Positions 1-64,000 of a DNA stretch of 64,000 nucleotides are shown here, piece by piece. How positions within the stretch are numbered: position 1 is the first letter of the stretch; each line of letters opens with the position of its first letter. This DNA comes from an uncultured Algimonas sp. (GTDB lineage Bacteria > Pseudomonadota > Alphaproteobacteria > Caulobacterales > Maricaulaceae): contig NZ_CANMJB010000002.1 of assembly GCF_947498175.1 (NCBI RefSeq), positions 248,001 through 312,000 on the forward strand, read 5' to 3'. The notes under the pieces were generated by a model. The model did no database searches. It worked only from the letters and a program-made list of their open reading frames with translations, and was not told the DNA's origin. A program made the position numbers and the translations under genes.

Positions 1-138
1 CTGGCGCTGATCGTGCGCATCCGGGAAGTCTACGAGACCATCGAGATGGACGAAATCGACGCGCAGGACCTGCAGTACAATCTCGAAGGGCTGGACGAAG
101 ATGCGCTGCTGGCGCTGATGCCTGAGCGCGGGACATGA
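1..138 (+). CDS. C-terminus of antiporter subunit C-like (MnhC/NuoK-like) protein, partial
   Basis: An open frame enters from the left edge and stops at 136-138. Only 45 residues are visible. They start with a hydrophobic/arginine stretch (LALIVRIREVYETIEMDEI) and end in an acidic tail. MnhC/MrpC subunits end in a similar ALxxRxxxxYGTxxxDEI pattern after the last membrane helix, and MrpC normally sits just upstream of MrpD, as here. The identity is inferred from position and this short pattern. No complete domain is visible. Confidence 0.45.
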   Translation: MALIVRIREVYETIEMDEIDAQDLQYNLEGLDEDALLALMPERGT

Positions 139-281
139 GTGCGGCACGGTTTCAGGGGCGGGTTTCGCGCGGCGAAGGCGGGTTTCGTGCGGTCTCGCAC
201 GGGGGCATCCCGAACCAGGGGGACATGCTGAACGAAGACCGCGCCGCCGCGCGGACATCCCCGGATCGGCCAGCTTCGTGA
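135..281 (+). CDS. possible 48-aa ORF bridging two antiporter genes
   Basis: An ATG at 135 overlaps the upstream stop as ATGA, and the frame ends in TGA at 279-281, overlapping the GTG start of the next gene (GTGA). The predicted peptide is polar, rich in Arg and Ala, and has no membrane segment, so it does not look like an Mrp subunit. The perfect overlaps would allow translational coupling through the gap. The composition is what a random high-GC frame would give, so it may only be a read-through spacer. Confidence 0.2.
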   Translation: MSAARFQGRVSRGEGGFRAVSHGGIPNQGDMLNEDRAAARTSPDRPAS

Positions 282-1801
282 GTTGGCTGTTCGAACACGG
301 CGTCGCCTTCGCCATCGTCCTGCCGCTGCTCATGGCGGCGGCGGTCGCGATGCTGCCGCGCTCGCGCTACCTGGCCTGGACGGTGGCGCTGGCCGTCGTC
401 ACGGCCGTCACCATCGCGGCCATCGCCGTCCTGCTGACCCAGGCCGACGCGGGCGAGATCGTGTACCGCATGGGCGGATGGGAACCGCCCTACGGCATTT
501 CCTTGCGCATCGACGCGGTGAACGCGCCGATCCTGCTGCTGATCGCGGCGATGGCGCTGGCGAGCTTCCTCTATGCCGAACCGGCGGTCGCGGCGGAAAT
601 CGCGCCGGAGCGACGGGGTCCGTTCTACGCCGCGCTGCTGCTCTGCGTCGCCGGGCTGATGGGGATGGTGGTGACGGGCGATGCGTTCAACGTCTTCGTC
701 TTCCTCGAAGTCAGCTCGATCTCGACCTACACGCTCGTCGCGATGGGGGCGAACCGGGACCGGCGGGCGCTCTCGGCGGCGTTCAACTATCTCATCCTCG
801 GCTCCATCGGCGCGACCTTCTTCGTCATCGGCGTCGGCTTCCTCTATGCCGAGACCGGGACGCTCAACATGGAAGACATGCGGACCATCCTCGCCGCGAT
901 GGAGGGCGGATCGCGCGTCTCGCAGGTCGCCTTCGGCTTCATCGTCGTCGGGCTAGGGCTGAAGCTCGCCTTGTTCCCGCTGCACACCTGGCTGCCGGGC
1001 GCCTATGCCTACAGTCCCACCGTGGTGACGGCGTTCCTCGCCTCGACCGCGACCAAGGCGGCGCTCTACCTGCTCTACCGCTTCTGTTTCACCGTGTTCG
1101 ACCCGAGCTTCGACTATGTCGCCGTGGTGCTGGGCTATGTCGTGACGGGGCTCGCGGTGACGGGGATGATCTTCGCCTCGCTGCAGGCCTTCTTCCAGAC
1201 CGACGTCCGCCGCACGCTGGCCTTCTCCTCCGTGGCGCAGGTCGGCTACATGCTGCTCGGCATCGGTATCCTGACCACGGCGGGCCTGGCCGGATCCTAT
1301 CTGCACCTGATCAACCATGCCGTCATCAAGGGCGGGCTGTTCCTGGCGCTGGGCGCCATGTGGTACCGCTTCGGCATCACGCGCACCGCCGACCTGGCCG
1401 GGATCAGCAAGACCATGCCGGTCACGACGGCCGCCTTCACCGTGCTGGCCTTCTCGCTGATCGGCGTGCCGTTCACGGCCGGGTTCGTCTCCAAGGTCGC
1501 GCTGGCCGAAGCGGCCGCCGAACGCGGCTGGTGGTGGGCGGTCGGGGTCATCATGATCACCTCGATCCTGGCGCTCTTCTACATGGGCCGGATCATGATG
1601 GTCGCCTATTTCAGCGACCCGCCCGCCAGCTGCCGCCGTGCCGACGGCACGGTCGAACGCCGCGAAGCCCCCGCCCTGATGCTGATCCCGATGGTCGGAC
1701 TGGCGGCGGTTTCCGTCCTCATCGGCATGCGCGGCAATGTGGTGCTGACCCATGTCAGCGAAACCGCCGCGCAGGTGCTCATTCCGGGGGCGGGGCTGTG
1801 A
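278..1801 (+). CDS. Mrp/Mnh-type antiporter subunit D-like protein (first ND-like module)
   Basis: 507-residue polytopic membrane protein of the proton-conducting membrane transporter family (ND2/ND4/ND5, MrpA/MrpD). It should be one antiporter module of a cation:proton exchanger in the inner membrane. The residues used by this family for proton transfer are visible: Glu144 in the FLEVSS helix, Lys229 in GLKLALFPLHTW and Lys260 in STATKAALYLL. Length matches MrpD (about 500). The start is GTG at 278; its ribosome-binding site is weak, and the stop of a small upstream frame overlaps it. The next gene overlaps its stop, so the cluster is an operon. Whether it is orthologous to MrpD or to a related MBH/MBS-type subunit cannot be decided here. 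Confidence 0.85.
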   Translation: MSWLFEHGVAFAIVLPLLMAAAVAMLPRSRYLAWTVALAVVTAVTIAAIAVLLTQADAGEIVYRMGGWEPPYGISLRIDAVNAPILLLIAAMALASFLYAEPAVAAEIAPERRGPFYAALLLCVAGLMGMVVTGDAFNVFVFLEVSSISTYTLVAMGANRDRRALSAAFNYLILGSIGATFFVIGVGFLYAETGTLNMEDMRTILAAMEGGSRVSQVAFGFIVVGLGLKLALFPLHTWLPGAYAYSPTVVTAFLASTATKAALYLLYRFCFTVFDPSFDYVAVVLGYVVTGLAVTGMIFASLQAFFQTDVRRTLAFSSVAQVGYMLLGIGILTTAGLAGSYLHLINHAVIKGGLFLALGAMWYRFGITRTADLAGISKTMPVTTAAFTVLAFSLIGVPFTAGFVSKVALAEAAAERGWWWAVGVIMITSILALFYMGRIMMVAYFSDPPASCRRADGTVERREAPALMLIPMVGLAAVSVLIGMRGNVVLTHVSETAAQVLIPGAGL

Positions 1802-3273
1802 CGATGTCCGCGGAACTCCTCATCCTGTCGATGATGCTGATCCCGCTGGCGGCGGCCGCGCTGATCCCGTTGGTCGGCCGCCGGGCGCCGAACCTGCGCG
1901 AAGGGGTGACCTTCGCGGCCGGCCTGGCCTTGCTGTTCGTCGTCGTGCAGCTCTGCATTCTGGTGGCGGGCGGGGCGCGGCCGGAGCTGCTGATCGGCAG
2001 TTTCGCCGGCCTGTTCGAGATCCGCTTCCGGCTGGAGCCGCTGGGCGCGACGTTCGCCGCCATCGCCAGCTCGCTCTGGATCGTCAATTCCATGTTCACG
2101 CTGGGCTATATGCGTGGCAACAAGGAAGCCAACCAGACGCGCTTCTACACGTTTGTCGCCATCGCCATCGCGTCCGCCATGGGCATCGCGGCGAGCGCGA
2201 ACCTCATCACGCTCTTCATCTTTTACGAAGCGCTGACGATTTCGACCTTCCCGCTGGTCAGCCACAAGGGCGACGCCAAGGCGCGGCGCGGACTGACCAT
2301 CTACACGCTGATCCTGATGGGCACGTCGCTCGGCCTGCTCCTGCCCGCCATCATCGGCGTGCAGGTCGTGGCGGGCACGACCGATTTCGTGCCGGGCGGC
2401 GTGTTCGGGCCGGACGTCTCGCTGACGGCGACGTCGATCCTGCTGGTGCTGTTCGCCTTCGGCATCGCCAAGGCGGCGTTGATGCCGGTCCATCCCTGGC
2501 TGCCCAACGCCATGGTCGCGCCGACGCCGGTCTCCGCCCTGCTGCACGCCGTCGCGGTGGTGAAGGCGGGCGTGTTCACCATGCTGAAGGTCGTGGTCTA
2601 CACGTTCGGCACGGACGTGGCGTCGATCACGCCGTCGTCCGACTGGTTGGCCTGGATCGCGGCGATCTCCATCGTGGTCGCGTCCATCATCGCGCTGCGG
2701 CAGGACAATCTGAAGAAGCGGCTGGCCTATTCGACCGTCTCGCAGCTTTCCTACATCACGCTGGGCGCGATGCTGGCGACGTCGTGGGGCGTGCTGGGCG
2801 GCGGACTTCAGATCGTCATGCATGCCTGGGGCAAGATCACGCTCTTCATGGTGGCGGGCGCGATCTACACCATCGCGCACCGGGACAGCGTCTCTCAGCT
2901 GGACGGGCTCGGACGGAGCCTGCCTTGGGTGTTCGGCGCGTTCCTGGTCGCCAGCGTCAGCTTGATCGGCGTGCCGCCCTTCGGCGGGTCCTGGCCGAAA
3001 TTCTACCTCATGTGGGGCGCGCTGGAGAGCGGGCAGGCGGTGCTGATGGCGGCGCTGATCGTGTCGTCGCTGCTCAACATCCTCTACCTCATGCCGATCG
3101 CGATCCGGGGCTTCATGAAGGCGCCCGCCGATCCGGCCCGGGATGCCGCCCTCGCGCTGGAGGCGCGCAACCATCGCTGGGTCGTCATCCCGCCGGTCAT
3201 CACCGCGGTCGGCACGCTGGTGCTGTTCTTCGCCGCGCCCTGGATCATCCGCTTCCTGGAGCCGATCTTATGA
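1798..3273 (+). CDS. Mrp/Mnh-type antiporter subunit D-like protein (second ND-like module)
   Basis: 491-residue polytopic protein of the same ND2/4/5 family as its upstream neighbour but clearly diverged from it. Glu144 (LFIFYEALTIS), Lys225 (GIAKAALMPVHPWLP) and Lys256 (AVVKAGVF) occupy the proton-channel positions. Translation probably starts at GTG 1798, which overlaps the previous stop (GTGA); ATG 1804 is in frame and has a G-rich ribosome-binding region at a workable distance. It ends in an ATGA overlap with the next gene. Role: a second antiporter module of the same membrane complex. Confidence 0.85.
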   Translation: MTMSAELLILSMMLIPLAAAALIPLVGRRAPNLREGVTFAAGLALLFVVVQLCILVAGGARPELLIGSFAGLFEIRFRLEPLGATFAAIASSLWIVNSMFTLGYMRGNKEANQTRFYTFVAIAIASAMGIAASANLITLFIFYEALTISTFPLVSHKGDAKARRGLTIYTLILMGTSLGLLLPAIIGVQVVAGTTDFVPGGVFGPDVSLTATSILLVLFAFGIAKAALMPVHPWLPNAMVAPTPVSALLHAVAVVKAGVFTMLKVVVYTFGTDVASITPSSDWLAWIAAISIVVASIIALRQDNLKKRLAYSTVSQLSYITLGAMLATSWGVLGGGLQIVMHAWGKITLFMVAGAIYTIAHRDSVSQLDGLGRSLPWVFGAFLVASVSLIGVPPFGGSWPKFYLMWGALESGQAVLMAALIVSSLLNILYLMPIAIRGFMKAPADPARDAALALEARNHRWVVIPPVITAVGTLVLFFAAPWIIRFLEPIL

Positions 3274-3734
3274 CCGACACTCCAAGACGCCGCGCGTCCG
3301 ACGATCCGGACTATGTCCACCCGGCCGCCCGGCCGTTCCTGTTCCTGGGCGAGGCCAAGGTGAAGCGGAACTTCATCTGGCTGCCGTTGGCCGGGCTGGT
3401 CATCGCGTCGGTCCTGGGCGTGTTCCATCCGGCCAAGCATCCCGCGCCGTGGGAAACGATCGGCGGCACGCCGATCCCGGGCAGCTGGGCGATCTTCGGC
3501 TTCCTGGCCTATTCATTGATCGTGTTCGCGGCGGGGCCGCTATTCCGGCTGCTCGGCCGGCGCGAAGACTTCTACGGCGAAGGCGGCCTGCCGGACCCGG
3601 ACTATTCGACCGACCCGATGCTGGTCCCGCCGGCAGGAGACGCGCCGGTGGGCAAGAACGCAGAAGACTTCCCGCCGCAGCCGCTGAGCGGGAAAGCGCA
3701 CAGCGTGGACGATCTGCCGGAGGACGGACGATGA
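3270..3734 (+). CDS. small membrane protein of the antiporter operon
   Basis: 154-residue protein that overlaps the upstream subunit by ATGA. The N-terminal 35 residues are polar, then come two predicted membrane helices (about residues 36-51 and 72-92) and a long acidic/proline-rich C-terminal tail, probably cytoplasmic. I do not recognise a named family. Its place between two ND-like modules suggests an accessory or assembly subunit of this antiporter type. The gene is certain from its overlap and context; the function is not. Confidence 0.7.
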   Translation: MTDTPRRRASDDPDYVHPAARPFLFLGEAKVKRNFIWLPLAGLVIASVLGVFHPAKHPAPWETIGGTPIPGSWAIFGFLAYSLIVFAAGPLFRLLGRREDFYGEGGLPDPDYSTDPMLVPPAGDAPVGKNAEDFPPQPLSGKAHSVDDLPEDGR

Positions 3735-3754
3735 CGGCTTCCCATGAAGTCCTC

Positions 3755-3838
3755 ATCCCGGACTTGATCCGGGATCCATCTCCTGTCCCATCGGCTAGCC
3801 GAGACATCCGGAGATGGATTGCGGATCGAGCCCGCAAT
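3755..3838. repeat. dispersed palindromic repeat element (three adjacent hairpins)
   Basis: Between two antiporter genes lie three inverted repeats in a row. The first is ATCCCGGA-N5-TCCGGGAT at 3755-3775. The second is CCATCTCC...GGAGATGG (3776-3817), enclosing the perfect palindrome TCGGCTAGCCGA at 3791-3802. The third is ATTGCGG-N7-CCGCAAT at about 3818-3838. Shorter relatives of the first hairpin occur at 10466-10485 and 60891-60911, so this is a repeated extragenic element of REP/BIME type. It interrupts the otherwise overlapping operon and could modulate mRNA stability. Confidence 0.7.
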
Positions 3839-3882
3839 GAGGGAGTGTTTGAACGCGCGCCCTGTCATGAAGGGACCGCCGC

Positions 3883-5622
3883 ATGACCGACGCGCTTCCC
3901 CTCCTCGCCCAGATCAACCCCGGCCTCTGGGTCATCCTCGCGGGGCTGCTCGCCGCGCTGCTGCCCGTCGGCCCGGCCCGCAAGGCGCTGGCCATCGCCG
4001 CGCCGCTCTTCGCGGCGGTCATGATCTTCGACATCTACGACAGCACCGAAGTGCTGGCCGGGCAGTTCGAGATCATGGGGGTGGAGCTGACGACCCTGCG
4101 CATCGACAATCTGTCGGTCGTCTGGGGCTATCTGTTCTGCCTCGCCGGGCTGATCAACGCCATCTACGCATTGCACGAGGACAGCTGGATCACGGACAGC
4201 TCCGCGCTCGTCTATACCGGCGCGGCGATCGCGGGCGTGCTGTCGGGCGACATGCTGAGCCTGTTCCTGTTCTGGGAGCTGACGGCCATCTCTAGCGTCT
4301 TCCTCGTCTGGCAGGGGGGCGACCGGGCCTATCACGCCGGGATCCGCTACCTCGTCATCCAGGTGCTGTCCGGCGTGTTGCTGCTCGCGGGCGCCGTCAT
4401 GTTCGCCAATTCGCGCGGCGGCGATTTCATGTTCGACTATGTCGGGCTGGACGCGCCGGGCGGCTGGCTCTTGCTCATCGCCATGGGCATCAAGGCGGGT
4501 TTTCCCATGCTGCACATGTGGATGCAGGACGCCTATCCGAAGGCCTCGATTACCGGCACGGTCATCCTGGCCAGCTTCACGACCAAGTTCGCCATCTACG
4601 CGCTCGCCCGCGCCTTCCCGGGCACGGACATATTGATCTGGATCGGCTGCATCATGACGATGTTCCCGGTCTTCTTCGCCGTGGTGGAGAACGATCTGCG
4701 GCGCGTCCTGGCCTACTCGCTCAACAACCAGCTCGGCTTCATGGTGGCGGGGATCGGCATCGGGACGACCTTGGCCATGAACGGGGTGGTCGGGCAGGTC
4801 TTCGTCCACGTCATCTTCAAAGGGCTGCTCTTCATGTCCATCGGGGCGGTGATCTACCGCACCGGAACGGCCAAGGCGTCCGAGCTGGGCGGGCTGTTCC
4901 GGTCCATGCCCTACACGACCGTGCTGTGCCTGATCGGGGCGGGCTCGATCGCGGCCTTCCCGCTGCTGGCGGCGTTCGTCACCAAGGCGATGATCCTGAG
5001 CGCGGCGCTGGAGGAGCATCTCTGGGTTCCGTTCGCCATGATGCTGTTCGCGTCCGCGGGCGTGATGGAACATAGCGGCATCAAGGTGCCGCACTTCACC
5101 TTCTTCGCCCACGATAGCGGGCGGCGCGTGCGCGAGGCGCCGTGGAACATGCTTCTGGCGATGAGCCTGGCCGCGCTGCTCTGCATCGTGCTGGCCTGGC
5201 CGTGGGGCGGGTACGAGCTGCTCTATTCGATCATGCCGTACCCGACGGACTACAAGCCCTACACCTGGGACCATGTGGTCTTCCAGATGCAGCTGCTGTT
5301 CGCCGCCATCTTCGCCTTCACGCTGCTCAAGCGGTTCCGTCTCTACCCGGCCGAACGGCGGGCGGAGATCGTCGATATGGACATTCTCTACCGAAAGATC
5401 GGCCGGGGCGCGGCGGTCTGGGCGGACGCGGTCTGGACGCGCCTGTCGGCGCGGATGTCGCTCGGTCGCGGCAAGGCCGCGCGGCGGCTCGGGCGGCGGC
5501 TCTACCAGGCCTTCTCGCCGGCGGGCGCGCTGTCGCATGCCGCCCCGTCGGGACTGGCGTCGGTCATGACGGTGACGGTCCTCGCCCTGGTCCTGGTGTT
5601 CGCCTATGTCGCCGGACGATAG
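3883..5622 (+). CDS. Mrp/Mnh-type antiporter subunit (third ND-like module)
   Basis: 579-residue polytopic protein, the third ND2/4/5-like module of the cluster. Glu132 (LFLFWELTAIS), Lys204 (GIKAGFPMLHMWMQ) and Lys235 (SFTTKFAIYAL) are the expected charged membrane residues. A soluble arginine-rich stretch (about residues 500-555) is followed by one last helix, an extended C-terminus compared with plain MrpD. The gene is separated from the upstream operon only by the hairpin element. Its stop is overlapped by the mucR-like gene. Three antiporter modules in one cluster are more than the MrpA plus MrpD pair of classical Mrp. Confidence 0.85.
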   Translation: MTDALPLLAQINPGLWVILAGLLAALLPVGPARKALAIAAPLFAAVMIFDIYDSTEVLAGQFEIMGVELTTLRIDNLSVVWGYLFCLAGLINAIYALHEDSWITDSSALVYTGAAIAGVLSGDMLSLFLFWELTAISSVFLVWQGGDRAYHAGIRYLVIQVLSGVLLLAGAVMFANSRGGDFMFDYVGLDAPGGWLLLIAMGIKAGFPMLHMWMQDAYPKASITGTVILASFTTKFAIYALARAFPGTDILIWIGCIMTMFPVFFAVVENDLRRVLAYSLNNQLGFMVAGIGIGTTLAMNGVVGQVFVHVIFKGLLFMSIGAVIYRTGTAKASELGGLFRSMPYTTVLCLIGAGSIAAFPLLAAFVTKAMILSAALEEHLWVPFAMMLFASAGVMEHSGIKVPHFTFFAHDSGRRVREAPWNMLLAMSLAALLCIVLAWPWGGYELLYSIMPYPTDYKPYTWDHVVFQMQLLFAAIFAFTLLKRFRLYPAERRAEIVDMDILYRKIGRGAAVWADAVWTRLSARMSLGRGKAARRLGRRLYQAFSPAGALSHAAPSGLASVMTVTVLALVLVFAYVAGR

Positions 5623-6016
5623 GCACGACCCGCTGCTGGGCGCGGTGGCGCGCGTCCTGGCGGCCTATGTGCGCAACCACGAGGTCGCGCCCGACGCGCT
5701 GCCCGGACTGGCGCGCACGATCCGGCGCGCGCTGGCCGAGGCGGCGGACGCCCCGCCCGCCGCGACCGGGCAGGCGCCCGCCGTGCCGATCGGCGAGTCG
5801 GTCACGGACAGCCACCTGATCTGCCTGGAAGACGGCAAGCCCTACCAGTCGCTGAAACGCCATCTGCGCGTCGCCTACGGCCTGTCGCCGGAGGACTACC
5901 GCCGGAAATGGGGCCTGCCGCCGGACTATCCGATGGTCGCCCCGGCCTATGCGCGGCGGCGCAGCGCGCTGGCGAAGCGCGCCGGACTGGGCAAGACCGG
6001 TCGGAACCGGCCATGA
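5606..6016 (+). CDS. MucR/Ros-family transcriptional regulator
   Basis: 136-residue protein with the MucR signature in its C-terminal half: the ICLEDGKPYQSLKRHLR segment, then GLSPEDYRRKWGLPPDYP and MVAPAYARRRSALAKRAGLG. This is the prokaryotic zinc-finger fold. The first zinc ligand of the classical Ros pair is not obvious, a common variation among MucR proteins. MucR proteins bind AT-rich degenerate sites and act as global silencers of surface and cell-cycle genes in alphaproteobacteria. The gene overlaps the antiporter stop by 17 bases, so it is probably transcribed from that operon. Confidence 0.9.
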   Translation: MSPDDRHDPLLGAVARVLAAYVRNHEVAPDALPGLARTIRRALAEAADAPPAATGQAPAVPIGESVTDSHLICLEDGKPYQSLKRHLRVAYGLSPEDYRRKWGLPPDYPMVAPAYARRRSALAKRAGLGKTGRNRP

Positions 6017-6278
6017 TGGGCAAGTGTCGGATCGGCGGCTTTTAAAAAAAGATAGCCCTGAAACCGCAACCGCCGTTATCGAATTTATCGCATTTTAAAG
6101 GTTTGGCGCCTCCGAAGACCGCGTCGCCCCCGGAACGAATCGCCCCCGAATCGAAAAACCCGGCCAATCGCTGTGTTTGCATCCCGATATGGTTAACGAA
6201 CCCTTGCTGCGGAGTCCCCGAACCCTGATGGTCTGATTCGTGGGGGCCGTGCGATAATCGGGACACAAGGGGAATGGC

Positions 6279-6797
6279 GTGATCAATGACGGATCGCTGC
6301 GGCACCAGATGGTGCTTCCGCAGCAACAGGAATTCTACGATATGTGGCGGGCCAAATGCGTCGGCGGGCGATTGCCCGCCCGCAGCGACATCGACCCGCG
6401 CGAAATCAAGGCCCAGCTTCCCATGATCACGCTGACGGAGCGCCGGGCCGCGCCGGACACGACGGCGGGCCATCGCTACAAGTTCCGCCTCGCGGGCACC
6501 GGCTTCTGGCGCTTCTACAATGACGAGATCCAGGGCCGCCATGTGGACGAGCTGCCGATCGGCTGCCGCGCGGATTACTGGCACCGCGTGCTCGACATGG
6601 TCGTCGACGAAGCCCGGCCCTTCTGCGGCGTGACCAAGCCCAACACGCCGATCGGCTCGCACATGGCGCAGTTCTGGATTCGGCTTCCGCTCTCCTCCGA
6701 TGGTCGCAATGTGGACACCATCCTCGGTTACGATCACATCTGTCCGCTGGAATCCGCCGCCCAGACCCAGGTCGCGCGCCAGAAAATCTACGCGTAA
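6279..6797 (+). CDS. PAS-domain (PAS_5 type) protein
   Basis: 172-residue soluble protein. The pattern LPARSDIDPREIKAQLP followed by YKFRLAGTGFWRFYNDEIQGR is that of the PAS_5 family, short stand-alone PAS proteins common in alphaproteobacteria and of unknown ligand. Start GTG 6279 has a good AAGGGGA ribosome-binding site seven bases upstream. It lies alone between the mucR-like gene and the GTA regulators. No output domain is present, so it would act through a partner protein. Confidence 0.8.
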   Translation: MINDGSLRHQMVLPQQQEFYDMWRAKCVGGRLPARSDIDPREIKAQLPMITLTERRAAPDTTAGHRYKFRLAGTGFWRFYNDEIQGRHVDELPIGCRADYWHRVLDMVVDEARPFCGVTKPNTPIGSHMAQFWIRLPLSSDGRNVDTILGYDHICPLESAAQTQVARQKIYA

Positions 6798-6862
6798 ATC
6801 AATCCGTTCCACTTTTGTTCTCACGTGCGACATGAGATGACTCGCCATGCGCGTGCAAAAGA

Positions 6863-6879
6863 TATAGGAATATAATCCT
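6863..6879 (+). promoter_or_regulatory. TATAGGA-N6-TCCT operator over a TATAAT box, upstream of gafY-like gene
   Basis: TATAGGA at 6863-6869 is followed after six bases by TCCT at 6876-6879. The spacer and second half overlap a perfect -10-like TATAAT (6871-6876). The same TATAGGA-N6-TCCT arrangement occurs at 10723-10742 before the portal gene, and no third copy was noticed. The match of both halves and spacing at two places in the same locus suggests a shared regulator-binding site. No clear -35 hexamer was seen. Confidence 0.5.
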
Positions 6880-6912
6880 CGCTATCCGCTTTGTGGGCTA
6901 TGATGCCCTCAA

Positions 6913-7260
6913 ATGGAATTGGAGGATGACTTGGCCCGTAAACGAGAGATCAACCCGCTGGATCCGGCCTGCGCCCGGCTGGCGACCGCCGCCGTCGCGC
7001 TGGAATTCGGCGTTCCCGAACTGGCCCTGAGCCGGCCCGGCACGCGAAGTCCGCTGTGCGACTTCGCCCGGCAGGCGGCCATGTATCTGACCTATTGCAG
7101 CTACGACATGAACAAGGCGCGGGTCGGCGAACTGTTCGGGCGCCACAGCAGCACCGTGCGCCACGCCATCGAGGTGATCGAGGAGAGCCGCACCGATCCG
7201 GTGCTGGACGAACAGCTCCACCGGCTCGAACGCTGGCTCGGCCAGGCGGTGCGGCCATGA
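6913..7260 (+). CDS. gafY: GafY-like GTA activator with DnaA-domain-IV-like helix-turn-helix
   Basis: 115-residue protein. Residues about 48-90 (RQAAMYLTYCS...ARVGELFGRHSSTVRHA) follow the DNA-binding domain IV signature of DnaA, without the AAA+ part. In Caulobacter the GTA is switched on by GafY and GafZ, which correspond to the N- and C-terminal parts of Rhodobacter GafA; this protein matches the DnaA-like half. The next gene overlaps its stop and matches the other half. ATG 6913 is the longest start; TTG 6931, with GGAGGA just before it, is a good alternative. Expected role: activating GTA promoters. The family assignment is inferred from fold signature plus context. Confidence 0.7.
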   Translation: MELEDDLARKREINPLDPACARLATAAVALEFGVPELALSRPGTRSPLCDFARQAAMYLTYCSYDMNKARVGELFGRHSSTVRHAIEVIEESRTDPVLDEQLHRLERWLGQAVRP

Positions 7261-8069
7261 ATGGCGAGCAGCACCGGCTGCACACCGAACAGCTGATCCG
7301 CAGCCTTCTGAAAGGCCGCGCCCTGATCCGGCGCGAAGCCGGGGCCGCGCTCTGGCCGGCCTACCGGGGCGGCGACCGGCGCACCCGCGCGCTCTTCTGG
7401 GTCAACAGCGCCGACGTGGAGGATCTGATCCGGGACGGGGTCCTGGTCGTGACCGATCGCGGCGTCGATCTGGCCCCGCCGACCCGGCGCCGCCTGCTCT
7501 ACGGCCAGTCGGCGCGCGAAGTGGTCGAACGCACCGAATATGTCCGCGGCGGGGCGGAACGCCCCGTGCGGCGCAATGTGCGCGGCTCCGTCGTGCTGCG
7601 GCTGGCCAGGCGGCAGGACCGGGACGGCACGCCGCTGCTGAGCGACGCGCAGATCACGGCCGCCCACCGCTACACCGCCGATCTGATGCGCGCCGGGGAA
7701 GGCCGTATCGGCACGTCGGACGTCGCCGCGCCCCGGGTGGACGGCACGCGCCGGCATGACGCCGCCGAAGACGCCGCCATCGCCCGCATCGACGGCAGCC
7801 GCTCGCTGCGCGCGGCCCGCCAGATGCTCGGGGCGCGCATGAGCCGCCTGCTGAACGCCGTCTGCGGCGCGAACGAACGGCTGGAGGCGATCGAACGCGC
7901 CGAAGACTGGTCGCGCGGCACCGGGTTGACCGTGTTGCGCATCGCGCTGGACCGGCTCGTGGTCCATTACGGCACGGTGCCGGGCGAAGCGTCGCCAGTC
8001 GACGCGCTGCCAGTCGACGCGCCGCCAGTCGACGTGCCGCAAGCCCTGGCGCAGCGCCGGGCCGGGTGA
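7257..8069 (+). CDS. gafZ: GafZ-like protein (DUF6456 domain)
   Basis: 270-residue protein overlapping the GafY-like gene by ATGA. An N-terminal helical region is followed by a segment VLRLARRQDRDGTPLLSDAQ (residues about 102-121). A C-terminal helical domain then carries the DUF6456 pattern: ARMSRLLNAVCGANERLE, then RGTGLTVLRIALDRLVVHYG. This domain is found in the second half of GafA and in GafZ-type proteins, thought to act with RNA polymerase on GTA transcription. The last 25 residues contain three SPVDA/LPVDA-like repeats coded by tandem DNA repeats. It directly precedes the GTA packaging genes. Confidence 0.65.
   Translation: MNGEQHRLHTEQLIRSLLKGRALIRREAGAALWPAYRGGDRRTRALFWVNSADVEDLIRDGVLVVTDRGVDLAPPTRRRLLYGQSAREVVERTEYVRGGAERPVRRNVRGSVVLRLARRQDRDGTPLLSDAQITAAHRYTADLMRAGEGRIGTSDVAAPRVDGTRRHDAAEDAAIARIDGSRSLRAARQMLGARMSRLLNAVCGANERLEAIERAEDWSRGTGLTVLRIALDRLVVHYGTVPGEASPVDALPVDAPPVDVPQALAQRRAG
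7996..8040 (+). repeat. three tandem 15-bp repeats in the 3' end of the gafZ-like gene
   Basis: Three copies of a 15-base unit (CAGTCGACGCGCTGC and variants) lie end to end at 7996-8010, 8011-8025 and 8026-8040. They keep the reading frame and code for (P)VDA/VDV repeats at the protein C-terminus. Each contains a SalI-like GTCGAC palindrome. Copy number could vary by replication slippage without a frameshift. Confidence 0.85.
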
Positions 8070-8081
8070 GGGGAGACGATC

Positions 8082-8390
8082 ATGTCCGACACGACGACAC
8101 CGACGCCCGATGTGGGCGACATCATCGGCCAGCTGCAAGGCAAGCTGATCGCGCTGGGGCGGGCAGTGGACACGCTGCCCGCCAAGGAGATCGAGGCGAC
8201 CGCCAAGTCGATCAACCTACTCATCACCAGCCTGGAGAAGGCGGACGGCTATCTGCGCCGCCACGCCCCGCCCGCGCCGGGCGGCGGACTCAGCGCGCCG
8301 TCGCGGCTGGACCTGCTGCGCCGCATCAAGCGCATGGTGGAGAACGGCGTGCTCCGGGAATTGGACGAACCGGGGCGGACCGATGCATAG
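8082..8390 (+). CDS. GTA gp1-position protein, candidate small terminase subunit
   Basis: 102-residue mostly helical protein with a low-complexity N-terminus, a central amphipathic helix (about residues 18-52) and a C-terminal basic helix (LDLLRRIKRMVENGV). It has a GGGGAGA ribosome-binding site. It lies directly before the large terminase gene and overlaps it by eight bases, the position of gp1 in RcGTA, which acts as small terminase (TerS). The sequence alone carries no diagnostic motif that I can see, so the call rests on position, size and helical character. Confidence 0.55.
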   Translation: MSDTTTPTPDVGDIIGQLQGKLIALGRAVDTLPAKEIEATAKSINLLITSLEKADGYLRRHAPPAPGGGLSAPSRLDLLRRIKRMVENGVLRELDEPGRTDA

Positions 8391-9687
8391 CGGCCTTTCG
8401 ACCCGGCGGTTCCGGACCTCGGACCTGTCCCCGGAACACCGCGCCTATGTCGCGTCCAACTGGCACGGCTCGGCGCGGCCCGACCAGGTCGAACCGGACG
8501 ACCCCGACTGGGCCGTCTGGCTGGTGCTGGGCGGGCGCGGGTCGGGCAAGACGCGCACCGGCGCCGAATGGGTTCTGGACCGGGTCCGGCGCGGCGCGCG
8601 CCGCATCGCCCTGGTCGGGCCGACCCTGCACGATGCGCGCGAAGTCATGCTGGGCGGGCAGAGCGGGCTGATGCGCGTGGCGCAGGCCAATCTGCGTCCG
8701 CGGTTCGAGCCGACCCGGCGGCGCGTCGTCTTCCCCGACGACGACCACGGCCCGGGCGCCGTCGCGCACCTTTTTTCGGCGCATGAGCCGGACAGCCTTC
8801 GCGGCCCGCAATTCGATTGCGCCTGGGGCGACGAATTCTGTGCCTGGAAGGATCCGGACGCGGTGCTGTCCAATCTGCGGCTGGGCCTGCGCCTGAGCAC
8901 GAAGACGGGCGCCAGGCCGCGCCTGTGCCTGACGACCACGCCCAAGCCGGGCACCGCGCTCGACCGGCTGGCGGCGCAGTCCGGAACGCGGCTGGTGCGC
9001 TCGCGCACGCGCGACAATGCGGACCATCTCGCCCCCGGCTTCGTCGAACGGATGGAGGAGACGTACGGCGGCACGGCGCTGGGGCGCCAGGAACTGGACG
9101 GCGAGATCGTGCGCGACCATCCCGGCGCGGTCTTCGCCCGGACCGACATCGACGCGCACAGGGTCGCCGAAGCGCCGCCGCTGGACCGCATCCTCGTCGC
9201 GCTCGACCCGCCCGCCACGTCGGGCCCGAAGGCCGATGCGTGCGGGATCGTCGTCGCAGGCGCCGCGGGCCGGGGACGCAAGGCGCAGGCCTACGTCCTG
9301 CACGACGCCAGCGTGGCGGGCGCCACCCCGCAAGCCTGGGCGGAGCGCGCCGTCGCCGCCTACCGCGAATTCGGCGCCGAAGCGATCCTGGCCGAAACCA
9401 ATCAGGGTGGGGAGATGATCGAAGCGGTGATCCGCGAAGTCGGTCCCGACGTGCCGGTCCTGCGCCGCCATGCCCGCCGCTCCAAGCGTGGCCGCGCCGT
9501 GCCGGTGGGATTGCTCTATGCGCGCGGCCGGGTCCGTCACGTCGGCCGGATGGACGCGCTGGAGGACGAGCTGTGCAGCTTCGGCGGCCCCCACGCGTCG
9601 GGCAGTCCGGACCGGATGGACGCGCTGGTCTGGGCCGTGAGCGAGCTGTTGCTCGACCGGCCCGCGCCCAAGGTGCATCTGTTCTGA
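8383..9687 (+). CDS. GTA large terminase subunit (gp2)
   Basis: 434-residue DNA-packaging ATPase/nuclease. Walker A GGRGSGKT is at residues 50-57 and the Walker B acidic pair DE at 150-151 in the CAWGDEFCAW context typical of GTA/HK97-type TerL. A coupling-motif-like TTTPKP follows near residue 187. The RNase H-like nuclease half has Asp-rich ILVALDPPATSGPKAD and ILAETNQGG segments and a late PDRMDALVWA. Length and all motifs look intact, so the protein may still work. In a GTA it packages random host DNA into heads. Confidence 0.9.
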   Translation: MHSGLSTRRFRTSDLSPEHRAYVASNWHGSARPDQVEPDDPDWAVWLVLGGRGSGKTRTGAEWVLDRVRRGARRIALVGPTLHDAREVMLGGQSGLMRVAQANLRPRFEPTRRRVVFPDDDHGPGAVAHLFSAHEPDSLRGPQFDCAWGDEFCAWKDPDAVLSNLRLGLRLSTKTGARPRLCLTTTPKPGTALDRLAAQSGTRLVRSRTRDNADHLAPGFVERMEETYGGTALGRQELDGEIVRDHPGAVFARTDIDAHRVAEAPPLDRILVALDPPATSGPKADACGIVVAGAAGRGRKAQAYVLHDASVAGATPQAWAERAVAAYREFGAEAILAETNQGGEMIEAVIREVGPDVPVLRRHARRSKRGRAVPVGLLYARGRVRHVGRMDALEDELCSFGGPHASGSPDRMDALVWAVSELLLDRPAPKVHLF

Positions 9688-9699
9688 CGCGACCCCCCG

Positions 9700-9718
9700 T
9701 CCCGGGTCGGACCCGGGA
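9700..9718. repeat. short inverted repeat after the terminase gene
   Basis: TCCCGGGT-N3-ACCCGGGA begins 13 bases after the terminase stop. It forms a strong 8-bp stem but no T-run follows, so it is not a classical Rho-independent terminator. It could stabilise the 3' end of the mRNA or belong to the dispersed hairpin family seen elsewhere in the window. Confidence 0.5.
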
Positions 9719-9781
9719 TGGGAACGGACCGCTGTTTCGAGAGGGGACGGTCGCGCCCTGAACTTTCCGCCCGTCTCCTTA

Positions 9782-9797
9782 TTAACGTCGCATTTAC
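9782..9797 (+). promoter_or_regulatory. CtrA-box-like sequence upstream of the inserted gene
   Basis: TTAA-N7-TTTAC at 9782-9797 differs by one base from the CtrA consensus TTAA-N7-TTAAC. It lies 78 bases before the start of the 153-residue gene inside the GTA locus. CtrA controls GTA production in Rhodobacter, so the site is plausible, but one such match can occur by chance. Confidence 0.35.
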
Positions 9798-9874
9798 GCT
9801 GTTCGTGCAGGGCTGGACCGCATAAGGGGCTGGCCGCAGGATGCGTCCGGTAAGCAGGCATGGGGAGGCAAATC

Positions 9875-10336
9875 ATGATTGCACGCAAACGCAAGACGGC
9901 GGGGACCACCGACACGCGGCGGCAGATGGCCGAATTGCAGATCGAGCTGCGCGAGACCGACCGCGAGCTGGGCAAGCTCAACTGGGATCTGGCGACCGAA
10001 CTGATCCGCCTGTCGGACGAAACGAATGACCCCGCCGCCCTGATCGAAGCCGTCGAGGCCCTGCGCTCCGCCACCCGCTACTACACGTTCGAGGATGCGC
10101 CGCGCGAACACGCGCTGGTGCAGAAACGCCTCGCCGACACGTTGCTGGTCCTCGGCCAGCGCACGGACGACCGCGACGCTCTCGCCAGTGCCCGCGACGC
10201 CTATCGCGGCGCGATCACGCTGGCCTCGCTGCTGTCGGACGACGCGCTGCGCGAAGACCTGCGCGCGACCTACAAGATCACGCTGGCCCTGCTCGGCGAC
10301 GCGCCCAAGACGGCGCCTCTGTTCCGGGTGGCGTAG
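9875..10336 (+). CDS. helical-repeat (TPR-like) protein inserted between terminase and portal
   Basis: 153-residue protein, all helical by composition, with pairs of helices resembling tetratricopeptide repeats (for example DPAALIEAVEALRSATRYY and DRDALASARDAYRGAITLA). ATG 9875 is chosen because GGGGAGG lies seven bases before it; an in-frame GTG-type start at 9860 would be longer. No GTA gene of this kind is known to me at this place, where portal normally follows terminase closely. It is flanked by 187 and 455 bases of non-coding DNA, so it looks like a separate transcription unit. Function unknown; it may be an insertion or a later-recruited gene. Confidence 0.7.
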   Translation: MIARKRKTAGTTDTRRQMAELQIELRETDRELGKLNWDLATELIRLSDETNDPAALIEAVEALRSATRYYTFEDAPREHALVQKRLADTLLVLGQRTDDRDALASARDAYRGAITLASLLSDDALREDLRATYKITLALLGDAPKTAPLFRVA

Positions 10337-10461
10337 CGATCCGGCAAAGCCGCCGCGAGCGCCCCTGAGCGCTCTGAACACTCCGAATAAACGGACGGTG
10401 CGGACAGACGGCACATGCCCGGTCCGATGAACCGACCCTCCTCCGCGGCCTTGTCTCCAGA

Positions 10462-10497
10462 CCTCATCCCGGATCAATCCGGGATTAGGGGATGAGG
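10462..10497. repeat. dispersed hairpin, relative of the 3755 element
   Basis: A perfect inverted repeat ATCCCGGAT-N2-ATCCGGGAT (10466-10485) is nested in a second one, CCTCATCC (10462-10469) with GGATGAGG (10490-10497). The core is nearly the same as at 3755-3775 and 60891-60911. Confidence 0.65.
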
Positions 10498-10722
10498 GGG
10501 CGCGGGGCCGGGACGCGGGTCCGGCCCTGTTTCCACACAAGCGAAATGCTCTGACTGCTGGAGACGGCCGGTCGTCGGTCGGCTTTGCCGCGTGTCCCTT
10601 TTGATCCTGCTGGCGCTTGTCGCCGCTCGCAGCGTCCCTTCGATAATCCATCCTCGTTAATGCGTTTGGAAAATCCTGCGATAACAGACGCATGACGAAA
10701 AAACCGGGAAAAAGATCCGGGT

Positions 10723-10742
10723 TATAGGAAAGTGGTCCTATA
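10723..10742 (+). promoter_or_regulatory. perfect palindrome TATAGGA-N6-TCCTATA before the portal gene
   Basis: The halves at 10723-10729 and 10736-10742 are exact reverse complements. The second half runs into TATAAA, which could serve as a -10 element, and the portal start is 50 bases downstream. It shares both half-sites and spacing with 6863-6879 upstream of the gafY-like gene. A GafY-like activator or a dedicated repressor are the obvious candidates to bind it. Confidence 0.55.
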
Positions 10743-10791
10743 AAGAGTTTATCGCTGCTCAAAAGGTTTGGGCACGACAGGAACCTCTCTC

Positions 10792-11952
10792 ATGAAACTT
10801 CCCTTCACCGGGCGCGCCAGCGCGTCCGCGCCTTTTCCGCTGCCGGACGGACGAGCCGGCGAAACCAAATCCACCCCGCTGGTCGCGCTGGAACTGGCGC
10901 GCCAGGCGTCCTTCACCGCGCCGGACTTCGCCTCGCTCTGCCGCGAGGGGTTCGCGAACAATCCGGTCGTCTATCGCTGCGTGCGCATGATCGCCGAAAG
11001 CGCGGCGTCCGTCCCGCTGACCGGAGCGCAATTGCCCAATGGGGCGATGGAGGCGCTGGAGCGCTTCCACGGCTACCTGCAGGTCGCGGGCGCCGCCTAT
11101 CTGCAGGCGGTGGTCCTGGACGGCGACGTCGTGGCGCTGCGCGCCCTTCGGCCGGACACGGTCAAGGCGCTTGGCGACGCGCAGGGCCGCCCGGCCGGAT
11201 ACGAGGTCGCCGCCGACCTGTCCCGATCCAACAGGGGCCGCGCCGTTCACCGCCGCGATCCCCTGACCGGGCGCTGCGCGGTGATGGGGCTCGCCCTGTT
11301 CAATCCGATGGACGAGGCGAACGGCCAGTCGCCCCTGCGCGCCGCCGCGACCAGCGTGGACCTGCACAATCAGGGCACGCGCTGGGCCAAGGGGCTGCTC
11401 GACAATTCGGCGCGGCCGTCCGGGGCGCTCGTCTATGACGGGGCGGGGACGCTGACCCGCGAACAGCTGGAGTCGATGAAGGCCGAGCTGGAACAGGGCT
11501 TCACCGGTCCGGCGCGGGCCGGGCGGCCCATGGTGCTGGAAGGCGGGCTGGACTGGAAGACGATGGGGATGAGCCCGTCGGACATGGACTTCACGCAAGG
11601 CCGGCGGGAGGCGGCCAGAGACATCGCGCTGGCCTTCGGCGTGCCGCCCATGCTGCTCGGCATTCCGGGCGACAACACCTACGCCAACTATGCGGAGGCC
11701 AACCGCGCCTTCTGGCGGCAGACCGTGCTGCCGCTGGTCGCGCGCACGGCGCGGGCCCTGTCGGTGTGGCTGTCGGCGTTCGGAGAGGAGGCGGCGCTCT
11801 CGCCGGACCTCGACGCCGTGCCGGCCCTGTCGGGCGAACGCTCGGCGCTGTGGGCGCGGCTGGAGGCGGCGAGCTTCTTGGACGAAGACGAGCGCCGCGC
11901 CTTCGCGGGGCTGCCGCCTCATCCCAAACATAATGGGGGAACGATCCAATGA
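10792..11952 (+). CDS. GTA portal protein (gp3, HK97-type)
   Basis: 386-residue portal protein of the phage HK97 family, which would form the dodecameric DNA entry ring of the head. Typical segments are NPVVYRCVRMIAESAASVP near the N-terminus, DLHNQGTRWAKGLLDNSARPSGAL in the middle and RREAARDIALAFGVPPMLLGIPGD near residue 280. Length is that of GTA portals. ATG 10792 has AGGA nine bases upstream; a longer in-frame TTG start lies at 10768. It overlaps the next gene by ATGA. The reading frame is intact. Confidence 0.9.
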   Translation: MKLPFTGRASASAPFPLPDGRAGETKSTPLVALELARQASFTAPDFASLCREGFANNPVVYRCVRMIAESAASVPLTGAQLPNGAMEALERFHGYLQVAGAAYLQAVVLDGDVVALRALRPDTVKALGDAQGRPAGYEVAADLSRSNRGRAVHRRDPLTGRCAVMGLALFNPMDEANGQSPLRAAATSVDLHNQGTRWAKGLLDNSARPSGALVYDGAGTLTREQLESMKAELEQGFTGPARAGRPMVLEGGLDWKTMGMSPSDMDFTQGRREAARDIALAFGVPPMLLGIPGDNTYANYAEANRAFWRQTVLPLVARTARALSVWLSAFGEEAALSPDLDAVPALSGERSALWARLEAASFLDEDERRAFAGLPPHPKHNGGTIQ

Positions 11953-12185
11953 GCGGCGTGCGTCTGGAGCGCACGGTGACGCTCGGCCTGATCGCGACCG
12001 TCTTCCTGCAGACGGCGGGCGCCCTGATCTGGGTCGGGGCGGCGGAAGCGCGCATCGAGCAGCTGGAGCGCGAAGTCGAGACCAGCTGGGCGATCAGCGA
12101 ACGGCTCGCCCGGCTGGAGGGCGAAACGGCCGTCATGGCGCACACGCTGCGCCGCATCGAGGAGGCGCTCCACGATGCGGATTAG
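11949..12185 (+). CDS. small GTA membrane/coiled-coil protein (gp3.5 position)
   Basis: 78-residue protein with one hydrophobic helix (about residues 11-32) followed by a charged heptad-like segment (ARIEQLEREVETSWAISERL). It overlaps both neighbours (ATGA with portal, 11 bases with protease), as small orfs between portal and protease do in RcGTA-like clusters. No enzymatic motif is visible. Its role in particle formation is unknown. Confidence 0.7.
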   Translation: MSGVRLERTVTLGLIATVFLQTAGALIWVGAAEARIEQLEREVETSWAISERLARLEGETAVMAHTLRRIEEALHDAD

Positions 12186-12608
12186 CGGTTACGCGTCTCG
12201 CTTCGACGAGCGCGACGCGGGCGGGGACACGGTGCGGCGCGGGGCGTTCGCCGCCTCGCTGCTGTCGCGCTCCGGGGCGCTGCCCATGCTGTCGGACCAT
12301 CAGCGCCGGGTCGGCACCTGGACCCGCGTGGTCGAGGACGAGACGGGCCTGCGCGTCGAAGGCGAGGTCGAGGATGCCGCGCTGGCCCGGCTGATCCGGT
12401 CCGGCAAGGTCGGCGGCCTGTCCATCGGCTACCGCACGCGGCGGTCGAGGGACGGCCGGGCACGAGCCCGCCCACGCGCGAGCTGCTCGACCTGGATCTC
12501 TCCGAGGTCTCGGTCGTGGCCTTCCCGATGCTGGGCTCGGCCCGGATCGACAAGATGGTCGCGGCTCGCGCTCGGCGTCATGACGTCTCCGCTTCCGTCG
12601 CTCGCTGA
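12175..12608 (+). pseudogene. GTA prohead protease (gp4), frameshifted
   Basis: The N-terminal part from ATG 12175 has the HK97-type prohead protease pattern. The catalytic His is residue 42 (LSDHQRRVGTW) and the catalytic Ser residue 83 (GLSIGYRT). After RTRRSRDG the expected sequence RELLDLDLSEVSVVAFPML continues in another frame, which runs to a stop at 12606-12608; the original frame goes on as an arginine-rich nonsense tail to 12789, overlapping the next gene. The shift lies between about 12442 and 12477 and fits loss of one base. If real, the protease is truncated just after its catalytic Ser. Confidence 0.8.
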
Positions 12609-12703
12609 CGCGCGACGGATCGCAAGGGGACACCACAAGACATGTCCGCGCCTGAAGGCGCGGGCCACTCATCACACCCACACGCAACATAAAGGATATC
12701 CGC

Positions 12704-13954
12704 GTGACACATATCGAAACCAAAATGGCGACCCCGACCTTCTCGGAGGACTTCGCCGCCACGTTCGCCGCCTTCCGGCGCGCCAATGACGAACGCCTCG
12801 ACGAGATCGAGAAGAAGGCCGCCGCCGATCCCTTGCTCGACGCCAAGGTGGACCGGATCAACAAGCGGCTGGAGACGCTGTCCGTCAGCCTCTCGGCCCC
12901 GGGCGGGGCGCCCGCAGCCGAGCCTGAGTCCAAGACCGCCTGGTCGCGCTTCATCCGCACCGGCGACGAGGCCGCGCTGGGCGAATTCAAGTCGCTCTCC
13001 ACGGCGGACGGCCAAGGCGGCTTCGTCGCCCCCGTCGAGACCGAAAACCGCATCGACGCGGTGCGGCGCGATGCGGGGACAGGCTCAGCCTGGATAGCGG
13101 GGCCAACCCCGATCGCCGGACCGCCGCCCTCCTATGCGGGCGCGGCGCAGCTGCTCGCCTTCGACCTGCCGGACCGGGCCGGGATCACGGTCGGCGCGCT
13201 GCTGGATCCGTTCGAGCCGGTCACCGTGCGTTGGAACGGCCGGGAGGCGACGCTGGACGCGCCCGTGCGCATCGGCGCGACGCTGAGCGACCTGCCCGCC
13301 CGGCCCCCTCATCTTCGCGACCGCGGCACCGTTTTGGAGGTGCGCCTTCCAGGACTGGCCCTGGCCTCGCTGGAGGACGACGCCTTCCTGGCGGGCGGCA
13401 ACCGTTTCGCCGTGGAGACCGCGACCGGATGGGAGATAATCGCCGCGCGCGACGCCGTGCTGAGCGCCCCGCAGACCTACCGCCTGTCGCATTTGCTGCG
13501 CGGTCTGGACGGCAGCGACGCGTTCATGGACGGCGATGTGCCGCCGGGCGCGCGCATCCTCTGGCTGGTCGCGGGTCTGGTGACCCTATCGGGGGCGGAC
13601 GACTGGCGCGGGAGCACTGTCGAAGTCCTCGGGAAGACGGACCGGCGGGAGGCCCGCCCGGCGGAGCTGGTCTGGACGGACCGGAACGGCTGGCCGCTTT
13701 CGCCCGTTCATCCGCGCTGGAACGGCGCGGCGCTGTCCTGGACCGGGCGCGATTCAAGCTTCACGGACTGGACAGAGGACGCATCGCATCTGCGCTACCG
13801 CGTGCGCCTGGTCCGTGGCGGCGTGACGGAAACGATCGACACGGCGCTGACCGCACTGAGCGTTCAGCCGTTCGACCGGGCCGAAATCGTCCAGCTGGCA
13901 CCGGATGGCCGCGAGAGTCTTTTCCCGGCGGCGTTGAATGTGACGGGCGGGTGA
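12704..13954 (+). CDS. hybrid ORF: N-terminus of GTA major capsid (gp5) fused to C-terminus of host-specificity protein (gp15)
   Basis: 416-residue ORF made of two unrelated pieces. Residues 1-118 are the coiled-coil delta domain and mature start of an HK97-type capsid protein (AFRRANDERLDEIEKKAA..., then KSLSTADGQGGFVAPVETE). From about residue 126 the sequence is the C-terminal region of the GTA host-specificity/TIM-barrel-like protein (gp15 type): WEIIAARDAVL, LSHLLRGLDGSDAF, PLSPVHPRWNGAALSWTGR. The joint lies near 13055-13081. Most of capsid and all genes normally between gp5 and gp15 (head-tail adaptors, tape measure, tail proteins) are absent. The frame is kept across the joint. No particle can be built without a capsid gene, so this is a deletion remnant unless another copy exists elsewhere. 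Confidence 0.85.
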   Translation: MTHIETKMATPTFSEDFAATFAAFRRANDERLDEIEKKAAADPLLDAKVDRINKRLETLSVSLSAPGGAPAAEPESKTAWSRFIRTGDEAALGEFKSLSTADGQGGFVAPVETENRIDAVRRDAGTGSAWIAGPTPIAGPPPSYAGAAQLLAFDLPDRAGITVGALLDPFEPVTVRWNGREATLDAPVRIGATLSDLPARPPHLRDRGTVLEVRLPGLALASLEDDAFLAGGNRFAVETATGWEIIAARDAVLSAPQTYRLSHLLRGLDGSDAFMDGDVPPGARILWLVAGLVTLSGADDWRGSTVEVLGKTDRREARPAELVWTDRNGWPLSPVHPRWNGAALSWTGRDSSFTDWTEDASHLRYRVRLVRGGVTETIDTALTALSVQPFDRAEIVQLAPDGRESLFPAALNVTGG

Positions 13955-13968
13955 CTAAATAGGCCCCC

Positions 13969-14943
13969 ATGGCCACGAAGAATCCCTATGACCTGCTGGG
14001 CGTGAAGAAGACCGCGACGGACAAGGAGATCCGCTCGGCCTATCGCAAGCTCGCCAAGAAACTGCACCCGGACGTCAATCCCGATGATGAGGCCTCCGCC
14101 GAACGCTTCAAGGAGGTCACGGCCGCCTACAACCTGCTGTCCAACGAGGATCTGCGCAAGCAGTACGATACGGGCCAGATCGACGAACAGGGTCAGCAGA
14201 AGAACCCGTTCGCGGGGGCCGGCGGCTTCGGCCAGAGAGGGGGCAGCGGCGGGCCGGGGTTCGATACCGGCTTCGGCGGGTTCGAAGGCTTCGGCGCACG
14301 CGGCGGCGGCGGGACGCAGATGGGCCAGGACGAGATGTCGGATCTGTTCGGATCGCTGTTCGGCATGAATACGGGCCCGTTCGCGGGCGGAATGCGTGGC
14401 GGCATGAACCGGCCGCGCAAGGGGGCGGATGTCCAGTACACGGTCGCGCTCGACCTGTCCGAAGCGTTAAAAGGCGGAATGCGCCAATTGCCCAGCGGCA
14501 CCAAGGTCCGAATCCCGGCCGGCGTGCGCGATGGCCAGAGCCTGCGCGTGCGCGGCAAGGGCCAGCCCGGCGCGGGCGGCGGTCCGGCGGGCGACGCGTT
14601 GGTCAAGGTCTCGGTCAAGGACCATCCCAATCTGACGCGGCGCGGCGACGATCTGCATCTGCGCCTGCCGATCAGCCTGCACGAGGCGCTGAGCGGCGGC
14701 ACGGTCCGGCTCGACATGCCCAGCGGAGCGGTCAAGCTGAAGATCGCACCGGGCTCCAACACCGGCAAGAAGATGCGCCTGAAAGGCAAGGGTGCGCCCA
14801 GTGCGGGCAAGGGCAAGGCCCGCGGCAACCTGATCGTGGAGCTGGTCGTGACCTTGACGGAGGCCGAGCTGGACAAGGCGTCCGATATCGCCGGATCCCT
14901 GCCCGAAGAGGGCGGCGAGGGCCTGCGCGACGGGCTGATTTGA
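13969..14943 (+). CDS. DnaJ-family co-chaperone, CbpA-like (type B)
   Basis: 324-residue protein. The J domain occupies residues 1-65 with the HPD motif in LAKKLHPDVNPDD. Then comes a Gly/Phe-rich linker (about 75-140) and a C-terminal substrate-binding domain, without the CxxCxGxG zinc repeats of type A DnaJ. It would stimulate DnaK ATPase in the cytoplasm. It begins 15 bases after the GTA remnant but has its own conserved function and is not a GTA gene. Confidence 0.9.
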   Translation: MATKNPYDLLGVKKTATDKEIRSAYRKLAKKLHPDVNPDDEASAERFKEVTAAYNLLSNEDLRKQYDTGQIDEQGQQKNPFAGAGGFGQRGGSGGPGFDTGFGGFEGFGARGGGGTQMGQDEMSDLFGSLFGMNTGPFAGGMRGGMNRPRKGADVQYTVALDLSEALKGGMRQLPSGTKVRIPAGVRDGQSLRVRGKGQPGAGGGPAGDALVKVSVKDHPNLTRRGDDLHLRLPISLHEALSGGTVRLDMPSGAVKLKIAPGSNTGKKMRLKGKGAPSAGKGKARGNLIVELVVTLTEAELDKASDIAGSLPEEGGEGLRDGLI

Positions 14944-15046
14944 CGCGCGCGGACAGGGTTTGTCCCACGCAGATAGGGGTTGCTCAACACGGGGTAAACA
15001 CCGCATTCAGTCTTCGTTCAGAGGCCCGGTCCTACAGGCAATTCCC

Positions 15047-15349
15047 ATGACTCGCTCGACCTTCATAACCGCCGCGTTGCTGGCTCTGCTGAGCGCGACT
15101 CCCGCGCTGGCGGCCCCGCAATGGGACCGCCCCGGCGAACGTGCGTCCGCGCCGGCGGCGGCCAGCTGGCATGAAGCCCAGCGCGAGATCAGCCCGCAGG
15201 AGGCGCGGGCCATCGCCCTGCGCCGCGTCCCGGGCGGCGAAGTGGTCGATATCCGCCGTCTGCCGGACGCCTACCGCGTGCGCATCATCACCCGCGACGG
15301 CCGCGTGGTCGATATCGTGGTTGACGCCCGGACCGGCCGCGTCCGATAG
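15047..15349 (+). CDS. secreted PepSY-domain protein
   Basis: 100-residue protein with a clear signal peptide (MTRSTFITAALLALLSATPALA, cleavage after ALA). After it comes a PepSY-like domain: SPQEARAIALRRVPGGEVVDI, YRVRIITRDGRVVDIVVDARTG. PepSY proteins of this size often lie next to OmpR-type two-component systems and may modulate their periplasmic input. Here the response regulator starts 43 bases downstream on the same strand. ATG 15047 is chosen because the signal peptide starts there. Confidence 0.85.
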   Translation: MTRSTFITAALLALLSATPALAAPQWDRPGERASAPAAASWHEAQREISPQEARAIALRRVPGGEVVDIRRLPDAYRVRIITRDGRVVDIVVDARTGRVR

Positions 15350-15392
15350 CGGAGCCGGTGGGCGCCGACCCATCCCAACGCGGAGACCGTAC

Positions 15393-16082
15393 ATGCGTAT
15401 TCTCGTCGTCGAAGACGATCCCGACCTGTCGCGCCAGCTCAAGCAGGTGCTGAAGGAACAGGGCTATGCCGTGGACGTGGCGACGGACGGGGTCGAAGGG
15501 CATTTCCTGGGCGATACCGAACCCTATGACGCCGTCGTGCTGGATCTCGGCCTGCCGCAGATCGACGGTGTGTCGATCCTTCAGAAATGGCGCGCCGACG
15601 ACCGCAAGATGCCGGTGCTGATCCTGACCGCGCGCGACCAGTGGAGCGAGAAGGTCGCCGGGTTCGACGCCGGGGCCGACGACTATCTGACCAAGCCGTT
15701 CCACACGGAGGAATTGCTGGCCCGCCTGCGGGCGCTGCTGCGCCGGGCGGCCGGGCATACGACTGATACGATCGAGCTGGGCGACCTGGTCGTGGACAAC
15801 CGGGCGGCGCGGGCCTTCGTCGGGGGCATGGGCATCAAGCTGACCAGCCATGAATTCCGCCTGCTGGCCTATATGGCCGCGCATAAGGGCCGGGTGATCT
15901 CGCGCACCGAGATGGTCGAACATATCTACGACCAGGATTTCGACCGCGACAGCAACACGATCGAGGTCTTCATCGGACGGCTGCGCAAGAAGATCGGCAC
16001 GGACCGGATCGAGACCGTGCGCGGCCTGGGCTATAGGCTGGTCGATCCGGACGCGCCGGACGACGCGCCTGCCGCCGGATAG
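15393..16082 (+). CDS. OmpR/PhoP-type response regulator
   Basis: 229-residue DNA-binding regulator. The receiver domain has acidic pocket EDD at residues 7-9, phosphoacceptor Asp51 (VVLDLGLP), Thr and Lys in LTARD and TKPFH. The winged-helix domain is at about 130-220 (LTSHEFRLLAYMAAHKG, DSNTIEVFIGRLRKKIG). It is followed at once by a PhoQ-like kinase and preceded by a PepSY protein, an arrangement common for PhoPQ-like systems of alphaproteobacteria. The target genes are unknown. Confidence 0.9.
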   Translation: MRILVVEDDPDLSRQLKQVLKEQGYAVDVATDGVEGHFLGDTEPYDAVVLDLGLPQIDGVSILQKWRADDRKMPVLILTARDQWSEKVAGFDAGADDYLTKPFHTEELLARLRALLRRAAGHTTDTIELGDLVVDNRAARAFVGGMGIKLTSHEFRLLAYMAAHKGRVISRTEMVEHIYDQDFDRDSNTIEVFIGRLRKKIGTDRIETVRGLGYRLVDPDAPDDAPAAG

Positions 16083-16083
16083 G

Positions 16084-17481
16084 GTGCCGGACGGCCCCAA
16101 TCCGTCGCTCGTCTCCCGGCTCGTCCGGGCGGCGCTGTTATGGACCGTCCCGGCGCTGCTCATCACATTGCTTCTGCTGACCTGGTTCTATCGCAATACG
16201 GTCTACAGCTCTTTCGACGATCCGCTGGAATCGGCCGTGACGGCGCTGATCGCGTCGGTCGAGGTCTCACCGGACGATGGCGGGCTGACGCTGACGCGCC
16301 AGCCGCTCGACCCGCGCTATCAACGCGCCTTGTCGGGACGGTACTGGCTGATCGGGCGGGTCGGCTCCGACGGGACGGTCGTGCCCGTCATCGCCTCGCG
16401 GTCGCTCTACGGCGAGAGCGTGCGGTTGGCGGCGGACGCGCGGGCCGAACTGGCCGCCTCCAGCGGCGAACCCGTGCGCGTCTCCGCGCAAGGCCCCAAT
16501 GCGGACGAGCCGCTCCGGGTCGTGGCGCGCGAAGTCTTCCTGTCCGGAATGCCGGCGCCGGTCGCGGTGCTGGCGGCGGCCGACCGCCGCCCGGCCACCC
16601 GTTCGATCCAGCGCTTCGCCGGGGCGGCGCTGCTGCTGATGGGGCTGCTGACGGCCGGACTGCTCGCGGCCGTCTATGCACAGGTGCGGCTGGGATTGCG
16701 CCCGCTCTTCGAGCTGGCTAGTCGCGTGGCCGCCGTGCGCGAAGGGCGCGTGACCAGTGTCGGAGGCCGCTACCCGGCGGAGATCGCGGGCGTCGCGGAC
16801 GAGCTGAACTCCCTGATCGCCCATAACCGCAACGTGGTCGAACGGGCGCAGACCCATGTCGGAAATCTGGCGCACGGGCTGAAGACCCCCATTGCCGTAT
16901 TGCGCAACGAAGCCGGGCTGGAACCGACCGTCGCCGCCGACGTCGTGCGGCGCCAGACCGAGGCCATGTCGGCGCAGGTCGATCATCATCTGCGCCGTGC
17001 CCGCGCGGCCGCGCGCGGTCAGGCCATCGGCCTGTCCTGCGAGGTGGACGACGTCATCGGCGCACTGGCCCGGACCTTGCCGCGTATCCACCGCGACAAG
17101 GACTTCATCATCGAGGTGGACGGCCAGGCGGGGTTGCGCTTCCGTGGCGACAAGCGCGATCTGGAAGACATGGTCGGCAATCTGATGGACAATGCGGCGA
17201 AATGGACCGGATCGCGCATCGACGTGGTCCGTCGAGGGGACGGTCCCGATCTATGCATTTCCATCGACGATGACGGTCCCGGCATTCCGGAGGAAGAGCT
17301 GGAAACGGCGTTGAAGCGCGGCGCGCGGCTGGACGAAGCCACGCCCGGTTCCGGCCTCGGCCTGGCCATCGTCAGCGATCTGGCCGAAGCCTATGGCGGG
17401 ACGCTGTCGCTGCGGCGCTCCATGCTGGGCGGCTTGCAGGCCGAACTGCACCTTCCCCGCGCCTTGAAGGACGGACGATGA
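16084..17481 (+). CDS. PhoQ-like sensor histidine kinase
   Basis: 465-residue membrane kinase. Two membrane helices (about residues 15-36 and 176-200) enclose a periplasmic sensor domain; a HAMP-like linker follows. The phosphoacceptor is His264 in NLAHGLKTPIAVLRNEA, the atypical H-box of PhoQ-type kinases. The ATPase domain has N-box MVGNLMDNAAKW, DDGPGIP and GSGLGLAIV. The start is GTG 16084, one base after the regulator stop, so the pair is one operon. It overlaps the methyltransferase gene by ATGA. Partner: the response regulator at 15393. Confidence 0.9.
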   Translation: MPDGPNPSLVSRLVRAALLWTVPALLITLLLLTWFYRNTVYSSFDDPLESAVTALIASVEVSPDDGGLTLTRQPLDPRYQRALSGRYWLIGRVGSDGTVVPVIASRSLYGESVRLAADARAELAASSGEPVRVSAQGPNADEPLRVVAREVFLSGMPAPVAVLAAADRRPATRSIQRFAGAALLLMGLLTAGLLAAVYAQVRLGLRPLFELASRVAAVREGRVTSVGGRYPAEIAGVADELNSLIAHNRNVVERAQTHVGNLAHGLKTPIAVLRNEAGLEPTVAADVVRRQTEAMSAQVDHHLRRARAAARGQAIGLSCEVDDVIGALARTLPRIHRDKDFIIEVDGQAGLRFRGDKRDLEDMVGNLMDNAAKWTGSRIDVVRRGDGPDLCISIDDDGPGIPEEELETALKRGARLDEATPGSGLGLAIVSDLAEAYGGTLSLRRSMLGGLQAELHLPRALKDGR

Positions 17482-18098
17482 CGGATAAGCCGATCGCGCT
17501 GGAAAATCGCGCGCAGGAGGGGAACCGGCTGTTCTCGCCCAGCGCGGGCCGCAACAAGGCGGTCATCGCGGACTGGTTGGCGGCGCAGCTGCCGCCCGCT
17601 GCGCGCGTGCTCGAAGCCGGGTCCGGCACGGGCGAACACGGAGCGGCGCTGGGCGAACGACGGCCCGACATCACCTGGCAGTATAGCGATCCGGACGCCG
17701 CGTCGCGCGCCAGCCAGGAAGCATGGGCGCGGGAGGGATGGCCTAAACCGCTCGCGCTCGATCTGGCGCAGGAGGCGTGGTGGTCCGGACTGGGGCGGTT
17801 CGATGCCGTCTTCTGCGCCAACATGATCCACATTGCGCCGATCGAGGCGGCGCAGGGCCTGGCGGCGGGGGCGGCGCAGCTGACCGACACGGTCATGCTC
17901 TACGGGCCGTTCCTGTTCGGCGGCGACAGCGCGCCGTCCAATCTGGAATTCGACGCGTCGCTGAAGCGGCGCGACCCGCGCTGGGGTGTGCGGGAGTGGG
18001 AAAGCGTTAAGCATATCTTTCGGAATGCGGGCTTTAATCGCGCCGAACGCCATGACATGCCCCGCAACAACCACATTGTGAGGCTATCGCGGCATTGA
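17478..18098 (+). CDS. DUF938 family SAM-dependent methyltransferase-like protein
   Basis: 206-residue protein with the DUF938 pattern: ENRAQEGNRLFSPSAGRNK at the N-terminus, the SAM-binding motif VLEAGSGTGEHGAAL, DAVFCANMIHIAPIEAAQGL, and the late NLEFDASLKRRDPRWGVREWE. Family members are predicted methyltransferases of unknown substrate. The start overlaps the kinase stop (ATGA), so it is probably co-transcribed with the two-component system. Confidence 0.9.
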   Translation: MTDKPIALENRAQEGNRLFSPSAGRNKAVIADWLAAQLPPAARVLEAGSGTGEHGAALGERRPDITWQYSDPDAASRASQEAWAREGWPKPLALDLAQEAWWSGLGRFDAVFCANMIHIAPIEAAQGLAAGAAQLTDTVMLYGPFLFGGDSAPSNLEFDASLKRRDPRWGVREWESVKHIFRNAGFNRAERHDMPRNNHIVRLSRH

Positions 18099-18116
18099 AA
18101 ACTCACGGAGCCCGCG

Positions 18117-19634
18117 ATGCGCCATTTCCGCAAAGCCGCCTTTATCGTCGCCGCCAGTCTCATCGGCTGGGCCGGGCCGGGCCACGCCCAGACCGTCCCG
18201 ACGATCGACATCCGCACGCCACCCGCGCCGCAGGCCTATGAGCCGTTGCGCGACGGGGCCGGCGGGGCCGTCGCGGCGCCGCAGACCGTGCCGCAAGCGC
18301 TGACCGGGCAGCCGCAGATTCCGCAGTCCCTGATGCAGACGCCGATCTCCGGCCTGCCGTCCATTGCCGATCTGGTCGAACGGGTCAGCCAGTCCACGGT
18401 CAACATCATCGTGACCACGGCGACCGGCGAGATGCTGTCCGAAGGGCAGGGGTCCGGCTTCATCATCAGCGCGGACCGCGAAGTCGTCACGAACTACCAT
18501 GTGATCGAGGGCGGGGAGACGATCGAGGTCGAGTTCAATGACGGCCGCCGCTTTCCGGCGCGCATCCTCGGCACGGACGAGGAGACCGATCTCGCACTGC
18601 TGACCTTCGATGCGGCCGGGGCCTTTCCCCATGTCGCCTTCCACCGCGGGGCGCCGACGCGCATCGGCGACTGGGTCGTGGCGATCGGCAATCCGTTCGG
18701 CATCGGGCAGAGCACGTCGCTGGGCGTCATTTCCGCCATCGGGCGCACGCGCGTCGATAGCGGGTCCTTCGTGGACTACATCCAGACGGACGCCACCATC
18801 AATCGCGGCAATTCCGGCGGTCCGCTGTTCAATCTGGACGGCGAGGTCGTCGGCGTGAATTCGGCGATCTATTCGCCGACCGGCGCATCGGTCGGGATCG
18901 CCTTCGTCATTCCGCATGAAACGGCCGAGACCGTGGTCACGGCGATCCGCCGCGACGGACGGGTGCGCCGCGGTTACATGGGGGCGGGGCTGCGCGACGC
19001 CGTCTTCGAAATGGACGGCCGTCCCGGCATTTTCAAATCCGGCGCCATGGTCAACAATCTCGTCCCGGGCAGCCCGGCGGAAGTCTACGGCCTGAAGATC
19101 GACGACATCATCCTGCGCATCGACGACGCGCCGGTGCGCAACTCGGTCGAGGCGACCCGCGCCATCGGCAAACTGGCTCCGGGCGACGTGGCGACGATCA
19201 TCTATGAGCGCGACAAGAAGACGTACGAAGTGCAGGTCGCCATCGGCGAACGTCCGGAAAAGGCCGATGTGGAGCGCGCCGCCGCGCTGAGCCGCGGCCT
19301 GCCGCCGCCCGCGCCCAAGGCCGCGCCCCACGCCAAGGTCAATATCGACACGGGCGTGCACGTGCTGGACATTTCCGAAGAATTCCGCACCGCCATCGGC
19401 ATGAGGGCGAACCAGACCGGCGTCTATGTCGAAAGCGTCGATCCGGGGTCGGAAGCCGAAGCGGCCGGGTTCAAGATCGGGCAGGTCCTGCTGGCGGCGG
19501 AGGCCGCGCCGATCGCGGATGCGGATGCATGGCGCTCCATCGTGCTGAATGCGAAACTGGCCAAGAAAGGCGGGCTCCGCATCCGCCTGCGCCGCAAGGA
19601 AGGCGGCGAGGCGACCCTCAACCTGCCTTTATAG
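18117..19634 (+). CDS. Deg/HtrA-type periplasmic serine protease with PDZ domains
   Basis: 505-residue protein. A signal peptide ends near GPGHAQ (residue 25). The trypsin-like domain has the full triad: His128 (TNYHVIEGG), Asp158 (EETDLALL) and Ser233 (NRGNSGGPLF). A first PDZ domain (about 290-375) and a second one (about 415-500) follow, each with the GSxAExxGxKxGD/GQxxL pattern. It should degrade or refold damaged envelope proteins. It lies 18 bases after the DUF938 gene and before a second two-component system. Confidence 0.92.
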   Translation: MRHFRKAAFIVAASLIGWAGPGHAQTVPTIDIRTPPAPQAYEPLRDGAGGAVAAPQTVPQALTGQPQIPQSLMQTPISGLPSIADLVERVSQSTVNIIVTTATGEMLSEGQGSGFIISADREVVTNYHVIEGGETIEVEFNDGRRFPARILGTDEETDLALLTFDAAGAFPHVAFHRGAPTRIGDWVVAIGNPFGIGQSTSLGVISAIGRTRVDSGSFVDYIQTDATINRGNSGGPLFNLDGEVVGVNSAIYSPTGASVGIAFVIPHETAETVVTAIRRDGRVRRGYMGAGLRDAVFEMDGRPGIFKSGAMVNNLVPGSPAEVYGLKIDDIILRIDDAPVRNSVEATRAIGKLAPGDVATIIYERDKKTYEVQVAIGERPEKADVERAAALSRGLPPPAPKAAPHAKVNIDTGVHVLDISEEFRTAIGMRANQTGVYVESVDPGSEAEAAGFKIGQVLLAAEAAPIADADAWRSIVLNAKLAKKGGLRIRLRRKEGGEATLNLPL

Positions 19635-19799
19635 GGTCTTTGCCGCTCGCGCTGGCCGAGAGGGCCGGATTGCCGATTTTACATCTTGGCGGCCCCAACC
19701 TTACCGAATGGTCGTTATCTTTTTGCCGAGGCGTGCTTTACCCACATGGACAAAGCATTACCGGGCATTGGCGTCCGGAGGGTAGATGGAGACCGTCCG

Positions 19800-20471
19800 A
19801 TGAGGATTTTGGTAGTCGAAGACGATGAGGTCGCGGCCGAATACGTCAAGAAAGGCCTGACGGAGGCCGGGCATGTCGTCGATCTGGCCGGCGACGGAGA
19901 GGTCGCCCTGGAAATGGCCAACGCGGCGGATTACGACGCGCTGATCCTGGACCGGATGCTGCCCAAGCGCGACGGGCTGGAAGTGCTGTCGGACTTGCGC
20001 GAGGCGGGCGACGCCACGCCCGTGCTGATCCTCTCCGCGCTCGGCGAGACCGACCACAAGGTCGAGGGCTTGCGCGCCGGCGGCGACGACTATCTCGCCA
20101 AACCCTATTCCTTCACCGAACTGTTGGCCCGCGTCGAGGCGATCGGCCGCCGGTCCGACCCGACTGCGGCCGTGACCAAATTGAAGGTCGGCGATCTGGA
20201 AATGGATCTTCTGGCCCGCACGGTCCACCGCGCCGGACAGAAAGTCCTGCTGCAACCGCGCGAATTCCGCTTGCTGGAATGCCTGATGCGCAACGCAGGG
20301 CGGGTCGTGACCCGGACCATGCTGCTGGAGAAGGTGTGGGATTACCATTTCGACCCCCAGACCAATGTGATCGACGTCCATATCTCCCGTCTGCGCGGCA
20401 AGATCGACAAGGAGTTCGACACGCCGTTGCTGCACACGGTGCGCGGGGCGGGATACCGCCTGCAGCCCTGA
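19800..20471 (+). CDS. OmpR-type response regulator (CzcR/CopR-like)
   Basis: 223-residue regulator with receiver (EDD 7-9, phosphoacceptor Asp51 in LILDRMLPKRDG, AKPYSF) and winged-helix output domain (LLQPREFRLLECLMRN, NVIDVHISRLRGKID). The DRMLPKRDGLEVL form is typical of the CzcR/CopR/CusR branch, though metal sensing cannot be shown here. ATG 19800 has GGAGAC eight bases upstream; longer in-frame starts exist but lack homology. The cognate kinase follows after 13 bases. Confidence 0.9.
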   Translation: MRILVVEDDEVAAEYVKKGLTEAGHVVDLAGDGEVALEMANAADYDALILDRMLPKRDGLEVLSDLREAGDATPVLILSALGETDHKVEGLRAGGDDYLAKPYSFTELLARVEAIGRRSDPTAAVTKLKVGDLEMDLLARTVHRAGQKVLLQPREFRLLECLMRNAGRVVTRTMLLEKVWDYHFDPQTNVIDVHISRLRGKIDKEFDTPLLHTVRGAGYRLQP

Positions 20472-20484
20472 GGCGACGTCCGGA

Positions 20485-22112
20485 TTGCCCAAGCCTGACA
20501 ATCGTCACGATACCCGGACGTCCGGCGGTTTCGCCCGGACGCTCGGGCGTCTGTTCCGCAATACGGTCTTCCGGCTTACTCTGGTCGGGTCGTTGCTGTT
20601 CGGCGTGTCGCTGCTGGTCGCGCAACTGATCGTCTACGACCGGATCGTCACGTCGGAACTCCGTCTGGTCGATGAAGGGTTGCGCGACGATCTAGCCGAG
20701 ATCGACCGGCTATTCGTCATCAGCTCGCAAGTGGCCATCCAGAGAGCCAAGGAGCGCGGACTCCTTCCCGCAGACGCTACATTGCAATCGCCGGAAGCCC
20801 AGGAAATCTCCGGACGGATCGCGCGCGAAGTGGTTTCGGAGAGGCTGACCCAGCGCGATTTGGCTGAGGACAGATACTCGATGTTCGTTCTGGACGAAGT
20901 CAGGGTCGGTAAACTCATCACGGACGAGATCCTGGAAGAAGGGATCGAGGCCGATGTTCTCGAACAGTTCAAAAGCGAGAATCCCTTTCGCTACCGGGCA
21001 GTGTCATCCAATATGAATTTGACGACGGGTGAGATCGAGGACAGCCGCATCCAGGTGCTCGGACTCGTGCTTTGGAACATGGACCAGCGGATCGGCATCC
21101 TCATGGTCGGCCGCGACATCGAGCCGATCCTACGGAGCGGCGAGCGCATGCGCGCGGCCATCACGACCTCCTCGCTCATCGCCGTGCTGCTCGGCATCCT
21201 GTCCTCGATCTTCGTCGCCCGCCGTTTCGCCCGGCGCGTGGACAGTCTGAACAAGCTGGCCCGCGACGTTCAAGCCGGTCATCTGGACCGCCGCGCGCCG
21301 CGCACCTATTCCGAGGACGAAATGGACCGGCTGGCCGGGCACCTGAACGGCATGCTCGACCATATCGACCGGTTAATGCAGGCGATGCGATATGCCGGCG
21401 ACTCGGTCGCGCACGATCTGCGCACGCCCCTGACGCGCCTGCGCACGCGGCTGGAAACGGCGGCCGTCGAAGCGGGCGAAGGGCGCGAATCCGACGTCCT
21501 TTACGCCGCCGCCGCCGATGCGGACGAACTGCTCGGCACATTCGACGCCGTCCTGCGCATCGCGCGGCTGGAGGCGGGCGAACGCCGCGAATTGCTGCAG
21601 CCGCTCGATCCGAAGCCGGTTCTGGACGATCTGGCCGAACTGTACGAACCGGCCTGCGAGGACGCCGGACTGACGTTTTCGCACGATATCGGCAGCGGGC
21701 TGACGATCCTGGCCGATCGCGGGCTCTTGTCCCAGGCCGTGTCCAACCTGCTCGAAAACGCGATCAAATATGCGGGCGGCGGAGGCGGCACCCATATCGC
21801 CCTGATCGCGCGCAAGGGTCCGCGCGGGCAGGTCGAAATCGCCGTGGCCGATGACGGTCCCGGGATCCCGGCCTTCGAACGCGAGCGGGTGCGCGAACGT
21901 TTCGTGCGCCTGGACAAGAGCCGGACCCTGCCCGGTTCGGGCCTCGGCCTGGCATTGGTCGATGCGGTGGCCGAATTGCATCAGGCCGAGCTGCGGCTGG
22001 ATGCGGGTCTCGGCACCACGGACGAACAGCCGGGGCTGAGCGTGCAGTTAATCTTCCCGAAGGCGAAACCGGCCAAGGCGGGCAGCGCCCGGGAGACTCA
22101 GCCAGCGGACCG

Positions 22113-22116
<4 letters not shown>
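20485..22116 (+). CDS. sensor histidine kinase with HAMP domain
   Basis: 543-residue membrane kinase. A first membrane helix near residues 33-55, a periplasmic domain of about 160 residues and a second helix (about 212-235) precede the HAMP domain. His310 (SVAHDLRTPLTRLR) is the phosphoacceptor; N-box SNLLENAIKYA, DDGPGIPAFER and GSGLGLALV complete the ATPase. The start is annotated at TTG 20485 because no better start is seen near it. The C-terminal stop shares the CTAG with the convergent kinase gene. Partner: the regulator at 19800. Confidence 0.88.
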
Positions 22117-25145
<3,029 letters not shown>

Positions 25146-25223
25146 TGGATACAGTGAGCCTCCCCGTGCCGAATCACCCCAAATGAGTAACGGGCCGCCA
25201 TGGCACTGTCGAACCAAAACAAG

Positions 25224-25239
25224 GTTAACAGTCCGGTAA
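25224..25239 (-). promoter_or_regulatory. CtrA-box-like sequence upstream of PleC-like kinase gene
   Basis: On the minus strand the sequence reads TTAC-N7-TTAAC, one base from the CtrA consensus TTAA-N7-TTAAC. It lies about 80-95 bases before the start of the PleC-like kinase. Cell-cycle kinase genes are frequent CtrA targets in this group. This is a single match seen by eye. Confidence 0.35.
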
Positions 25240-25284
25240 GTCCGGCGGCCGGGCGCCGCAACCGACGGCTCAAATGCGACGCGC

Positions 25285-26016
25285 TCAGATGCGGCTTTCG
25301 ATCTCCGGTGCGCCGATGGCGTAGCCCTGCGCCGCATCGATGCCCAATGCGCTGACGAAATCGAGCAGGTTCTGCGTCTCGATGCCTTCGGCGATGAAAC
25401 GCACGCCGAGCGGTTCGCGCAGGGACAATAGCGCTTTCAGGATCGCCAGATCGCGCGCATTCGCGCTGGCGGCGGCGACGAACCCGCCGTCGATCTTCAG
25501 CCAGCTGGCGGGCAGGGCGCGCAAGTAACGGATCGAGGCGGCACCAGCGCCCACATCGTCCAGGCAGACGGGATGGCCGCGTTTGATCAGTTCGGACAAC
25601 AGGCTTTCGGCCAGGTCCAGCCGGTCCATGTCCCAGCTTTCGGTCAATTCGATCAACAGTCGCGACGGATCGGCCGTCAGCGCCGTCAGGCAGGCCATGA
25701 CGGACGGCATGAACGTCTCTCGGTCCACGGACGCCCCCGACAGGTTGATGGCGATGCCGGGACCGCTGGGGTCGGCGTTCAGGACGAGGATGGCCTGGGC
25801 CAGCATGGACAGGTCGAGATCGCGGATGACGCCCGAAATCTCCGCCGGGCGCAACACCCCCGGCGTGCCTTGTCCCTGGAACCGGACCAGCCATTCGTAA
25901 TGATGCACATGGCCATCACCGAGATCGACAATGGGCTGGCGCATCACGGTATAAAGCTGTTCGGACACATGGGCCCGAAAGCCCGCAGCGGTCAGCACAT
26001 TGGAACGTTCGGGCAT
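25285..26016 (-). CDS. EAL-domain cyclic-di-GMP phosphodiesterase-like protein
   Basis: 243-residue stand-alone EAL domain. Motifs in order: EWLVRF (EAL position, ExLxR), NLSGAS, ELTES, DDVGAG (DDFG position), KIDGGF, EGIET and QGYAIGAPE. The metal- and base-coordinating residues (E, N, E, DD, K, E, Q) appear kept; DDFG has become DDVG. It could therefore still hydrolyse c-di-GMP, or act as a receptor. It has the same orientation as the PleC-like gene, which starts 140 bases further on. Confidence 0.82.
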   Translation of the reverse strand: MPERSNVLTAAGFRAHVSEQLYTVMRQPIVDLGDGHVHHYEWLVRFQGQGTPGVLRPAEISGVIRDLDLSMLAQAILVLNADPSGPGIAINLSGASVDRETFMPSVMACLTALTADPSRLLIELTESWDMDRLDLAESLLSELIKRGHPVCLDDVGAGAASIRYLRALPASWLKIDGGFVAAASANARDLAILKALLSLREPLGVRFIAEGIETQNLLDFVSALGIDAAQGYAIGAPEIESRI

Positions 26017-26092
26017 TCCGGCACTGTTGACCGGAAGAGGCTAAAATGTGGTGAACGGTATAGATGCCGGCCGGGTCGTAGGCGAAGGGCGG

Positions 26093-26227
26093 TCAGAGCG
26101 CCGCCATTCCGGTGACAAAGCCATCCAGGAAGGCTTCGCCGTACAGTGAAAGGAAGCCGTACACCGCCAGGCCGATGACGAAGCCTTTTTTGCTGAACGT
26201 CTTCCAGATCGCATTCAGAGATTTCAT
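26093..26227 (-). CDS. 44-aa single-helix membrane protein
   Basis: A short frame from ATG 26227 to TGA 26093, with GGAGC about nine bases before the start. The peptide has a basic N-terminus (MKSLNAIWKTFSKKG), one hydrophobic helix (VIGLAVYGFLSLYG) and a C-terminal LDGFVTGM. Another tiny gene at 27950-28096 has the same plan and a similar LVDGVIAGV ending. Good start signal and the recurring pattern make it likely real. Function unknown. Confidence 0.55.
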   Translation of the reverse strand: MKSLNAIWKTFSKKGFVIGLAVYGFLSLYGEAFLDGFVTGMAAL

Positions 26228-26369
26228 CGGTCGTGCTCCGTCAGATCGGAAAAGCGGATGTTGCTTTTCCTATCGTTTTGCCCTTCACATGGCAATGAGG
26301 GCGGCGACGGACAGAGGCGAGGTCCGGTGGTGCAGATCGCCGGACAGGCTCGATGGGGAGACGCGAACC

Positions 26370-26936
26370 ATGACACGGAAAGCCCGCTTCCGCTTCCCGA
26401 AGTTCCAGACCGTCGGGTCGATCAGCGCCATGGTCGTGGCGGTCGCCTCGCTCTTCGTAGCATGGGACGAGGCCAACAGCGTGCGGCGCCAACAGGCGGC
26501 CGCAGTCCTGCCGATCATCAAGATCGCGACGCCCTTCATGAACGATGCGTCCGACCGCAGTTTCCGGATCAACGTCTCGAATGTCGGCGTCGGCCCGGCC
26601 TTCATCGACAAGGCCGACATTCGCTGGAACGGCCAGTCTCTCCAGAGCATCGAAGCGCTCCGTCCTCTTATCGCCGACACCGCCGGTGACGCAGCGTTCT
26701 GGACATCGAGACTCGAAGGGCAGATCCTGGGTGGCGGCGAAACATTGCTGATGTTCGAAGTGGATTGGGATCCGGTTCGAGACGGGGCGGCAAGGGCGGC
26801 GGCATCGACGGCCACGTCGGTCTGGGATGATCTGACGATAACCGCCTGCTATTGCTCGGTCTATGACCGCTGCTGGGTCACGGAAATGAACCGGACCGGT
26901 CGGCCGGACCGCGTGGACAGCTGCGATAAGCCCTGA
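26370..26936 (+). CDS. hypothetical membrane-anchored protein
   Basis: 188-residue protein. ATG 26370 has GGGGAGA nine bases upstream; the frame is open further upstream but without support. One membrane helix (about residues 14-33, SISAMVVAVASLFVAW) is followed by a soluble domain with beta-strand character (FRINVSNVGVGPAFIDKADIRW, LLMFEVDWDP) and four cysteines near the C-terminus (ACYCSVYDRCW, SCDKP). I do not recognise a family. It converges with the DUF5694 gene. Confidence 0.65.
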   Translation: MTRKARFRFPKFQTVGSISAMVVAVASLFVAWDEANSVRRQQAAAVLPIIKIATPFMNDASDRSFRINVSNVGVGPAFIDKADIRWNGQSLQSIEALRPLIADTAGDAAFWTSRLEGQILGGGETLLMFEVDWDPVRDGAARAAASTATSVWDDLTITACYCSVYDRCWVTEMNRTGRPDRVDSCDKP

Positions 26937-26940
26937 GGAG

Positions 26941-27843
26941 CTATTCGCGGCTTAGCCGGTCCGCGCGTTGCAGATAGGGCAGCACCGGCTCCAGCCGGTA
27001 GCCGTCCATCTCCTCGATGATGTGCCGCAGCCAGTGCCCGTGACCCGCGCCGTAGACCATGACGATGCGGTCGCCCGGCTCCGCGACCTGCACCAGCTTG
27101 TTGACGATCTTGGCGTTGCGCAGGAACCAATAGGCGGCCAGCTCGGGCCCGGGTTGTCGCTCGCCCGCGCCGAGCTTGATGGCGTTCCAGTAGAAATCGT
27201 CAGTGAAGGCCGGGCCGTTCATCAGCATCAGCAGGGCCGGTATCGTGCCGGTTTTCTGCAAGGCCTCGAATTCCGCATTGAAGCCGTCCCAGTTCGACAG
27301 GGCCGACAGTTCGGCCTCGCGATCCGCGTCCTTGGCGAATTCCGACAAAGGGCCGTAGGGAAAATAGTCGGGTTCGCCGTCCACAGGTTGCTCGTCGACG
27401 GCATAAACCCGTTCGATGCCGGTCAGGGCCGCCAGGCGATGGCCGATTTGGATACGCTCGTTGCGCACGCTCGACAGTTTGGACGGCTCGTACTCGGCCC
27501 AGACCGGATCGTCATAAGGCGGCTCGGCGACACGCTCCACCGCGATGGCGGTCGGCTCGAATTCGGCCAGGACGTCCGCCAAGATTGCAAGTTCCGCCTG
27601 CCGCTTTGGCGCCAGAACGTCCTCGGCCTCCAGATTGTTCAGATCCCGTCCGGGATTGGAGAAATGGTAGGTGCCCAGCACCATGACCGTGACATCGTCC
27701 GTGCCGGACTGCGCCGACGCCGGACCGGCTGCGCCGACAACCGCCCAGACCAGCAGCAGCCGGAGCCCGGCCTTGAGGCGCGCGGCGATGAAAGGTGTTT
27801 GCGCTTTGGTCATGGACATGTCCCGCAAGTGTCTGATCGGCAT
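26941..27843 (-). CDS. DUF5694 family secreted protein (TraB/ChaN-like)
   Basis: 300-residue protein with an N-terminal signal peptide ending at GPASAQ. The mature part starts with VTVMVLGTYHFSNPGRDL and ends with a GDRIVMVYGAGHGHWLRH segment, the pattern of DUF5694 proteins, which resemble the TraB/GumN and ChaN-like folds with conserved GTxHF and GxGH motifs. Enzymatic role unproven. Starts at 27843 or, better placed for the signal peptide, 27813 are possible. Probably periplasmic. Confidence 0.82.
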   Translation of the reverse strand: MPIRHLRDMSMTKAQTPFIAARLKAGLRLLLVWAVVGAAGPASAQSGTDDVTVMVLGTYHFSNPGRDLNNLEAEDVLAPKRQAELAILADVLAEFEPTAIAVERVAEPPYDDPVWAEYEPSKLSSVRNERIQIGHRLAALTGIERVYAVDEQPVDGEPDYFPYGPLSEFAKDADREAELSALSNWDGFNAEFEALQKTGTIPALLMLMNGPAFTDDFYWNAIKLGAGERQPGPELAAYWFLRNAKIVNKLVQVAEPGDRIVMVYGAGHGHWLRHIIEEMDGYRLEPVLPYLQRADRLSRE

Positions 27844-27949
27844 GAAAGCTCATCGCCTCTGCAAAGAGACAAGCGGCAATCGCCGGGCGAGCCGGACTCC
27901 GTCATCGTGACCGGCAAGCGGCCGAACCCTTGGCGGGCGGTCGCGATCC

Positions 27950-28096
27950 CTAGAACTCCGCGATCGCCTCCGTCACGCCCGCGATGACGCCATCAACCAA
28001 AGGGACGCTGTAATGGAAGAAGAAGGCGAAGATCAGCCCCATGATCGCAAGATCTTTGTTGCTATAGATCTTCTTGGACCATTTCGACTTCGACAT
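27950..28096 (-). CDS. 48-aa single-helix membrane protein
   Basis: From ATG 28096, with GGGAGA eight bases upstream, to TAG 27950. Basic N-terminus (MSKSKWSKKIYSNKD), one hydrophobic helix (AIMGLIFAFFFHYSVPL), then VDGVIAGVTEAIAEF. Its plan resembles the 44-residue peptide at 26093-26227. It follows the pepN stop at 41 bases on the same strand, so it may be co-transcribed with pepN. Function unknown. Confidence 0.6.
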   Translation of the reverse strand: MSKSKWSKKIYSNKDLAIMGLIFAFFFHYSVPLVDGVIAGVTEAIAEF

Positions 28097-28136
28097 GGGG
28101 CATCTCCCGGAATTGGCTATCGTCGACCCTGACCTA

Positions 28137-30746
28137 TCACCCCAGCGTCCGTTGTGCAATTTCCAGCACGTTCTTGCTCGGCTCGGCGGCGACGATGCGC
28201 TCCAGCTCGGCGCGGATGAGGGCCTGGCGCTTCGCATCCAGCTTGCGCCAGATTTCGAAGGCGCCGAGCAGGCGTGCGGCGACGGACGGGTTGCGGTCGT
28301 CCATGTCCAGCACCTGGTCGGCGAAGAAGCGGTAGCCCGACCCGTCGATCTTGTGGAACAGCTTGGCATTGCCCATCGAGAACCCGCCAACCAGGGCGCG
28401 CACCCGGTTGGGATTGCTGCGCTCATATGTGGGGGTTTCGGCCAGGCGCGTGATGGCGTGAATGCCGTCTGCATGATGGCGCATCGCCTGGACGGAATAC
28501 CATTTGTCGAGCACGAGGGGTTTGTCCTTCCAGCGTGCGAAAAAGGCTTCCATATTCTGTTCCACGCGCTGGCCGCCAAGGCGCGACAGAATGACGAGCG
28601 CGTTCATTTCGTCCGTCATGTTGGTGGCTTCGTCCAGCTGCTGCGTGGCGAGTGGCGCGGCGAGCGGGTCGAACCGCGCGGCGAGCAGCGCCAGGCAGCG
28701 GCCCCTCAGCGCGCGTCGTCCCGCAGCGTGCGCATCGGGAGAGAAGGCGCCGTCGGCGCGCATCGCCTTGTAGGTCGCGACCAGATCGTCGCGCAGGCCG
28801 TCCGCGACGGCGCGGGACAGCCAGTTGCCCGCTTCGTACACGGCGATGGGATCGACCGGCGCGGCCGCCATCAGCACTTCCATGGCGCCCGGCGGCGTCA
28901 GCACCAGCGCCTTGAACGCGTTGTCGAAGTCCGGGTTCGCGAGCGTCTTGCCGAGCGCACGGACATAGTCGCGCAGCGCCGTATCGCTGTCGGGCATCGC
29001 GCCGGATTCCAGCGCTTTGGCGAAATCCGTCAGCAGGCGGCGGGCCAGGGTCTGCCCGGCTTCCCAGCGGTTGAAGGCGTCCGGGTCGTTGCCCATCAGG
29101 CGGACCAGGTCGGCCGTCGAAGCATCCGATTTCAGGATCACCGGCGCGGAAAAGCCCTGCAGGACCGACAGCGAATGCGGCACGTCGAAACGCGGATAGG
29201 ACACGTCTTCGTCCGCCGTCGTCATGACGGTCAGCTGCGACTCCATGAGCGGGCCGTCATCGCCTATGGCCTGCCAACGGACCGGGATGAGCAGCGGCTC
29301 CTTGTGCGCCTGCCCGGGCGTGGGCGGCGTGTCCTGATGGAAGGAGACGACCTGGCTGATGACGGGCGTGGTCGGCGTCTGGTGACGGCGCACGGTCAGG
29401 CGCGGCGTCCCAGCCTGGCGGTACCATTGCATGAACTGGCTCATTTCCTCGCCGGATGCCTCTTCGAAACAGGCCAGGAACTGTTCGACGGTCGCCGCCG
29501 TGCCGTCGAGCCGGTCGAAATAGACGTCGCAGCCTTTGCGGAACATCTCGTCGCCCAGCCACGCCTTGAGCATGCGGATCAGCTCCGCGCCCTTTTCGTA
29601 GATGGTGGCCGTGTAGAAATTGTCGATCTTGAGATATTCGGTCGGGCGCACCGGATGGGCGAGGGGGCCATTGTCTTCGGCGAACTGGCGCGCGCGCAGG
29701 GCGCGCACGTCCTTGATGCGCTGCACCGCCGCGCCCCGCTGATCGGCGGAGAACTCCTGGTCGCGGAAGACGGTGAAACCTTCTTTCAGGCAAAGCTGGA
29801 ACCAGTCGCGGCAGGTGATGCGGTTGCCGGTCCAATTATGGAAATATTCGTGCGCGACGACGGACTCGATGCGCTCGAAATTCAGGTCGGTCGCGGTTTC
29901 GCCGTCCGCCAGCAACAGGGCGGAGTTGAAGATGTTCAGCCCCTTGTTCTCCATCGCGCCGAAATTGAAGTCCCGCACGGCGACGATCATGAACCGGTCC
30001 AGGTCGTATTCGCGTCCGAACGCACGTTCATCCCACGCCATGGCGCGCTTGAGGCTGTCCATGGCGTAGGCCGCCTTGGGCGCGTCGCCCGGATCGACGT
30101 AGATCTCCAGCGGGATGTCGCGCCCGCTCATCGTGGTGAAACTATAGTCCAGCCGGTCGAACTCGCCCGCGACCAGGGCGAAAAGATAGCAGGGCTTGGG
30201 GAAGGGGTCGTGCCAGACGGCGTAGTGGCGCCCGTTTTCTGTTTCGCCCGACTCGATCAGATTGCCGTTGGCCAGCAGCGTCGGATAGGCCGTCTTGTCG
30301 GCTTCGATCCGCACGGTGAAGACGCTCATCACGTCGGGCCGGTCGGGATAGTAGGTGATGCGGCGGAAGCCTTCCGCCTCGCACTGGGTGCAGAACCGCC
30401 CGCCGGAGACGTAAAGGCCCATCAGGGTCGTATTGGCGCTGGGATCGCAGACGGTCTCGACGGTCAGGGAAAACGCGTCCGGCACGTCTTCCAGGATCAA
30501 CTTGTCCTGGGTCAGGCGGTATTCCGTGCGCTTGAGCGACCGTCCGTCGATCTGGACGGAAACCAGGTCGATGGCCTCCCCATCCAGCACGAGCGGCCCA
30601 GGCGCGGTACGCGTCAGCTGCAGCGTGGACCGAACTCGGGTGCGTTTGGGATCGAGCCCGAAATCCAAATGTGCGCTCGCAAGGTCGAAATTGTACGGCA
30701 CATAGTCGGACAGGCGAGTCGGCGCAGGAGCGGCATCGGTTTTCAT
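28137..30746 (-). CDS. pepN: aminopeptidase N (M1 family)
   Basis: 869-residue cytoplasmic zinc aminopeptidase. Exopeptidase motif GAMEN is at residues 263-267 and zinc motif HEYFH at 299-303 with NWTGNRITCRDWFQLCLKEG following, as in E. coli PepN. The C-terminal half is helical and ends at the expected length. The start ATG 30746 (MKTDAAPAP) is chosen over an upstream in-frame extension of low-complexity sequence. It trims N-terminal residues from peptides in protein turnover. Confidence 0.95.
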   Translation of the reverse strand: MKTDAAPAPTRLSDYVPYNFDLASAHLDFGLDPKRTRVRSTLQLTRTAPGPLVLDGEAIDLVSVQIDGRSLKRTEYRLTQDKLILEDVPDAFSLTVETVCDPSANTTLMGLYVSGGRFCTQCEAEGFRRITYYPDRPDVMSVFTVRIEADKTAYPTLLANGNLIESGETENGRHYAVWHDPFPKPCYLFALVAGEFDRLDYSFTTMSGRDIPLEIYVDPGDAPKAAYAMDSLKRAMAWDERAFGREYDLDRFMIVAVRDFNFGAMENKGLNIFNSALLLADGETATDLNFERIESVVAHEYFHNWTGNRITCRDWFQLCLKEGFTVFRDQEFSADQRGAAVQRIKDVRALRARQFAEDNGPLAHPVRPTEYLKIDNFYTATIYEKGAELIRMLKAWLGDEMFRKGCDVYFDRLDGTAATVEQFLACFEEASGEEMSQFMQWYRQAGTPRLTVRRHQTPTTPVISQVVSFHQDTPPTPGQAHKEPLLIPVRWQAIGDDGPLMESQLTVMTTADEDVSYPRFDVPHSLSVLQGFSAPVILKSDASTADLVRLMGNDPDAFNRWEAGQTLARRLLTDFAKALESGAMPDSDTALRDYVRALGKTLANPDFDNAFKALVLTPPGAMEVLMAAAPVDPIAVYEAGNWLSRAVADGLRDDLVATYKAMRADGAFSPDAHAAGRRALRGRCLALLAARFDPLAAPLATQQLDEATNMTDEMNALVILSRLGGQRVEQNMEAFFARWKDKPLVLDKWYSVQAMRHHADGIHAITRLAETPTYERSNPNRVRALVGGFSMGNAKLFHKIDGSGYRFFADQVLDMDDRNPSVAARLLGAFEIWRKLDAKRQALIRAELERIVAAEPSKNVLEIAQRTLG

Positions 30747-31157
30747 GGCCAAGGCTATGCGGCTTCGCGCGCGGGCTGGCAATGACCGCAAGCGGCCCTT
30801 TGCGGCGCCGCTTGGAGATCGGCCAGAGCTGGCGCATCGGGCGGGACGCCGGGACGCCGGGACGCCGGGACGCCGCTGCCGCCGGACGGCCGGCACGGCT
30901 TCACGATCGTCGCACCGCACGGCTGGGCCCTCCATGACGGGTACGCGGAACAGTCCGGACAATAGGTGCTTCCGCAACATGACCGGAAAGATTAATTGAG
31001 TTTGATAGGCTGCTGTTTAATCAGTATTTTTCGGAACACTTGGCCGTTCTGACCATTGATCTGGCAAGACGAGCGCATTTTATGGCTCGCCGCGACGACA
31101 ATAGCGCATTTCCGAAAGGCTGTGCGCCGCGGTTGAAATAGACGACCCAGGAGTACC
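30747..31157. other. 411-bp divergent intergenic region (pepN / pfpI-like)
   Basis: No gene is seen. The half next to pepN is GC-rich and contains four 8-bp tandem repeats (30843-30874). The half next to the pfpI-like gene is AT-rich (30985-31140) and probably holds the promoter of that gene. Confidence 0.6.
30843..30874. repeat. four tandem 8-bp repeats (GGGACGCC)
   Basis: The unit GGGACGCC occurs four times without spacer at 30843-30874. It is a simple microsatellite-like repeat upstream of pepN, and copy number may vary between strains. Confidence 0.85.
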
Positions 31158-31733
31158 ATGACGAATTTAAACGAAAAGACCATTCTCATCATCGCCGCCG
31201 ACGGCTTCCAGCAGGAAGAATTCTTCGAGCTGATGGACCACATGCGCAACGAAGGCGCGACGGTTCATGTCGCTTCGATGACGACCGAGCCGATCAAGGC
31301 CGATAGCCAGGAACGGCGCGAATATACGCCGGAGCTCACTTTCAGCGACGTCAAGGTCGGTGAATACGACGCCCTTATCATTCCGGGCGGTTTGAAAAAC
31401 CCCGACACGCTGCGCCAACAGGACGATGCCGTGAAAATCGTGCGTGACTTCGCAGAAAGCGGTAGGACGATCGGCGCGATCTGCCACGGTCCGTGGTTGC
31501 TCGCCGAAGCCGATATCGTCCAGGGACTCAACATGACGTCCTATCCTTCGATCAAGACGGATATGCGCAATGCCGGGGCGAACTGGTTCGATAGCGAGAC
31601 CGTCACCGACAATGGCATTGTTACAAGCCGCAAACCTAGCGACATTCCCGCCTTCAACAAGAAGTTGGTCGAAGAGATCAAGGAAGGCCGTCACGAACGC
31701 AGCTTCAAAACCGATATGAAACGCGCTGCGTAA
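31158..31733 (+). CDS. DJ-1/PfpI family protein (YhbO-like)
   Basis: 191-residue protein of the DJ-1/PfpI superfamily. The nucleophile elbow AICHGPW places Cys109 and His110 at the active site; the N-terminal ADGFQQEEFFE supplies the conserved Glu. Bacterial relatives act as glyoxalase/deglycase or stress proteins in the cytoplasm. It ends 60 bases before a strong Rho-independent terminator, so it is a single-gene unit. Confidence 0.92.
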   Translation: MTNLNEKTILIIAADGFQQEEFFELMDHMRNEGATVHVASMTTEPIKADSQERREYTPELTFSDVKVGEYDALIIPGGLKNPDTLRQQDDAVKIVRDFAESGRTIGAICHGPWLLAEADIVQGLNMTSYPSIKTDMRNAGANWFDSETVTDNGIVTSRKPSDIPAFNKKLVEEIKEGRHERSFKTDMKRAA

Positions 31734-31792
31734 ACACAAATGAGATTGAGCGTCTGGGCAACCCTCAAGGAGGAGCCCGGCCGTTTGATACG

Positions 31793-31832
31793 AAAGCCGT
31801 CATCCGGACCGTCCCCGGATGACGGCTTTTTT
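31793..31832 (+). terminator. Rho-independent terminator after the pfpI-like gene
   Basis: A 15-bp stem AAAGCCGTCATCCGG (31793-31807) pairs with 31815-31829 and runs into TTTTTT. The A-run before and T-run after make it usable on both strands, but the only nearby gene ending here is the pfpI-like one on the plus strand. Confidence 0.92.
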
Positions 31833-31904
31833 GTGGGCGAAATCACGCCTCGGCTCTCGCCGACGTGACTTTCCCTGCCGATGCCCGTCCGTTACTCGCG
31901 CTCC

Positions 31905-32756
31905 ATGACCGATCAGACACTTTCAGACTGGACCCCGCCCGCAAGCTGGAGCTGGGACAAGGAAAGCGGCGGACGCTTCGCCAACATCAACCGCCCGATC
32001 AGTGGTGCGACCCATGAGAAGGACCGGCCGGTCGGCGATCATCCGCTGCAGCTCTATTCGCTCGGCACGCCTAACGGAGTGAAAGTCACGATCATGCTGG
32101 AGGAGCTGCTCGCCGCCGGTCATCCCGGGGCGGAATACGATGCCTGGCTGATCAATATCGGGGAGGGGGATCAGTTCTCCTCCGGGTTCGTGGAGGTCAA
32201 TCCCAACAGCAAGATCCCCGCCTTGATGGACCATTCGGAAGATCCCCATTTGCGCGTCTTCGAGTCCGGCGCGATCCTCACCTACCTGGCGGAAAAATTC
32301 GGCGCGTTCCTGCCGAGCGACCGCGCGGCGCGGGCGGAATGCCTGTCCTGGCTGTTCTGGCAGGTCGGTAGCGCGCCCTATCTGGGCGGCGGGTTCGGTC
32401 ATTTCTATGCCTATGCCCCGGTCAAGATCCAATACGCCATCGACCGCTTCGCCATGGAGACGAAGCGCCAGATGGACGTGCTGGACAAACGCTTGGCGAC
32501 GTATGAATTCATCTCCGGCGACGATCTGACGATCGCCGATTTCGCCATCTATCCCTGGTATGGAGGCATGGCGCGAGGACTGCTTTACGAGGCGGCGGAC
32601 TTCCTGCAGGTCGAAACATACGAGAACGTGCAGCGCTGGGCCAAACAGCTGTCCCAGCGCCCAGCCTTCCGGCGCGGGCAACTCGTGAACCGGACGTGGG
32701 ACGACAAAGGGATCGCCGAACGGCACAGCGCCGACGACTTCCAGGGAAAGCTTTAA
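31905..32756 (+). CDS. yghU: glutathione-dependent disulfide-bond oxidoreductase YghU
   Basis: 283-residue glutathione transferase-like enzyme. Long stretches match E. coli YghU: WDKESGGRFANINRPISG, THEKDRPVGDHPLQLYSLG, TPNGVKVTIMLEELL, GDQFSSGFVEVNPNSKIPA and YAPVKIQYAIDRF. YghU binds two glutathiones and reduces disulfides and peroxides. The start ATG 31905 gives the family's N-terminus; ATG 31881 is in frame upstream. The gene follows a terminator and is probably expressed alone. Confidence 0.95.
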   Translation: MTDQTLSDWTPPASWSWDKESGGRFANINRPISGATHEKDRPVGDHPLQLYSLGTPNGVKVTIMLEELLAAGHPGAEYDAWLINIGEGDQFSSGFVEVNPNSKIPALMDHSEDPHLRVFESGAILTYLAEKFGAFLPSDRAARAECLSWLFWQVGSAPYLGGGFGHFYAYAPVKIQYAIDRFAMETKRQMDVLDKRLATYEFISGDDLTIADFAIYPWYGGMARGLLYEAADFLQVETYENVQRWAKQLSQRPAFRRGQLVNRTWDDKGIAERHSADDFQGKL

Positions 32757-32890
32757 CCGCAAGGCCGCTTTCGCCGCGTTCCGCCCTTGTTGACGGGTTT
32801 GATTTTTTCCGTCCCGGATCAGAGTCTCGCAAGAAGAGCGCACGAATATCCGCGCCCTGCCGGGGACGGAACCATGATGTCTTGGGAGGC

Positions 32891-32922
32891 AAAAAAAAAC
32901 CCGGCACTGCGGCCGGGCCTTC
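32891..32922 (-). terminator. Rho-independent terminator of the SpoIIAA-like gene
   Basis: Read on the minus strand, a GC hairpin (GGCCCGGCC...GCCGGGT) is followed by nine T residues. It lies 17 bases after the stop of the minus-strand SpoIIAA-like gene. Confidence 0.9.
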
Positions 32923-32939
32923 TGTCATATCGCTGAGCT

Positions 32940-33326
32940 TTACGCGGCTTCCAGCCAGGTCTCGGCTTCGGCTAGTTCGACGATGCCGAAACTGTCCACT
33001 TCCATTTGCGGGATGGCCGTTCCTTCGATCTTGGCGGTCGAGCGCAGGAACGGGCTGTCGGTGACGACAGCGCATTTCCCGCAATCTTCGAGCCCGCGCA
33101 TGATGTTGGCGAGAGACAGGAAACTATTGCGGATGGATCCCAGATCGGGGAAATCCATTTTCGCCAGTTCGAGATAGAGTTGGTATTCGTCCTGGCTTTC
33201 GCCGAGTTGCTTGAACCACTCCAGAGCGGCGGTGCTCTCGGTCTCGCTGATCGGACCGTTGACGGTCATGCGGACAATGGGGTCTTCGAATTTGGCTGTC
33301 AGATGGGCAGTGTTCAAATCATTCAT
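32940..33326 (-). CDS. SpoIIAA-like (STAS-fold) protein
   Basis: 128-residue protein of the SpoIIAA-like family: an N-terminal strand (VRMTVNGPISETESTAALEWF), a helix and strand with AKMDFPDLGSIRN, and CAVVTDSPFLRSTAKIEG. The fold is STAS-like, but these stand-alone alphaproteobacterial members are not anti-sigma factor antagonists by proof. ATG 33326 is preceded by GGAGA. A sigma-EcfG-type promoter lies 35 bases upstream and a terminator follows, so it is a monocistronic, probably stress-induced unit. Confidence 0.8.
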   Translation of the reverse strand: MNDLNTAHLTAKFEDPIVRMTVNGPISETESTAALEWFKQLGESQDEYQLYLELAKMDFPDLGSIRNSFLSLANIMRGLEDCGKCAVVTDSPFLRSTAKIEGTAIPQMEVDSFGIVELAEAETWLEAA

Positions 33327-33640
33327 GAAAAAAGGGATCTCCTGTTGCTGGGACAGGTGCAACGGGACCCGGAATGCTTCCGTTCCAAGAAAGGCGGCGG
33401 AATCAACTTCCATCATCGCATACCGTTCCAATCGATCGGCATCGGTTGGCGGCCAGGCAAAAATCAGCCTCGCTAGGCTCTAAATCGCTTTTGCGAGTCT
33501 CGTCGGAAATTCGCTGGATGCCAGTTGCACGAAGCTCCGGAACCGGTGCGCGATGTTCTTGAGGCCCACGCCGAGAGACCCCGGCGGTATGGAAGGGGTC
33601 TCTTACGCGCGTTCGGGGCCGCGAAGGAAGACGCCTCGGT
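33327..33640. other. 314-bp region between SpoIIAA-like gene and ABC/M1 gene
   Basis: It holds the sigma-EcfG-type promoter of the SpoIIAA-like gene (33361-33386). The rest, up to the stop of the ABC/M1 fusion gene at 33641, shows no convincing gene or terminator. Confidence 0.6.
33361..33386 (-). promoter_or_regulatory. sigma-EcfG-type promoter
   Basis: On the minus strand GGAAC is followed after 17 bases by CGTT, the consensus of the alphaproteobacterial general stress sigma factor (GGAAC-N16/17-CGTT). Its -10 end is 35 bases before the start codon of the SpoIIAA-like gene. Confidence 0.65.
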
Positions 33641-36600
33641 TCAGCTTTCGGTTTGGTCCGCGCCTGGCACATCCAACGCCGTGACATTGTCGCCAATGTT
33701 GCGCTCGATCAGGTAGCGGTGCGGATCCAGCACGACATGGCTCGGCCGTTCGTCCACCGTGATCGTGACGGTATGCTGCGCTTTATCGAGGCGCACGGTT
33801 TCCTGGTGCATCGGTTGCGCGCCGAGGTCGTCCTTCGGGTCTTCGCCATAGACGCCGACCACGATCCATTCGTCGAGCGACGCATCGTCGATTTCCGACA
33901 CGGACGTTTCCGCGCCGTCTTCCTCACTTGCATATTTCTTGTCGAGCTCGATCGGCAGGGCAATCTCGTAACGGCCATCGGAGAGGGGCGTGACGACGGG
34001 ATCGCCGTCGAAGGACAGCTCCCAGAAGGTGATCGCGTTCCAATAGTCCTCGATGAGGCCGTGATAGCGCGGATCGATCTCCTCGCGGAACTTCTCGATC
34101 AGTTCGAGCGTCGTCGGATAGGGCGCACCTTGGCTGGAATGATGTTCCAGCAGGAAGCGGCGCACGGCGCGCAACACGGCGTCGTCTCCCATGATGCCGC
34201 GCATACCCCAAAAGACCCAGCTGGCTTTGTTGTAGTCCAGATAGCTTTGGCCTTCGGCCTCGGCGAGGACGGGTTCGTCGTCGCGGTCAGTCGTGCGGTC
34301 CATGAGATAGCGCTGGGTGGCACGCACCTCGTGCATGCGCCGCGCTGCCGGAAAACCGAACGCTTCTTCATAGGCGAGCATGGTCGCATACTCGGTCAGC
34401 CCCTCTGACAACAGGTTCGAGCCTTTGGCATAGGCGCCGACGACTTGGTGGGCGAACCACATGTGCCCGATTTCGTGCATGGTGATGTAGCTGGCGAAAT
34501 CGACCGTCTTGGGATCGTCGCGGCTACCCGGATCTTGCACGAAGCCGATATTTTCCGAAAACGGCACCGTTCCGGCGAAAGCCTGCGCGAAGGCTCTGTA
34601 GGGGAACTCCATGATGCGCAGCTGCGCATACTGATAGGGGCTGAACTTCTCGGTGTAGACGTCGAAGGATGTCTGCATCGCCTCCATCATCAGATCGACA
34701 TTGTAATCATGTTCGGGATGATAGTAGATCTCCAGCGCGACGTCCGCTCCGGACGGATCCGGATTGTCCCACATATCCTCGGCCTTGGCGTAGTCGGCCG
34801 TCAGGAAGCTGAAGAAGTTGTGGATCGGGTTGATAGCCCGGTATTCGCGGCAGCGCTTGCCGTCTTCTTCATATTCGCGAACCAGCTTGCCGGGCGCGAC
34901 GGGGATCTGCGACGGGTCGGTGCAGATCCGGGCGTCGAAATCGACATAATCGCTATAGCCGGAGAACGAGGTCAGCAAGTGGTAGCGCCGTGCGGCTTCG
35001 TCGTCGCGTTCGGGCCACTCCAGACGCTCGCCGAGATCGTATTTGCGGCGGGTGTCCGGATTGTTCAGAAAGGCATTCTCCAGCCCGCCGAAGCGGATCA
35101 GGGCGGAGGCGTTGTCCACGAATGTGCCGTTGGCCGCAATGGCACTGCCACTGGTTATGGTCGGGGCGGTGTAGCGCGTGCGGAACCGAACGTCGCGGCT
35201 TTCCCCGGGCGCCAATGGCGGATCGAAACGGAATTCCGTGACATCGTATTCGGCTCTCAGCGTGTCGACGAGATCGTCGCCCTCGATTGGTGTGGCGCCT
35301 TCGATCTCCAGCAGCAGGACATCCTCGAGCTCGCGTCCGGAAGAGACATGCACCCGCTCGATCGCGCGGTCATAGGGATTGTCGATCGTGTAGCGGCCTT
35401 CGAATTCGGCCGTGCGGGCGCCTGGGTCGAAGTCGGCGTCGACCGATACGGTCGTGATGCGGGGCAGGTCGCGATCATAACTGTCGCCAACAAGGCGTTC
35501 GAATTCCGCCAGATGGGCTTCCCGTTGATCGGAGTTCATGTAGTCGCGCGCCACATAGTCCTGATATCCGAGAAAGCCGAGACCGATGAAGGCGGCGAGC
35601 GACAGGGCGGCGACCGCGCCGGTAACAGGCGTCAGGCGGCTGCCCATGCTGCGCAGACGGTGCAGCAACCCGGCTTGCAAGCCGCGACGCCAGAGCCAGA
35701 TCGACAGCACGGCCAGCAGGACGATCAGGCTGAACCAGTAGCCGAATTCCCAGACGAAGCTCTTCATGTTCGAGAACCCCGACATTTCGGAGAATTGGCC
35801 AGGTGACGCAGAGCCGAACCCCATGAGCGGATGGTAGAAGGGCAGTTGCGGCAGGCCGACGGCCAGGCCGATCAGGACGCCAGCACTGACCAGCATGCCG
35901 ATGACGCGGCCCGGCATGAAGTTCTGGACAAACATGACCAGCATGCCCTGGAAGAAAAAGACGATGAAGAAATTCATGATGCCGAGCGCCAGATAGGTGC
36001 GTGGCACCACACCGGTCTCGCCGAAGAAAAGCTGCGTGGCGAACGCCATCACCAGGCCGATCGCAATCAGGCTGAGCAGGAGCAACGCAAGAGCGCTCCA
36101 CTTGGCGATCAGCAAGGCGGTGCTCTTGACGGGCGTGGCGTCGATGATGCCGTGCATGCCCGCCGTGCGGTCGCGCCAGACGATGTCGCTGCCGAAGAAA
36201 ACCATGACGATGATGATCGACAGGGTGAAGGATCCAAGCGCCAGGTTGACGACGGTGCTGGAGGTTTGCAGCGTCGGGCTTGGGTTGAACATGTCGCCGA
36301 AGACCATGTTGATGCCGAAGATCACCACGGCCAGGCTGACCAGGATGATGATCGCCACGCTCTTCATCGTCGCGGTGAATTCGAACCAGGACCGACGTCC
36401 GATCGAGGCCATCATGTGTCCGAAGCCGAGCCGTGGGGACACGGGGTCGACGCGCATCGGCGGAATGCCGGCCGGCACATCGTTGCGGCGCTTGGTGCCG
36501 CGGTCGACGATGCCGCGTTTGGACAGCACGAAGCTGAGCGCAAACAGCCCCAGTCCGATGATCGTGGCCAGCAGTCGGTTGACGCCGAACCAATTATCCA

Positions 36601-37315
36601 CGGGGACCAAGCGCGTGTTTTTTTCCGCGGCTGGCCAGAATTCCGTTTCGACCAAGAAGCCATCGCCGCCGAACGGCTCCAGCAAGGCGCGCGCCCAGTC
36701 CGGGGCTTGTGTCGTGAGGATGGCCGAGATGGTGATCGACACGATGAACAGGCCGACGGCGCTGACATAGACGATGGCGCGGTTGCGCGTCGCCATGGCG
36801 ACCAGCGTGTAGAAGCCTGTGACCAGCAAGGCGTTGACGACGATGAACAGGAATGTCGGCTGCAGATAGTGCAGAAGGTTGAACGCTTGGTACTTCTCCG
36901 CATCCACCCAAGGCATGAACTGGCCCAACGCGTAACCGACGACGGCCGCGACCGCGCAAAGGACTGTCGTCAGCCAGACGATCAGCATCCGGCTGGATAT
37001 CATAGATGCGGTGGAAACGGGCGTGGCGTGGATGATTTCCAGCGACTTGTGCAGATCGTCCCGCATCATGCCGGTGACGACGAAAACGGCCGCGAAGAAG
37101 ATGGTCAGCACGCTCATCGTCGAGACGAAAGTGGCGATGACCCACGGGCTGTTGGTCTTGATCCGCTCGCCGCCCTCCACGCCGATCGTAAGGGAGTCCG
37201 ACGATCCGGCCAGTACGCCGATGAGGACCAGAATGCCGATCGTGACCCAGAAACCGATCTGGCGGAACTGGAGTTTCGCCTCGAAGGCGAGAAGATTACG
37301 CAGCACGGCGCACAC
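33641..37315 (-). CDS. ABC transporter permease fused to M1-family aminopeptidase
   Basis: 1224-residue protein. The N-terminal half has about twelve membrane helices in two ABC-2-type permease units. The C-terminal half is an M1 metallopeptidase domain with HEIGHMWFAHQ (His947) and the third zinc ligand in LLSEGLTEYA. Such fusions are annotated as ABC transporter permease/M1 family aminopeptidase. The peptidase domain would lie outside the membrane and may process a peptide that is exported or sensed. The start overlaps the upstream ATPase gene by 20 bases, forming one operon. Confidence 0.92.
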   Translation of the reverse strand: MCAVLRNLLAFEAKLQFRQIGFWVTIGILVLIGVLAGSSDSLTIGVEGGERIKTNSPWVIATFVSTMSVLTIFFAAVFVVTGMMRDDLHKSLEIIHATPVSTASMISSRMLIVWLTTVLCAVAAVVGYALGQFMPWVDAEKYQAFNLLHYLQPTFLFIVVNALLVTGFYTLVAMATRNRAIVYVSAVGLFIVSITISAILTTQAPDWARALLEPFGGDGFLVETEFWPAAEKNTRLVPVDNWFGVNRLLATIIGLGLFALSFVLSKRGIVDRGTKRRNDVPAGIPPMRVDPVSPRLGFGHMMASIGRRSWFEFTATMKSVAIIILVSLAVVIFGINMVFGDMFNPSPTLQTSSTVVNLALGSFTLSIIIVMVFFGSDIVWRDRTAGMHGIIDATPVKSTALLIAKWSALALLLLSLIAIGLVMAFATQLFFGETGVVPRTYLALGIMNFFIVFFFQGMLVMFVQNFMPGRVIGMLVSAGVLIGLAVGLPQLPFYHPLMGFGSASPGQFSEMSGFSNMKSFVWEFGYWFSLIVLLAVLSIWLWRRGLQAGLLHRLRSMGSRLTPVTGAVAALSLAAFIGLGFLGYQDYVARDYMNSDQREAHLAEFERLVGDSYDRDLPRITTVSVDADFDPGARTAEFEGRYTIDNPYDRAIERVHVSSGRELEDVLLLEIEGATPIEGDDLVDTLRAEYDVTEFRFDPPLAPGESRDVRFRTRYTAPTITSGSAIAANGTFVDNASALIRFGGLENAFLNNPDTRRKYDLGERLEWPERDDEAARRYHLLTSFSGYSDYVDFDARICTDPSQIPVAPGKLVREYEEDGKRCREYRAINPIHNFFSFLTADYAKAEDMWDNPDPSGADVALEIYYHPEHDYNVDLMMEAMQTSFDVYTEKFSPYQYAQLRIMEFPYRAFAQAFAGTVPFSENIGFVQDPGSRDDPKTVDFASYITMHEIGHMWFAHQVVGAYAKGSNLLSEGLTEYATMLAYEEAFGFPAARRMHEVRATQRYLMDRTTDRDDEPVLAEAEGQSYLDYNKASWVFWGMRGIMGDDAVLRAVRRFLLEHHSSQGAPYPTTLELIEKFREEIDPRYHGLIEDYWNAITFWELSFDGDPVVTPLSDGRYEIALPIELDKKYASEEDGAETSVSEIDDASLDEWIVVGVYGEDPKDDLGAQPMHQETVRLDKAQHTVTITVDERPSHVVLDPHRYLIERNIGDNVTALDVPGADQTES

Positions 37316-38189
37316 CTTCGTTCATCAGGCCGTTGAGGTGGGCGAAATAGGCGTCTTCCAACAGGGTATCGCGCCGCTCCCAGCCTGGGCCGGGGCTACC
37401 GTCGGACAGGACCGCGACGAAGCTCGTTCCGCGCAGGCGGCGCGTTGACAGGACCGGCAGGGTTGCCTTGACGCGCTCCACCTCCTCGTCTGTGTCGAAG
37501 GGGCGGATCCAGACCCGGCCGTCGATCTCCTCGACCAGCGTTTCGGGTTCGCCGCGCACGATCAGGCGGCCGTCGCCCATCACGCCCATGTCGGTGCAGA
37601 GATCGCGCACATCCTCGATGATGTGAGTGGACAGGATGATGATCTTGTCGTCGCCGGCGCGCGACAGGATGTCGAGGAAGCGCTGGCGCTCCAGCGGGTC
37701 GAGACCCGCCGTCGGTTCGTCCACGATGATGAGCTGCGGATCGCCGAGCAGGGCCTGCGCCACGCCGAAGCGTTGCCGCATGCCGCCCGAATAGCTGGCC
37801 ACGCTGGCCGTGCGGTGGGTCCAGAGATTGACCATGTTGAGCAGCGTCTCGACCTGTTCCTTGCGGGCCGCCTTGTCCGTCAGGCCTTTCAAAACCGCGA
37901 TATGATCGAGCAGGTTCAGCGCGCTCATGCGCGGGTAGACGCCGAAATCCTGCGGCAGATAGCCCAAGACCGAACGGATCGCGTCCGGATCTTCCGTGAT
38001 GTCCACGCCGCCGTAGTGGATCGTCCCGGCGCTCGGTTCCTGCAGTGTCGCGATGGTGCGCATCAGCGTCGACTTCCCGGCGCCGTTGGGGCCGAGCAGG
38101 CCGAATAGGCCCGGGCCGAGCGATAGCGAGACATCGTCGAGCGCTTTCAGATCGCCAAACTGTTTGGTCAGGTTGCGGATTTCGAGCAT
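37296..38189 (-). CDS. ABC transporter ATP-binding protein
   Basis: 297-residue ATPase. Walker A GPNGAGKST is at residues 33-41, signature YSGGMRQR, Walker B LIIVDEPTAGLD and the H-loop STHIIED follow. A C-terminal extension of about 80 residues is typical of ABC-2 exporters. It energises the permease/peptidase encoded by the next gene. ATG 38189 and 38195 are both possible; AAGGGA lies at a better distance for 38189. A large AT-rich palindrome lies directly upstream. Confidence 0.92.
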   Translation of the reverse strand: MLEIRNLTKQFGDLKALDDVSLSLGPGLFGLLGPNGAGKSTLMRTIATLQEPSAGTIHYGGVDITEDPDAIRSVLGYLPQDFGVYPRMSALNLLDHIAVLKGLTDKAARKEQVETLLNMVNLWTHRTASVASYSGGMRQRFGVAQALLGDPQLIIVDEPTAGLDPLERQRFLDILSRAGDDKIIILSTHIIEDVRDLCTDMGVMGDGRLIVRGEPETLVEEIDGRVWIRPFDTDEEVERVKATLPVLSTRRLRGTSFVAVLSDGSPGPGWERRDTLLEDAYFAHLNGLMNEGVRRAA

Positions 38190-38247
38190 GATCATGGGTC
38201 CCTTCAGCGCGGTCACAGACCGTTTCATCTCGTTAAAGCATAACACA

Positions 38248-38282
38248 TATCGAATAACAATGCGAAATATCGATATTCGATA
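38248..38282. promoter_or_regulatory. operator-like inverted repeats upstream of the ABC operon
   Basis: TATCGAATA (38248-38256) and its exact reverse complement TATTCGATA (38274-38282) flank and overlap a perfect 12-bp palindrome AATATCGATATT (38266-38277). The block is AT-rich in a GC-rich genome and sits 60 bases before the ABC ATPase start. It looks like the binding site of a dimeric repressor. No regulator gene is adjacent. Confidence 0.6.
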
Positions 38283-38349
38283 ATGCCCATAGGCTGAGCC
38301 AATAGCGATGCGGGTATGGCGATCGGGCGAGATCGGCTAGGCGAGCCTC

Positions 38350-38685
38350 ATGCCCCGGCTCTTTTCATACGGCACGCTTCGGATCCTGCGCGTGCAGCGC
38401 GACCTGTTCGGGCGTGAGCTGGTATCAGAGCCCGACGCCTTGGTCGGCTACGCACGGACGCAGGTCGAGATCACCGATCCGGCCGTGCTTGCGCTGAGCG
38501 GCGAACGCTTCCATCCGGCCGTGATCCGAACAGGCGATCCGCATGACAGGGTGGGCGGGACCGTGTTCACATTGAGCGATGCGCAATTGGCCCGTGCCGA
38601 TGCCTATGAGGTGGACGAGTACGAGCGCGTCGCCGTGACGCTCGCCAGCGGCCGCGGAGCGTGGCTCTACGTCTTAGCGGACTGA
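38350..38685 (+). CDS. gamma-glutamylcyclotransferase-like (GGCT/AIG2) protein
   Basis: 111-residue protein starting with the family's FSYGTLRI loop and ending with EVDEYERVAVTLASGRGAWLYV. The AIG2/GGCT fold binds small gamma-glutamyl substrates, and the catalytic Glu may be in DEYER. The small size fits the AIG2-like branch. The precise substrate is not known. It stands alone between two convergent or divergent units. Confidence 0.88.
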   Translation: MPRLFSYGTLRILRVQRDLFGRELVSEPDALVGYARTQVEITDPAVLALSGERFHPAVIRTGDPHDRVGGTVFTLSDAQLARADAYEVDEYERVAVTLASGRGAWLYVLAD

Positions 38686-38703
38686 CCGGGCCGGGGAGGG
38701 CTT

Positions 38704-39324
38704 TTAGTCCGGTCGCGGCAGAGACCAGCCGAAATGGATCGCGCAGCCGCGTATGGCGAAGGCCATGGAAAACCCGACTAGGGTGCAGACTTCGAACGAC
38801 AGTCCGGCCCGCGACGACACGGCGTATCCCAACCCGCCCAGCAGGGCCGCCGTGGCGTAGATGTCCTGTTTGAGCAGCAGCGGTTCGCGGTTGGCGACGA
38901 TATCGCGCAGCAAGCCCCCGGCCGAGGCCGTCACCCCGCCCATGATCACCGCGATGGTGACGCTGTGTCCCAGTCCCAATGCCTTGGCCGTACCGGCCAC
39001 TGCGAACAGGGACAGGCCGATCGCATCGGCCCAGCGGATCGGCTTGGACATTTCCATGCGGGTTGTGAACAGGGCGGCGAGGATTGCGCCGAGCAGGACC
39101 ATCAGCAGCGATGTCGTGTCGGTCAGCCAGAAGATGGGTTCATCGAGAATCAGGTCGCGCAGCGTCCCGCCGCCCAGTGCCGGCAGGAAGGACAGGACCA
39201 ATATGCCGAGCCAGTCCATCTTGGCGCGGACCGCGACGATCCCGCCGGAGACGGCGAAGACGAGCACGCCGAAGCGGTCCAGGAAAGCCAGGGCGACATC
39301 GAGGCTGAGCGCATTGAATTCCAT
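38704..39324 (-). CDS. TRIC-family cation channel (UPF0126)
   Basis: 206-residue membrane protein with seven predicted helices and two internal repeats, each carrying the channel motif: FAVSGGIVAVRAKMDW...GGGTLRDLIL and FAVAGTAKALGLG...AGGLLRDIVANREP. Prokaryotic TRIC proteins are trimeric potassium-permeable channels. ATG 39324 (MEFNALSL) fits the first helix; an in-frame ATG at 39345 would add seven residues. Confidence 0.92.
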   Translation of the reverse strand: MEFNALSLDVALAFLDRFGVLVFAVSGGIVAVRAKMDWLGILVLSFLPALGGGTLRDLILDEPIFWLTDTTSLLMVLLGAILAALFTTRMEMSKPIRWADAIGLSLFAVAGTAKALGLGHSVTIAVIMGGVTASAGGLLRDIVANREPLLLKQDIYATAALLGGLGYAVSSRAGLSFEVCTLVGFSMAFAIRGCAIHFGWSLPRPD

Positions 39325-39508
39325 GGATCGCCCATAGCGCCGCATTCGCGCCTGTCACCTTTCAATATGCCACTTCCCAACATGTCGCCCGTTTAACGTC
39401 CTGCCGCCTTGCCAGTCCTTGAAGCCAGGTCCTAAGGATGGGTTCATAAACCGGGACATAAGGTCATAGCGGCGCAACCCGCGCCCGGCTGACGCGTAAG
39501 CAGGAACC

Positions 39509-40375
39509 ATGGCCTCTACTGAAACCGACAGACAGGGTGCGTCCGTTCTCTCGGCCTGTGCCGACCGCCGCGACCTCGCGGTCCTGGCGCGCGCCCTGAG
39601 CCCGCATCTGGGGGCGGATGACCAGCTCGTCTCCCCCACTCAAGGCGGACGCGAGGCCGCAATGGACAGGATGGCCTCGATCGACCCGGTCGCCTATGCG
39701 CGCACCCGCAACCATCTGGACGGCGCCGTGACGCTGCTCGGTCCCTATATCCGCCACGGCGTTGTCGCCCTGCCGGACGTGCGCGACACCGCGCTGGCCA
39801 CCGTCGGTCATCCGACGGATGCGGAGAAGCTCGTGCAGCAGCTCGCCTGGCGGGACTATTGGCGGCGCCTCTACGGCGATTACGGCATGCGCATCTGGGA
39901 CGATCTGGAAGACTACAAAACCGGTTTCGGCCCCGAAGACTATGCAGACACCTTGCCGGACGACATTAAGGCCGGGGCGACCGGCGTGGCGGCGATCGAT
40001 GCTTTCGTGGAGGAGCTGGTGACCACGGGGTGCCTGCACAATCATGCCCGCCTCTATCTGGCGGCCTATGTCTGCCATTTCCGGCGCGTCAAGTGGCAGG
40101 CGGGCGCGCGTTTCTTCCTGCGTCATCTATTGGACGGCGATCCGGCGTCGAACAATTTATCCTGGCAATGGGTCGCTTCGACCTTTTCCAACAAGCCCTA
40201 CTACTTCAACCTCGAAAACCTGCAGCGCTTCGCGGACGGCGTGGTGGATACGCGCTATGAGCACAACGTGGTTCTGGCGGGCAGCTACGAGGATCTGCAT
40301 TTGCGTCTGTTCCCCAATCTCGACCCGCCCGAACCTCGAAAGCCGGCGCGCCCGCGCCGCGGGAGCCGACGATGA
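39509..40375 (+). CDS. photolyase/cryptochrome-type FAD-binding domain protein without the N-terminal domain
   Basis: 288-residue protein corresponding only to the helical FAD-binding half of photolyases and cryptochromes: KLVQQLAWRDYWRRLYGDYG, CLHNHARLYLAAYVCHF, GARFFLRHLLDGDPASNN and LSWQWVASTFSNKPYYFN. The N-terminal alpha/beta antenna domain is missing, so the protein is about 180 residues shorter than normal. The following gene, overlapping by ATGA, encodes a small protein that resembles that missing domain. Start ATG 39509. It could repair UV lesions or sense light as part of a two-chain protein. Confidence 0.85.
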   Translation: MASTETDRQGASVLSACADRRDLAVLARALSPHLGADDQLVSPTQGGREAAMDRMASIDPVAYARTRNHLDGAVTLLGPYIRHGVVALPDVRDTALATVGHPTDAEKLVQQLAWRDYWRRLYGDYGMRIWDDLEDYKTGFGPEDYADTLPDDIKAGATGVAAIDAFVEELVTTGCLHNHARLYLAAYVCHFRRVKWQAGARFFLRHLLDGDPASNNLSWQWVASTFSNKPYYFNLENLQRFADGVVDTRYEHNVVLAGSYEDLHLRLFPNLDPPEPRKPARPRRGSRR

Positions 40376-40782
40376 GCGCCATGATCTGGGTCCATTTCGA
40401 CGCGCTGTCGATGGCGCATCCCGTCTTCGCGGCGGCGCCCGACGGTGCGCGCCGCATCCATGTATGGGATCCGGAGGAGCTCGCCCGCCGCGACTGGTCG
40501 CTGAAGCGCTGCGTCTTCGTCCTGGAGTGCCTCCAGCAGATGGATGTGGAGCTGGTGCCGGGCGATCCGGCCGACGTCCTGGATGCGGACGACGTATTTC
40601 TGGCCGCGTCGCCCGATCCCTACATAAGGGGCGTGGCGGAACGGTTGTCCGGACACGTCCGGATCGTGGATGACGAACCGTTATCCGTCGTGCCGGACGA
40701 TACCGACATGACCCGGTTCTTCCGCTTCTGGAACAAGACGAGACGGTCCGCGCTGCGTCTGGACGAAGTGTCGGGCGGCTAA
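40372..40782 (+). CDS. small protein resembling the N-terminal photolyase domain
   Basis: 136-residue alpha/beta protein translationally coupled to the FAD-binding-domain gene. Segments recall a photolyase N-terminal domain: IHVWDPEELARRDWSLKRCVFVLECLQQMDVELVPGDP (like the helix-strand unit that ends in the gapped LxxGD), an alternation VFLAASPDPYIRGVAERL, and a final FFRFWNKTRRSAL similar to the FKxWxK segment linking to the FAD half. The likeness is by pattern only. If right, the photolyase is split in two with the gene order reversed. Confidence 0.5.
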   Translation: MSAMIWVHFDALSMAHPVFAAAPDGARRIHVWDPEELARRDWSLKRCVFVLECLQQMDVELVPGDPADVLDADDVFLAASPDPYIRGVAERLSGHVRIVDDEPLSVVPDDTDMTRFFRFWNKTRRSALRLDEVSGG

Positions 40783-40799
40783 CTTCGCGTGACTGGATC

Positions 40800-41792
40800 A
40801 TGACCGATGGACATGGGGGCGGCATGAAGATCGCGATCATCGGGGCCGGGATGGCCGGTCTGGCGACGGCCCGCCGTCTTGGCGATGCCCATGAGGTCGT
40901 GCTGTTCGACAAGAGCCGGGGCGTCGGCGGACGCATGAGCACGCGCTATGCAGGCGAGTACGAGTTCGACCACGGCGCGCAATATTTCACCATCACCGAT
41001 CCCGCTTTCCGTGAGGCGGTCGCCACCGCCGGCCAGGACGCCTCCGCCGTGCTGTGGGACAGCCGCGGCTTCTACATGAAGGCCGGCAGAGCCGGGCCCG
41101 ATACCGGCCGCCCGCGCTGGGTCGGCGCACCGCGCATGAACAGCCTGCCCAAGGCTCTGGCCGCTGGACTCGACATCCGTCTCGGTCGCCGTATCGCCAG
41201 CGTCCAGGGAAGCGCGGGCGCCTTGCAACTGCAATTCGAAGACGGCGCGACCGAAGGCCCGTTCGACCGCGTGATCTGCACGGCACCCGCCCCGCAGGCG
41301 GCGGCGCTGTTGCCCGACGGTTCGCCTCTGCAAGCCGATCTTGCCAGAGTGCGCATGCACGCCTGTTTCGCCTTGATGGTCGGCTGGCCGGAGCCGTTCG
41401 ATCCTGACTGGGACACGCTACGCGCGCCGGATTTGCCGGTCAGCTGGATCGCGCGCAACCAGGCCAAGCCGGGCCGTAACGCCGACATTTCAAGCCTGGT
41501 CGTCCACGCCGCTCCGGATTGGTCGGACGCTCACGTGGAGAGTGACCGGGACCATGTTCGCGCGCTCATGCTGGATACGGCCTCCACGCTTTGCGGTCGC
41601 GCATTGGATGGTGCGCCGCATATCGACCTGCACCGCTGGCTTTACGCCTATGCCGAAGGCGGTGTCGGCCGGGACTGCCTGAGCGACGACGCATCGGGCA
41701 TTCTCCTGGCCGGAGATTGGTGCCTGGGCGGACGCGTGGAGGGCGCTTTCCTAAGCGGTCGCGCGGCAGCGCGGCGCGTCCTCCAAGGTTGA
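40800..41792 (+). CDS. renalase-like FAD-dependent oxidoreductase
   Basis: 330-residue flavoprotein. The dinucleotide fold IAIIGAGMAGLATARRL lies at the N-terminus, followed by VLFDKSRGVGGRMSTRYAG and FDHGAQYFT, and the late FAD motif GILLAGDWCLGGRVEGAFLSG. The pattern is that of bacterial renalase-type amine/NAD(P)H oxidases. ATG 40824 would start just at the fold; ATG 40800 is annotated because the spacing to a ribosome-binding site is better. It follows the split photolyase pair closely, so the three may form one light- or flavin-related operon. Confidence 0.85.
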   Translation: MTDGHGGGMKIAIIGAGMAGLATARRLGDAHEVVLFDKSRGVGGRMSTRYAGEYEFDHGAQYFTITDPAFREAVATAGQDASAVLWDSRGFYMKAGRAGPDTGRPRWVGAPRMNSLPKALAAGLDIRLGRRIASVQGSAGALQLQFEDGATEGPFDRVICTAPAPQAAALLPDGSPLQADLARVRMHACFALMVGWPEPFDPDWDTLRAPDLPVSWIARNQAKPGRNADISSLVVHAAPDWSDAHVESDRDHVRALMLDTASTLCGRALDGAPHIDLHRWLYAYAEGGVGRDCLSDDASGILLAGDWCLGGRVEGAFLSGRAAARRVLQG

Positions 41793-41885
41793 ACCGGCGC
41801 GCAGGGTCGCCAATTCATAACCTCGATCAAATTCTGATCCTTTCATCTGTGTTATTTTTCATTTGGGGCACGGAGGGGATTGGCG

Positions 41886-42998
41886 ATGGAGTTCAGGCAA
41901 GCGACTGCGGAGAGCTTCGCGGAGCATGCGGTATCCTCGCCCGCGCAGAGCAGATCGGCGGTGCCGCCGAACGGGGCGCTGTCGTCGACCTCCATATCCG
42001 CCCTTGTTGCCGTCCTGAACGCCCATCCCGACTGCGCCATGCTGATCGAGCGCGACCGCACCGTCTCCTTCGTTTCCGCCAACGGACGCTGTCCGAAGAC
42101 GCTAGCCCCCCTCGACATCATGGCGGGCACGGATTGGCTGGAGCTCTATCCCGCCGCGTGCCGGAATCCCTTGTCCGAGAGCTTTGCCTCCGCCCTGAAC
42201 GGCACGATGCGCGCGGTCGAGCGGCGCATCCGTTCCGAAGACGGCAGCCATCGTGACTGGTTGTTCCAGCTCTCGCCCGTGCGGGGGGAGGACGGAACGG
42301 TCGAGCGCGTCTTGTGTCTGTCCAGACCCGTTTCCGCCACGCGCCCGATCGATCTGCCGGGCCGTGAGGCAGACCACCGCATCAAGAATTCGCTCGCTTC
42401 GGTCTCCAGCCTGCTGAGCCTGCAGGCCCGCCAAAGCGACAACGGCTCTGTGCGCGACGCGCTGGAAGCTGCGTCCCGGCGCATCATGAGCGTCGGGCGC
42501 GTGCATGAAAACCTGCGAAACCTGGGCGATGGCCCGAATGAGCGACACGTTGCGCTCCGGCCTTTCCTGAAGTCCCTGACCGTCGATCTGGTCGATAATC
42601 TGGGCGGCGAACGGATTACGCTCCTGCATGAAATCGACGATGTCGTACTCCCCGCCCGTCACGCAACGGCTCTGGGTCTCATCGTCACGGAAGCCGTCAT
42701 CAATGCGCTACGCCATGCCTTCCGGGACTGTCCCGAGGGCGGGATGATTCATGTCGGTTTGCAGCAAGATGACGGCCGGCTCCGGCTTGTCATTTCCGAT
42801 TCGGGGTGCGGCATGCCCGACGGGTTCGACTGGCGCGCGGCCAAGGGGCTGGGCGGCCGCATCATTGCGCTTTATGCACGCAGCCTTGGCGGCGAAGCGA
42901 AGCTCATCCTTGGCGATATGGGCGGTACGTGTTTGGTGCTCAACAGTCCCATGTTCGAAACGCCGAAGCAGAACGCAAGGTCTAGAACCGGGCCTTGA
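41886..42998 (+). CDS. PAS sensor histidine kinase of the HWE/HisKA_2 type
   Basis: 370-residue soluble kinase. A PAS-like domain (about residues 40-150) precedes His164 in EADHRIKNSLASVSSLLSLQAR, the HisKA_2 H-box. The ATPase has LIVTEAVINALRHAF and SDSGCGMPDGFDW. Kinases of this type feed PhyR/NepR/EcfG general stress signalling or single-domain regulators in alphaproteobacteria. ATG 41886 has GGAGGGG upstream. No response regulator is adjacent. The 3' end overlaps the convergent porin gene by 17 bases. Confidence 0.9.
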   Translation: MEFRQATAESFAEHAVSSPAQSRSAVPPNGALSSTSISALVAVLNAHPDCAMLIERDRTVSFVSANGRCPKTLAPLDIMAGTDWLELYPAACRNPLSESFASALNGTMRAVERRIRSEDGSHRDWLFQLSPVRGEDGTVERVLCLSRPVSATRPIDLPGREADHRIKNSLASVSSLLSLQARQSDNGSVRDALEAASRRIMSVGRVHENLRNLGDGPNERHVALRPFLKSLTVDLVDNLGGERITLLHEIDDVVLPARHATALGLIVTEAVINALRHAFRDCPEGGMIHVGLQQDDGRLRLVISDSGCGMPDGFDWRAAKGLGGRIIALYARSLGGEAKLILGDMGGTCLVLNSPMFETPKQNARSRTGP

Positions 42999-44616
42999 AA
43001 CCGAGATTGATCGCATGGGCGACGGTTTCGTCGTTCGACACCTGCTGCGGGGCGACGAAGGGGATGAAGCCGCGATTGTAGACATATTCGGCGCCGATAT
43101 CGAGGAAGTCGCCGAGCGGATATTCCACGCTGAGCGCATGCTGTTCGTTGTCCGCGAAAGTGGTGCGTTGTCCGCGTCGGCTCACATTGCCCGTATCGTC
43201 GCTGAGATTGCCCCAGGACCCGGACGCCGCGATCGACATGCGGCGACCGTTGACGATCGGTTTGATCCGTAACTGCGCCACCAGGACGGAGAGGTTTTCG
43301 TCAAAGGCGATGTTGTCCCGGTCCGTCGTGGATTCGGCCGGATCGACCAGGAATTGCGGGAAGGGGACGCCGTCCACCGTCTGGGGGATCGCGGCCGCCC
43401 AGGGTTCCGTGGTCGTCGTATATTCGACCATCGCGTCGAAAACGGGGCTGTTATACTCGGCGAACCCGTTCACTAGGCTGTTGCGATAGCGGATGAAGTT
43501 GGTCGGCGGCCTGCCGGTCGAGCGGCCGAAGAAGGTATGGGCCGTCCAGTTGTCGCGATAGATCGTGTCGTGCAGGTAGCCGCCGCCGACCGTGAACGCC
43601 CCGCCGCGCGGCAGGAGGAATTCCTTCTCGGCCGAGACCGCATAGTTGGCGATGTTGTTTTCCTCGTCGGCCAGGGCGACGCGCAGCTGGCGCCCGCCGG
43701 AAAAGGCCGAAGCGGCGAATTTCCAACCCTGATTGTAATAGCCGATTTCGCCGACCGGCTGGTCGGATACGGCCCAGAAATAGTGGTGGCCTTCATTGTT
43801 GGTGAACGCGTTGTAGCTGTCGAAATTGCCGAAATCGATCGTCTTGCGGCCGAAGGCGGCATAGAAGGGCGAGCGCTGCAGATTGCCGAAGACGACGAAG
43901 GCCTTGCGCAATTGGAATTCGTCCTGTTCGCGCGGATATTCCGTCTCGGAATATTCGGGTTGCAGGAACAAGGTCGTCCAGTCGCCGAACGTGCTGGTGA
44001 ATGTCAGGGCGGCATGGTTGATCGCGAATACGCCGGCTTCGTCGTCCGTGCGGTTGGAGAAGAAGGGGAAGCGCGAGAGCAGGGGGAACTGCCCGTCCAC
44101 TTCGGTCTTCTGGTACATGAACGCACCTTGGACCGCGCCGCCCAGATAGAGCGAATTGGGTTGCAAGACGCCGTTGGCACGGTTGACCAGCAGGGTTAGC
44201 GTGCGCCCGGTCGTGTTTTCCTGCCAATCCAGCATGTCGCGGCTGTTGCGCACCGACGTACGTATGTTGAAGCCGCCGAAATCGAGATTACGGTCGCGGT
44301 AAAAGGATTGCGCGGCGGCCGGGGAATAGGTGACGGCGTGCGCATCGCCGTAGCCGCGCAGGCCGAGGCCCGCGACCGGTCCGGCCGCCGGAGCGTAATG
44401 GGGTCCGGATTGCGCATATTGGTAATGGCCGCCTTGCAGGCGCTGTCGCTGCCAGCTTTGGGATGATAGATAGACGCCCTGGCTCGCACCGGACGATTGG
44501 AACATGCCGCGCAGGGGCTGTTCCTGACCGTAACCCGCCAGAACCGGCAGGCCGGCCGCACCGATCGCGGCGCATGCCAGCAAGCCTGTCTTCAGCTTTC
44601 CCATCATCTTCCCCAC
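42982..44616 (-). CDS. outer-membrane beta-barrel porin (LbtU-like)
   Basis: 544-residue protein with a signal peptide (cleavage near LAGYGQE) and a low-complexity linker rich in Tyr, Gln and Gly. A long region of alternating amphipathic strands (for example AINHAALTFTSTFGDWTTLFLQPEYS, PFYAAFGRKTIDFGNFDSYN) leads to the terminal aromatic ...INLGFKARF typical of outer-membrane proteins. It resembles LbtU-type siderophore porins, but the substrate is not shown. It lies 41 bases downstream of an NtrC-type regulator gene in the same direction. Confidence 0.78.
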   Translation of the reverse strand: MGKMMGKLKTGLLACAAIGAAGLPVLAGYGQEQPLRGMFQSSGASQGVYLSSQSWQRQRLQGGHYQYAQSGPHYAPAAGPVAGLGLRGYGDAHAVTYSPAAAQSFYRDRNLDFGGFNIRTSVRNSRDMLDWQENTTGRTLTLLVNRANGVLQPNSLYLGGAVQGAFMYQKTEVDGQFPLLSRFPFFSNRTDDEAGVFAINHAALTFTSTFGDWTTLFLQPEYSETEYPREQDEFQLRKAFVVFGNLQRSPFYAAFGRKTIDFGNFDSYNAFTNNEGHHYFWAVSDQPVGEIGYYNQGWKFAASAFSGGRQLRVALADEENNIANYAVSAEKEFLLPRGGAFTVGGGYLHDTIYRDNWTAHTFFGRSTGRPPTNFIRYRNSLVNGFAEYNSPVFDAMVEYTTTTEPWAAAIPQTVDGVPFPQFLVDPAESTTDRDNIAFDENLSVLVAQLRIKPIVNGRRMSIAASGSWGNLSDDTGNVSRRGQRTTFADNEQHALSVEYPLGDFLDIGAEYVYNRGFIPFVAPQQVSNDETVAHAINLGFKARF

Positions 44617-44657
44617 AAGATTCCATGCCGCCTTGACGCATAAGCGTAAGGATTCCG

Positions 44658-46118
44658 TTAGGCGGAGCGCACTTGCTCCACGTTCAGCGCATGTTCGCGC
44701 ACCTTGCGGTAAAGGGTCGATCGGCCGATCCCGAGCCGTCGGGCGACTTCGGACATGTGTCCCTGATAGGTCTCGATGGCAAACGCGATGAGGTCGCGCT
44801 CGATATCTTCGAGCGTGCGCAGATGGCCTTCCCGGTCCATGACGGACACGGCCGTGCGGTCCTCGCTCTCATTGGCCGGGACGAGCCGGTCCAGCGGATC
44901 GCGGTCGAGCGGATCGGGCTGCGGTGCCAAGGATGGCGACAGGCCGGAGATCTGCGGAAAATCCTGCGGGCGCAGCTGATGGCCGTCGGACAGGATCATG
45001 GCGCGGAAGATCATGTTCTCCAACTGGCGGACATTGCCTTTCCAGGCTTCGCCGCGCAGCATCTGCAACGTTTCAGAGGTCGCGCCGGACACGGACATGT
45101 TCTCTTGCGCATTGAAGCGCGCGATGAAGTGTTCGGCCAAGGCGGGGATGTCCTCGGCGCGGTCGCGCAAGGGTGGCACCGCGATCGGAAAGACGTTGAG
45201 GCGGTAGAACAGGTCTTCGCGGAACGTCCCGTCCGCCACGCAGTCCGACAGGTCGCGGTTCGTCGCCGAGACGATGCGGACGTCGACGGGGACGGGGCGC
45301 TTGGATCCGATCGGGTCGACTTCGCCCTCTTGGAGCACGCGCAGCAGTTTAACCTGCATGTCGAGCGGCAGTTCGCCGACTTCGTCGAGGAACAGCGTCC
45401 CGGTATGGGCTTCCTGGAACTTGCCGAGATGTTTGGAGTTGGCGCCCGTGAAGCTGCCCTTTTCATGGCCGAACAGGATGCTTTCGACCAACGTTTCGGG
45501 AATGGCACCGCAATTGACCGAAATGAACGGCTTGTCGGCCCGGTCGGACGCGCCCTGGATGGCACGGGCGATGACTTCCTTGCCGACGCCGGACTCGCCG
45601 GTGATTAGGATCGGAATGGTCGCTTTGGCGCCGCGTTCGCCCATGGCCACGACGGGCCGCATGGCCGTACTGCTGCCGATCAGATCGTCGAAGGTCAGGC
45701 CGCCGCTCGATTCCTTTTTCAGGCGCGTCACTTCGCGCGACAGCGTCTTCATCTCCAGCGCGTTGCGGATGGATACGACGATGCGTTCCGGCGAGGCCGG
45801 TTTGACGACGAAATCGCGCGCCCCGGTCTTCATCGCCGACACGACGGCTTCGATCGATCCCTTGGCGGTCAGCACGATGACGGGCAGCTCCGGGCGCTGT
45901 TTCGCCAATTCGGTCAGCACGTCCATCCCGCCGCGGCCCGGCATGATGAGGTCGAGCAACATGATGTCCACGGACGGGCCGTCGGGTCCGGTCGCCATGC
46001 CGAGCGCCGTGTCGCCGTCCCCGGCCTGAAGCACCGAAAAGCCGCTTTTTTCGACGACGGCTTGCAACAGTCGACGCTGGGTCGGATCGTCGTCGACGAT
46101 GAGAACGGTCTTGGACAT
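44658..46118 (-). CDS. NtrC-type sigma-54-dependent response regulator
   Basis: 486-residue regulator. Receiver domain with DDD 9-11, phosphoacceptor Asp56 (IMLLDLIMPGRGG) and VKPAS. AAA+ domain with GESGVGKE Walker A, GSFTGAN in the sigma-54 contact loop (Ser where GAFTGA has Ala) and LFLDEVGELPL. C-terminal Fis-type helix-turn-helix (MSEVARRLGIGRSTLYRKV). The porin gene starts 41 bases after its stop, so the two are likely co-transcribed. The cognate kinase is not next to it. Confidence 0.92.
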   Translation of the reverse strand: MSKTVLIVDDDPTQRRLLQAVVEKSGFSVLQAGDGDTALGMATGPDGPSVDIMLLDLIMPGRGGMDVLTELAKQRPELPVIVLTAKGSIEAVVSAMKTGARDFVVKPASPERIVVSIRNALEMKTLSREVTRLKKESSGGLTFDDLIGSSTAMRPVVAMGERGAKATIPILITGESGVGKEVIARAIQGASDRADKPFISVNCGAIPETLVESILFGHEKGSFTGANSKHLGKFQEAHTGTLFLDEVGELPLDMQVKLLRVLQEGEVDPIGSKRPVPVDVRIVSATNRDLSDCVADGTFREDLFYRLNVFPIAVPPLRDRAEDIPALAEHFIARFNAQENMSVSGATSETLQMLRGEAWKGNVRQLENMIFRAMILSDGHQLRPQDFPQISGLSPSLAPQPDPLDRDPLDRLVPANESEDRTAVSVMDREGHLRTLEDIERDLIAFAIETYQGHMSEVARRLGIGRSTLYRKVREHALNVEQVRSA

Positions 46119-46397
46119 GGGACTCCTGCGGATTTGCTAGCCGGTGCAATCGCGGCCTGGCTTGTTTCGATCCATCTGTGCCGAAAAGGGATGAAGGCCG
46201 GGTCAGCAAAGAGGGTAAAGGGAGGGTGAAGTTCAGTCCGGGCCGGATGAACCGGCCATGACGACCGCGATGCCAGCAGAGCAGTGATGACGATCGGAGA
46301 GTTGAACCCGGCCGAACGCTTTGATAGGTGGCGCGGGACAGGACCGGGCGGCGGGCGTTGCACGCTCCGCGCCCTGCATGACAAGGATATGAGCGCT

Positions 46398-46691
46398 ATG
46401 GCTGGTTCGAATTACGATCGTGGTGCGATGGAAATCGACGATCACAAGGAAACCTTTTCGGGCTTCATGAACATGTCCGTCTATGGCGGCGCGTCGATCA
46501 TCGTGGCGCTGCTGTTCCCGATCCTCGTGTTCGGCGTCAATCTGTCTTGGCTGACAGCCTTGATCGTCACCGTCGTGCTGGGCGTCATCATCGGCGTCGT
46601 CATGAAGTTCAAGGCGCAATGGTACGCGATCCTGATCGGTGTTTCGGTCCTGCTGGCCGTCATCGTCGGGTTGTTGACGCTGATCTTCTAG
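46398..46691 (+). CDS. aa3-type cytochrome c oxidase subunit IV
   Basis: 97-residue protein. The N-terminal part MAGSNYDRGAMEIDDHKETFSGFM is the recognisable start of alphaproteobacterial aa3 oxidase subunit IV, followed by hydrophobic helices. The unusually long hydrophobic C-terminus forms up to three helices. ATG 46398 fits homologues and has AAGGA upstream; ATG 46389 is in frame. The gene commonly sits upstream of pntAA in this class, as it does here. Confidence 0.88.
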   Translation: MAGSNYDRGAMEIDDHKETFSGFMNMSVYGGASIIVALLFPILVFGVNLSWLTALIVTVVLGVIIGVVMKFKAQWYAILIGVSVLLAVIVGLLTLIF

Positions 46692-46845
46692 AGCGTCTGC
46701 ACGCGCCAGACCGCGGCATATATATTCATCCGAAGCCCGTATTCGGAAAAAAGTTTTCCCGAACCCTGCCTTCCGATTGCGGATGCGTCCTCGTTCCGTC
46801 TAACAGTCGTACCGACTCGATGACGCAATCGCGAGGGGGAGTGTC

Positions 46846-47976
46846 GTGAAGATCACCGTGCTGAAAGACGCATCCGGGGCCGAGGCCCGCGTCGCGGCTA
46901 CCCCGGATACCGTCAAGACCTATGTCGAGGCCGGCCACGACGTCACGGTCGTGAAAGGCGCCGGCAAAGCCGCGACCTACGCCGATGCCTTGTATAAAGA
47001 GGTCGGCGCGAGCTTGGCCGCATCGAACAGTGCGGCCGTCAAGGCGGCGGACCTCGTTATGTCCGTCACGGGAGGCACGGCGAAACTGCTGGCCGGAATG
47101 AAGCGGGGCGCGGCCATCACCGGACTCCTCGCTCCGACGGACCGGCTGGATTATGTCGAGGCCGCTGCCAAGGCCGGAGTGATGGCCATCGCGCTAGAGT
47201 GGATTCCGCGCATCAGCCGCGCGCAGAGCATGGATGTCCTGTCGAGCCAGTCCAATCTGGCAGGCTACCGGTCGGTCGTCGAAGGGGCGGGTCTGTATGG
47301 CCGCGCCCTGCCGATGATGATGACGGCCGCGGGCACCATCGCCCCGGCCAAGATCTTCATCATGGGCGTCGGCGTGGCGGGACTGCAGGCCATTGCCACG
47401 GCGCGCAGGCTGGGGGCGGTGACGACGGCGACGGATGTGCGTCCCGCCACCAAGGAGCAGGTCGCCTCGCTCGGCGCCAAATTCATTGCCGTGGAAAACG
47501 ACGAGTTCCGCGAAGCCGAAACGGCGGGCGGCTATGCCAAGTCGATGAGCGAGGATTACCAGCGCCAGCAGGCGGCACTGACTGCCAGCCACATCGCCAA
47601 GCAGGATATCGTCGTCACCACAGCGCTGATTCCGGGCCGCGACGCGCCCATACTGGTAACGAAGGCGATGCTCGACACGATGCGGCCCGGTTCCGTGCTG
47701 GTCGATCTGGCGGTCGAACGTGGCGGCAATGTCGAGGGTGCGAAGCCCGGCGAGATCGTCACCACGAAACACGGGGTGCACATCGTCGGCTACCTCAACT
47801 GGCCGTCCCGCATGGCGGCGGATGCGTCCAGCATGTTCGCGCGCAATCTCAAGGCGCTTCTGCCTCTGTTGACTGCCGACGATGGATCCTTCGCGCCCGA
47901 CTGGGACGATGAAGTCATTCGGGGGGCGGCGCTCACCCGCGACGGCTCCGTCGTGAACGACCGATTGAAGGAGTAG
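46846..47976 (+). CDS. pntAA: NAD(P) transhydrogenase subunit alpha part 1 (PntAA)
   Basis: 376-residue NAD(H)-binding domain I of the proton-translocating transhydrogenase. N-terminal VLKDASGAEARVAATPDTVKTYVEAGH, the RxQDIxVLSSQSNLAGYRSVVE-like substrate segment, and the dinucleotide-fold IFIMGVGVAGLQAIATARRLGA are all visible. A GTG start has a strong GAGGGGG ribosome-binding site. It is cytoplasmic and works with PntAB and PntB to make NADPH at the expense of the proton gradient. Confidence 0.95.
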   Translation: MKITVLKDASGAEARVAATPDTVKTYVEAGHDVTVVKGAGKAATYADALYKEVGASLAASNSAAVKAADLVMSVTGGTAKLLAGMKRGAAITGLLAPTDRLDYVEAAAKAGVMAIALEWIPRISRAQSMDVLSSQSNLAGYRSVVEGAGLYGRALPMMMTAAGTIAPAKIFIMGVGVAGLQAIATARRLGAVTTATDVRPATKEQVASLGAKFIAVENDEFREAETAGGYAKSMSEDYQRQQAALTASHIAKQDIVVTTALIPGRDAPILVTKAMLDTMRPGSVLVDLAVERGGNVEGAKPGEIVTTKHGVHIVGYLNWPSRMAADASSMFARNLKALLPLLTADDGSFAPDWDDEVIRGAALTRDGSVVNDRLKE

Positions 47977-47980
47977 GGCA

Positions 47981-48310
47981 ATGACCCTCGCAATCATCTT
48001 GGCAGGCGGCGCGGCCGTCAGCCCGCTCGTCTTCCAGCTCGCCATCTTCGTGCTGGCGATCTTCGTGGGCTACTATGTCGTCTGGTCGGTGACGCCCGCG
48101 CTGCACACCCCGCTCATGGCCGTGACCAACGCCATCTCTTCCGTCATCATCGTCGGCGCGCTCATCGCGGTGGCGGCCGGGACGAAAGGCGGATCGCCCA
48201 TCTCGACCTGGACTGGCGTGATCGCGGTCGCGCTCTGTGCCGTGAACATCTTCGGCGGATTCCTCGTCACCCAGCGCATGCTGGCGATGTACAAAAAGAA
48301 GGAGCGCTAG
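47981..48310 (+). CDS. pntAB: NAD(P) transhydrogenase subunit alpha part 2 (PntAB)
   Basis: 109-residue membrane protein with four predicted helices, including the conserved YYVVWSVTPALHTPLMAVTNAISSVI segment (HTPLMSxTNAISG in the family). It forms part of the proton channel. It starts four bases after pntAA and ends one base before the next start. The extra 88-residue gene follows rather than pntB itself. Confidence 0.95.
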   Translation: MTLAIILAGGAAVSPLVFQLAIFVLAIFVGYYVVWSVTPALHTPLMAVTNAISSVIIVGALIAVAAGTKGGSPISTWTGVIAVALCAVNIFGGFLVTQRMLAMYKKKER

Positions 48311-48311
48311 G

Positions 48312-48578
48312 ATGGAGCGCTTTCCCGAATATACCGGTCTGTTGCTGGCCATTGCCGGCGTTGTCTGGCTTCTGTTGTACTGGCGGCGAGGGCTGCTCCG
48401 ACTCGCGCCCTTCGCCGTGACGCCTGTATTGGTTGCGCCTTTCATGTCCGCCTACGCGACCAACGCTGGCGCGAGACCTCTCGATTTGACCGATCTGCTT
48501 CTCATAGGTGTGGGGACCATATTCTTCGGTTTCATTGTTCCGGTCACCGGATATCGCACCGAAGGGAGGTCGGCATGA
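48312..48578 (+). CDS. 88-aa membrane protein inserted in the pnt operon
   Basis: Protein with three predicted membrane helices (about residues 8-24, 30-47 and 60-80), starting at ATG 48312 with AAGGAG eight bases upstream. Its stop overlaps the pntB start (ATGA). I do not recognise a family, and normal pntAB-pntB gene pairs have no gene between them. Tight coupling on both sides suggests it is translated with the transhydrogenase and might be an accessory membrane protein. Confidence 0.8.
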   Translation: MERFPEYTGLLLAIAGVVWLLLYWRRGLLRLAPFAVTPVLVAPFMSAYATNAGARPLDLTDLLLIGVGTIFFGFIVPVTGYRTEGRSA

Positions 48579-49981
48579 CTCTCTCCGCCGATCTAGCCGC
48601 GGTTCTCTACACCGTCTCCGCCATCCTCTTTATTCTCGCCTTGCGCGGGCTCAGTTCGCCGGAAACGTCCCGGCGCGGCAATCTCTACGGCATGGTCGGC
48701 ATCGGCGTCGCCATCGTCACGACCATACTGGTCGCCGGATTGGGCGGCCAAGGGCTGCTGCTCGTCGGGGCCGGTCTTGCGGTCGGTGGAGGCGTCGGGG
48801 CGGTGATCGCGCGCAAGATCCCCATGACCGACATGCCGCAGCTCGTCGCGGCCTTTCACAGCCTGGTCGGGCTGGCGGCGGTCCTGGTCGCGCTGGCGGC
48901 GTTCTTCTCGCCGGAGAGTTTCGGCATCGTCGGCGACGGCGGATTGATGAAGCCCGGCTCGTTGCTCGAACTTTCGCTCGGGGCAGGCATCGGCGCGATC
49001 ACCTTCACGGGCTCGCTGATCGCCTTCGCCAAGCTGAACGGCAACATGTCCGGCGCGCCGATCCTCTTGCCGGCGCGGCATCTCATCAACATCGCGCTGG
49101 CGGCGGCCTTCTTCTTCCTTGTCGGGATGATGATGAGCACGGGCGGCGCGGATCCGTGGATGATGTGGGCGCTGATCGGCTTGACGCTGATTCTTGGCTT
49201 CACGCTCATCATCCCGATCGGCGGCGCGGACATGCCGGTCGTGGTATCGATGCTCAACAGCTATTCCGGCTGGGCGGCGGCGGCGCTGGGCTTCACGCTG
49301 GGCAATCTGGCGCTGATCATCGTCGGCGCGCTGGTCGGCAGTTCCGGCGCGATCCTGTCATACATCATGTGCAAGGGCATGAACCGCAGCTTCGTCTCCG
49401 TTATTCTCGGCGGGTTCGGCGGCGACGCGGCCGCCGCGGTCGGCGACCGCGAAGAGCGTCCGATCAAGCGCGGAAGCGCTGAAGACGCGGCCTTCATCAT
49501 GAAGAATGCGTCCAAGGTCATCATCGTGCCGGGCTACGGCCTGGCCGTGGCGCAGGCGCAGCATGCCACACGCGAAATGGCCGATACGCTCAAGGAGGCG
49601 GGCGTCGACGTGGCCTACGCCATCCATCCCGTCGCGGGACGGATGCCAGGCCACATGAATGTGCTGCTGGCCGAAGCCAACGTGCCCTATGACGAGGTGT
49701 TCGAACTGGAAGACATCAACAGTGAATTCTCCAACGCCGATGTGGCCTTCGTCATCGGTGCCAACGACGTGACAAACCCGGCCGCCAAGACCGACCCGCA
49801 AAGCCCCATCGCCGGAATGCCGATCCTGGACGTGGACAAGGCTGCGACCGTTTTGTTCGTGAAGCGGTCTCTGTCGCCCGGCTATGCCGGGATCGACAAC
49901 GACCTGTTCTACGAGGACAAGACGATGATGCTGCTGTCGGAGGCCAAGAAGATGGTCGAGGAGATCATCAAGGCTTTGTAG
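48575..49981 (+). CDS. pntB: NAD(P) transhydrogenase subunit beta (PntB)
   Basis: 468-residue protein. The N-terminal half is the membrane domain II (for example NLYGMVGIGVAIVTTIL, MPQLVAAFHSLVGLAA and SFTLIIPIGGADMPVVVSMLNSYSGWAAAALGF). The C-terminal domain III binds NADP(H): IIVPGYGLAVAQAQHATREMA, HPVAGRMPGHMNVLLAEA and GANDVTNPAA. All regions are complete. With PntAA and PntAB it forms the inner-membrane transhydrogenase. Confidence 0.95.
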   Translation: MTLSADLAAVLYTVSAILFILALRGLSSPETSRRGNLYGMVGIGVAIVTTILVAGLGGQGLLLVGAGLAVGGGVGAVIARKIPMTDMPQLVAAFHSLVGLAAVLVALAAFFSPESFGIVGDGGLMKPGSLLELSLGAGIGAITFTGSLIAFAKLNGNMSGAPILLPARHLINIALAAAFFFLVGMMMSTGGADPWMMWALIGLTLILGFTLIIPIGGADMPVVVSMLNSYSGWAAAALGFTLGNLALIIVGALVGSSGAILSYIMCKGMNRSFVSVILGGFGGDAAAAVGDREERPIKRGSAEDAAFIMKNASKVIIVPGYGLAVAQAQHATREMADTLKEAGVDVAYAIHPVAGRMPGHMNVLLAEANVPYDEVFELEDINSEFSNADVAFVIGANDVTNPAAKTDPQSPIAGMPILDVDKAATVLFVKRSLSPGYAGIDNDLFYEDKTMMLLSEAKKMVEEIIKAL

Positions 49982-50187
49982 CGAACCGGTGCAGCCGGAA
50001 ATCTCGCGAGCGCTGCGAGCGGAGGATGCCGCAGTTTTATGGTTGCTGAAATCAGGTGAAGGCCTCAGCGAAAGGGCCTGCCATAACCTTGTGAAGAACG
50101 CCGTCGGAAGATCCTGTCAATAAATGCCGGGGTCCGGTACTTGCGAAGATCACATGATGCGGCGCCCATTGACGTTTCTCCAGACGA

Positions 50188-50814
50188 TCAAGCCTTGGTA
50201 GGTTTCATCCCCTGCCGCTCCAGCGCCAGCTGCACGCTCTCATCCTTTTCCATCTCGCGCTGATGCTCCGCCAGTTTCGGATAGTCTTCCAACTTGAGCG
50301 GAGTGCGTTCGATCCAGCGCATGACGATGTAGAGATAGGCGTCGGCGTAGGAGCGTTCGGGCAGCAGCCACGGGCCGTCGCTCTCTGCGACCCAGTCGTT
50401 CAGCCGTTTGAAGTGGCTGTCCAATCGGGCGTAGGTCTTGTGACGCACGATCTTTTCGCTCTGCGGTGTCTCTGCGAAGGTGCCGGGGGAGAAGTGGCCC
50501 TTGAAGGCGGCGTGGACTTCGGATGATAGGTAGGAGAGGGCTTCGGCCTCGCGATAGCCAAGCGGTGTATCGCGCGCGAACGCGTCTCCGCCGAACTTCG
50601 CGCCGATGAAGGCCAGGATGGCCGCACCTTCCGTCAGGACCGATCCGTCGTCGAAGACCAGCGCCGGCACCTGGCCGCGCGGATTGACGGCGAGATAGGC
50701 GTCGCTCTTATGATCGCCATAGGGCAGGTTCACGATCTCGATCGGAGCGTCTTCCCAAGCGACCGCGATATTCGGAGCCAGGGCGCAAGTGCCGGGCATG
50801 GTGTAAAGTTTCAT
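50188..50814 (-). CDS. beta-class glutathione S-transferase
   Basis: 208-residue GST. The thioredoxin-like N-terminal domain has MKLYTMPGTCALAPN with Cys10, the active-site residue of bacterial beta-class enzymes, and the cis-Pro region GQVPALVFDDGSVLTEGAAI. The helical C-terminal domain has the YADAYLYI N-cap motif. ATG 50814 has GGAGAC six bases upstream; the ORF is open further upstream but the family starts here. Confidence 0.92.
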   Translation of the reverse strand: MKLYTMPGTCALAPNIAVAWEDAPIEIVNLPYGDHKSDAYLAVNPRGQVPALVFDDGSVLTEGAAILAFIGAKFGGDAFARDTPLGYREAEALSYLSSEVHAAFKGHFSPGTFAETPQSEKIVRHKTYARLDSHFKRLNDWVAESDGPWLLPERSYADAYLYIVMRWIERTPLKLEDYPKLAEHQREMEKDESVQLALERQGMKPTKA

Positions 50815-50912
50815 GACTGTCTCCATTGGGGTCGTGGGTCTTCCGATGATCGCGGTCACGCCTTTATCAATGCCGGGGCGACGTCAATCGTTTCCGGCGC
50901 TATGCGCGCCGG

Positions 50913-51767
50913 ATGACGGCTCGCGCGACTATCCTGCTGACCGGCTTCGCCCTGTTTGCGTTTGCGGGAAATTCCGTATTGGCGCGTGCGGCGCTGATCG
51001 ACGGTATGATCGGGGTCGTTCCGTTCACGGCGATCCGCATTCTGTCGGGCGCGGTCGTGTTGGCCGCTTTGGTCGGCGGCGCGTCCGGACTGCGGTCCGG
51101 CAGCTGGGGCGGAGCGGCCTCACTGCTCGGATACGCCGCCCTATTCACATTGGCCTACTTGAAGCTCGATACAGGCATGGGCGCGCTGCTCCTGTTTGCG
51201 AGTGTGCAGATCACGATGATCGGATGGGGGGCGAGATCGGGGGAACGGCTCGGCCGCATTGCCGGTGTGGGTGTCTTGTTGGCCTTTGGGGGTTTGGTGG
51301 GATTGCTGCTGCCGGGTCAAGCACGGCCGGACATTCTGTCCGCCCTTCTGATGATCGCGTCGGGCGTGTGCTGGGGCGTCTATTCGCTGTTGGGGCGAGG
51401 TCCGGGTCGAGCGCTTCACGTAACGGCCGGAAATTTCATGCGGGCCAGCCTTCTCGGCGCGCCGCTCGTCGGGCTCGCTCTGTATACAGGAAGCGACACG
51501 AGCCTGACTGCGACCGGCGTCGGCCTGGCCGTGCTTTCCGGAGCTGTCACGTCCGGCCTTGGCTATGCGGTCTGGTATCGGGCGCTGCAGGGTTTGACGG
51601 CCAGCCGCGCCGGGATCGTGCAGCTCGCCGTTCCGCCGATGGCCGCGCTGGGAGGGGTCGTCCTGCTGAGCGAACCTCTTACGATGCGTTTGGTTGCGGC
51701 GAGCGCGATCATCCTGGCCGGGATCGCGCTCGCTATAGTCGGTCGCCCTCACTCGAACTCGAAATAG
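50913..51767 (+). CDS. EamA/DMT-family exporter
   Basis: 284-residue membrane protein with about ten helices in two EamA-type halves: N-terminal GFALFAFAGNSVLARAAL and FTAIRILSGAVVL, C-terminal GVCWGVYSLLGR and SGLGYAVWYRALQGLTASRAGIVQLAVPPMAALGGVVLLSEPL. Substrate unknown. It diverges from the GST gene and its 3' end overlaps the convergent pirin gene by 19 bases. Confidence 0.9.
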   Translation: MTARATILLTGFALFAFAGNSVLARAALIDGMIGVVPFTAIRILSGAVVLAALVGGASGLRSGSWGGAASLLGYAALFTLAYLKLDTGMGALLLFASVQITMIGWGARSGERLGRIAGVGVLLAFGGLVGLLLPGQARPDILSALLMIASGVCWGVYSLLGRGPGRALHVTAGNFMRASLLGAPLVGLALYTGSDTSLTATGVGLAVLSGAVTSGLGYAVWYRALQGLTASRAGIVQLAVPPMAALGGVVLLSEPLTMRLVAASAIILAGIALAIVGRPHSNSK

Positions 51768-52510
51768 AGCAGCTCGGCGTCTTCGGCTTCGCGGAACTCC
51801 AAACGCCCGTTCTCGCGGATGGCCAGACCGTCGCCGCGGCGCAGGGCCTGACCGTTCACCGTGATGGACCCGTCGGCCACCTGCACCCAGCCGCGCGACC
51901 CATCGCCCATCGCGTGGTCGAGTGTCTGGCCGTCACTGAGCGTCGCGGCGTAGATGTCGGCGTCGGCGCGCATCGCCATGGATCCGTCCCGACCGTCCGG
52001 CGACAGGAATAGAGCGAGCTTTCCATCCTTGTCGTCCGGCGCGATGTCGAGCGTGTCGTAACGCGGCGCGGCGCCCGACACGTTCGGGATCAGCCAGACC
52101 TGCAGAAAACGCATCGGTTCGTCTTGCGACGGGTTGAACTCACTGTGCGTCACGCCGGAACCGGCACTCATATATTGCACGCCGCCGGCCCGGACGGTCG
52201 ATCCGTTGCCCAGGCTGTCGCGGTGCTGCAACCCGCCTTCGAGGACATAGGAGAAGATTTCCGCGTCCCGGTGAGGGTGCATCGGAAAGCCGCCGCCACC
52301 CGCGACCCAGTCGTCATTGATGACGCGCAAGGCCTCGAAGCCCATATGGCCGGGATCATGATAGTTGGCGAAGGAGAAGCTGTGCGCGGAGCGCAGCCAG
52401 CCGTGATCGGCGGTGCCGCGGGCTTCCGCCGGGCGTAGCTTCAGGCCCCCGGCGAGTCCGGTTTCGATCATGTGCGTTCCTTTGCGGGCCGTGTTGGATA
52501 ATCGTGTCAT
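51749..52510 (-). CDS. pirin family protein
   Basis: 253-residue bicupin. The N-terminal cupin has the metal ligands of pirins: HPHRDAEIFSYVLEG and later GVTHSEFNPS (His, His, His, Glu). The C-terminal cupin is more divergent. Bacterial pirins such as YhhW can act as quercetinases or as redox-linked regulators. ATG 52510 follows AGGAGA. It is in the same direction as azoR, 25 bases downstream, so the two form an operon. Confidence 0.92.
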   Translation of the reverse strand: MTRLSNTARKGTHMIETGLAGGLKLRPAEARGTADHGWLRSAHSFSFANYHDPGHMGFEALRVINDDWVAGGGGFPMHPHRDAEIFSYVLEGGLQHRDSLGNGSTVRAGGVQYMSAGSGVTHSEFNPSQDEPMRFLQVWLIPNVSGAAPRYDTLDIAPDDKDGKLALFLSPDGRDGSMAMRADADIYAATLSDGQTLDHAMGDGSRGWVQVADGSITVNGQALRRGDGLAIRENGRLEFREAEDAELLYFEFE

Positions 52511-52534
52511 GGTCGTCTCCTGATGGTCGGAGGG

Positions 52535-53131
52535 TCAAGCCGCAAGCGCGCGGACTTGTTCCTGGGTTCGTTGCAGCTTGTCGGGCGGACTGGTCTTGAG
52601 TGCATCGGCGGCGACGATCTCCACGTCGGTGATGCCGATGAAGCCCAGGATGAAACGCATGTAGGGCGTGAGGAAATCGACCTCGCTGCCCATTTCCGTG
52701 CCGCCCGACGCCAGCAGCACGACGGCGCGCTTGCCGTGCAGTAGGCCTTCGAAACCCTGTTCGCCGTAGCGGAAGGTCCGCCCGGCGAAGACGATCTGAT
52801 CGATCCAGAGCTTCAGCGAAGCCGGGATGGTGAAATTATAGACCGGTGCGCCGATGACGAGCACGTCGCTACGCTCGATCTCGCCGATGAGTGTCTCCGA
52901 GATGGCGATCGCGGCGCGGTCTTCCGCCGTGCGGCCTTCAGGCGCAGTGTGGGCGGCGCGGATCCACGCTGGTGTGACGACGGGCAAGGGCTCGCTCACA
53001 TCTCGCGTCTCGACCCGCACGGGGCCGGTTTTCGCCAGATTGTCGATATAGAGATCCGTCAGACCCCGCGTGACCGACCCGTCCTGCAAGGCGGAGCTGT
53101 CGATCCGGAGTATGTTGAGCGGTTGGGTCAT
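52535..53131 (-). CDS. azoR: FMN-dependent NADH-azoreductase
   Basis: 198-residue flavodoxin-like reductase. N-terminal LNILRIDSSALQDGSVTRGL is the FMN phosphate loop; APVYNFTIPASLKLWIDQIVFAGRTFRY is the family's second signature; ASGGTEMG the third. It reduces quinones and azo compounds with NADH. ATG 53131 with AAGGA is preferred over upstream starts. It is transcribed divergently from a LysR regulator and with a pirin gene, a typical electrophile/quinone response unit. Confidence 0.92.
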   Translation of the reverse strand: MTQPLNILRIDSSALQDGSVTRGLTDLYIDNLAKTGPVRVETRDVSEPLPVVTPAWIRAAHTAPEGRTAEDRAAIAISETLIGEIERSDVLVIGAPVYNFTIPASLKLWIDQIVFAGRTFRYGEQGFEGLLHGKRAVVLLASGGTEMGSEVDFLTPYMRFILGFIGITDVEIVAADALKTSPPDKLQRTQEQVRALAA

Positions 53132-53230
53132 GGCTGGCATCCTTTGAAGAGATCGGAGAAGGGGTGGGTCCGATGATGGCGATTTAGGTGTTGCCGGTTT
53201 CATGCATAAGGGCGATTGATCTCAAGTCAT

Positions 53231-53249
53231 CGTTGCATTAATCGCAACG
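53231..53249. promoter_or_regulatory. LysR-type T-N11-A operator in the azoR/lysR divergent region
   Basis: CGTTGC and GCAACG form a 6-bp inverted repeat with a seven-base AT-rich spacer. It contains T-N11-A (53234 to 53246), the LysR-family consensus. It ends one base before the lysR start codon, so bound protein would block its own gene. Confidence 0.65.
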
Positions 53250-53250
53250 C

Positions 53251-54159
53251 ATGGATCGTTTCACCGAAGCCGAGATGTTCGTCCAGACGGTCGAGGCGGG
53301 CAGCATCACGGGCGCCGCCAAGGCCTTGTCGGTGGACAAGTCCGCGGTCTCGCGCCGACTCAAAGCTTTGGAAGCGCGGCTCGGCACGACGCTGATGAAC
53401 CGCTCCACCCGCACGCTGTCCCTGACCGAAGCGGGACGGACCTATCATACCCGCGCTCAGGAATTGCTGCGCGCCTGGCGGGAGATGGAAGACGATGCGA
53501 GCGGCGCGGATTGCGCATTGGCCGGTCCGATCCGGATTGCAGCGCCGCTCTCCTTCGGTCTGTCACAGCTCGGCCCGGTGCTGATCGACTTCCAATTGGA
53601 CCATGCGGATATCCAGCTCGACGTCGATTTTTCGGACCGGAAGGTCGACCTCGTCGCCGAGGGGTTCGACTTGGCCGTGCGGATCGGGCGTCTGGATGAC
53701 AGCGCGCTCATCGCGCGCAAGCTGGGCGATGTACGGATCATCTGTGCGGCATCGCCGGACTGGCTCGCGGCGCATGGCCCGGTGCGCTCGATCGACGAAC
53801 TGAACGGCGCGCCCGGCCTGCTTTATGGGCTGCGCCAAGGGCAGGGCTGGGCCTACCGTATGCCGGACGGTGCGACGGGCATGTTGCAGCTCGACCCCGT
53901 CATGCGCGCGGGCAATGGCGACTTCCTGCGCGATGCGGCGATCCGGGGTCTTGGTGTCGTCGTCGAACCGGATTTCATCCTTTGCGACGCCGTCCGGTCG
54001 GGACAACTGGTCGTGCTCCTGCCCGATCATGTTTTCGAAGCACCGTCCGTCTATGCCGTCTGGCCGCCGACGCGGCACTTGCCGCGGCGTGTCCGGGCGC
54101 TCGTCGAGCGGCTGTCCGACCGCTTCGGAGGCCGGGCGCCCTGGTCTTTGGACCTGTGA
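53251..54159 (+). CDS. LysR-family transcriptional regulator
   Basis: 302-residue regulator. The winged helix-turn-helix is at residues 1-62 (AGSITGAAKALSVDKSAVSRRLKALEARLG), followed by a linker helix and a periplasmic-binding-protein-like effector domain (IRIAAPLSFGLSQLGPVLIDF, DLAVRIGRL). The pattern fits regulators of quinone/electrophile reductases. Divergent from azoR with a shared operator, so it probably controls azoR and the pirin gene. Confidence 0.92.
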   Translation: MDRFTEAEMFVQTVEAGSITGAAKALSVDKSAVSRRLKALEARLGTTLMNRSTRTLSLTEAGRTYHTRAQELLRAWREMEDDASGADCALAGPIRIAAPLSFGLSQLGPVLIDFQLDHADIQLDVDFSDRKVDLVAEGFDLAVRIGRLDDSALIARKLGDVRIICAASPDWLAAHGPVRSIDELNGAPGLLYGLRQGQGWAYRMPDGATGMLQLDPVMRAGNGDFLRDAAIRGLGVVVEPDFILCDAVRSGQLVVLLPDHVFEAPSVYAVWPPTRHLPRRVRALVERLSDRFGGRAPWSLDL

Positions 54160-54413
54160 CAGTGAGGAGATTGGCACAAAGCAAAAAGACAGAGCAAAAA
54201 AAGGAATGCATCGGTGCAGATCCAGCGGACGTTCGGTCTGTCCGGCTCCAGTCCCCCATCCCGGTCTTGATGCGGATGAGCTCCAGAGGAGACATCAGTC
54301 CTAGCCTCTATCTCCGGGGATGGCCATGAGGGCAGTCTCTGGAGGCCCTGCATTCGATAAACACCGCAATGAGGCGATTTGCGGAAACTGCATCCGGCTT
54401 GCGCCGAACCGGA

Positions 54414-54770
54414 TCAGGCGAGGAGGGTTTCGACATCCTCGACGATGCGCTGGATCTGTACTGGCTTGTTGCGGATCAGCGGATCGTGATCGGCCAGCGC
54501 GTCGCGTACATCGGCGGCATTGCCGGTCAGGAACATGAAAGGCACGCCCTGGCGCGCCAGTTCGCGGGCGACGAATTCGGACGTGCCGCCGGTGACGTAG
54601 AAGTCGAGCAGAGCGCAATCCGGCGCATTGTCGTTATCGTTGAGCAGCTTCAAGGCTTCGGGAACGGAGGCGACAGGGCCGACAATGTCAAAGCCTGCGT
54701 CTTCCATGACACCTTCCATGTCGAGCGCGATGAAGGGATCGTCCTCCAATATCATCACGCGGTACGCCAT
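54414..54770 (-). CDS. single-domain response regulator (FAT GUY-like)
   Basis: 118-residue receiver domain without output domain: acidic pair in LEDDPFI, phosphoacceptor Asp in CALLDFYV, and the PFMFLTGN segment followed by IRNKPVQ. The PFxFxTG form resembles FAT GUY-type receivers that pass phosphate to PhyR-type systems, with Asn in place of the usual Tyr/Gly. ATG 54770 (MAYRVMILEDD) is preferred to a longer start at 54809. The HWE kinase at 41886 is a possible partner; that is inference. Confidence 0.82.
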   Translation of the reverse strand: MAYRVMILEDDPFIALDMEGVMEDAGFDIVGPVASVPEALKLLNDNDNAPDCALLDFYVTGGTSEFVARELARQGVPFMFLTGNAADVRDALADHDPLIRNKPVQIQRIVEDVETLLA

Positions 54771-54904
54771 GGGATGCCCGTTCGTCCTGGTTCGTGCCGG
54801 AAGTGACACAATAGCGAAATACCTGCCGATCTGACTCCGTTCCGGATTACTTGCCCAGAGATAACATCAATCAGGTTAATCTTCGGTTCCGTGCGGCGCC
54901 GAAG

Positions 54905-55675
54905 TCAGAATGCGGGCGGACGCTTTTCCATGAAAGCCGTATAGCCCTCCCGGAAATCGGTGCTGGAAAAGCCGTTCCGGAACAGGGTGCGCGTCTCGTC
55001 GCTCTGCTGCCGCTGGCCGGCGGCATAGGCGGCGAACAGCCGTTTCATCGCGCGGGCGCTCTGCGTCGATTGCGCGGCGAGCCCGGCGGCATATGTCGCG
55101 ACTTCGGTCTCCAGCTCGTCAGGCTTGACCACCTTGTTGACCAGGCCCGTCTTCTCCGCCCGCTTCGCCTTGATGGTCCGCGCGCTGAACAGCATGTCCT
55201 TGGCATGGGGCGCGCCGATCGCCTCGACCAGACGCGCCAGATCCGAAAACGGATAGACGAGGCCGAGCCGCGCCGGCGTGATCGCGAAGCGCGCGGTATT
55301 GTCCGCGAACCGGATATCGCAGGCCAGCGCCAGTCCCAGCCCGCCGCCGACACAGGCGCCGCGGATCGATGCGACCGTCGGCACGGGGAAGGCCGCCAAC
55401 GCGTCCAGCGCGGCCAAGATGTCGGCACTGATCCGCGCGCTCGACTCGGGCGTGGCATAGAGCGTGCCGAACTCGCTGATGTCGGCCCCGGCCGAAAAGT
55501 GCGCGCCCTCGCCCTGGACGATCAGGACCTTCGGCCCGGCGCGTTCCAGGTCGTCCAGCGTGCCGGGCAGGGCCGCCCACATGGCGGCCGTCACGGCATT
55601 GCGCCGCGCCGGTTGCGACAGGGTGAGGCGGGCGATCCGATCGTCGCCTATCTGAATGTCGAGCATGTCCGTCAT
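54905..55675 (-). CDS. enoyl-CoA hydratase/isomerase family protein
   Basis: 256-residue crotonase-fold protein. The CoA-binding loop HFSAGADISEFG and oxyanion-hole segment IRGACVGGGLGLALACDIRFA are present; FAITPARLGLVYPFSDLARL follows. The Glu pair of classical hydratases is not evident in the usual GGGxxxxxxxD region, so an isomerase or other crotonase activity is possible. Acts on acyl-CoA in the cytoplasm. Confidence 0.88.
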   Translation of the reverse strand: MTDMLDIQIGDDRIARLTLSQPARRNAVTAAMWAALPGTLDDLERAGPKVLIVQGEGAHFSAGADISEFGTLYATPESSARISADILAALDALAAFPVPTVASIRGACVGGGLGLALACDIRFADNTARFAITPARLGLVYPFSDLARLVEAIGAPHAKDMLFSARTIKAKRAEKTGLVNKVVKPDELETEVATYAAGLAAQSTQSARAMKRLFAAYAAGQRQQSDETRTLFRNGFSSTDFREGYTAFMEKRPPAF

Positions 55676-56105
55676 GGGTTTGCGTCCTTTGGAAACGGAA
55701 GGGGGAAGCGTCTGCGTCGCTATAGAGGCTGCACCGGATTTTGCGATGCGATGTTTGGAGTTCGGCCAGACCGAAGGCGCTTAAAGGGAGCCGAAAAGCC
55801 TATCAGTAAAACTTATAAGCTGAGATAAGAAACTTATAGACCAATATAAGACAATATTCTAGATGGAATACCTCATGTAATATCCTGTCAGTGTGATTTG
55901 TGCCTGACAGTCGGCGTCATCCTTTCGGACGCGCGCTTCATGCATCTCGTACGGTCCCATATTCCGGTGTCACCATGCGGTTTTCGGCGGTGGCAAATCG
56001 GATGTTCCGTGAGGTTTCGCCGGCCTGGGAAAGCGCCCACTCTCGCCATTCGCCGACTGACAAGTCGGTCCCGACCCGCTAGCGGCGGACCGGGGAGGAA
56101 CGCTC
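55676..56105. other. 430-bp intergenic region with an AT-rich repeat-containing core
   Basis: The stretch about 55795-55885 is markedly AT-rich. It contains AAACTTATA twice (from 55807 and 55829) and two TATAAG units. At 55885-55910 CTGTCAG pairs with CTGACAG across 12 bases. No gene is convincing. It could be the regulated promoter of the symporter at 56106 or a remnant of inserted DNA. Confidence 0.5.
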
Positions 56106-57506
56106 ATGGACGGGAACGTCGTCATCATCGCGACACTGGTCGCCTACAAGATTTTGCTGCTGGGCATTGGGGTCTGGGCCAGCCGCCGGGTGGGGAGCGA
56201 AGGCGACTTCTTTCTGGCCGGGGAAGGCGGGCTGGGCGCATGGACGGCGGGGCTGTCCTACGCCGCCTCGACCTCCAGCGCCTGGGTGCTGCTCGGCTTC
56301 ACGGGGATGGTGTTCACGCAGGGCCTCGTCGCGCTCTGGCTCGTGCCGGGGATCTTCGGCGGCTACGTCATGACCTGGCTGGTCATGGGGCCGCGACTGA
56401 ATGCGGAGACGCGCGAGCGCGGCCATATAACGATCGTCGATTTCCTGACGTCCGATGCCGGGCGCTGGGCGCGTCTGATCGGCGGGGTTGCGGCTGCGTT
56501 GATCCTCTTCTGTTTCGTCTTCTACATCGCCGCGCAGTTCCAGGCGGCGGGCAATGCGCTCACCGAAGTGTTCGGGATGAGCGCTACCGAAGCCATCCTG
56601 CTCGGCGCGGCGGTGATCGTCGCCTATTGTCTGCTTGGCGGTTTCCTCGCCGCCTCGATCACAGATGCGTTGCAAGCGAGCGTCATGGTGATCGCCTGCC
56701 TGATCGTGCCCGTCGCGACCGTCACGGCCGCAGGCGGGCTGGGCCACGTGATCGACACGCTGCGCACAACCGAGGCGCCGGCCTTCTTCAGCCTGAGCGG
56801 CGGATCGATCGGCATGGCCGGGCTGGGCCTATCGATGGGCTTGCTCGGGACGGGTCTCGGCGCGCTGGGCCAGCCTCAACTGCTCAACCGGATCATGGCA
56901 GTGCGCAGCCAGACGGAGCGCCTGCGCGCGGCGTCCATCACAATGGGTTGGGGCGTGCTGATCTATAGCGGTCTCGTGGCGTTGGCGCTGTCGGGCCGCG
57001 CTATGGCCGTGGATACGGGCGGCGAAAGCCTGTTCTTCGCCGCCGCGCGCGAATATCTCCCGCCCGCCATAGCAGGCGTGGTCATCGCCGCCGTCCTGTC
57101 GGCCGTCATGTCCACGGTGGACAGCCTGCTGCTGGCGGCGGCATCCGCCGTGTCGCACGATAGCGGCCTGCGCTGGCGAACGCCGGGCCGGGCCCTGCTG
57201 ATGGGACGCCTCGCCATGGTCGGAGTGGCGATGCTCGCCGTCGCGCTGACCGTGTTCGCGCCCAAGGACATCTTCACGCGGGTGCTGTTCTCGTGGGTCG
57301 CGCTGGGCGCGGCGTTCGGGCCTAGCTTGCTGACGCGCTGTCTCGGCTGGCACGTCAAGGGCGGCGCGGTCCTCGCCGCCATCGTCGCGGGCTTCGCGGT
57401 CGCCGTGATCGCCTACAACATCCCCGGACCTGTCGCCGAGATCGCGGAGAAATGGGTCAGCTGGGCCGTCGGCCTGCTCATCCTAGCGTGGGGCCGGAGG
57501 CGCTAG
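56106..57506 (+). CDS. sodium/solute symporter (PutP-like, SSS family)
   Basis: 466-residue membrane protein with about 13 helices. SSS signatures are present: the sodium-site region GAWTAGLSYAASTSSAWVLLGFTG, GYVMTWLVMGPRLN, GQPQLLNRIMAVRS (PutP GxPHIxxRFMAxxS-like) and IAAVLSAVMSTVDSLLLAAASAVSHD. Closest in pattern to sodium/proline symporters. ATG 56106 has GGGGAGGA upstream. With the Mrp-type antiporter it fits a sodium-using organism. Confidence 0.9.
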   Translation: MDGNVVIIATLVAYKILLLGIGVWASRRVGSEGDFFLAGEGGLGAWTAGLSYAASTSSAWVLLGFTGMVFTQGLVALWLVPGIFGGYVMTWLVMGPRLNAETRERGHITIVDFLTSDAGRWARLIGGVAAALILFCFVFYIAAQFQAAGNALTEVFGMSATEAILLGAAVIVAYCLLGGFLAASITDALQASVMVIACLIVPVATVTAAGGLGHVIDTLRTTEAPAFFSLSGGSIGMAGLGLSMGLLGTGLGALGQPQLLNRIMAVRSQTERLRAASITMGWGVLIYSGLVALALSGRAMAVDTGGESLFFAAAREYLPPAIAGVVIAAVLSAVMSTVDSLLLAAASAVSHDSGLRWRTPGRALLMGRLAMVGVAMLAVALTVFAPKDIFTRVLFSWVALGAAFGPSLLTRCLGWHVKGGAVLAAIVAGFAVAVIAYNIPGPVAEIAEKWVSWAVGLLILAWGRRR

Positions 57507-57512
57507 GGGCCA

Positions 57513-58532
57513 TTACCCTTCATGCAGGGGTCCGTCATGTCGGGGTCTGTCGTGTGAGTGGCCGTGATGGGCGTCCGGACCGTGTTCGCTCATCGCATTG
57601 ATCCGGGCCTTCTGCGCCGGGCTCAGCACCGTGTCGTAGGCCCGCGAATAATCGTCCCACGCCCGCAAGGCGGCCCCGTCCAGCCGTTCGGGCGACGGGC
57701 CGCCCGCAAGCACGGCGCGCAAACGGCCGGCGGCGTCGCGGCAGGCGGACATGATGGTGCGGTTCTGCTTACCCGACGTATCCGCGACCCAAGCCTTGGC
57801 TTCGTAGGTCTGTTCGCACCCGTCCGGTGTGGCGAGGTGCAGGCCGCGCGCCGCGGTGACGGACCGGCCCCGCCAATGGTCCGCCGTCAGGCCCAGCTTG
57901 CGGTAGGGGATCGTGCGGTCGTAATCGGCGAACAGGCCGTCCGGATTGTCCGTTTCGGTCCAGACATGGACCATGGCCAGGCGCGCCCGGTCGTCACCGC
58001 GCTTGAAATAGCGGTCCTTCAGCCAACGCTGCGCCAGCCCTCGGATGAAGGGACGTTCCTCCGTCGCGGCGTTGATGATGCCCACCATATCGTGCACGTG
58101 CCAACGGTCCTGCGGCCCGGCAAACCCGGCCGGAAGGGCATCGTCCGGTCCAAGCCGCACGACATAGGCGACGCCCGTCAGGGTCGGACCGGCGCCGAAA
58201 TCGGCATAGATGAGATTGTTCGGACGGGAGAAATCGATCGGCTCGCCCGCGACGTAATCGTAGGCCGGATTCTCGATATAGTAATGGCGGCCCATCAGCG
58301 GTTCCTCGTCACCGAACGGTTTCCAGCCGTCGCGCTGGGCGACGTCGAAGTCGCGATAGCGGGCGGCCGCAGCGCGGACCTGCTCGATCTGGTCCGGCAG
58401 CAATTGCCGCCAATTCGCGGGTTCCGGTTCGGCCGTGACCGGCGCGCGCGGCGCGCTCGGCAACTGGATCGGGGCGCTCTGGCAGGCTGCCAGACCGAGT
58501 GCGACAGCAAGGCTGAGAAGCGGGGTTTTCAT
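57513..58532 (-). CDS. hypothetical lipoprotein with His-rich C-terminus
   Basis: 339-residue protein with a lipobox (GLAAC, Cys at about residue 17). The mature protein contains YRDFDVAQRDGWKPFGDEEPLMGRHYY and NPAYDYVAGEPIDFSRPNNLIYADF, later WHVHDMVGIINA and MVHVWTETDNPDGLFA, and ends in a histidine-rich tail (HGPDAHHGHSHDRPRH). The conserved His/Asp clusters suggest metal binding. I do not recognise a named family. Probably anchored to the outer membrane. Confidence 0.7.
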   Translation of the reverse strand: MKTPLLSLAVALGLAACQSAPIQLPSAPRAPVTAEPEPANWRQLLPDQIEQVRAAAARYRDFDVAQRDGWKPFGDEEPLMGRHYYIENPAYDYVAGEPIDFSRPNNLIYADFGAGPTLTGVAYVVRLGPDDALPAGFAGPQDRWHVHDMVGIINAATEERPFIRGLAQRWLKDRYFKRGDDRARLAMVHVWTETDNPDGLFADYDRTIPYRKLGLTADHWRGRSVTAARGLHLATPDGCEQTYEAKAWVADTSGKQNRTIMSACRDAAGRLRAVLAGGPSPERLDGAALRAWDDYSRAYDTVLSPAQKARINAMSEHGPDAHHGHSHDRPRHDGPLHEG

Positions 58533-58636
58533 GTTGGATCTCATCGGGTGAAGGTAGAGGGCAAGGCAAAGATCATGACCGGCAATTCGCCCGGGACGCC
58601 TGAACGGTCCTTGAACGAACACTGAATTGTTGCTCC

Positions 58637-58661
58637 GGAACCGCTTCTGCGCCAAGTCGTT
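58637..58661 (+). promoter_or_regulatory. sigma-EcfG-type promoter of the pseudo-metzincin/MscS operon
   Basis: GGAAC at 58637-58641 and CGTT at 58658-58661 are separated by 16 bases, an exact match to the sigma-EcfG consensus GGAAC-N16/17-CGTT. The start codon of the downstream gene is 30 bases further on, with GGAG between. Confidence 0.7.
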
Positions 58662-58691
58662 GTTTTGCGGAAGTTAAAATCCGGAGCCTGA

Positions 58692-59879
58692 ATGGACGAT
58701 CCTTCAATGCCTGCCGCCCGATACCGCGTCGGCGTGATGCGCGCGCAATTGGGCGAAGGCGACCCGCAGGGCTTCACCGAACTGGTGGACGGCGCGCTGA
58801 AGCGTTTTTCGCGCGATATCGCCGACCAGTTGCCGGACCTGTCCGTCGAGACCTCGACCTTCTCCACGCCGCACCTGGTGCCCGAAGGCGGCGGCTACAA
58901 TGCACTGGATTTCGTGCAGCTCGGATTGGGCGAGAAGGCCGAGCGCGGGCTTTCCTTCCTGATCATCGTCACCGATGTGGACCTGTCGCCATCCAAAACG
59001 TCATATACTCTGGCTCTGCCATCGCGCATCACCAATATCGCGCTGGTCACGACACGGCGCCTGAACCCGGATTTCTGGGGCGAGACGCGCGACACGGACC
59101 GGGCGCGCGAGCGCCTGTCCACCGTGCTGATCCATGCGTTCGGCCATTTGCTAAATCTGAACCACTCCGATGAACCGAACAATGTCATGGCGCCGATCAA
59201 GGGCGTGGAGACGCTGGACCGGATGACCGAATTCACATCGGAACAGCTGAGCGAGATCCGCGAGACCCTGCCGCGCGAAGCTTTCGACCAATCCACGCGG
59301 TCCAGCAAATTCGGCTTTGCGGCGGCTACGATCGGTCGCCGCCTGCCGTCCATCCTGCACGCCGTATGGCGGGCCAATCCGATCAAGCTGGTCGGGCGGA
59401 TGCCGACCATGTTGGCGACGGCGTTCTCGGTGATCGCGCTGCTGCTGTTCGGTGCCGAAATCTGGGACTATGCGGCGATGGCCAGCACCGCCCAGGTCAC
59501 GGGGTTGACGTTGATCAGCTTTGCCATCGGCACGTTCGTGCTCTACCGCGCCTTTTCTTTCGCGCCCGTCTCCGCGCGCGACGGGCGCACCATGGAATCG
59601 ACCATCGTGACGTCGGCGGCGACCCTGATCACCCTGTTCCTGACTCTGCTGGTCATGTTCGCCCTGTTCGCCGGGCTGATGTTCTTCTTCGCCGCGACCA
59701 TCTTTCCCGAACCGCTGATGGAAAGCTGGCCGACGGTGGAGGATGCGAGCTCCCTCGGCGATCACCTGCGCCTGTCGGCCTTCCTCGCCGGGCTCGGCGT
59801 GCTGTCCGGCTCGCTCGGCGGATCGGCGGATTCGCGCTCCGTCGTGCGCCGCGTCCTGTTCATGTCCGATGAAATCTGA
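58692..59879 (+). CDS. membrane protein with a metzincin-like domain lacking the catalytic Glu
   Basis: 395-residue protein. The N-terminal soluble part (about 1-220) contains HAFGHLLNLNHSDEPNNVM at residues 148-166: the three zinc-binding His (148, 152, 158) and the downstream Met of metzincins (HExxHxxGxxH...M) are all in place, but the catalytic Glu is Ala149 and the Gly is Asn155. It should therefore bind zinc without cleaving, or not bind at all. Four membrane helices follow (about 236-258, 266-285, 310-335, 360-380). It overlaps the MscS gene and lies behind a sigma-EcfG promoter. Confidence 0.75.
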   Translation: MDDPSMPAARYRVGVMRAQLGEGDPQGFTELVDGALKRFSRDIADQLPDLSVETSTFSTPHLVPEGGGYNALDFVQLGLGEKAERGLSFLIIVTDVDLSPSKTSYTLALPSRITNIALVTTRRLNPDFWGETRDTDRARERLSTVLIHAFGHLLNLNHSDEPNNVMAPIKGVETLDRMTEFTSEQLSEIRETLPREAFDQSTRSSKFGFAAATIGRRLPSILHAVWRANPIKLVGRMPTMLATAFSVIALLLFGAEIWDYAAMASTAQVTGLTLISFAIGTFVLYRAFSFAPVSARDGRTMESTIVTSAATLITLFLTLLVMFALFAGLMFFFAATIFPEPLMESWPTVEDASSLGDHLRLSAFLAGLGVLSGSLGGSADSRSVVRRVLFMSDEI

Positions 59880-60822
59880 GCCTCAGGACGCCGAACAGGT
59901 CGCGACCGAGCGGCCCGACGTCACCGGACAGGTGGACGCCAACCCGTCTTTGTTCACGGAGAAGCTGGACGGCTGGCTCGACGCGTTGACCTACGCCCTG
60001 CCCAATCTGGCCTTCGCGCTGGTTCTGCTGTTGTTGGCTTGGCTCCTCGGCAAGGGGGTCGACGCGCTCGTCCGGCGCCGTCTCGCCGCGCGCAACCGCG
60101 AAGATCTGGGCCAGCTGATGGGAAGCCTGCTGAAATGGGGCCTGATCGCCGGAGCGCTGGCCTTCGGCGCGACCCTGGTCTTCCCCAGCTTGATGCCGGC
60201 CGACCTGTTCGCCGGGCTGGGGCTGGGGTCGGTCGCGGTCGGTTTCGCCTTCAAGGACATCCTGCAGAACTGGCTCGCCGGTCTGCTCCTGCTGGTCCGC
60301 CGCCCGTTCGAGCCGGGCGACCAGATCGAGGTCGGCGACTTCGAGGGCACCGTCCAGCATATCGAGACGCGATCGACCATGATCCGCACCTATGACGGCC
60401 AGCGCGTCGTCATTCCCAACAGCGAAGTCTACGGCGACGCCGTGCTGGTCAAGACCAATGCGGATCTGCGCCGAAGCGAGGTCGATTTCGAGGTCGGCTT
60501 CAAGGAAAGCGTCGGTGATCTGCGCGAAATGCTGATGGCGGCGATGCAAGGCGCGGACGGCGTCGTCGCCGAACCTGCACCGGACGTGCTGTCCTGGAAC
60601 ATGCAGGCGACCGCGCTCGTCATCCGCTGCCGCTGGTGGAGCCGGGCTTTTCGCGCCGACGTGGTCGAAACCCGCGCCCGTGTCATCGAAGCCCTGCACG
60701 ACACGCTGATCGAACACGGCGTCAGCCGACCGCTGGAGGTGGAAGTGCATCTGGACGGCAAGGCCGGAGCCGCGGACATTCCGATCGGTCTGCGTGGGGA
60801 GACGCCGAACCGCTCGCGCTAG
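59869..60822 (+). CDS. MscS-family mechanosensitive channel
   Basis: 317-residue channel. Three N-terminal helices end in the pore helix GLGLGSVAVGFAFKDILQNWLAGLLLL, followed by the beta domain FEPGDQIEVGDFEGTVQHIETRSTMIRTYDGQRVVIPNS and an alpha/beta C-terminal domain. Length matches E. coli MscS. It opens on membrane tension during osmotic downshock. ATG 59869 overlaps the upstream stop by 11 bases, so it is co-expressed with the pseudo-metzincin protein under stress control. Confidence 0.93.
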   Translation: MKSEPQDAEQVATERPDVTGQVDANPSLFTEKLDGWLDALTYALPNLAFALVLLLLAWLLGKGVDALVRRRLAARNREDLGQLMGSLLKWGLIAGALAFGATLVFPSLMPADLFAGLGLGSVAVGFAFKDILQNWLAGLLLLVRRPFEPGDQIEVGDFEGTVQHIETRSTMIRTYDGQRVVIPNSEVYGDAVLVKTNADLRRSEVDFEVGFKESVGDLREMLMAAMQGADGVVAEPAPDVLSWNMQATALVIRCRWWSRAFRADVVETRARVIEALHDTLIEHGVSRPLEVEVHLDGKAGAADIPIGLRGETPNRSR

Positions 60823-60890
60823 TCGCTGTTGGATGATCGTGCGGGGTCTTCCGAACTAATATTGGAGATCGCCCGCAACTCCGCTCCCTC

Positions 60891-60911
60891 ATCCCGGATT
60901 TGCTCCGGGAT
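60891..60911. repeat. dispersed hairpin, relative of the 3755 element
   Basis: ATCCCGGA-N5-TCCGGGAT lies between the MscS and nadC genes, with the same stem as 3755-3775. It might also help end transcription of the two convergent genes, though no T-run follows. Confidence 0.65.
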
Positions 60912-60933
60912 CGATCTTCGAGCGAAAGCCCGC

Positions 60934-61797
60934 TCAGGCCGCGTCCATGCCCACATCGAAGTTCGGCGCGCTGTGCGTCAGGGCGCCGACGCTGATGATG
61001 TCCACGCCGGTTTCCGCAATGCCGCGCACCGTGTCGAGATTGACACCGCCCGAGGCTTCCACGGTCAGCCGATCCATGTCGAAGCTGCGCAAGACGAGCT
61101 GGGCTTCGCGCAACGTGTCCAAGTCCATATTGTCGAGCAGCACCACATCGGGGCGGTAGGTCAGGACTTTCTTGAGCTGGGCGACCGTGTCCACTTCGAC
61201 GCTGACCATGCTCATATGGTCGCGCCGCTCCATCACCGTGGTCAGAGCTTCGTGGATGCCGCCGGCCAGCGCGATGTGGTTGTCCTTGATCATGATGGCG
61301 GCAGACAGGCTTTCGCGGTGGGCGTAGCCGCCGCCGGCCAGCACGGCGCGCTTTTCCAACGCGCGCAGGCCCGGCGTGGTCTTGCGCGTCGCGGCGATGC
61401 GAGCGCCGGTGCCCTCGACCGCAGCGACATAACGCGCGGTCAGCGTCGCGACCCCGCTCATCCGGCCGAGGAAGTTGAGCGCGACCCGTTCCGCCGACAG
61501 CAAGGACCGGCTCGGCCCGTCCACGCGCGCGACAATATCGCCCGCGCTCACCGCGCCGCCGTCACTGATCTGGACGCTGAAATCCATGGCCGGATCGACC
61601 AGACGATAGGTCAGTTCCGCCGCATCCATTCCGGCGATCACCCCGTCTTCGCGCGCGCGCATCATGAGCGATCCGGTCGCGGCTTCAGGCACGAGCAGGT
61701 TCGCCGTCACGTCCCCCGACACACCGAAATCCTCGGCCAGCGCGCGCCGGACGATGGGTTCGATGACGGTGCGGGGCAGGGGCGGTAGGTTCGGCAT
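60934..61797 (-). CDS. nadC: nicotinate-nucleotide diphosphorylase (carboxylating) NadC
   Basis: 287-residue enzyme that turns quinolinate and PRPP into nicotinate mononucleotide in NAD synthesis. The catalytic signature TRKTTPGLRALEKRAVLAGGGYAHRESL and MIKDNHIALAGG are intact, as are DVVLLDNMD and VEASGGVN. Length is normal. nadB is on the same strand about 1 kb upstream, separated by the TetR gene (same strand) and a small plus-strand gene. Confidence 0.96.
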   Translation of the reverse strand: MPNLPPLPRTVIEPIVRRALAEDFGVSGDVTANLLVPEAATGSLMMRAREDGVIAGMDAAELTYRLVDPAMDFSVQISDGGAVSAGDIVARVDGPSRSLLSAERVALNFLGRMSGVATLTARYVAAVEGTGARIAATRKTTPGLRALEKRAVLAGGGYAHRESLSAAIMIKDNHIALAGGIHEALTTVMERRDHMSMVSVEVDTVAQLKKVLTYRPDVVLLDNMDLDTLREAQLVLRSFDMDRLTVEASGGVNLDTVRGIAETGVDIISVGALTHSAPNFDVGMDAA

Positions 61798-61806
61798 GAG
61801 CGCGTC

Positions 61807-62256
61807 CTATCCGGTCGGAAAGGGCACGTCGAGGCCGACCGCGTTCAGCACGCTCCAGCCTTCCAGCGCGATCAGCAGCTCGGTCGTGCGCGCCGGATCG
61901 TTCAGCCGCGCCGCGACCCAGTCGCGATAATGCTCCGCGATGGCCTGTCCGATCTCCCGCGACAGGGCGTCGCCGCGCAGCGCATTGGCGGCGAGTTCCA
62001 GGAACACGGCGACGGAACTGTCGAACAGGCCGTTCTCCATGGCCATGCCGATCACGGCCATGAGCCGTTCCGCCGCGACCGGCTCCGCCGGCAGGGCGCT
62101 GTCGAGCATTGCCATGTTGCGGTCCGCGATCTCGCGCAGGGCCGCCTCCATCACGCCCGCCTTGGAGCCGTAATGATAGACTAGCATGCGGTCGGACGTG
62201 CCCGCCGCCTTCGCCATCGGCCGCAGGCTGGACGCCGCCATGCCGTGCGCCAGCAC
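61807..62256 (-). CDS. TetR-family regulator with an unclear start
   Basis: The frame contains a TetR-type DNA-binding region (MAKAAGTSDRMLVYHYGSKAGVMEAALREIA) and a helical ligand domain. The first in-frame standard start is GTG 62256, but the frame is open upstream to 62295, and those codons (EKRQHTDALADYVLAHG) complete helix 1 of the fold. No ATG, GTG or TTG lies there; an ATA codon at 62295 stands where a start would be expected, and a CTG at 62268 is also possible. The real protein is thus probably 150-162 residues. It faces a DUF5367 gene across a double operator. Confidence 0.8.
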   Translation of the reverse strand: MLAHGMAASSLRPMAKAAGTSDRMLVYHYGSKAGVMEAALREIADRNMAMLDSALPAEPVAAERLMAVIGMAMENGLFDSSVAVFLELAANALRGDALSREIGQAIAEHYRDWVAARLNDPARTTELLIALEGWSVLNAVGLDVPFPTG

Positions 62257-62323
62257 ATAGTCGGCCAGCGCGTCCGTATGTTGGCGTTTCTCTATGGCCG
62301 AGCACTTTCAGGATTGACGTGTC

Positions 62324-62357
62324 TGTAGCAGGCGCTACATACGTAGCACCCGCTACA
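62324..62357. promoter_or_regulatory. two tandem TetR operators
   Basis: TGTAGC-N4-GCTACA at 62324-62339 is a perfect palindrome, and a second copy (CGTAGC-N4-GCTACA) lies at 62342-62357, centre to centre 18 bases apart. They fill the space between the TetR gene and the DUF5367 gene, ending 14 bases before the latter's start. Confidence 0.85.
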
Positions 62358-62370
62358 TATGGAGGCTCTC

Positions 62371-62757
62371 ATGGATCGCAAACTGACATTCATCGTCTAT
62401 GGCATCATTGTCTGGCTGATCGGCGTGGCGCTGATCCGGTTCCTCCATCCTATAGCCTATCCGAACCTGGCATTGCACCTGCTGATGCTGGCGGTCGCCG
62501 TGCTGGCCGCGCCGCCGACCCTGATCGCCATCGCCAGGCTTACGGGTCGGACGCGCCACGACATGCTGGTCCCGATGGCGATCATGGCGATGCCGTCCAT
62601 GATGATGGACGGGCTTGCCATCACGTTCGACGCGATGGGGGTGAGCCACATCTATGCCGAGACGCCGCTTTACAGCGCCTATTCAGGCGGGGTGTTGTTG
62701 GTCGCGTTCTGGGCGTTGTTCCTGTTCTCGCTGCTGTGGCATCGGAAGGCTGTGTGA
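62371..62757 (+). CDS. DUF5367-family membrane protein
   Basis: 128-residue membrane protein with four predicted helices; segments RKLTFIVYGIIVWLIGVALIRF and MAIMAMPSMMMDGLAITFD fit the DUF5367 family. Function unknown. ATG 62371 with GGAGG six bases upstream is preferred to ATG 62359. Two TetR operators just upstream show that the neighbouring TetR protein likely represses it, as in small resistance-type divergons. Confidence 0.85.
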   Translation: MDRKLTFIVYGIIVWLIGVALIRFLHPIAYPNLALHLLMLAVAVLAAPPTLIAIARLTGRTRHDMLVPMAIMAMPSMMMDGLAITFDAMGVSHIYAETPLYSAYSGGVLLVAFWALFLFSLLWHRKAV

Positions 62758-62781
62758 AGCCTCGCAAAGCGAGACTACCCT

Positions 62782-64000
62782 TCACTCCAACCTCTCATAG
62801 GTCAGATAGCTCGACCGGCTCGCCGCATCCGCGTCCGGAAAGTCCTCCCGGAAATGACCGCCACGACTTTCCTCGCGCGCCAGGGCGGCGGCGGCGATCA
62901 TATGGCTGGCGATGAGCGGGTTGGCGCGGCCGACCTGGTCGATCAGCCCGCCGATGATGTCGATCAGCCGGTTCAGACCTGCCGCATTTCGGCGCACGCC
63001 GCAATGTTCGGTCATGGAGTGTCGAAGCGACTGGCTCACCTCCGGTCCCATAGACAGCCAGGGCTGGATCCGAACCCCTTCGGCCCGGCGTTCCACCGGG
63101 TCGGCCTCGTTGATGTGCGCAGCGGCGCGGCCCCCGAACACCACGGCTTCCAGCAGGCTGTTGGACGCGAGCCGGTTCGCGCCGTGCAGCCCGGTCGCCG
63201 CGCATTCCCCAACCGCGTAAAGGCCGGGCAGGGAGGACCGCCCATCCTCGTCCGTCGCCACGCCGCCCATATGGTAATGCACGGCGGGCGCGACGGGGAT
63301 GAGGTCGGTGCGGGGATCTATCCCGGCGCTCATGCAGCTCTCGAACACGGTCGGAAACTCGTCCGGAAAGTGTGCGCCGATGCTGTCGCGGCAATCGAGG
63401 AAAGGTGGCCGGCCGGCCTGGATCTCGGCGAAGATGGCGCGGGCGACATCGTCGCGCGGGGCCAGTTCGCCCTGCGGGCTGTAGCGGTCCATGAAGCGCC
63501 GCCCGTCCGCATTGACGAGGGTCGCGCCTTCGCCGCGCAGTGCCTCGGTCGCCAGCGGGGCCGGATCGCGGCCGATGTCGATGGCGGTGGGGTGGAACTG
63601 CACGAATTCCATGTCGCGCAAGGTCGCTCCGACGACCGCCGCCATGCCCAGCGAATCGCCTCGGGCCGTGCGCGGATTGGTCGTGACGGAAAACAGCCCG
63701 CCGATCCCGCCGGTCGCCAGCACGGTCGTGTCCGCCTCCACGGACAGCAGGGCGCCGTCGTCGCGCCGCGCCAAAGCGCCTGCGATCCCGCCTTGCGCGT
63801 CCAGCAGCAGGCTTTCCGCGCGCCAGCCGATCAGCCCTTCGACATGGTCGGCGTCCTGGGCGCGCCGCACCATGACGTTGATGATTTCGCGCCCGGCCGT
63901 GTCGCCTTTCACGCGCGCCACGCGCGGCAGCGAGTGGGCGGCTTCGAGCGACAGATAGAGCTCTCCGGCATCGGAGCGGTCGAACGGCACGCCCATCGCT
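62782..64000 (-). CDS. nadB: L-aspartate oxidase NadB, C-terminal part (cut by window edge)
   Basis: At least 404 residues are visible; the start lies beyond 64000. Signatures: VLATGGIGGLFSVTTNP, FVQFHPTAIDI, the active-site region APAVHYHMGGVATD and the FAD motif GLHGANRLASNSLLEAVVFGGRAA. It oxidises aspartate to iminoaspartate, the first step of NAD synthesis. The C-terminal helical domain is complete and ends at 62782. NadC is encoded nearby. Confidence 0.95.
   Translation of the reverse strand, partial: AMGVPFDRSDAGELYLSLEAAHSLPRVARVKGDTAGREIINVMVRRAQDADHVEGLIGWRAESLLLDAQGGIAGALARRDDGALLSVEADTTVLATGGIGGLFSVTTNPRTARGDSLGMAAVVGATLRDMEFVQFHPTAIDIGRDPAPLATEALRGEGATLVNADGRRFMDRYSPQGELAPRDDVARAIFAEIQAGRPPFLDCRDSIGAHFPDEFPTVFESCMSAGIDPRTDLIPVAPAVHYHMGGVATDEDGRSSLPGLYAVGECAATGLHGANRLASNSLLEAVVFGGRAAAHINEADPVERRAEGVRIQPWLSMGPEVSQSLRHSMTEHCGVRRNAAGLNRLIDIIGGLIDQVGRANPLIASHMIAAAALAREESRGGHFREDFPDADAASRSSYLTYERLE

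Follow-up and report, generated by a model that had tools for sequence, protein, structure and literature searches.

A capsid–megatron fusion in an Algimonas gene transfer agent cluster, probably the scar of a deletion

The stretch of DNA that was analysed (64,000 nucleotides, hereafter the window) carries genes in the order of an RcGTA-like gene transfer agent (GTA) cluster, with terminase, portal and protease genes followed by a single long open reading frame and, at the right flank, by a gene for a DnaJ-class chaperone (Table 1). The protease gene is frameshifted in the assembly, and the similarity of its C-terminal part to the proteases of relatives continues in a different frame until a stop at 12606-12608. 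This frameshift could be a sequencing error. The relatives named most often below are G001 and G003, which were tentatively assigned to Algimonas arctica and Algimonas porphyrae, respectively, G005 (a Hellea MAG) and G008 (an Algimonas MAG), while G000 is the genome to which the window itself belongs.

Table 1. Features of the GTA cluster and its right flank, in window coordinates.
Feature	Position	Strand	Basis
Small ORF before the large terminase, g1-like by position	8082..8390	+	tblastn, same place: 48% identity in G003, 40% in G008, 57% in G001
Large terminase (g2), intact ORF	8383..9687	+	Pfam PF03237, PF17289; 65-67% identity to G003/G008
Conserved ORF between terminase and portal	9860..10336	+	In 8/10 relative loci searched and in A. 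arctica (L075)
Portal (g3), intact ORF	10768..11952	+	Pfam PF04860, E 4.5e-64; 70-72% identity to G003, G005, G008
Small ORF at the g3.5 position, intact, 78 aa	11949..12185	+	Counterpart at the same place in G003, by eye
Prohead protease (g4), frameshift between ~12448 and 12480	12175..12608	+	Pfam PF04586, residues 3-91
Capsid::megatron fusion ORF	12704..13954	+	GTG start, 416 aa
Capsid (g5) part, ~120 codons, covering the delta domain and the first residues of the mature part	12704..13063	+	70-74% identity to three genus capsids
Approximate joint (probable deletion scar, ~7.5 kb lost relative to G008/G005)	13057..13070	+	DNA of relatives compared; spacing 7.4-7.6 kb in G005/G008
C-terminal part of g15 (megatron), 296 codons plus stop, beginning near Rcc01698 residue 969	13064..13954	+	PF23666; 6TBA/6TEH alignment
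Promoter-like element TTGAAT-N16-TAAATA, which overlaps the g15 stop and leaves 7 bases to the dnaJ ATG	13934..13961	+	Sequence match
dnaJ-class chaperone gene, right flank of the GTA cluster	13969..14943	+	Pfam DnaJ, DnaJ_C; after the g15 end in 10/10 relative loci

The first ~118 residues of the long reading frame share 70-74% identity with the capsid N-termini of G003, G005 and G008 (same genus), and the full G003 capsid matches the major capsid protein of RcGTA, Rcc01687 (PDB 6TB9), at 1e-76. The front of the frame is thus the start of an HK97-type GTA capsid, delta domain and beginning of the mature part included, as the preliminary description had it. The N-terminal half alone has no Pfam or PHROGs match, and no Pfam Phage_capsid domain was found in the fusion ORF. 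Since the Pfam capsid model begins only at residue 100 in an intact relative, the fusion retains the delta domain and just ~20 residues of the mature part. The probable position of the maturation site was taken from the alignment to Rcc01687. For RcGTA, the N-terminal ends of capsid proteins located at the portal are given as residues 99-106 (PMC7296036).

The remainder of the frame belongs to the other end of a GTA cluster. The only Pfam family in the fusion ORF at E 0.01 is PF23666 (Rcc01698_C, E 6.5e-27, residues 189-285), and the C-terminal half also matches the tail protein family PHROG 4271. Its identity to the 3' end of g15 is 55-58% in the four closest loci and 34-46% in the six others searched. 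The GTA_TIM and Phage-tail_3 domains were not found in the fusion ORF by Pfam; both are present in the g15 of A. arctica. The first assignment, to a gp15-type host-specificity protein, therefore stands and can be refined: the protein is the megatron, and the part kept corresponds closely to its fibre-binding domain. The observation of a capsid::megatron fusion ORF is thus confirmed.

Searches with the whole fusion protein yielded little. Scans of the genome_contigs and viral_contigs collections returned no relative. Among phage records, 12 match part of the C-terminal half at <60% identity, and none of the 12 covers 80% of the query. A PDB search gave just two weak matches (E 0.003), to unrelated repeat-bearing proteins. 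The AlphaFold model, made from an alignment of six rows, has a mean pLDDT of 46.6 and is too poor to show folded domains.

The sequence over the joint is ETENRIDAVRRDAG. It is capsid-like through ...ETENRIDAV (residue 120, nucleotide ~13063) and g15-like from RRD (residue 121), slightly earlier than about residue 126, where the g15 part had first been thought to begin. At the corresponding places, the capsids of relatives read ETEN(R/Q)ID-x-x-LE-x-ASP and the g15 of G001 and G008 reads TARRD. The exact base of the joint cannot be fixed because no sufficiently close parent sequence is available, and the parents are too diverged for microhomology to be told from chance.

When the A. arctica g15 is aligned to PDB 6TBA and 6TEH, the g15 part of the fusion starts at about residue 969 of Rcc01698 (counted by hand). 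The megatron was divided into iris (1-46), adhesin-like (47-229), peripheral (230-744), central (745-984) and fibre-binding (985-1304) domains (PMC7296036). With its start at ~969 and the domain border at 985, the fusion holds the fibre-binding domain and little other megatron sequence. A joint so near a domain border looks unlikely to arise by chance, and it argues against reading the fusion as the scar of a deletion.

What lies between the two halves elsewhere is apparent from G008, which has the full gene order. After the capsid gene, Pfam finds head-tail connector, head completion, tail completion, tail tube, gp10-like, tape measure, DUF2460, hub and NlpC/P60 peptidase genes and then g15, the gp10-like match being weak and below the cut-off. 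None of these connector, completion, tail tube, gp10-like, tape measure, DUF2460, hub and peptidase genes lies between the two halves in the window. Relative to G008, the capsid core, g6-g14 and most of g15 are missing, ~7.5 kb in all. With homology on both sides and the missing genes standing in order in a genome of the same genus, the first description of the locus as a GTA cluster with its middle deleted, both ends kept and the frame intact proved sound.

Four of the missing pieces were also sought in the rest of G000, an assembly of 2.85 Mb in 26 contigs with a completeness of 100. Neither the capsid core (full G003 capsid as query, and PF05065), nor the front of g15 (the g15 query matches the C-terminal part alone), nor the tail tube (PF06199), nor DUF2460 (PF09343) was found, apart from a distant prophage capsid; PF06199 and PF09343 were both recovered from G008 as a control. 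That capsid was considered as the missing GTA capsid and rejected, as it has a partial match of 24% identity and one internal stop.

Two side observations concern the same genome. On contig C4 (~306-314 kb; L061 6095-14540) lies a small prophage-like block, in which the capsid frame (PF05065) with its one TAA is accompanied, as judged by eye, by a different large terminase, a prohead protease, a short portal and an integrase. Contigs C3 and C4 also carry two DUF2793 genes (L084 5395-6387, L085 5563-6980), DUF2793 being what we take to be the GTA tail fibre family. One of them encodes 330 aa, compared with 428 aa in G003 and 423 aa in G016, and the other is apparently split across two frames; the A. 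arctica copy has an internal TGA.

These results bear on whether the joint is an artefact, a collapse or chimera in a 26-contig draft of a strain that has a full g5-g15 set. The assembly is indeed a draft, and the protease frameshift could be an error too. However, the joint lies ~261 kb into a contig of 476 kb, the four pieces sought are absent from a genome rated 100% complete, and a similar loss is seen in a related species with a single-contig nanopore assembly. An assembly error is accordingly considered highly improbable.

The comparison was extended to 18 genomes of the genus and 137 of the family, 117 of the 137 having some match at 1e-8. Among the matches listed, both halves share a contig in 40 genomes other than G000 (matches without such a partner being omitted); the distance between the halves is 7.2-10.7 kb in 39 of these and 3.1 kb in G003. 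A single match over both halves, again among the matches listed, occurs in G000 only, one of 41 such genomes. The same joint was thus seen in no other of the 41 family genomes placed.

The short distance in A. porphyrae (G003, a single-contig nanopore genome) reflects a different lesion. The chromosome of strain LMG 26424 of this species is given as 3,169,281 bp (PMC11556061). Here g5 to g10.1 are kept, followed by ~20 codons of g11 joined to the last ~315 codons of g15. This joint is out of frame, and g11 meets a stop at codon 3.

A third kind of lesion is found in A. arctica (G001). Similarity to the portal stops at codon 44-47, where ~90 bp of contig C9 are left; g15, which has an in-frame TAA, starts 84 bp into contig C12. 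The ends that flank the gap carry a 42-bp inverted repeat of 93% identity (L075 9711-9752, L035 43-84), which suggests that an insertion sequence sits between portal and g15 and broke the assembly. Capsid, tail tube and DUF2460 genes were not found in the A. arctica genome. G005 has a normal spacing of 7.4 kb and a g15 frame of 1167 codons. The g15 of G006 is broken into three pieces that occupy two frames (L040 12415-16091, reverse complement), possibly another decaying GTA or an assembly error.

A single deletion shared by the window and A. porphyrae was considered and rejected, since the 3' ends of the two gaps are ~25 codons apart and the 5' ends six genes apart (g6 to g10.1). It is further opposed by the best tree, which joins A. 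porphyrae with A. arctica, whose g15 is nearly full length, although this tree is ahead by just 3.6 log units with dnaJ and by 0.4 with the g15 part. At least ~296 codons at the end of g15 survive in each of the three lesions.

The codon model used to look at selection was written by ourselves and run on one tree, with gapped alignment columns dropped and synonymous sites near saturation; with five sequences for the g15 part and dnaJ, four for the portal and the capsid part and three for the terminase and the kinase, it gave omega values on the window branch of 0.026 (g15 part), 0.022 (dnaJ), 0.071 (portal), 0.086 (capsid part), 0.117 (terminase) and 0.039 (kinase). An omega of 1 on this branch is rejected for the g15 part (2dlnL 24.2) and for the capsid part (7.3). 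The values on the window branch do not differ significantly from those elsewhere for the terminase (0.117 versus 0.059, 2dlnL 1.8) or the capsid part (0.086 versus 0.040, 2dlnL 1.1). For most of the window branch the sequence has been under constraint, as would be expected equally from a recent deletion and from retention. A fully open fused ORF that bears the mark of purifying selection on both parts argues against a deletion scar, and it also fits a deletion that is recent.

The preliminary description had left a choice between decay and a hybrid kept for another reason. In the latter case, a retained protein would have the delta domain as its front, helical and possibly able to oligomerise, and the fibre-binding domain as its folded back, with a function in the host or in blocking GTA assembly. 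The preserved frame, the kept start of the capsid gene, the position of the joint close to a domain border and the low omega on both parts are what such a protein would lead one to expect. However, omega cannot separate the time before the deletion from the time after it, the fusion occurs in one of the 41 genomes with both halves on one contig among the matches listed, and no second lineage that conserves it was found among the matches listed from the 18 genus and 137 family genomes. The end of g15 in A. porphyrae is out of frame with the g11 start that precedes it, the protease of the same cluster as the fusion is frameshifted and the predicted model is too poor for folded domains to be recognized. 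Retention is therefore considered very unlikely. There is a similarly slim chance, if anything slimmer, that the in-frame hybrid was kept after the death of the GTA as a new two-domain protein, for example to sequester GTA fibres or capsids as a decoy. Decay is favoured by the frameshifted protease and by the lesions of two related species, which differ from that in the window and of which one is out of frame.

The g15 end might also have been spared on account of its neighbour. The distance from the g15 stop to the dnaJ start is 14 bp in the window, G001 and G003 and 16 bp in G005 and G008. With this close spacing in all five loci that gave a result, and with the g15 end intact in all three lesions, selection on dnaJ through operon read-through or coupled translation, rather than on any protein product, could have preserved the 3' region of g15 together with its open frame. 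Such selection would be compatible with a deletion scar. It is opposed by the promoter-like element directly 5' of dnaJ in 7/11 loci, by the A. porphyrae joint, which is out of frame, and by synonymous sites, few of which could be scored, that become no more conserved toward the g15 end. On balance, this explanation is unlikely.

The element itself was recognized as TTGA(A/C)-N15-19-TA(A/G/T)NT just before the dnaJ ATG. It has the form TTGAAx...TARRTA in five loci, which make up one close group, and TTGAAA...TATCTC in two (L036, L039). The pattern is absent from the other 4/11 loci, one of which, L038, has a doubtful dnaJ start and is not a fair test, and it has 4 matches on both strands of the 64 kb window. 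A standard sigma-70 scan did not report 13934-13961 and instead reported 13413-13440, where 0.1 was expected. Judging by the sequence pattern, dnaJ may be expressed from this element without the GTA operon, in which case its transcript would be nearly leaderless and independent of that operon. An active element would account for the survival of the very end of g15, not of ~296 codons. The retained length of g15 far exceeds what the promoter-like element needs, which is a point against the deletion scar.

The fusion ORF is nevertheless very probably the scar of a deletion in a degenerating GTA that formerly had a complete RcGTA-like head-tail cluster. A single deletion of ~7.5 kb would have removed everything from codon ~120 of g5 to the start of the g15 fibre-binding domain. 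The frame would have been kept by chance, so that the reading frame that starts with the capsid gene now continues through the final ~296 codons of g15. Keeping the frame calls for no special cause, since the chance of it is 1 in 3 and the A. porphyrae lesion is out of frame; the latter is also why the idea that selection was required for the frame was rejected. The deletion would be fairly recent and would have struck a cluster that is being lost across the group. Since the capsid shell, tail tube, tape measure, hub and most of the megatron are gone and the protease is frameshifted, the locus is predicted to make no particles carrying host DNA.

If so, the locus would show, at a precisely defined position, how a gene transfer agent of the domesticated, phage-like kind can be lost. 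With three species carrying three lesions and the next closest relative, a MAG, keeping the set, the group offers a natural test of neutral versus favoured GTA loss. There is also a warning here for annotators, as a gene of 416 aa called "capsid" or "tail" can be a scar. Literature searches, mostly at the level of listings, found neither a capsid::megatron hybrid nor repeated GTA loss in Algimonas, and a search pairing GTA with Algimonas found no paper.

RcGTA-like clusters are reported from 78% of Caulobacterales OTUs (PMC6821227). Like the head-tail cluster of RcGTA in Rhodobacter capsulatus (g1-g15), the window has the terminase, portal, protease, capsid start and megatron end in the same order; unlike it, the window lacks the g5 core, g6-g14 and most of g15, and its g4 is frameshifted. 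The capsids of the relatives are clear homologues of Rcc01687 (PDB 6TB9, 6TBA), of which the fusion keeps the part before the shell domain and lacks nearly all of the HK97 shell domain itself. Like the megatron Rcc01698 (PDB 6TBA, 6TEH), the fusion has the fibre-binding domain region and PF23666, whereas the iris, adhesin-like and peripheral domains and nearly all of the central domain are absent.

An incomplete GTA cluster is already known as a kind. Incomplete RcGTA-like clusters are called abundant in Alphaproteobacteria (PMC9765227), and the window resembles them in lacking genes needed for particle production. Clusters may seem incomplete because replaced genes go unrecognised (PMC9765227). 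In the window, by contrast, the gap is an in-frame joint that leaves no room for replaced genes, and the genes were lost there, since loci of the same genus have them.
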